Virus record (IMG/VR): IMGVR_UViG_3300025759_000724
Span: 1 to 23,420 of that record
Origin: a virus
Strand: one strand, 5' to 3'
Length of the DNA stretch: 23,420 nucleotides
The notes under the pieces are model-generated. The model saw nothing but the letters and a program-made list of their open reading frames with translations. It made no database searches and was not told where the DNA came from. Positions 1 through 23,420 of this stretch are shown here, piece after piece (positions within the stretch are counted from its first letter, which is position 1; each line of letters opens with the position of its first letter). The position numbers and the translations under genes were made by a program.

Positions 1-1
1 T

Positions 2-472
2 GTTTATGCCGCTCAAAACCAAGATAAGTGTGGGGGAGGTGGCGACCCTTGCGATGACCCAGCCTATGCAGCGTCGAGGCCCGGTGAGTGTGGCGTAATA
101 AGTGGCGACCCTTGCGATGACCCAGCCTATGCAGCGTCGAGGCCCGGTGAGTGTGGCGTAATAAGCGGTGATCCCTGTGATGATCCAGCCTATGCTGCCG
201 CTAACCAAGCCGAGTGTGGCGTTGTAGTTCCGTCCGGCGGTGGGGGCGACAGACGCGACAGCGGTTTTGGTATACTAAATGTTAAACCGGGACCTTTGGT
301 AGATATAGACTACCTGTACGACATAGGCGGTCCAAGCATATTCGCACCTACAATGGAAGAAGAGGAGAAGTATAACCCTCTCGGAATGTATTCTCCTTAC
401 GCGGAAGGTGGTATAGTGCAGGACTATGATATTGAAGGACTTATTAGGTTCTTAGAGAGCCAACGAGGTTAA
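2..472 (+). CDS. Cys-rich tandem-repeat virion protein (5' partial)
   Basis: The frame is open from the window edge to TAA at 470-472, giving 156 visible residues; the N-terminus lies outside the window. Seen: three head-to-tail 21-residue units built around GDPCDDPAYAA...ECGV, with a degenerate cysteine segment before them. There are seven visible cysteines with alternating spacing of 12 and 7 residues. A Gly/Asp-rich linker follows, then a C-terminal part with YAEGGIV and the ending FLESQRG. The AEGGIV motif recurs in related form in the next genes, which ties this protein to the virion module. Asp and Cys spacing could suit disulfide bonding or metal binding, but this is inference. The stop is one base before the next ATG. 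Specific function unknown; a tail or appendage protein is the best guess. Confidence 0.75.
   Translation, partial: VYAAQNQDKCGGGGDPCDDPAYAASRPGECGVISGDPCDDPAYAASRPGECGVISGDPCDDPAYAAANQAECGVVVPSGGGGDRRDSGFGILNVKPGPLVDIDYLYDIGGPSIFAPTMEEEEKYNPLGMYSPYAEGGIVQDYDIEGLIRFLESQRG
41..229 (+). repeat. Three 63-bp tandem repeats, in frame
   Basis: Units lie at 41-103, 104-166 and 167-229. The first two differ only at the last base; the third is diverged, mainly in its second half. The 63-bp period equals 21 codons, so copy-number change keeps the reading frame. Each unit encodes two cysteines. Confidence 0.95.
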
Positions 473-473
473 C

Positions 474-2081
474 ATGGCAGACGCCTATATCCCAAGATTT
501 AGAGCAGAGCGTGAGGTTGTACCGGGCACTTACGACCCTATGCGCAGGCCGGGCAGTAGTGGGCAGCGGTACTTTAGCGACATTACCTACGCTAACCCTA
601 ATATGGCTCCCAGAGTTTTTGATCCTGAAGCGGCTGGCTACGAAACACAGGCTGCCTATGATACTCGCTTTGATCGTTCTATGGACGCTGCTATTGACGC
701 CGCTAGAGATGTAAATAGAGCGCAAGCAGCCGGATTACAAGCACTTAACTTAGCTAACCCTGCTAGGCAACAGCGCCCTGCTACTTTTTTACCGGCTGCC
801 GAAACAGCCGGAGGTATGGCCACAGTAGAAGCAAACCAAACAACTGGGACACAAAGGTTCTACGATTTATTGCAGCAACTAACGCAAGGCGCACAGCAAA
901 GACCGTATGGTACAGGTATTGCGAGCGATATGGGTACAACTGGCGGGACTACAGGAACAACAGGAACAACAGGAACAACAGGTTTAATTACCGCGCAAGA
1001 TTTTCAAGGCGGTCCTGATGCAACATTTGCTTCTAGTGGCGACCCTCTTTTGGACGCATACCGGCAGGCGTTTTACGGTGCTAGAGAAGGCCAATACAGT
1101 ACTGATGCGCTTAAAGATAGCATACAAGCAATAGCCGCACAAAACCCCAATATCGATGTGGTTGACTATTTGCTTAATTATGGAATTGACCCGGGCGAGC
1201 TGTATATTTCTGGCGCGGGTTCTGTTGCGGGGGAAGACTCTGCTCTTTATCAACAGCTCTTTGGTGGTCAGTATTATGGCCCCGGAGGACAGGGAACTTT
1301 TGATATTGCTAGAGTATACAAAGAAGCCTATGACAAAAATCCTGACGCTACCGTGTTTGATACTTCACTGAATCAAGAAGTTGGTCTTTTCAAACAAGCG
1401 CCTCTTGGTGGGCTAAGCACATGGAACCCAAATAGAAACACGTACGAACTTTCTTACATCCCAAGTCTTGCAGAGGTTAGAGACCAATATGGGCTAGACA
1501 CGGCCCTAAAAGCCTCTTTGGGTATGATACAAAACGCGGGTTACTACTCTACTGACTTTGACAAAGCCGCAGAAATCTTAGGCGTGCCAGTAGAAACAAT
1601 CCTTGCCGAAGCGGAAAAACGCCCTGAGTATATTGTAACTAGTCAAGACGAAAATTTTGTACGGGTGTACACAGGCGACCCTGCTGATTTCGTACCGCAA
1701 AAAGAGGGCGAAAAATTATCCAGAAGATACCTTGGCAATAACAAAGTGCAGTATTTTTCGCCCACCAGTGATGTGTTCCAACAAGATACAAACGGATTTG
1801 CACAAGGTGGACTTGCTAGTGTAGCACCAAAAGGCATGTACTTAGGCGGAAGTACTGATGGTATGGCAGATCAAATTCCTGCCACGATAGACAACAGGCA
1901 GCCCGCAGCGTTAAGCGATGGAGAGTTTGTAATCCCTGCTGACGTAGTTAGTCATTTGGGAAATGGTAATTCAGATGCCGGTGCTAAGCAGCTCTACGGC
2001 ATGATGGACAGAATACGTAAGGCCCGTACGGGCACTACTCAACAGGGTAAGCAAATTAACCCTAATAAATTTTTAGCATGA
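474..2081 (+). CDS. Phage structural protein with tape-measure-like C-terminal motif
   Basis: 535 aa, ATG preceded by GAGG at a 5-nt spacing. The N-terminal half is Ala/Gln/Thr-rich and low in complexity. Residues 154-170 form a collagen-like Gly-Thr-Thr stretch encoded by 9-bp repeats. Near the C-terminus come a GFAQGGLASV segment, then residues 459-488 with GGSTDGMADQIPATID and ALSDGEFVIP, and a basic helical end. From family knowledge, the 'D.IPA.L..GEFVI' pattern occurs at the ends of phage tail tape-measure and related virion proteins, and this longer version is common in aquatic phages. The protein is too short and lacks the long helical core of a true tape measure, so a tail-tip or internal virion role is more likely. 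Expected to be co-expressed with the genes on both sides. Confidence 0.75.
   Translation: MADAYIPRFRAEREVVPGTYDPMRRPGSSGQRYFSDITYANPNMAPRVFDPEAAGYETQAAYDTRFDRSMDAAIDAARDVNRAQAAGLQALNLANPARQQRPATFLPAAETAGGMATVEANQTTGTQRFYDLLQQLTQGAQQRPYGTGIASDMGTTGGTTGTTGTTGTTGLITAQDFQGGPDATFASSGDPLLDAYRQAFYGAREGQYSTDALKDSIQAIAAQNPNIDVVDYLLNYGIDPGELYISGAGSVAGEDSALYQQLFGGQYYGPGGQGTFDIARVYKEAYDKNPDATVFDTSLNQEVGLFKQAPLGGLSTWNPNRNTYELSYIPSLAEVRDQYGLDTALKASLGMIQNAGYYSTDFDKAAEILGVPVETILAEAEKRPEYIVTSQDENFVRVYTGDPADFVPQKEGEKLSRRYLGNNKVQYFSPTSDVFQQDTNGFAQGGLASVAPKGMYLGGSTDGMADQIPATIDNRQPAALSDGEFVIPADVVSHLGNGNSDAGAKQLYGMMDRIRKARTGTTQQGKQINPNKFLA
954..980 (+). repeat. 9-bp microsatellite encoding Gly-Thr-Thr
   Basis: Three perfect copies of GGAACAACA, flanked by imperfect copies, encode a collagen-like GTT run. 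The unit length keeps the frame when copies are gained or lost. Confidence 0.9.
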
Positions 2082-2091
2082 GGAAAGAATC

Positions 2092-2895
2092 ATGGCTGAT
2101 CCAGTAGGCAGTCCCGCTAGTACGACAGAATCCTTAGCCGGTTGGGCCGCTCCTTATGTGACGGGCATGCTAGGTAAGGGCGAAGCTTTGTCCAATATGG
2201 GTTATCAGGCGTACACAGGGCCTTTAACTGCGGGGCAATCTGAGCTTCAAACCCAAGCATTCCAAGGACTAGGTGCTTTGAACGTGCCTACTAGTAATAT
2301 GGGGGCTATTGGCGCAGGAGGTAGTTTTACTTCTGGCACTACGGCGCAAGATTACATGTCTCCTTATATAAATGCCGCGCTAGAGCCACAGATAGCAGAA
2401 GCTCAGCGCCAAGCCGAAATACAGCGGGTGCAAAATGCGAGCAGGCTAGGTAAAGCCGGGGCTTATGGTGGATCACGCCAAGCTATTATGGAGTCCGAAG
2501 GACAGCGCAACTTGCTTAGAAACCTTGCCGATATATATGGTACAGGTATGCAGCAGGCGTACACTCAGGGTATGGGGCAGTTTAACGAAGAAGCGCGCCG
2601 ACAAATGGAAGCTCAAGACTTAACTAACCGTTATGGTCTGCAAGCTTTGACCGCACAACAACTGGGCGGTGGGATACAGCGAGACATCGAGCAACAAGGC
2701 GTTGCGGCAGACTACGCGCAGTTTAAAGAAGAGCGGGACTTCCCATACAAGCAGGTTCAGTACCAGCAGTCGCTCCTCCAAGGGCTGCCAGTTTCTGCGA
2801 AAGAGTACAGTTATGTTGAGCCTAGCGATTTTGCAGAAGCGTTGGGGTACGCAGATGTATTAGCTCGGATATACGGCGAGCTTACAGGCGGTTAA
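2092..2895 (+). CDS. Alpha-helical internal virion / ejection-type protein
   Basis: 267 aa, ATG preceded by AGGA at 7 nt. Seen: an N-terminal segment with short Gly/Ala turns, then from about residue 85 to 190 a nearly continuous Ala/Gln/Glu/Arg-rich helix containing GKAGAYGGSRQAIMESE and repeated Met-Gln-Gly segments. No catalytic motif is visible. This helix pattern is recognisable from uncultured aquatic phages, where it sits next to transglycosylase-bearing virion genes. Its place before two giant virion proteins resembles T7 gp14 before gp15 and gp16; a gp14-like role in DNA ejection is inferred from position and helicity only. The stop is 24 nt before the next gene. Confidence 0.65.
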   Translation: MADPVGSPASTTESLAGWAAPYVTGMLGKGEALSNMGYQAYTGPLTAGQSELQTQAFQGLGALNVPTSNMGAIGAGGSFTSGTTAQDYMSPYINAALEPQIAEAQRQAEIQRVQNASRLGKAGAYGGSRQAIMESEGQRNLLRNLADIYGTGMQQAYTQGMGQFNEEARRQMEAQDLTNRYGLQALTAQQLGGGIQRDIEQQGVAADYAQFKEERDFPYKQVQYQQSLLQGLPVSAKEYSYVEPSDFAEALGYADVLARIYGELTGG

Positions 2896-2919
2896 GGTTA
2901 ATTTAAAGAGATTATCATC

Positions 2920-5844
2920 ATGGCTATGACAGGCGGCATTGGATACGAAATTGACCAACTAACTAAGTTGGGCGTACCTGAACTCATGCGCAGGCAGAGT
3001 GTAGACCCTCAGTTGAAGTACGCACTTGCTTTGCAGGAAGCTACTAAGATGGTGGAGGCTGCTGCTCGTGAACGCGACATGGCTCAGCAAATGCCTATGC
3101 CTGCTGATGTTATTGGTCAGATGGAAACTAGTCTAGCCAAGCGTTTAGCGCCGGGCGTACAGCAACAAGGCCAACGTAGCATGGAAATGCAAAACCGTGC
3201 TGCTATGGGATTACCCGGACAAGCCGCTCCTAACTTAGCTCGTATGGCTATGGGCGGTATTGTCGGCTATCAAGATGGCGGTGATGTTATGGGTCCTCCT
3301 GAGCCTAATCTCTACCAACGCATGGGGCAAGGACTTAAGAACTACGGCGCTAATGCCCAAGAAAGCATGGATATTCTAAGAGCGGCTAAAGCTGGAGTCG
3401 GTGTACCGTATGAAGAACGATCCGCCGCAATAAAACAAGTGCGTGATGAGATAGCTGCTCAGAAGCAAAACAGAGACCCTAATTTTATAGAGCGTATGGG
3501 TCAGAAGCTTATGAACGCAGGGCTTAACGTAGAAGAAAGCAAATCAATCCTTAAGAAGTTTTACGATACCTTTGGTAAAACCTACGAAGAAATGTCTAAC
3601 GGAATGGCTGCTGGCGGTATTGTTGGGTATAAAAAAGGCGGTGACATAGACATAGACGCACTGCTTGATTCCCTTATGATGGCGGAAAGTGGTGGTGACC
3701 CTCGTGCAGTAAGTAGAGCAGGGGCCGAAGGCGCCTACCAAATAATGCCTGCTACTGCGGCTCAACCGGGCTTTGGCGTACGTCCTATGGAAGGTAGTCG
3801 ATTTGACCCCGAAGCTAGTCGAAAGTTTGCTAAGCAATACCTACAAGCGATGCTTGATCGCTATAACGGCGATGTTGAAGCTGCATTAGTTGCCTACAAC
3901 GCTGGCCCGGGCAATGCTGATAAGTTTGTTGCTGCGGGTAAAGACTACGATGTCTTACCAATGGCTATGCAAACGAAGCCCTATGTTGAACGCGTTATGG
4001 GCGAGATGCCGCAAGCAGATGCAGGAACCAAGATAGACGTACGTCCGGGCGAGTCTTACTCTCAAGCGCGTCGCCGCACAGACCAAGAGCGTGCAAACCG
4101 TGCGCTGGCTGCGAGATATGCTACTGTGCCTGAAAAGCAAGAAACCGAGATGTATGAGCCTAACCTTGGAGACGCTTTAGCAGTTGCAAAAGCGCAAACA
4201 AAACTACGCGGTGGCCCTGAAATGAATATGGGTGAAAGAGACCCACGTTTTTCTGATCCTGCCAATTACCTCCGCGATATGGGTGCAAAACAAGAAGACG
4301 ATAACAGAACGCGGTTTGCACAAGCATTCCCTAGAGCCGAGCAAGCAGTTGCTGATTATGCAGAAGATAAAAAGCTAGGTGGTCTAGGCGCACTACGAAC
4401 TGTGGGCAGGCTACAAGAAAATCGCCGTAATGCGTTTTCTCAGGCTTTCCCTAAAGCTGCACAAGCTGCGGCTGATTATGCAGCGGATAAAGAAATGGGA
4501 GGCATTGGTGCTTTACGCGTAGCTGGTCGTTTACAAGAGCAGCGCGAAGCAAACGAAATGGCTGAAGCTGAGCGTGTGCTAAATTATTTAAAGCAGCAAG
4601 CCCAAATGCAACAGATGCTAGAGGACATTGATCCTGCCGCTGATGTACAAGGGTTCAAAGATGGTGGGGGCGTTACAGGGTTCCTCCGCGACTTGATCGC
4701 GCCAGAGCGTGAATCTTTAGAAGGAATTGATCTATCTGTAGTCAGCGAAGAAAACCCTTTAGCGGAGGCTGGTATGTCTCCCAGCGAGCTTATAGAGCCT
4801 TTCAAAGATGACCCAGTGGTAGCAACGGCAAATCTTATTTTAGCCGCGTACGGCGGTCCTACGCTTTTAAGAATGACAAGCAAAGCTTTACAGCCCATAG
4901 TCAAGAAATACGGTCCGGCAGCAGTACAAAGAGCTAGAGACCTCGCTGTAAAAACTGTGACTACTCCTAACCCAGCTAAGCAAAATTATGACAAAATACT
5001 TCCGGGTTCTTTCCCGATTAAACCTTTTAAAGGGCCTGCCCGACAGTTTAGCCCCGGAAGGACGGCTGTTACTGGTGCGCTTGGAGCTAAAGTAGCAGAG
5101 GCTATTATAGGCGAAGAACCTTCGGTAGCTCCCACAGATGTTACTGTGCCAACTGAAGCAGATATATTCCGCCGTGATGCCCCCGCAGGTTTTGTCCGTG
5201 CTATAGATGCGAACGAGGGAGAGCAAGCAGCGCTAAGAGCTATGTTCCCTGACGCTCCTGAAATGACAGCAGAGGAAAGGACAGCCGAACGTGCAAGGAT
5301 TGCAAGAGGAGGAGGTGATAGGACCACGCGACGTGGTGCAGGTCTTGCCGGTTTGTTGGAGCAAGCCAAACCTTTTGCGGATAAGGCATCGGATATTGCT
5401 AAAATACTTGGTAGAGGTGCCGGTGCATCTAAAGGTTTTGAAGTTGCTAAGATTGCCGAAGAAAGCCGCAAGATAGATCAAGCTGAGCAAGCCCGCCAAG
5501 ACAGAAAAGAAGCGCTAGAAGCAGAGTTAGGTGTAAGACGTGAACAAATTGCTGCTACTCAAGCAGCGGCACAAGCGGCGGCAGCGGCTAGACTAAACCA
5601 AGAACAAATGGCTCAACTTACTGAGTTCTTAACTGGTGAACAGTATTCAACTGCTGCTTTCCAAAAAGCTAAAGAGTTAGGTGTTGACGTTTCAGACCCA
5701 CGTGTAACACAAGCTTTAGAGCCACTGGTAAGAAACTTTATAAACTTACTTAAGCAAGGTGTTGGCGGTATGGGCGGTTTGGAGGCGCAGTCGGGCCTTT
5801 CAGCAGAACAAAAAGCTAGCTTACAAGCATTCTTAGCCTCTTAG
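2920..5844 (+). CDS. Large virion protein with lytic transglycosylase (SLT) domain
   Basis: 974 aa. The SLT fold spans about residues 246-350: the catalytic Glu is E256 in MMAESGGDP, followed by GAYQIMP (271-277) and VAYNAGPG (324-331), the classic order of Slt70-type transglycosylases. These cleave the MurNAc-GlcNAc bond of peptidoglycan. Ahead of it are a duplicated helical segment (about 129-152 and 187-210, both with RMGQ) and two GGIVGY..GGD motifs (112-122 and 232-242). After it come two 40-residue repeats (465-504, 505-544), a GFKDGGGV motif (578-585), a hydrophobic stretch near 635 and an Ala/Gln/Glu coiled coil near 840-900. A virion-borne enzyme that opens a local hole in the cell wall during DNA entry, as in T7 gp16, is the likely role. 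The ribosome-binding site is weak (AAAGAG). Confidence 0.85.
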   Translation: MAMTGGIGYEIDQLTKLGVPELMRRQSVDPQLKYALALQEATKMVEAAARERDMAQQMPMPADVIGQMETSLAKRLAPGVQQQGQRSMEMQNRAAMGLPGQAAPNLARMAMGGIVGYQDGGDVMGPPEPNLYQRMGQGLKNYGANAQESMDILRAAKAGVGVPYEERSAAIKQVRDEIAAQKQNRDPNFIERMGQKLMNAGLNVEESKSILKKFYDTFGKTYEEMSNGMAAGGIVGYKKGGDIDIDALLDSLMMAESGGDPRAVSRAGAEGAYQIMPATAAQPGFGVRPMEGSRFDPEASRKFAKQYLQAMLDRYNGDVEAALVAYNAGPGNADKFVAAGKDYDVLPMAMQTKPYVERVMGEMPQADAGTKIDVRPGESYSQARRRTDQERANRALAARYATVPEKQETEMYEPNLGDALAVAKAQTKLRGGPEMNMGERDPRFSDPANYLRDMGAKQEDDNRTRFAQAFPRAEQAVADYAEDKKLGGLGALRTVGRLQENRRNAFSQAFPKAAQAAADYAADKEMGGIGALRVAGRLQEQREANEMAEAERVLNYLKQQAQMQQMLEDIDPAADVQGFKDGGGVTGFLRDLIAPERESLEGIDLSVVSEENPLAEAGMSPSELIEPFKDDPVVATANLILAAYGGPTLLRMTSKALQPIVKKYGPAAVQRARDLAVKTVTTPNPAKQNYDKILPGSFPIKPFKGPARQFSPGRTAVTGALGAKVAEAIIGEEPSVAPTDVTVPTEADIFRRDAPAGFVRAIDANEGEQAALRAMFPDAPEMTAEERTAERARIARGGGDRTTRRGAGLAGLLEQAKPFADKASDIAKILGRGAGASKGFEVAKIAEESRKIDQAEQARQDRKEALEAELGVRREQIAATQAAAQAAAAARLNQEQMAQLTEFLTGEQYSTAAFQKAKELGVDVSDPRVTQALEPLVRNFINLLKQGVGGMGGLEAQSGLSAEQKASLQAFLAS
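4312..4551 (+). repeat. Two 40-residue repeats inside the transglycosylase protein
   Basis: Units at 4312-4431 and 4432-4551 share QAFP.A.QA.ADYA.DK and GALR..GRLQE at the protein level, while the DNA has diverged. This points to an old duplication. Predicted helical. Confidence 0.85.
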
Positions 5845-5859
5845 TAACAGGTATAAAAT

Positions 5860-8800
5860 ATGTCTGACCTAGACCTTGTGATGCAGGCTTTTAACAAAGC
5901 TCAGGCAGAAGGGAATACCGAAGCGGCTAAAAGTTTTGCCCAAATGGCGCTAGACCTAGACGCACAGTTTTCACTGCCTCCACTTCCAGAACCCGAAGTT
6001 GGCGTAGGTGAAGCGTTTAGTACTGGCTTTGAGCGGGGCGTGGGTCGGCTTGGTTCCACTGTTACGGACATCATCCCTGCGTTAGTGGGAAGTGCCGTAG
6101 GCGCCGAAGATTATGCCCAACGCCAATTCCAAGAGGCTGCCGAGAAAGAGGCAGCTTTACCTGCTCCTGTATTCTCAAGTTACAAAGACGTAGAGGGAGT
6201 AGGGGACTTTACCAAGTTTGTTGCCGAGACTATTGGTGAGCAGATTCCTAACCTTGGTGTAGCACTGGCTACTGCTCTTACAGGTGGTGCAGCTGCTCCT
6301 GTGTTGGGCGCTACCCGTGCAGCGGGACAGTTTGCTGGCGCCGCCTTTGGTTCGTACGCACTTAACGCCCCTGAAATATTCCAGAATATATACGAAGAAA
6401 CCGGAGAGACTGCACCCGGTACAGCGTTGTTGTTTGGCTCCGCTGCTGCAGCACTTGATTCAATCCTTCCTGCTGCTTTAGCTAAAAATATGTCTGCTCC
6501 TGTTAAAGCAGAAGTAACGAAGAAAATACTAGAAAGATCAGGCATGAAGCCAAGTGTGCTTCGTTCGGGCACTGCGGGACTAATTAAAGGTCTTGGCACT
6601 GAAGGTCTTACAGAAGGCGCACAAGAAGCTATCAGTATTGCTGCTGAAAGACTCATCGACGAAAACCCAGATATATTTGGTAGTAAAGAATTTGACCGCA
6701 TCATGGAAAGTGCCGTGCGTGGCGCTGTAGCTGGTGGTGGCTTTGGTACTGTTGGCGGCGGGATCGAAGGCGCTAGAGAAAAGGGCGCTAGAAGGCAACG
6801 GCTAGCTGATCTAGAAGAATCGCGTAAGCTTAGAGATGAAGCCAATAAGCGTATAAAGCTAATGCAGGGGCAGCTAGAGCTGCCGGGCATAGAACCAGTT
6901 AGCCCTCAAGTATTAGAAGCACAAATAAATGCAGAAACTGCACGGGTAGAGGGTGCAGGTGCGGGCGCCCCCGTAGTTTCAAAGATAGCCGCATTAGAAC
7001 TTGCGCGACGCCAAGGACTCGACGTGCCTGCGGCGGGATCATTTGGCTCTCTTAATGCTGAACAAAAGAAAATAGTAGAAGATGTACAAAAGCAAGAAAG
7101 TGAGCGCATTCTGTATGAAGATGCTGCTATAGAAGCGGAGCGTCAGGGCGTTGCGTTTGACACTACTAAATCCATGGGAGAACTTTCTACTAAAGAACTT
7201 GATATACTGGAAACTGTACGGCAACAACGTATAGGTAGGTACGGAAGAGACCAGCAGCGGTTGTTTACTAGAGCAGGAGAACCAGCTCCTACTATAGAAA
7301 GGCAGGCGAAAAAAGCGGAAAAAGAACAGGCTGCTATAGACAAAGCTGCAAAGCAAGCGGCGAAAAAGGCGGAAAAAGAACAGGCTGCTATAGACAAAGC
7401 TGCAAAGCAGGCGGCGGAGAAAGAACGTAAACAACTACAGGAGGCAGAGCAAACTGCATTTTCTTTCGAACCCAATGCAGAAGAACAAGCTATAGCGGAA
7501 GCACAACGTGAAGCTGATATACAAAAAGAAGCTGAAGCTATAATCGAAGCGCGTTATGCGGACACAAAGGATAAAGAGGGCGCTGACTTAAAATTACTAC
7601 GCCCCACTAAGGATGTTATAGCAGCAGAAATAGCAGCTGAAGCAGACATAATACGCAACCGCCTTCCTGCGGAAGAAGCTAGACAAGGTGATATATTTGC
7701 TGGGCTTCCCGGCGAACAAACCCGTGCGCCTAGCGTGGGCAAAGACCTAAATGACTTCTTAAAAGGCCAAGGGTTACCAGTTAACGCTGCCACTAAGAAA
7801 GCATTTGCAGGTCGAGACTTGGCTGTGCCCGAGCAGCGCGCTCAAGTAGTAACTGATCTACGTACCGTAGCAGAGCGCAGTAAGTCCGCTGCTAACATCG
7901 ACGCTATTGATAATGTCATACAGCAACTTGAACCTACCGCCGCTGCACCTGTTGTAGAACCTGCGCCTGTTGCTGAGCCTGCTGTTGAAGCTGCACCTGT
8001 CGCTGAGCCTGCTGTTGAAGCTGCACCTGTCGCTGAGCCTGCTGTTGAACCTGCGCCTGTTGCTGAGCCTGCTGTTGAAGCTGCGCCCGCTCAAGAAACA
8101 ACTACGAAACCTGCTGCGGTAGAGGCAAAGAAAAAACCGACTGAGGATGATATACCGCAACAGGGTGTTCAATTTTTCCCTAATGGTAAGATTACTGACA
8201 TTGGTATTAAACAGCTGGCGATTGCTCATACAAAAAATATGAGAAAGCCTAAAGCGCTGCGCGATTCTGGTATAACCGAAGCGTTTAATTGGTTTATGAA
8301 TGAAGATAACGCCAGCGTTACAGAAGCGAATTTAGCTGCATATCAAAAAGCCGTTGATGCCTTTACAATGAACGCGCCCGTCTACAAAGGTGTAGCGTTT
8401 AGCCCAGAGATAAGTCAGCTTGCAACGCGCGGACGACTCGCACCTTTACTTAACAAATTGATTCCTTCACAGTCTCCAGAAATACAACGCATCTTACGTA
8501 AAATAGCATCTCAAAACCTACGTACTCGCATTGTTGTTGGTGCTACTCCAGAAGGAACAAGCGGTTTTTACGATGCGGCCACTGATGTAATTACGCTGAA
8601 CCCAACTAGCGGTATGAACGAGCATACGGCTTTACATGAAACCGGCCATGCCTCACTAGCGCAGGCGCTCAACGATCCAAACTTACAAATCACTAAAGAT
8701 TTCTTTAAGTTCTTTTCTGATATAAAGACGCAGATGGGCGATGCCTATGGTGGGCAAAACCTACAAGAGTTTGTAGCCGAGCTGGTAAGTAATCCAGAAT

Positions 8801-11676
8801 TCCAAGCGTTACTTAAGCAGATCAAAGCGCCACAGAGTAAGACCATGTGGCAAACGATTATGGACTCGATTGCTAAGTTCTTTGGATTCCGTAAAGAGCA
8901 GAGTGCATATGACAAGGGCCTAGACTTTATAGACAAACTCCTTGATGTGTCTCAGGGTGTAGAGCCTACGCTTACCGATAAACTGTTCTTAGGTACGCCT
9001 AAGATGGCAATGGATGCTACCGCTAAAATACTTACTGGCACTCCAGAGTTTGTGAGTAAGAAAGCCGACAGTTTAGGCAATGCTATATCTAGGATTTCTT
9101 CTGAGGGGGGCGGTGGACTAGCTAGCCGCGCGTTGAGCGCTTTACGCCTGCAAGATATGGCGCGCATGGCAGCGGAAAAGTTCCCTGAACTGAGTAAAAA
9201 ACTCAAAGCCTTACAGGCTGCTATACTAAGCAGGCAGGGTGCCTTAGAGAAAAAGATAAAAGAGATACAAGACAACTACAGGGTATTTGAAAAGATTCAA
9301 AAGAAGTTCCCTCGGGCTGTTGAAACTTTAGGTACGATTGCTTTAAAGGCGCGTAAAGGTGAGTATGACTTGGTTGGCGTGGACCCAGAGTTCGACGTGA
9401 CTAAACTATCGCCGGAGCAAAAAGCGGAGTTTACTGCGTTAGCGAACCAGTTTAGGTCTTTACCTTCTGAAGTGCAGACCATGTATAAAGATATGCGCCA
9501 AGGTTACCGAGATGTGTTCCTTGCGTATAAAAAGTTTGTACTAGATAAGGCAAAGGACGGCAGTCAACGTGCCGAGTTAGAAACTCAGTTTACTAGAAAC
9601 GCACCTGCTATAGGCTACATGCCTGCTTTGCGTTTTGGAGAGTATTTCCTTGAGTATACTGACGTATCTAGTGGGGTTGAAGAACGAGTAGTCACTGCTT
9701 TTGAATCCCCTGCACAACGTTCTAGGTTTATTGCGGAGAATCGCAACATAATTAAAGGCGATCCTCTACCGTTTGATAAGGCTGAGACGGCTACATTTAG
9801 CCCTGAGCGTTTCCCTCCTACCTCTTTTGTAAGCAAGGTTATGGATGTCATCCCACAGGGGCAAAGAGACGATGTGTATCAGGTGCTATTATCTTTGTAC
9901 CCAGAAAGCACTTACATGGATCGCATGAAGCGGTATAAAGGCACGGAAGGCGCATCTATAGATGTAGTGCGTGGGTATGGCGATACTATGCTTAAGGGCG
10001 TGCGCAAAGTAAACGCGCTAGAGTACTTACCCCAAGTGCAAAACGCGATAGATGAAATAATAAAAGAAAGAGGCACTGGGCTTTCACAAGCTATCAGAGA
10101 CGAGATCATCAGGCGCAACAACACGGGGTTCATGCAGAATCCTACTTACGGAAAGATGACTTCGTTCTTCGCCACTAGCGCTTACTCTCTGTTCCTATTA
10201 GGTAACGCTTCGTCTGCGCTTATTAACACGAGTGCTATATTGCTTTTGACTTACCCACGTCTAGCGTCTAGATACGGCTTCAACGAAGCTAATAAAGTGC
10301 TTATGTCTGCTATGCAAGAAGCATTGCCTTCTTTCCGTCCTAAAAACCAGAGACAGGAAAGCTTAATAGAATATAAATGGCAGTCTGATCCCAAGTACAA
10401 AGCTTTGTATGACGGGTTGATGGAGAAAGCTCAGCTAGAACACACACTGTCGCGGGAAATATTAGAGGGTTCTAAGCAGTCAACTGCTGACTTTAATTCT
10501 AACAGCGCGCGGTTTATGAATTTGCTGAGTATGCCGTTTTCTGGAGCGGAAAAATACAGTAGGGCTACTACAGCTATAGCAACATACAACTTAGCAAAAG
10601 CAAACGGAAAAACAGAGGCACAAGCTGTCGAAGAAGCAGTTAACGAAGTTATGGATGTACATACTTCTGGACTTGCAGCGGAAGGCCCTAGCTTAATGCA
10701 GCATCCGGCTGGGCGTGTAATGTTTACGTTTAAGAGTTTTATATGGAACAGTGCTAACGTGATCGGCATGACCATGTATAACTCTGTCGCAAGTGAAGAC
10801 GCGGCAACAAGAAGTATGGCACGTAAGCAAGTGCTTGGTATCTACGCAGTAAGTGCAGCGCTTGGTGGTATAAACGGTCTACCTTTCTTTGGAGCTGCCG
10901 CTACTTTTGCCAACATACTGGAAGCTTTAAATCCGTTTGACGACGACGATGAACCTTTCAACGCTAAGGAAGAAGTACGCGCCGTTACTAATGACTTTTT
11001 GTTTAAAGGCCCGCTCAACTATTTAACGAACCTAGAAATATCTAACCGTGTTGGCCTCGCTAACGGTATGTTATTCCGAGAAGACCCATACAGCGTAGAA
11101 GAGCGAGGCTACTTAATGACTGCTCTAATGCAGGCTACTGGGCCGGTGGGTAGCTATGCGTTTAACTTCGAGAACGCCATGGGCTTATTAAGAGAAGGAG
11201 AATACCTACGGTTTACCGAAGCTATGTCTCCAAGCGCCGTGCGTAACATACTTAAAAGTGCGCGTTACATTAAAGAAGGAGCAAGGACAAGAAGCGGTGA
11301 AGAAATAGATACGGATATAAACGCATATAATTTATTTATGCAGGTGTTAGGCTTTAGCCCCGCGGACATATCCAATGCTTATGAAAACCGTTCTATGGCG
11401 TTAAATTATCAAGCTAAAGTCCGTGCCAGAAGAAAAAATATTCTTGATAAATACTACATAGGCAAAGAAAACGGCGACGTAGAACTTATGCTAGAAGCTA
11501 GAGAAGAACTGCAAGACCTGCGTATGCAGTATCCGGGTATAGCAAGTAACGATACTTTAGCCCGTTCTTACAGAAGTAAAAAGGCCTATGAAAAAGATTT
11601 AATCCTCGGTCTTCGTTTCGATAAAGGACTGAAAGATAGAGTAACCGAGCGCTATTTAGAAGACTTTATAGCCTAA
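5860..11676 (+). CDS. Giant internal virion / large polyvalent-type protein with HExxH motif
   Basis: 1938 aa, ATG 15 nt after the previous stop, with a weak RBS (AGG). Seen in order: an N-terminal helical region with Gly/Ala hydrophobic stretches (about 121-180); a TEGAQEA segment; Lys/Glu/Ala helices with a duplicated 18-residue unit (484-519); a Pro/Ala/Val/Glu linker (about 698-744); a metallopeptidase-like region with HETGH at 926-930 and possible third ligands E970 or E974 in LQEFVAELV; long helices; and a C-terminal part with hydrophobic patches near 1430-1470 and 1655-1690 and an acidic DDDD cluster. From family knowledge, multi-domain 'large polyvalent proteins' of phages carry protease-like domains and are packaged and ejected with DNA. 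The position after an SLT protein resembles T7 gp15/gp16. Protease activity and ejection are inferred. Confidence 0.8.
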   Translation: MSDLDLVMQAFNKAQAEGNTEAAKSFAQMALDLDAQFSLPPLPEPEVGVGEAFSTGFERGVGRLGSTVTDIIPALVGSAVGAEDYAQRQFQEAAEKEAALPAPVFSSYKDVEGVGDFTKFVAETIGEQIPNLGVALATALTGGAAAPVLGATRAAGQFAGAAFGSYALNAPEIFQNIYEETGETAPGTALLFGSAAAALDSILPAALAKNMSAPVKAEVTKKILERSGMKPSVLRSGTAGLIKGLGTEGLTEGAQEAISIAAERLIDENPDIFGSKEFDRIMESAVRGAVAGGGFGTVGGGIEGAREKGARRQRLADLEESRKLRDEANKRIKLMQGQLELPGIEPVSPQVLEAQINAETARVEGAGAGAPVVSKIAALELARRQGLDVPAAGSFGSLNAEQKKIVEDVQKQESERILYEDAAIEAERQGVAFDTTKSMGELSTKELDILETVRQQRIGRYGRDQQRLFTRAGEPAPTIERQAKKAEKEQAAIDKAAKQAAKKAEKEQAAIDKAAKQAAEKERKQLQEAEQTAFSFEPNAEEQAIAEAQREADIQKEAEAIIEARYADTKDKEGADLKLLRPTKDVIAAEIAAEADIIRNRLPAEEARQGDIFAGLPGEQTRAPSVGKDLNDFLKGQGLPVNAATKKAFAGRDLAVPEQRAQVVTDLRTVAERSKSAANIDAIDNVIQQLEPTAAAPVVEPAPVAEPAVEAAPVAEPAVEAAPVAEPAVEPAPVAEPAVEAAPAQETTTKPAAVEAKKKPTEDDIPQQGVQFFPNGKITDIGIKQLAIAHTKNMRKPKALRDSGITEAFNWFMNEDNASVTEANLAAYQKAVDAFTMNAPVYKGVAFSPEISQLATRGRLAPLLNKLIPSQSPEIQRILRKIASQNLRTRIVVGATPEGTSGFYDAATDVITLNPTSGMNEHTALHETGHASLAQALNDPNLQITKDFFKFFSDIKTQMGDAYGGQNLQEFVAELVSNPEFQALLKQIKAPQSKTMWQTIMDSIAKFFGFRKEQSAYDKGLDFIDKLLDVSQGVEPTLTDKLFLGTPKMAMDATAKILTGTPEFVSKKADSLGNAISRISSEGGGGLASRALSALRLQDMARMAAEKFPELSKKLKALQAAILSRQGALEKKIKEIQDNYRVFEKIQKKFPRAVETLGTIALKARKGEYDLVGVDPEFDVTKLSPEQKAEFTALANQFRSLPSEVQTMYKDMRQGYRDVFLAYKKFVLDKAKDGSQRAELETQFTRNAPAIGYMPALRFGEYFLEYTDVSSGVEERVVTAFESPAQRSRFIAENRNIIKGDPLPFDKAETATFSPERFPPTSFVSKVMDVIPQGQRDDVYQVLLSLYPESTYMDRMKRYKGTEGASIDVVRGYGDTMLKGVRKVNALEYLPQVQNAIDEIIKERGTGLSQAIRDEIIRRNNTGFMQNPTYGKMTSFFATSAYSLFLLGNASSALINTSAILLLTYPRLASRYGFNEANKVLMSAMQEALPSFRPKNQRQESLIEYKWQSDPKYKALYDGLMEKAQLEHTLSREILEGSKQSTADFNSNSARFMNLLSMPFSGAEKYSRATTAIATYNLAKANGKTEAQAVEEAVNEVMDVHTSGLAAEGPSLMQHPAGRVMFTFKSFIWNSANVIGMTMYNSVASEDAATRSMARKQVLGIYAVSAALGGINGLPFFGAAATFANILEALNPFDDDDEPFNAKEEVRAVTNDFLFKGPLNYLTNLEISNRVGLANGMLFREDPYSVEERGYLMTALMQATGPVGSYAFNFENAMGLLREGEYLRFTEAMSPSAVRNILKSARYIKEGARTRSGEEIDTDINAYNLFMQVLGFSPADISNAYENRSMALNYQAKVRARRKNILDKYYIGKENGDVELMLEAREELQDLRMQYPGIASNDTLARSYRSKKAYEKDLILGLRFDKGLKDRVTERYLEDFIA
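7309..7416 (+). repeat. Two 54-bp tandem repeats encoding a charged helix
   Basis: Copies at 7309-7362 and 7363-7416 encode KKAEKEQAAIDKAAKQAA twice. They are nearly identical in DNA, which indicates a recent duplication. Both lie in the helical N-terminal third of the 1938-aa protein. Confidence 0.9.
7951..8090 (+). repeat. 30-bp tandem repeats encoding an A/P/V/E linker
   Basis: Units at 7981-8010 and 8011-8040 are identical. Variants lie at 7951-7980 and 8041-8070, with a partial copy at 8071-8090. Each codes for a 10-residue AVEAAPVAEP-like unit. This is a proline-rich, probably extended and acidic linker between the helical N-terminal region and the HExxH region. Confidence 0.9.
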
Positions 11677-11867
11677 GTTCTCCATACCCGGATGCCCCGC
11701 ACTCCGTCTTCAATTACTACTTTAGTAACCACTTTAAATTTAAAACGTTTGGTTTCCTTTAGTATTACTTTGAGGGCGGAGGGGGGATGCAGGCAGGGTA
11801 TAAAGAACGACGCCCCTGCCTTGAACTTAGTCCAGTTGATCTGGTAGTTCACTTTCTCCACTAGCAT
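11673..11867 (-). CDS. Small conserved-looking phage protein (64 aa)
   Basis: 64 aa, from ATG at 11867-11865 with a good AAGGA ribosome-binding site 8 nt upstream, inside the last 41 bp of the primase gene. Seen: an N-terminal stretch with FKAGASFFIPCLHP, a basic middle (KETKRFKFKVVTK) and the ending GVRGIRVWRT. The composition and the Phe-Phe-Ile-Pro-Cys and Arg-Val-Trp-Arg signatures look like a folded small basic protein. I recall similar short ORFs near replication genes in aquatic phages but know no function. The stop TAG shares 4 bp with the stop of the convergent 1938-aa gene. This is the last gene of the leftward operon. Confidence 0.65.
   Translation of the reverse strand: MLVEKVNYQINWTKFKAGASFFIPCLHPPSALKVILKETKRFKFKVVTKVVIEDGVRGIRVWRT
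11791..11821. terminator. Hairpin near the convergent gene boundary (possible weak terminator)
   Basis: AGGCAGGG at 11791-11798 pairs with CCCTGCCT at 11814-11821: an 8-bp stem with a 15-nt loop. It lies about 115 nt past the stop of the rightward gene and inside the 64-aa leftward gene. No proper T-run follows on either strand, so the terminator function is speculative. Confidence 0.3.
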
Positions 11868-14634
11868 TGTCTGCTTCCTTAGCTATAGCGTTGGTGCCAA
11901 TAAACTCTGGGTGAGAAGAATCAAACCACACACAGCGGGTAGCACTAGTCGTCATAGCCATACCCTTACCCATGTTTTTGTTATGCGTCCTTATAACACA
12001 GCCTTTATCTTTTAGCTCCCGTATTGTGGAGTCGTAGTTAACCTGCCTCTTGTTTAAGAAATCTTTAAGCCTACCCGAAGCTATGTAGATAATATTCGCA
12101 TCTGGTTCTTCCCTGATATACAAAGCTCCACGCGGTTCCAAGTAAGGACGCTTAGTCTTACCCGACCGTGCATCTGCTGCGGCGTCAATAGACAAAATGT
12201 TTTGCGTATGCTCGTTAATAAACTCACCGATAAGTGCAAAGGAGTCGTTTACTGGAGCTATAGTAGTCTCACGCAAGCTCTTAATTTCCGGTGCAGCCCT
12301 CTGATATATGCGCTTCATATCAAGCGTGACTATGCCTGCTTCTACCGCAAGTAGTCCTCCTGCTATGTTACAAGCCATCGCTGCTGACCAGTTACGCTCA
12401 CGTTGAGTTAAGCTAAGCTCCTTATCTATCTTTGCCTGTGTGTTTAATACTCTGTTTTTAGCGTGTTCAGGGTTAGCCATGATGTACTGCACGAACGGTT
12501 CTATGGCGTGTCCGAAGTTCTGGCTTAGTTGGTGGTCGAACATTGCCTTACCTTCCGCAGTTGAGATTACATTTACGTCTTGGTAGTCGATGAAAAACTC
12601 AAGTATCCGCATCAGCTCCCCATCAGGCGAGTTCTTTGTGTTCATTAGCTTCTGGTAGAAAGATGCGTTCGAAGATGACAGGGTTATGTTACGCCACGTA
12701 ATCTCATTCTTACGGTTAGCGTTAATGTGGAAGTGCGCCTTCTCCTTGCCGCGCCCTTGTGATGCAGCATAAGCAAACTTGCCTATGTCCTTGTCTTCAA
12801 TGTTTGTCATTTCGTCTATCGTATTTACGATATTGTTTAGCGTGCCTAGTTTGTTTATCCGACCTGTAACCGTATCGTCTGGCGTGCCTAGTAGCATCTC
12901 GGGATCACCGGCTATGCTGTTTGCCATACGCAGGATTGTAGTTTTGCCTGTACCTGCTTTGGGGTGCACCAAGTTAATTATGGCGCCTTTCTGCCCTGTA
13001 AAATTGAGCAGTATTGAACCGAACCCGCTGAGTGCAGCGAACGCGTGCATTTCCAACCCCGGTCGATTGTACAGCTCGAATACTTCTCTCCACTTCTCGT
13101 AAGACCCGCGCGGCTCTAAGTAGTCGCTATAGGTCGCTGTTACGGAGGAAGGCGGCGAGTGGTATACACCGTCTACCCGTATCTCTCTTTCACCCACGAT
13201 AAAAGCAGAGTGGTTATCTGCCCAGCCAAATTGAACGCGCATCTTATCCGCCTTATTCTCTGTTGATAGCGCCTTAATAGAGTCGATTACATACTTATGC
13301 AAGTAGGGAGTAGTCTTTTTGTCTGCTAAAACGCCGTTTTTCGCCAGTACTTTAGTTAGCTCTCTTGAGTCTAACTGTTCGTTTTTTATAGTAAATCTAC
13401 GTTCTCCGTCTTTTGGAAGGTGTACTACAGCAATCGCAACGTCTCCGTCTGTAGGGTCAGTCATGCGTTGCTCTATATAAAAGTCGTACTCGTACACAAA
13501 CTGAGCGCCTTCTCCGTCCTCTGTCTGCATATAGATACCGCCGTTCTCTCCCCACACGTAGGGGGGTCGGTATTTAACACCTTGCTTACTAGCTTTTGCC
13601 TTCTTGAGGGTCTGCCCAAGGACGATGGGGCTTTTGATCTTGCCTTTGTGAGGACAGCCATTGCAACCTTCTGGGTTGTTAGCTTCAAACTCTGCACAGG
13701 AATGCGGGCCTTTTATGCCCTTCATCTTTCTTTCAGTTGCTTCGGGGCTGTAGTCTGCGTGCCCCTGCGAGATTATGGTAGCTGCCTTAGTGCTGTCTTG
13801 GCAGAACTTAGCTATAGACAACGCATCGAACCAACGCGGTTCAGCGAGAGTTGCCCTGTTCCTTATGCAGTCGTGTAGCTGCAAGCACCCATCAGCACGG
13901 GTGACTATCTTCTTGAATACACTTGTATAGTTTTGGTTTAACAGTTCTTGTAGTGGGTTTTTCTCAAGCGGTCGCTTGTCTACTTCCTCTGCGTCAGGGT
14001 CAACTCCGAGTATTTCACGAAGCTCGTCTGGGTCAATGCGATTAGTCGAACCTCTTAATACTGTTACTGGAGCAGGAGGATCGTATTTTTGATTGAAGGT
14101 CCCCGGCACCCGTAAAACACGGGACGCGTCGAAGACACGTTGGTCAGCGTAAAACTCTTGTGTCACACAGATTTGCTTAAGGCGTTTGCATATAGGTAGC
14201 CATTTAGCCCGAGGTACTTCTTCTGTCAGTGCCCAGTATGCGTGTATTCCGCCCCCAGAATCTATTACAGCAGGGAAGGGTAGACCTACGGTCTCACAAA
14301 ACTTTTTAAGTGCTAGCTGCGCATCTTTCTTAGTTTCGTATCCTTGAGGTAAACCAGTAGACGATTCTATGCTACTTGCTTTACCTTCCCCGCAGTCTAT
14401 ATCTACCCAAATAGACTGTAATGATTCTACGTTTGTTGCTTCTCTGCTTCCGGCTTTTTCCAATTTACCGAGCATGAAGTAGACATCCTTACCTTGCTTT
14501 ACGAACTTCTCAGCAAGGACATCTACCTGCGCTCTATCGTCAGTAAATTCAGAGAAAAAACCTGAGCCTGCGCCAACCACACAGTAATAGCCGCCCGTGG
14601 GGACAACGTAATCTATGAGGTTGAAATCAGTCAT
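11827..14634 (-). CDS. Fused primase-helicase (AEP-type primase + P-loop helicase)
   Basis: 935 aa. The N-terminal part carries archaeo-eukaryotic-type primase signatures: DID (78-80) in SIWVDIDCGEG, the H131 region SGGGIHAYWAL, and SRVLRVPGTFNQK (171-183). A Cys/His region follows (C313, C324, C327, with nearby C250, C256, C278 and H311), probably zinc-binding. The C-terminal half has Walker A HPKAGTGKTT (557-566), Walker B-like NTIDE ending at D607-E608, and SSSNASF as a sensor-like segment, as in superfamily 3/DUF927-like phage helicases. It should make primers and unwind the fork for the phage DNA polymerase encoded upstream. The ATG overlaps the stop of the HTH gene (ATGA), indicating translational coupling. 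The exact helicase family is less sure than the two-domain layout. Confidence 0.88.
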   Translation of the reverse strand: MTDFNLIDYVVPTGGYYCVVGAGSGFFSEFTDDRAQVDVLAEKFVKQGKDVYFMLGKLEKAGSREATNVESLQSIWVDIDCGEGKASSIESSTGLPQGYETKKDAQLALKKFCETVGLPFPAVIDSGGGIHAYWALTEEVPRAKWLPICKRLKQICVTQEFYADQRVFDASRVLRVPGTFNQKYDPPAPVTVLRGSTNRIDPDELREILGVDPDAEEVDKRPLEKNPLQELLNQNYTSVFKKIVTRADGCLQLHDCIRNRATLAEPRWFDALSIAKFCQDSTKAATIISQGHADYSPEATERKMKGIKGPHSCAEFEANNPEGCNGCPHKGKIKSPIVLGQTLKKAKASKQGVKYRPPYVWGENGGIYMQTEDGEGAQFVYEYDFYIEQRMTDPTDGDVAIAVVHLPKDGERRFTIKNEQLDSRELTKVLAKNGVLADKKTTPYLHKYVIDSIKALSTENKADKMRVQFGWADNHSAFIVGEREIRVDGVYHSPPSSVTATYSDYLEPRGSYEKWREVFELYNRPGLEMHAFAALSGFGSILLNFTGQKGAIINLVHPKAGTGKTTILRMANSIAGDPEMLLGTPDDTVTGRINKLGTLNNIVNTIDEMTNIEDKDIGKFAYAASQGRGKEKAHFHINANRKNEITWRNITLSSSNASFYQKLMNTKNSPDGELMRILEFFIDYQDVNVISTAEGKAMFDHQLSQNFGHAIEPFVQYIMANPEHAKNRVLNTQAKIDKELSLTQRERNWSAAMACNIAGGLLAVEAGIVTLDMKRIYQRAAPEIKSLRETTIAPVNDSFALIGEFINEHTQNILSIDAAADARSGKTKRPYLEPRGALYIREEPDANIIYIASGRLKDFLNKRQVNYDSTIRELKDKGCVIRTHNKNMGKGMAMTTSATRCVWFDSSHPEFIGTNAIAKEADNASGESELPDQLD

Positions 14635-14864
14635 TTTTTATACTCTATTATTAGATTTTTAATAGTGTCTTTCAGCTCGTTGCTTGGCTCATGTATGCCC
14701 GTAAACCAGTTGTAAACTGCTTGCCGACTAACCCCAAGCCGGTGTGCGACTTCGGCAACGGGCACTTCTTTCGAAATGCACGCGCGACCGAGTTTTACAC
14801 CTAGCATGGAGCCGTCAGCCTGTTTATTTAGACTACTGAGCCGCTTTGTGTAGCCATAGCTCAT
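14631..14864 (-). CDS. Small helix-turn-helix DNA-binding protein
   Basis: 77 aa from ATG at 14864-14862, chosen because it forms a TAATG overlap with the SSB stop; an in-frame ATG 18 nt upstream (14882) would overlap the SSB gene more. Seen: a Cro/CI-like helix-turn-helix in VAEVAHRLGVSRQAVYNWFTG, with the second helix SRQAVYNW as the recognition helix, then a short C-terminal helix. It could regulate this operon or act in replication initiation. The ATGA overlap with the primase gene ties its translation to primase. Confidence 0.8.
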   Translation of the reverse strand: MSYGYTKRLSSLNKQADGSMLGVKLGRACISKEVPVAEVAHRLGVSRQAVYNWFTGIHEPSNELKDTIKNLIIEYKK

Positions 14865-15607
14865 TAGTCTTCGTCGCCCCATATGTCAATGATGTCAGCC
14901 ATTTCTTCGTCGTCCGCCGGTGCAGCTTCCTTCTTTTTCTTGCGCTTCACAGGCTCAGCAACTTCTTCCTCATCCTCGTCGAACAGATCAGGTTGCTTAG
15001 TTATCTGGCCTTCAGCTTCAAACATATCGTCATTGTCTTCTGCGGCAGAGAACAGGCTTTTAGCTTGGTCAGCCGTGAACCCGTCAGCTTCCTCGAAAGG
15101 CGAAGCAGGTTTGTAAGGCAGATACTTGAGCACCTGTACACCGCGTAAGCGGAGAGAAACACCAGTAGTCGCCATTTTGAACGGGATCATTTCGACCGCT
15201 ATATTTACTGTACTACCAGTAGTTAGCATAAAGTCGCTGCCAAGGCGGTCGTTCTTTGCGTCAAACTGCGCAGGCGGCTCGGTCGCATTGCCACTGTATG
15301 CTGCTTTGAGACTAGTCTTACCAACAAACGTACCGTCTTCTTGCTTCTTGAAAGGCATCTCTAGCTTAGCAGGCCAAGACTTATCGCGGCCTTTAGCGTT
15401 GGTGTAAGCATCCTGCATGATTCCATAAAGCGCTTTGGCTTGCGCAGAAGTCATGCTGAAGTCTAGCTCGTAACGGGCACCGTCTTCGGTAGGGTCGCAA
15501 GGTACGCTCTTACCGTTCTTACCTGCCTTGTTATCGAAGCGGTAAGGTTTGTCCAGACGAGGGTAACGTGCTTCAACGCCTTTGATTATGTGAGATGGGT
15601 TAGCCAT
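14864..15607 (-). CDS. Internal-start SSB (gp2.5/DUF2815-like) inside the fused ORF
   Basis: 247 aa if translation starts at ATG 15607-15605. AGAGGA (15615-15620 on the minus strand) lies 7 nt upstream, an optimal Shine-Dalgarno. The product starts MANPSHIIKG and matches in size the stand-alone SSBs of this family, acidic tail included. This is probably the main ssDNA-binding protein of the phage, with the 438-aa form a longer isoform. The downstream HTH gene is coupled by TAATG. Confidence 0.75.
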   Translation of the reverse strand: MANPSHIIKGVEARYPRLDKPYRFDNKAGKNGKSVPCDPTEDGARYELDFSMTSAQAKALYGIMQDAYTNAKGRDKSWPAKLEMPFKKQEDGTFVGKTSLKAAYSGNATEPPAQFDAKNDRLGSDFMLTTGSTVNIAVEMIPFKMATTGVSLRLRGVQVLKYLPYKPASPFEEADGFTADQAKSLFSAAEDNDDMFEAEGQITKQPDLFDEDEEEVAEPVKRKKKKEAAPADDEEMADIIDIWGDED

Positions 15608-16180
15608 AAATATTTCCTCTATGTTTCCTGTAAAAGGATTTGGTGATTGCGAAGCGGCTTCTATTTGCTGCCTCGCGGTTGCAAGCTCTTCCTCGGCTAA
15701 AGGTCGAACTGGTTTAAAATATATCCGGTACGAGTTGTACTGCTCGACTAGATATAATTCGGTTAAAATTTCTTCTGCTTCTTCTTGGTTTTTCTCTAAG
15801 TATTCAATGTACTTATAAAAGCCAAGCTTGTTAGTTTCTTTGGCAAACAGACTGCTAGCACTTATGCGCACCTCGCAGACTATGCCGTCTTCTGGTAGTA
15901 ACACCTTGATGATCTGGTAGAACTTACATGGGGCGCTACGATTAAAGCCGCCGCTCTTAATGCTTCGAGTGCAGTCCATACACCGCCTAGCTTGCACCTT
16001 GTCATCAGGCACGTTGTCGTCGGGGTGCGTACAGCCAGTAGACCAACACACTAAACCTGTGCTGTCGTAGTAGCCTCTAGATAACTCTCCTCTATCAACT
16101 ATCATCACCTGTAGAGAATCTAGGGGGGAGTTGGTCCGTGGGTGTAAGAAACACCCATTTTCATGTCTTAGTCGAATCAT
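14864..16180 (-). CDS. In-frame fusion: Cys-rich phage protein + gp2.5/DUF2815-like SSB
   Basis: 438 aa. Residues 1-191 carry five cysteines (C45, C50, C67, C70, C85) in a pattern that could bind zinc, then a helical Glu-rich part. Residues 192-438 look like the DUF2815/T7 gp2.5 single-stranded DNA-binding family: an N-terminal MANPSHIIKGVEARYPR, a beta-rich core with RYELDFSM and GSTVNIAVEMIPFK, and a long acidic tail with DEDEEE and ending in GDED. Acidic tails of this family contact polymerase and helicase. In other phages these are usually separate neighbouring genes. Here no stop divides them, although residue 192 has its own strong RBS. The start overlaps the 128-aa gene (ATGA). Confidence 0.8.
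   Translation of the reverse strand: MIRLRHENGCFLHPRTNSPLDSLQVMIVDRGELSRGYYDSTGLVCWSTGCTHPDDNVPDDKVQARRCMDCTRSIKSGGFNRSAPCKFYQIIKVLLPEDGIVCEVRISASSLFAKETNKLGFYKYIEYLEKNQEEAEEILTELYLVEQYNSYRIYFKPVRPLAEEELATARQQIEAASQSPNPFTGNIEEIFMANPSHIIKGVEARYPRLDKPYRFDNKAGKNGKSVPCDPTEDGARYELDFSMTSAQAKALYGIMQDAYTNAKGRDKSWPAKLEMPFKKQEDGTFVGKTSLKAAYSGNATEPPAQFDAKNDRLGSDFMLTTGSTVNIAVEMIPFKMATTGVSLRLRGVQVLKYLPYKPASPFEEADGFTADQAKSLFSAAEDNDDMFEAEGQITKQPDLFDEDEEEVAEPVKRKKKKEAAPADDEEMADIIDIWGDED
15615..15620 (-). promoter_or_regulatory. Strong internal Shine-Dalgarno for SSB
   Basis: AGAGGA on the minus strand, 7 nt before the internal ATG. It sits within codons for IEE of the fused ORF, so it is both coding and a translation signal. 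Confidence 0.75.
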
Positions 16181-16563
16181 TTTTTACGCGGCTTTAAAAC
16201 AGAAACAATATACTTACGGTTGACTTGTAAACCCGCAGGCATAAGGTCAGGGTTGTCCTCAAGAAACTGCTTCATGGCTAGGCCAGAGATTCGTTTCTCA
16301 AGTAGGTGGAAAGCGTCGTGCTCCTTGAGGAAGTCGTACATCCTTTCCCAGTCGCTAGTCCAGTAGTGAGACTGTACTCTACGGCTTACTGTGCCAGAGG
16401 GTGTCCTTAGACTATCGAGGTCTTGCTCTTCGCAGAGCGCAAGCAGCTTTTCTACTACCGTTTCTTGCTGCTTTTTTATTGTCTTTATCTCGTCTTCTTT
16501 CTCTTTAATAGCGTTCCGCATCTTTATATAGATTTTGGTTAGCTTGTCTGCTGAGTCTTTCAT
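16177..16563 (-). CDS. Conserved phage protein of unknown function (128 aa)
   Basis: 128 aa, with a very strong RBS (AGGAGG, 4 nt before the ATG), placed 53 nt after the SNF2 stop: one of the few true gaps in the operon. Residues about 8-48 form a charged Lys/Glu coiled coil. The rest holds TPSGTVSRR, YWTSDWERMYDF, LLEKRI and MKQFLEDNP..MPAGL. This order of motifs is familiar from phage replication clusters next to SSB and helicase genes, but no biochemical function is known to me. The strong RBS suggests high expression. Its stop overlaps the SSB-fusion start as ATGA. Confidence 0.75.
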   Translation of the reverse strand: MKDSADKLTKIYIKMRNAIKEKEDEIKTIKKQQETVVEKLLALCEEQDLDSLRTPSGTVSRRVQSHYWTSDWERMYDFLKEHDAFHLLEKRISGLAMKQFLEDNPDLMPAGLQVNRKYIVSVLKPRKK

Positions 16564-16616
16564 GGCTCCTCCTAAATAGCAGGGATTGCCAGTGTATGTC
16601 AGCCTTATTTACATTG

Positions 16617-18170
16617 TCAAGCATCTATTTCTTGTTTATATAAATCTACGATTTTAGTGTGGTTATCTATGTTAGACCGCAACATCTTGTATAGCCTGCG
16701 CTCCACTTCACTGCCTTCAATGTGCACCACAGTCATTGGGTTGTGTTGTCCCGGTCTGTCGATACGAGCGTTTGCTTGTAGGTAAGTCTCCACACTGGTG
16801 ACGGGAGCGTACCATATCACTGTATTAGCAGCGGTTAGCGTAAGGCCGTGCGAAGCTGCTTGCGGCTGAATGATAAGCACCTTTATTTTATCTGTGGTCT
16901 GGAAGTCCTTGATAATATCACTGCGCTTGTTGACCGATACCTTGCCAGATATTATGTCGGCGCTAATCTTGTTCTTGTTACAGAATTCTTTAAGTAATTC
17001 AATAGTGTGGGTAAACGGCACGAATACAAGTATTTTGTGAGACGATTCGTCTATTACTTCTTTAATAACCTTAAGCCTGTTGCTAACGTCAAACTCAATG
17101 ACCTCTCGGTCGTCCGAGTACACAGCCCCGCCCGATATTTGCAGTAGCTTATTGAGGTTAGTTGCAGCGTTAACTGAAGTGACTTGCTCGCCGTCCGCCT
17201 CCATTATCATGCGGTCTTTTAGCTGTTTGTAGTACGATGCCTGCTGCTTGGTCAGTGGGGCTTCCCGATCTACGAAAGTCACTTTGGGTAGGTCTAAGCA
17301 TTCTTCCTTGCGGAATCTTATCGCCGGTTGCAATGCAGCATGGACTGTCTCACTCGCATCGGGCTTAGGGCGCCAAGTATATTGTGATACTTTATACATG
17401 ACCTTATCTTTGAACTGCCCGAAGTACTGGGGTACATTTTTAGGGGCGACTAACTTAGCTAAACCAAACGCATCAGTTGGCGCTTGTGCTGCTGGCGTAC
17501 CCGTAAGCATCCACAGCCAATCTATTCCTTTGCATAAGTCGCGTAGTATCTTCCATCGGTTTGTCTGTGCGTTCTTGTAGGCGCTTGCTTCGTCTACCAC
17601 AATTAGGTCAAAGCCGCCCTTCTCTATCTCTTCTTTTACTACTGCTACCCCGTCAAAGTTTATAATGACAAACTCTGAGCCTGCGTTGATTATTCTTCTC
17701 CGCGTAGCCGAGGTTCCGTGTGCCACAGAACAAGTGCGGTGCATAGCAAATTTAAACAGGTCTTCCTGCCATGCTGATTTCATAATAGACAGAGGACATA
17801 TTACAAGCACGCGATTGATGACCCCCTGCTGCATCAGATAATCTGCTGCCCATATTACAGAAGCAGTTTTACCTGTTCCCTGCTCGTTAAAACAAAATGC
17901 TTTCTTGTTGAGCGTCAGGAAAGAAGCGGTCTTCTTCTGGTGAGCAAACGGGTCAAAGCGACCCGACCACTCGTAGTCTCGTCCTATGGGAGATGGCACG
18001 TCTTTTACACCCAAGCTATTTAACACTTGAGCTTCATGTAGGCGCCACGGCAAGGCTAGTTTGAAATAGCCATCGTCCTGCTCTGATACTTTGTAATTCT
18101 TTACGCGTTCAGTCACGAGGTGCGGACGTTTAGTCTTTAGCACCATCGCTCTGTTGTTTATTATCTTCAT
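16617..18170 (-). CDS. SNF2-family superfamily 2 helicase/ATPase
   Basis: 517 aa. Motifs in order: HQKK (77-80), motif I NEQGTGKT (95-102), Ia VLVICP (121-126), motif II VVDEAS (191-196, DEAS instead of DEAH), motif III LTGTP (222-226), IV ILVFV (380-384), V near 435-446, and motif VI QANARIDRPGQ (465-475), the SNF2 signature. It is a short form without accessory domains, as in many phage SNF2 proteins beside primase and RecB-type nuclease genes. The role is probably dsDNA translocation in replication or recombination, or displacing proteins. The start overlaps the 99-aa gene stop (ATGA). Confidence 0.93.
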   Translation of the reverse strand: MKIINNRAMVLKTKRPHLVTERVKNYKVSEQDDGYFKLALPWRLHEAQVLNSLGVKDVPSPIGRDYEWSGRFDPFAHQKKTASFLTLNKKAFCFNEQGTGKTASVIWAADYLMQQGVINRVLVICPLSIMKSAWQEDLFKFAMHRTCSVAHGTSATRRRIINAGSEFVIINFDGVAVVKEEIEKGGFDLIVVDEASAYKNAQTNRWKILRDLCKGIDWLWMLTGTPAAQAPTDAFGLAKLVAPKNVPQYFGQFKDKVMYKVSQYTWRPKPDASETVHAALQPAIRFRKEECLDLPKVTFVDREAPLTKQQASYYKQLKDRMIMEADGEQVTSVNAATNLNKLLQISGGAVYSDDREVIEFDVSNRLKVIKEVIDESSHKILVFVPFTHTIELLKEFCNKNKISADIISGKVSVNKRSDIIKDFQTTDKIKVLIIQPQAASHGLTLTAANTVIWYAPVTSVETYLQANARIDRPGQHNPMTVVHIEGSEVERRLYKMLRSNIDNHTKIVDLYKQEIDA

Positions 18171-18466
18171 GCTTTAGCTGTCTTCTTGCGCTCGCGTTTA
18201 CTAGTTTCAGATACAAGGTTACCCTTTGAATCCCGCTTGAAAGAACGGTTACGGCTCGCTGTCTCTACTCTAGTACCGTCAGAGTTCTTGCCGCCTTTGT
18301 CCATTGCTTTCTTGTGGGCTACGTCATTACCGTCGCCTTTGCTTACCTTGCCTTCTCGCTCGGCTTTGCGACGGGCGGCATTGCGTTGAGCGCGTTTCTT
18401 CTTTTGCTCTTCGGTGCCTTGGTAGTTTTCATACTCGGATTTGTAATTTCGTTTACTCTTCGTCAT
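18167..18466 (-). CDS. Small basic HNH-like phage protein
   Basis: 99 aa, very rich in Lys/Arg. The N-terminal half is a charged helix (EEQKKKRAQRNAARRKAE). The second half has GNDVAHKKAMDKGGKNSDG and VETASRNRSFKR, which resembles the 'D.DH..PL..GG....NL......N' core of small phage HNH-related proteins, but with no cysteines and with Ala in place of the first metal-site residue. It may be a nuclease or a DNA-binding relative without catalysis. It overlaps the 122-aa gene by 14 bp and is coupled to SNF2 by ATGA. Confidence 0.65.
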   Translation of the reverse strand: MTKSKRNYKSEYENYQGTEEQKKKRAQRNAARRKAEREGKVSKGDGNDVAHKKAMDKGGKNSDGTRVETASRNRSFKRDSKGNLVSETSKRERKKTAKA

Positions 18467-18821
18467 GATAATTCCAGTCCTTTTCTCTGTTACTCAAGCG
18501 CCTGCCCACCCTGTAATTTGCCTTTAAGCCATCTTTTATTAACTGCATGCCCCACTCAGCTGCGCATTCAGGGTGAAAATAAACGGTTAGCATTCTGATA
18601 GCATATTCTTTACTATGGTTAGTGTTTTCTTGTATAGCTAGTTTCACTATCGGCGGAAACATATCATATATTGTTTGTAGGGGAAGGTGCGCGTCCCAAG
18701 TTACATACGCATCTCCTTGTTCTATTGCATGTCTAAACCCGCAATTAGGGTAGAAGCATGTTTGTGATATTGCTTTATCCCAAGGGAGTAAAGAGTCAGC
18801 GCCTTTTTCACGTGCCGTCAT
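18453..18821 (-). CDS. Cys/His protein of unknown function (122 aa)
   Basis: 122 aa. A possible zinc site is built from C22, C27 and H31 (CFYPNCGFRH) plus H83 and C86 (FHPEC). The fold may be a treble clef or zinc ribbon; this is inference. The last part is basic with RVGRRLSNREKDW. The start shares TAATG with the stop of the RecB-like nuclease, so it is likely translated with it. No family recognised. Confidence 0.65.
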   Translation of the reverse strand: MTAREKGADSLLPWDKAISQTCFYPNCGFRHAIEQGDAYVTWDAHLPLQTIYDMFPPIVKLAIQENTNHSKEYAIRMLTVYFHPECAAEWGMQLIKDGLKANYRVGRRLSNREKDWNYHDEE

Positions 18822-19486
18822 TATCTTTTCCTATTATGTTCGCAGCTAGTAACCGGACAGAACGCACACAGCGGCCCGTCGATTGCATTCCACACATCGT
18901 TTTCTTCTGCTACCGTTAGTCTTTCCAGCTCGTCATCAAACACACTGAAGTACGACTTATACATATCTACGGTGTGCTTTTTCTTTATAAACTCGTTACT
19001 TACTACGTATGCTAAGGCAGACTTAATTACTTTTACTTGGGGGTAATTTACAAATGTCGCCCCCGCCATTAAGTCAAGCTGTTTAGTGTCAGCATACTTG
19101 GCGTTCTTGCCTGTCTTGTAATCTACAATATAAGCTTTCTCGCCGTTTATTATTAGCAAGTCGACGATACCCCGCCACCAAACATCCTTGGCGAAAAAAC
19201 TAGTGGGCTTGTAGACGTTGTTTTCTTTTGACACCGCCATGCGTATTTCACAGTGCTTCTCGCCCTCGATGCGGTTGAAAGCATCTAGTATTTTCTTCAC
19301 ATAATTAAACTTAGCGGGGATAGGCTCGCCATCTCTTATGTAATGCTCGGCAGCTTTATGCACTTCGTTGCCGTAGAAAGTAGCAGCGTTGCCTTTATCT
19401 TTAACATCCTTAGCTACTTTCAAGTGGTAGTATTTCTTAGGACATTGTTTAAACGTGCTTATGCTACTGTAGGACCAAGCTGTCAT
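18821..19486 (-). CDS. RecB/Cas4-like PD-(D/E)XK exonuclease with Fe-S cluster cysteines
   Basis: 221 aa. Seen: YSSISTFKQCPKKYYH (6-21), with C15; GNEVHKAAEHY with H43 and E47; D109 in WWRGIVDLL; D122 and K124 in AYIVDYKTGK; Q136; and C207, C210, C215 in CAFCPVTSC. This is the order of the PDDEXK_1 family (RecB, AddB, Cas4), in which the lone N-terminal cysteine and the C-terminal trio hold a 4Fe-4S cluster. Probably a DNA exonuclease for recombination or end processing, working with SNF2 and SSB. Flanked by coupled genes (ATGA and TAATG). Confidence 0.92.
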   Translation of the reverse strand: MTAWSYSSISTFKQCPKKYYHLKVAKDVKDKGNAATFYGNEVHKAAEHYIRDGEPIPAKFNYVKKILDAFNRIEGEKHCEIRMAVSKENNVYKPTSFFAKDVWWRGIVDLLIINGEKAYIVDYKTGKNAKYADTKQLDLMAGATFVNYPQVKVIKSALAYVVSNEFIKKKHTVDMYKSYFSVFDDELERLTVAEENDVWNAIDGPLCAFCPVTSCEHNRKR

Positions 19487-19896
19487 AGTAGACCTTTCTC
19501 TTTTAGGATTTCGTAGTTCGTTGCGTGGGCATCTTCTATTTTTTGTTTACTTTGCCCGTAGTACGGTACGGCTAAGTGTTCACTTACTAGTGCGGCGTTA
19601 ACTGAAGTTTTGTCGCTCAACATTATAACACCTAAGTAGCGTCCGAACTCGTCTTTTTCTCGGATAATTAGTTTGTACGTTCCTCCGACGTGCAGTGTCT
19701 CCTCGACAAACTCCTTTGCCAAGATTCCGGCAGCTTTTTCTTCTGCATCTCTCGTGCAGCACTTTGGAATATCAATACCATAAAGATATATGCGCTGATT
19801 GCAGCGCCAAGTATCAAAGCCAAGATCAATATCAACATCAACATCTACTGTATCTCCATCAACAATTCGAACGATCTTACAGTCGTATTCGTACAT
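19483..19896 (-). CDS. Staphylococcal nuclease-like (SNase) protein, altered active site
   Basis: 137 aa, a single SNase OB-fold. VDGDT (12-16) gives the calcium-binding Asp pair, R35 and D42 align with R35 and D40 of nuclease A, and KDEFGR (81-86) gives R86 for R87. The residue at the place of catalytic Glu43 is Lys (DIPKCC, K45), so hydrolysis by the standard mechanism may be lost or changed. No signal peptide, so it acts in the cytoplasm. Possible roles are host DNA breakdown or nucleic-acid binding. Coupled by TAATG and ATGA to its neighbours. Confidence 0.88.
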   Translation of the reverse strand: MYEYDCKIVRIVDGDTVDVDVDIDLGFDTWRCNQRIYLYGIDIPKCCTRDAEEKAAGILAKEFVEETLHVGGTYKLIIREKDEFGRYLGVIMLSDKTSVNAALVSEHLAVPYYGQSKQKIEDAHATNYEILKEKGLL

Positions 19897-20150
19897 TATT
19901 CTTGCCCCTTTTTATGTAGCACAAACCCGCCTATCTGTCTTTTGGTTGGGTCAGTTAACGAATCCAACGTGGTCAGTCTGTCGAACTTACGCTTAGGTTT
20001 ACCCTCAATGTCAGTATCAGTGTAAGCGTTGCGCGGGCACTGGGTTATCTTCCCGCCTCTAGCTAAGTATTCTTCTATCTGCTTTGCTATCTCTTTACGC
20101 TGTTCTTCTTTTTGTTCGAGGGTTAAAACGTCAGTCCATGTCGTGGTCAC
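19896..20150 (-). CDS. Small phage protein of unknown function (84 aa)
   Basis: 84 aa from GTG at 20150-20148, which shares its G with the endolysin stop (TAGTG) and has AGAGG upstream. A longer reading from 20216 would run 67 bp into the endolysin gene and has no coding support. Seen: a charged helix (LEQKEEQRKEIAKQIEEYLARGG), then KITQCPRNAY, and a basic C-terminus. The 'helix + ARGGKITQCP' layout is familiar from small phage proteins of unknown role. It ends by overlapping the SNase start (TAATG). Confidence 0.65.
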   Translation of the reverse strand: MTTTWTDVLTLEQKEEQRKEIAKQIEEYLARGGKITQCPRNAYTDTDIEGKPKRKFDRLTTLDSLTDPTKRQIGGFVLHKKGQE

Positions 20151-20557
20151 TAAAGTATGCCTCTGTAAAACACATGCTTGTGTATCTTGGTTGTAACTTC
20201 TCCAGTGTAAGCCCACTCAGGGAACACCTTTGTACTATGGTAGTGGGTCGCGCCCTCTGTAATATCAGGTACGAAACCGCTCAAGTGAGCAATGTACAAC
20301 GAATTAAACCATGCCTGTTTGTTCTTAGGTTCGTCACTTTTCCCGTCACAATAAAAACTAAACTGGCACTTATTTCTTATCGGTACACCGTTCCAGTAGT
20401 ACCCTTGCTTAACCACATCACACGCATTGTCTGGGTAACGTGGGTCTTCTATCCTGTTTCGTATTACTAGAGCAACTGCAACCTGCCCTTCGGTCGGCTC
20501 GCCCCTCGCTTCAAAGTACACTGCCATAGCAACGCACATAAGAGCGGGGGTAATCAT
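20150..20557 (-). CDS. SleB-type cell wall hydrolase (endolysin, Hydrolase_2)
   Basis: 135 aa. The SleB/CwlJ fold is shown by VYFEARGEPTEGQVAVALV with catalytic E16, NRIEDPRYP, the QFSFYCDG segment (65-72) and GATHYHS (102-108). The family cleaves peptidoglycan glycan strands. The size matches a stand-alone endolysin domain. No clear signal peptide is present, so it would need a holin or another route to reach the wall, and none is visible in the window. Its place inside the replication operon is unusual. The start is coupled to the 57-aa gene (ATGA), the stop to the 84-aa gene (TAGTG). Confidence 0.9.
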   Translation of the reverse strand: MITPALMCVAMAVYFEARGEPTEGQVAVALVIRNRIEDPRYPDNACDVVKQGYYWNGVPIRNKCQFSFYCDGKSDEPKNKQAWFNSLYIAHLSGFVPDITEGATHYHSTKVFPEWAYTGEVTTKIHKHVFYRGIL

Positions 20558-20727
20558 CTTTTTACCATCCTGCCGGATATTTCTAAAGGGTTATGTTTTC
20601 CTCGCCGTTCTACTAGGTACACTTCGAACTGCTCGCCTTCTATGCGTATACCATAGGTACGTTTTTCTTTTTTAGCGCAGAACTCTGCTTCTTCTAGCGC
20701 AGCTGTAAGCTCAGTGAAGTACGACAT
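20554..20727 (-). CDS. Small phage protein (57 aa)
   Basis: 57 aa from ATG at 20727-20725 with a GAGG ribosome-binding site (GAGGTGGAAG). Seen: an acidic helix (MSYFTELTAALEEAEFCAKK), a beta-like middle (YGIRIEGEQFEVYLVERR) and a basic end SGRMVKR. It overlaps the GNAT-like gene by 17 bp and is coupled to the endolysin by ATGA. Function unknown. Support comes from the RBS, the tight overlaps at both ends and the fold-like pattern. Confidence 0.7.
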   Translation of the reverse strand: MSYFTELTAALEEAEFCAKKEKRTYGIRIEGEQFEVYLVERRGKHNPLEISGRMVKR

Positions 20728-21226
20728 CTTCCACCTCGTATTCGTAATTAACAGTTTTCTCGTTAGAAGAAAATATACCTGCTCCGTTACTTAAGTGAAA
20801 CTTCATAGCAGTATCTGTGTGCGGTGACATAGTTATTACTGCGTCTACCTCTGGGTGCATCACAGGTGTAGCTTCTAATAGGTTGTTGATTAGCTGCCTG
20901 CCGTGTCCTTTCTGGTATGACCAGATTGAGTAAGGGCACAACACGGTGCCCAACTCGCCATATATCTCTTCACGTTCTGCTAACTTTTCTTCGATTTGCG
21001 TGACTTTACCTGCGGCGATAAACTTTAGCTGTCTCTCATCTTGCGGTACAAATTTACAGATGATTACACAAACAACTGCGGCTATTTCTCCAGTCTCATT
21101 ATTAATTTCTGCGTATACATGAAACGGGTCTTCGAACCGCACGCTGTTGTCTTTGAATAATTTAGCTCGCACAGGGTCATCGTCAATCAAATACAGATGG
21201 TCTGCGGCGTTACACTTTATCAGCAT
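20711..21226 (-). CDS. GNAT-like acetyltransferase-fold phage protein
   Basis: 171 aa from ATG at 21226, with AGGAG 7 nt upstream; a TTG two codons earlier sits too close to that site. Seen: a long beta-rich first half (HVYAEINNETGEIAAVVCVIIC), then WSYQKGHGRQLINNLL, which resembles the acetyl-CoA binding loop (Q/RxxGxG/A) of GNAT enzymes, and a C-terminal MKFHLSNGAGIF segment typical of the last helix and strand. Phage GNAT-like proteins may modify host or phage proteins, or be inactive relatives. It overlaps the 42-aa gene by 17 bp. Confidence 0.65.
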   Translation of the reverse strand: MLIKCNAADHLYLIDDDPVRAKLFKDNSVRFEDPFHVYAEINNETGEIAAVVCVIICKFVPQDERQLKFIAAGKVTQIEEKLAEREEIYGELGTVLCPYSIWSYQKGHGRQLINNLLEATPVMHPEVDAVITMSPHTDTAMKFHLSNGAGIFSSNEKTVNYEYEVEDVVLH

Positions 21227-21338
21227 CTTCAAACTCCTGAAGCATGGCTTCTAGCTTTTCCACCGCTTCGCTTGCACGTTGCAGCATAGCCATAATCTCT
21301 TCGGCATCAGCACCATCTATTTCTATTGTTATTTTCAT
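21210..21338 (-). CDS. Very small acidic phage protein (42 aa)
   Basis: 42 aa from ATG at 21338-21336, in an ATGA overlap with the DUF3310 stop. It begins with a short beta-like segment (MKITIEIDG), followed by an acidic helix (EEIMAMLQRASEAVEKLEAML). The 3' end carries the AGGAG that serves the GNAT-like gene, and the TAA lies 17 bp inside that gene. Function unknown; support is position, overlaps and composition. Confidence 0.65.
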   Translation of the reverse strand: MKITIEIDGADAEEIMAMLQRASEAVEKLEAMLQEFEDADKV

Positions 21339-21592
21339 TTGACGTTGTGTATCTCGATTAGCAGGTCAATGCAATGTTTAGCTTTCTCTAAGTCCGCTAA
21401 GGGTTGCCCTTTCAACTTCCACCTAGTTATGTACTTTACTACATTACCTTCTAACAGGGACAAGCCGTTCTTCTCTGCATACTCAGCAGGTTGAATAGCC
21501 ATGTTCTTATAATGCGTCCCGCCCGTCTGTTTCTGTAGAGCTGTCTCCTTCGGCAGTGGGTCGGTTGGCTTCGCCATTTGTGCGTATATCAT
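21335..21592 (-). CDS. DUF3310 family protein
   Basis: 85 aa from ATG at 21592, chosen because GGAG lies 7 nt upstream; a longer reading from a GTG at 21694 would code an N-terminus out of frame with the 63-aa gene and lacks family match. The core has GGTHYKNMAIQPAEYAEKNG, then LLEGNVVKYITRW..KG and DLEKAKHCIDLLIEI, the known DUF3310 pattern. DUF3310 proteins occur across phages as predicted nucleotide-kinase-like or replication-associated proteins, with no proven activity. The 5' 86 bp overlap the 63-aa gene in another frame. Confidence 0.85.
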   Translation of the reverse strand: MIYAQMAKPTDPLPKETALQKQTGGTHYKNMAIQPAEYAEKNGLSLLEGNVVKYITRWKLKGQPLADLEKAKHCIDLLIEIHNVK

Positions 21593-21698
21593 TCTCTTTC
21601 TCCGTCTGTTTTGGTTTCTCAAAGATTTTTGCCCAGTTCTCCCCGAAGTCTTTAGCAGGGATAAGCAGGGGTCTGCGTCTACTACCTTTTCCACTCAT
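21507..21698 (-). CDS. Small conserved phage protein (63 aa)
   Basis: 63 aa, ATG with AGAGG 7 nt upstream, 17 nt after the 320-aa gene. The N-terminus MSGKGSRRRPLLIPAKDFGENW..IFEK matches a widespread short phage motif (MSGKG..RP....EF..NW..IF). The C-terminal tail is polar and disordered (GEANRPTAEGDSSTE) and is the part that overlaps DUF3310. Function unknown. The conserved part is outside the overlap. Confidence 0.8.
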   Translation of the reverse strand: MSGKGSRRRPLLIPAKDFGENWAKIFEKPKQTEKENDIRTNGEANRPTAEGDSSTETDGRDAL

Positions 21699-21715
21699 TT
21701 GTTTTCCTCTAAAAA

Positions 21716-22678
21716 TTATGCTTTTACGTTGTAGTCTTTATCAACAAAGCCTTCTTTACTACCATTTACGAATGTTGAGTTTACCCAAACTTTCTTTCCG
21801 CTCTGGTATGTGCGTATATGCCCCCGCCGCATGTGGCTGCGTTTACCGCCTCCTCCCCCGCTAATCCCGTGGACATAAGAGCTATCCCAAATCTCTCCAC
21901 CTATGGATAACACTTTGTAATCGTAGTTAGCATCTTTATTGTTTCTAGCGTGCTTCTTAGCTAGTTTGACAGGAACATTTATGGGTACTTGTTTACAATC
22001 TGTTACTTCTAGAAGTTTGCAAAATGTTGCTACAGAAAAGAAATCGGGTCTGTAATCTTTTATTAAAGCTTTTTCAACCGCCTCCACGTCCCCTTTAAAA
22101 TATTTATCCTCTAATAAAATTTCAACCGCCTCGGAGGTAAACCTATCTGCGTTTAGTGATACTGAATAAGAGTAAAATGTTTCGTCGTTAGGCACGGTTG
22201 GCGTATCAGTTTCAAAACAAAACCTAGCAAAAACCGGGACGTTCACCCATTGCCTGTCTACAGGATCACAAACAACTGTAGCGCACAGTATATCTGGGCG
22301 ACTATCTTTAGATTCTTGGTCTTGCATTAAAAAAGATACCTTGTAAGACTCCACGGGCACATTGCCACTTGGCGCCTCTGGTCGCGTATCCATTATCATT
22401 GTAGTTTGTAACAAAGCCATCTTTGGGTAAGGTAGTTTATAAGGTATATATTTTTCTCCGTCATACGTAGGGATTAAATCCCCCCTACGAAACACTCCGC
22501 TAACATTAGGAACAAAAAACTTGGGGGACTTCTCTATACCTTCTGCAATCATACCTTCGAAGAAAGCTGACTCTTCGTAGTTTCTGGAGCTAAGATAAGC
22601 TGCTTGATTGCGCAGCGCACTTATTGCATCTTTAAACTTTCCCCACTGGGGTATACCCCTAACTGTTTGTTGTTTCAT
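21716..22678 (-). CDS. Phage protein of unknown function with basic C-terminal module (320 aa)
   Basis: 320 aa, strong RBS (GGAG, 6 nt before the ATG). First gene after the structured gap below DNA polymerase. The N-terminal 270 residues show no known motif but are mixed alpha/beta with a few cysteines. Near residue 274 a run of five glycines leads to RSHMRRGHIRTYQSGKKVWV and NSTFVNG, ending in KDYNVKA. This 'RRGH...GK.VWV' tail recurs in phage and prophage proteins and may bind nucleic acid, which is inference. No catalytic motif found. Confidence 0.75.
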   Translation of the reverse strand: MKQQTVRGIPQWGKFKDAISALRNQAAYLSSRNYEESAFFEGMIAEGIEKSPKFFVPNVSGVFRRGDLIPTYDGEKYIPYKLPYPKMALLQTTMIMDTRPEAPSGNVPVESYKVSFLMQDQESKDSRPDILCATVVCDPVDRQWVNVPVFARFCFETDTPTVPNDETFYSYSVSLNADRFTSEAVEILLEDKYFKGDVEAVEKALIKDYRPDFFSVATFCKLLEVTDCKQVPINVPVKLAKKHARNNKDANYDYKVLSIGGEIWDSSYVHGISGGGGGKRSHMRRGHIRTYQSGKKVWVNSTFVNGSKEGFVDKDYNVKA

Positions 22679-22861
22679 GTTTATCTCCTCATTAAAGGCC
22701 CGTAGCGTGGGCTAGCCGGTGTACACACAGTGCGGAGAACTAACTGCCTAAGCAGGAGTGATGAGCTACTGTTATACACTGCGGGTGTTGCGGCTATCGC
22801 GAACCTACCCACCGCCCGCTGGGGTATACAGGGGGAAACATACTAAAAACCCCTGTAAAAC
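22679..22861. other. 183-nt non-coding gap rich in inverted repeats
   Basis: No ORF fits here. It holds an 8-bp hairpin just after the polymerase stop (22828-22856), a 7-bp stem (GCGGGTG 22781-22787 with CGCCCGC 22813-22819, one G-T pair), a short CTGC-CTAA-GCAG hairpin (22744-22755), and the perfect palindromes GGCTAGCC (22710-22717) and GTGTACAC (22719-22726). TGCGG occurs three times. A TATAAC is present on the minus strand without a good -35. The gap might hold a promoter, origin or RNA element; none is proven. Confidence 0.6.
22828..22856 (-). terminator. Hairpin directly after DNA polymerase stop
   Basis: TACAGGGG/CCCCTGTA (outer bases 22827 and 22857) pairs with a 15-nt loop, 5-6 nt after the polymerase TAA. 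No U-run follows, so it may be a processing or stability hairpin rather than an intrinsic terminator. Confidence 0.4.
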
Positions 22862-23420
22862 TTAACATTCTCCGTATGATCTGCCATAACCGCCTTCACA
22901 ATCAAGCGGCAAGTCCGGCGCCCATGTAGGACGCACCCTCATTACTTCCTCGACATGGCGCATTGCCTCCTCCACTTCATCTTCGGGGACAATACAACCT
23001 ATCGCATCGTGCACGGTCATTACTACTTTGTATTTCTTAGCAACTCTAAGCAACTGCTCACCTATCACAATGCGAGCCAATGCCTGACAAACGTTCTCAA
23101 TAACCTTCCCACCGTAGATGCGGTTGGGGATTATAGCCCTGCCTTTGCGAGTGTCGTAAACCGTCTCGTCGTACCCGTCCTCTTCCTCTGCCTTTTGAAC
23201 TCGCAGGTTGGGGTACTTTATATACAGTCCGTTGGGTAGGCGTATGCCTGTCGAGCCTTCGACTGTGAGTATTCCAGCACGTCCTAGCTCGTCCACCTTG
23301 TCTTCCATCATGGTCTTGAGTGCCTTGTTTGCATCTCTCCACAGGGCAGGTATTTGCGGGTATGTATCACGATATACATCGATAATTCTCTGACATTCTT
23401 CCTCTGGTAGGTCGGCTCCG
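22862..23420 (-). CDS. polA: Family A DNA polymerase, C-terminal part (5' partial)
   Basis: The frame is open to the window edge: 185 C-terminal residues are visible. Seen: EECQRIIDVYRDTYPQIP, the fingers/palm helix part, RAIIPNRIYGGKVIENVCQA (O-helix-distal and palm), and motif C as TVHDAIGCIVPED with the metal-binding Asp kept, where most family A polymerases have HDE. This is the phage replicative polymerase, akin to T7 gp5 and bacterial Pol I. It leads the operon that carries primase-helicase and SSB. Whether it has a 3'-5' exonuclease domain cannot be seen. The stop is followed by a hairpin. Confidence 0.93.
   Translation of the reverse strand, partial: GADLPEEECQRIIDVYRDTYPQIPALWRDANKALKTMMEDKVDELGRAGILTVEGSTGIRLPNGLYIKYPNLRVQKAEEEDGYDETVYDTRKGRAIIPNRIYGGKVIENVCQALARIVIGEQLLRVAKKYKVVMTVHDAIGCIVPEDEVEEAMRHVEEVMRVRPTWAPDLPLDCEGGYGRSYGEC

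Follow-up and report, generated by a model that had tools for sequence, protein, structure and literature searches.

A Cys4 protein and a gp2.5-like SSB in one phage reading frame, with an internal start that looks selected

The fusion reading frame and its two halves

The window, by which we mean the whole 23,420-nt stretch of IMG/VR virus record IMGVR_UViG_3300025759_000724 that was analysed, carries on its minus strand a 438-codon reading frame (14864..16180) that joins a cysteine-rich N-terminal half to a gp2.5-like single-stranded DNA-binding protein (SSB). The N-domain (residues 1-178; 15647..16180) is followed by a linker (residues 179-191; 15608..15646) and then by an ATG at codon 192 (Met192; 15605..15607), which opens a frame of 247 aa (14864..15607), all on the minus strand. 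The initial annotation had proposed that this one ORF can give both a 438-aa fusion and a 247-aa SSB, and the stop-free minus-strand translation agrees with it. The Shine-Dalgarno (SD) sequence AGAGGA that it placed 7 nt before the internal ATG is likewise seen at exactly that spacing on the minus strand (15615-15620, then ATG at 15607-15605).

The start of the long frame overlaps the stop of the preceding gene in an ATGA (16177..16180, minus strand) and has almost no SD pairing (-0.1 kcal/mol). That preceding gene (16177..16563, minus strand) is phrog_13900 / DUF7307-like by profile match. On the other side, a gene for a small HTH protein of 83 aa (14631-14882, minus strand) overlaps the end of the SSB by 19 nt and the start of a primase/helicase gene by 4 nt. 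Farther away, the window encodes a 1938-aa protein (5860-11676) whose C-terminal third is about 25% identical to DarB-like / PLxRFG proteins of other phages, and an ORF cut by the window start (2-472) that contains tandem repeats of about 20 aa (GDPCDDPAYAASRPGECGVIS), one Cys-bearing unit each.

The C-half matches phrog_112 (E 1e-14) and, by profile, T7 gp2.5 (1je5, E 8e-11), and its AlphaFold (AF2) model matches the 1je5 fold (E 5e-9, TM-score 0.59-0.64 depending on the target). Against Pfam SBB_T7 it scores 19-21 bits, under the family cutoff of 27. By profile and modelled OB fold, the C-half is a gp2.5-like SSB with predicted ssDNA binding. Its disordered tail (residues 366-438; 14867..15085, minus strand), common to the long and short forms, contains a KRKKKK block and then an acidic end with a conserved Trp (W434), closing on GDED and not on the aromatic residue expected of the gp2.5 family. 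Its acidity recalls the C-terminal tail of T7 gp2.5; however, the T7 protein is the single-domain product of its own gene, whereas the window SSB has the N-terminal fusion and the KRKKKK block.

For the N-half the only match is the functionally unassigned family phrog_27714, which was hit by 12 of the 13 N-domains tested (best E 1e-10; E 2e-4 for the window). No Pfam family scored above cutoff and no credible sequence relative was found in the PDB; MAT1, at E 0.06 in the PDB sequence search, was taken as a chance match. Seven cysteines are present in the window (Cys 10, 45, 50, 67, 70, 85, and 102), and four of them (C45, C67, C70, and C85) are invariant in all 56 aligned fused proteins and in all 44 rows of the alignment of fused and split forms together. 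This invariance in every aligned relative supports the earlier suggestion of a Cys-rich half with a putative zinc domain, and the candidate zinc site spans C45-C85 (15926..16048, minus strand).

We modelled the N-domain together with the linker (AF2, residues 1-191; pLDDT 86, pTM 0.78). Around the internal start, at residues 185-193, the predicted pLDDT is below 50, as if the chain were disordered there. A Foldseek search with the N-domain model placed phiC31 gp3 first (PDB 9teh, 9teh_I; probability 1.00, E 2.8e-3, but TM-score only 0.39), followed weakly by OB-fold proteins, among them BRCA2, RPA, and MCM; the same fold occurs in several named phage proteins whose function is unassigned. phiC31 gp3 is a recombination directionality factor (RDF) whose gene lies near exonuclease, primase, and polymerase genes. 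We rejected homology between the N-half and gp3, since the fold match has no sequence support (hhalign probability 0.1%, no HMMER hit) and a TM-score of 0.39 is too low for such a claim.

Free-standing homologues of the N-half were recovered from cultured phages by profile search: Xp15 gp40, KPP25 gp70, Effie 400, RHph_TM3_14A 075, and Rollin WNV50621. These phrog_27714 proteins, such as those of Pseudomonas phage KPP25 (which also has the Cys pattern) and Xanthomonas phage Xp15, stand alone where the window has a fusion, and in the cultured phages examined they lie close to a gene for an SNF2-type helicase, one of phrog_13900 type, or both, which is also the setting in the window. The phrog_13900 / DUF7307-like neighbour is common to the window, Xp15, and KPP25; it is named “minor head protein,” yet in all three it lies among replication genes, and the name may be wrong. 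No gp2.5-like match was found among the neighbouring proteins tested around the phrog_27714 genes of cultured phages. The longer N-proteins of the Rhizobium phage RHph_TM3_14A (409 aa) and the Pseudomonas phage Rollin (488 aa) were considered as carriers of a second SSB domain, and none was found in them. Several free-standing N-proteins finish with a short tail, acidic or tipped with Trp (FAGWDD, DDIANKW; also DSLWDD in locus L114), that is reminiscent of SSB tips. Based on the weak fold match and the gene context, we read the N-domain with moderate confidence as a nucleic-acid-binding protein of zinc type that belongs to the replication cluster and may be an SSB in its own right.

Fused and split relatives

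Relatives were gathered by scans of IMG/VR followed by a profile scan of the loci obtained; the locus counts for fused and split forms are among the matches listed and carry no information on true frequencies. Both parts share one frame in at least 125 IMG/VR loci with at least 76 distinct sequences, which form at least 34 clusters below 85% identity and belong to uncultured, mostly aquatic phages. In at least 55 IMG/VR loci (at least 46 distinct), the N-protein and the SSB are encoded by two genes side by side; in nearly all of these the spacing ranges from an overlap of 14 nt to a gap of 23 nt, and the largest gap is 80 nt. Cultured Roseobacter and Pelagibacter phages have a free-standing SSB that starts at, or a few residues from, the position of the internal Met. 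A search of bacterial genome contigs found no such fusion in bacterial genomes or prophages, and with the terms tried we found no paper on an SSB fusion of this kind.

The split loci are the relatives with an intervening stop that the initial annotation had proposed to look for. The existence of such relatives would also fit an assembly or sequencing error that joined two genes in the window. However, the split forms are other lineages on the SSB tree, and the stop-free fusions, at least 76 of them distinct, come from many assemblies and share this frame even where identity falls to about 43%. We therefore regard an assembly error or a missed frameshift as ruled out.

On the SSB tree (73 rows), fused and split forms are separated by one change, a count that by itself gives no direction. 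Rooting on pelagiphage SSBs places the split state at the base, on weakly supported branches, which points to one fusion event. Thus, the fusion is likely the derived state, as judged from these sequences.

The ends of the N-proteins suggest how the two genes could have been joined. Free N-proteins carry SPFxxVDGF near their stop in 43 of 46 split loci, whereas the full motif is present at the end of the N-half in none of the 34 fused clusters, and in 26 of these an NPF-like remnant is left a short way ahead of the internal ATG. With the full motif gone and a remnant left, the ancestor would have been a pair of neighbouring genes in a phage replication operon, a Cys4 N-protein followed by a gp2.5-like SSB, and the N-gene would have been shortened at its tail end, its stop codon included. 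A single reading frame would have resulted, and the ribosome-binding site (RBS) of the SSB would have turned into the end of the N-coding sequence. The SSB has a similar motif in 46/46 split loci and 32/34 fused clusters (SPFEEADGF in the window, residues 360-368, about 15077-15103). The resemblance between the tail motifs of the free N-protein (split loci L135-L189) and the SSB may mean that both dock on one and the same replication partner.

Signs of selection on the internal start

A Met at the SSB start is kept in all 76 distinct fused sequences among the matches listed. In the 56 aligned fused proteins, Met192 is the only fully conserved Met, although the linker around it is variable. Across the 34 clusters, SD-anti-SD pairing at the internal start averages -6.07 kcal/mol, compared with -3.75 kcal/mol for synonymous recodings (combined p 0.002) and -2.03 kcal/mol for other in-frame Mets (p 2e-15); both p-values are optimistic because related sequences were treated as independent. 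Pairing reaches -5.4 kcal/mol or stronger in 27 clusters and is weak (-2.5 to -3.3 kcal/mol) in the remaining 7. Openness of the internal start is significantly greater than average across the 34 clusters; in the window itself no such excess is seen (0.49 vs 0.53).

Codon choice at the junction follows the SD sequence. The dipeptide KE is written AAGGAG in 9 of 11 junctions vs 4 of 78 occurrences elsewhere in the same genes (p 6e-8, kinship ignored), and EE is written GAGGAA in 12 of 13 vs 49 of 197 (p 2e-6, again ignoring kinship). Where the junction residues differ (KEQ, EEI, EEL), all retain an SD-like sequence. In the clade of the window, the eight codons that precede the ATG have the lowest pS/pN of all 431 windows, with pS 0.14 vs 0.57 gene-wide and pN 0.18 vs 0.12, and the linker as a whole combines free amino acids with constrained synonymous sites. 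In the KEQ clade and in a weak-SD clade, the lowest pS of the gene likewise falls in windows on or immediately before the junction. A mixed set of six divergent sequences gave no sign of synonymous constraint there.

Could these signals be kept for other reasons? Were the fusion the sole functional product, the internal ATG and the purine-rich stretch could be ancestral relics, given that the ancestral SSB gene carried them, or linker residues retained for the sake of the protein, and the seven clusters with weak SDs would fit. However, we consider this unlikely: the linker amino acids vary freely while the synonymous sites do not, the Met is never lost, and different residues preserve an SD-like sequence through biased codons. 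Synonymous constraint alone names no cause, and another overlapping element, such as a regulatory RNA, an operator, or a translational pause, could also produce it; in the clade of the window, fusion-ORF codons 153-166 (about 15683-15724) and 12-19 (about 16124-16147) likewise show low synonymous change. The constraint at the junction, however, abuts the ATG, its conserved letters are the SD letters, and the Met is invariant, which makes such an element very improbable as the explanation. Overall, the internal start looks selected as a start inside coding sequence.

Two probable products from one frame

The N-domain is under strong purifying selection (dN/dS 0.06-0.15), which indicates that it is translated. 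With no stop before the SSB, ribosomes that translate it would run on, so that the long form should also be made. Its start has a mean SD energy of -1.3 kcal/mol, with rough values for some rows of the weak-SD clade, whose start was chosen by a simple rule. The overlap of this start with the preceding stop takes the form ATGA in 19 of the 34 clusters and GTGA in several more, and the long form is probably translated in coupling with the gene before it. The near absence of an SD there would suit an upstream frame that is decayed or untranslated, leaving only the short SSB, but the dN/dS of the N-domain, its invariant cysteines, and the ATGA coupling make this reading scarcely credible.

Because the upstream start is almost without an SD and usually overlaps the preceding stop, the short SSB should predominate; low-level coupled initiation of the long form with strong initiation of the short SSB is the pattern that these features lead us to expect. 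The fixed ratio suggested in the initial annotation would be a further supposition, as the two starts point to an excess of the short SSB. The proposal of two SSB isoforms from one frame gains strong comparative support from the synonymous constraint over the internal RBS, the invariant start, and the purifying selection on the long frame, and one frame very probably yields both. We put at roughly 80% the probability of the account as a whole, namely a fused operon pair in which the long N-SSB is made from a weak, coupled start and the short SSB from the retained internal RBS. The long form would start at the ATGA overlap and the original short SSB at the internal RBS, and both would accumulate, with the short form in excess. 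The N-domain would then bind nucleic acid and help to place the long form, and the short form would coat ssDNA in bulk.

T7 gene 4A/4B provides a precedent: 63- and 56-kDa primase-helicase forms are made from one frame through an in-frame internal start, and the zinc domain is present only on the long form. The arrangement predicted here is alike in that one frame would give two replication proteins, with a conserved internal start, a selected RBS, and a putative zinc domain only on the long one. It differs in that the protein is an SSB, not a primase-helicase, and non-homologous, and in that the split two-gene state survives in relatives. The mechanism class is therefore known and the protein pair is different. 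The two forms of T7 gene 4 and its zinc motif are named in the titles of references that PMC6163395 cites.

A more specific and decidedly tentative idea is that the N-domain is a zinc-containing ssDNA-binding module that serves as the main SSB of phages such as KPP25 and Xp15. In the fused clade, an RPA-like two-module SSB and a one-module SSB might then come from the same frame and be co-assembled on one DNA, with the two starts determining their proportions.

The locus offers an unusually clear natural record of an operon pair that became a fusion while its second gene was retained as a separate product, made up of the split relatives, a fusion that probably happened once, and an RBS kept by selection while the surrounding amino acids drift. 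It also suggests a role in ssDNA handling for phrog_27714, a functionally unassigned family of phage proteins. Annotating the 438-aa ORF alone would hide the probable major SSB, the 247-aa form.
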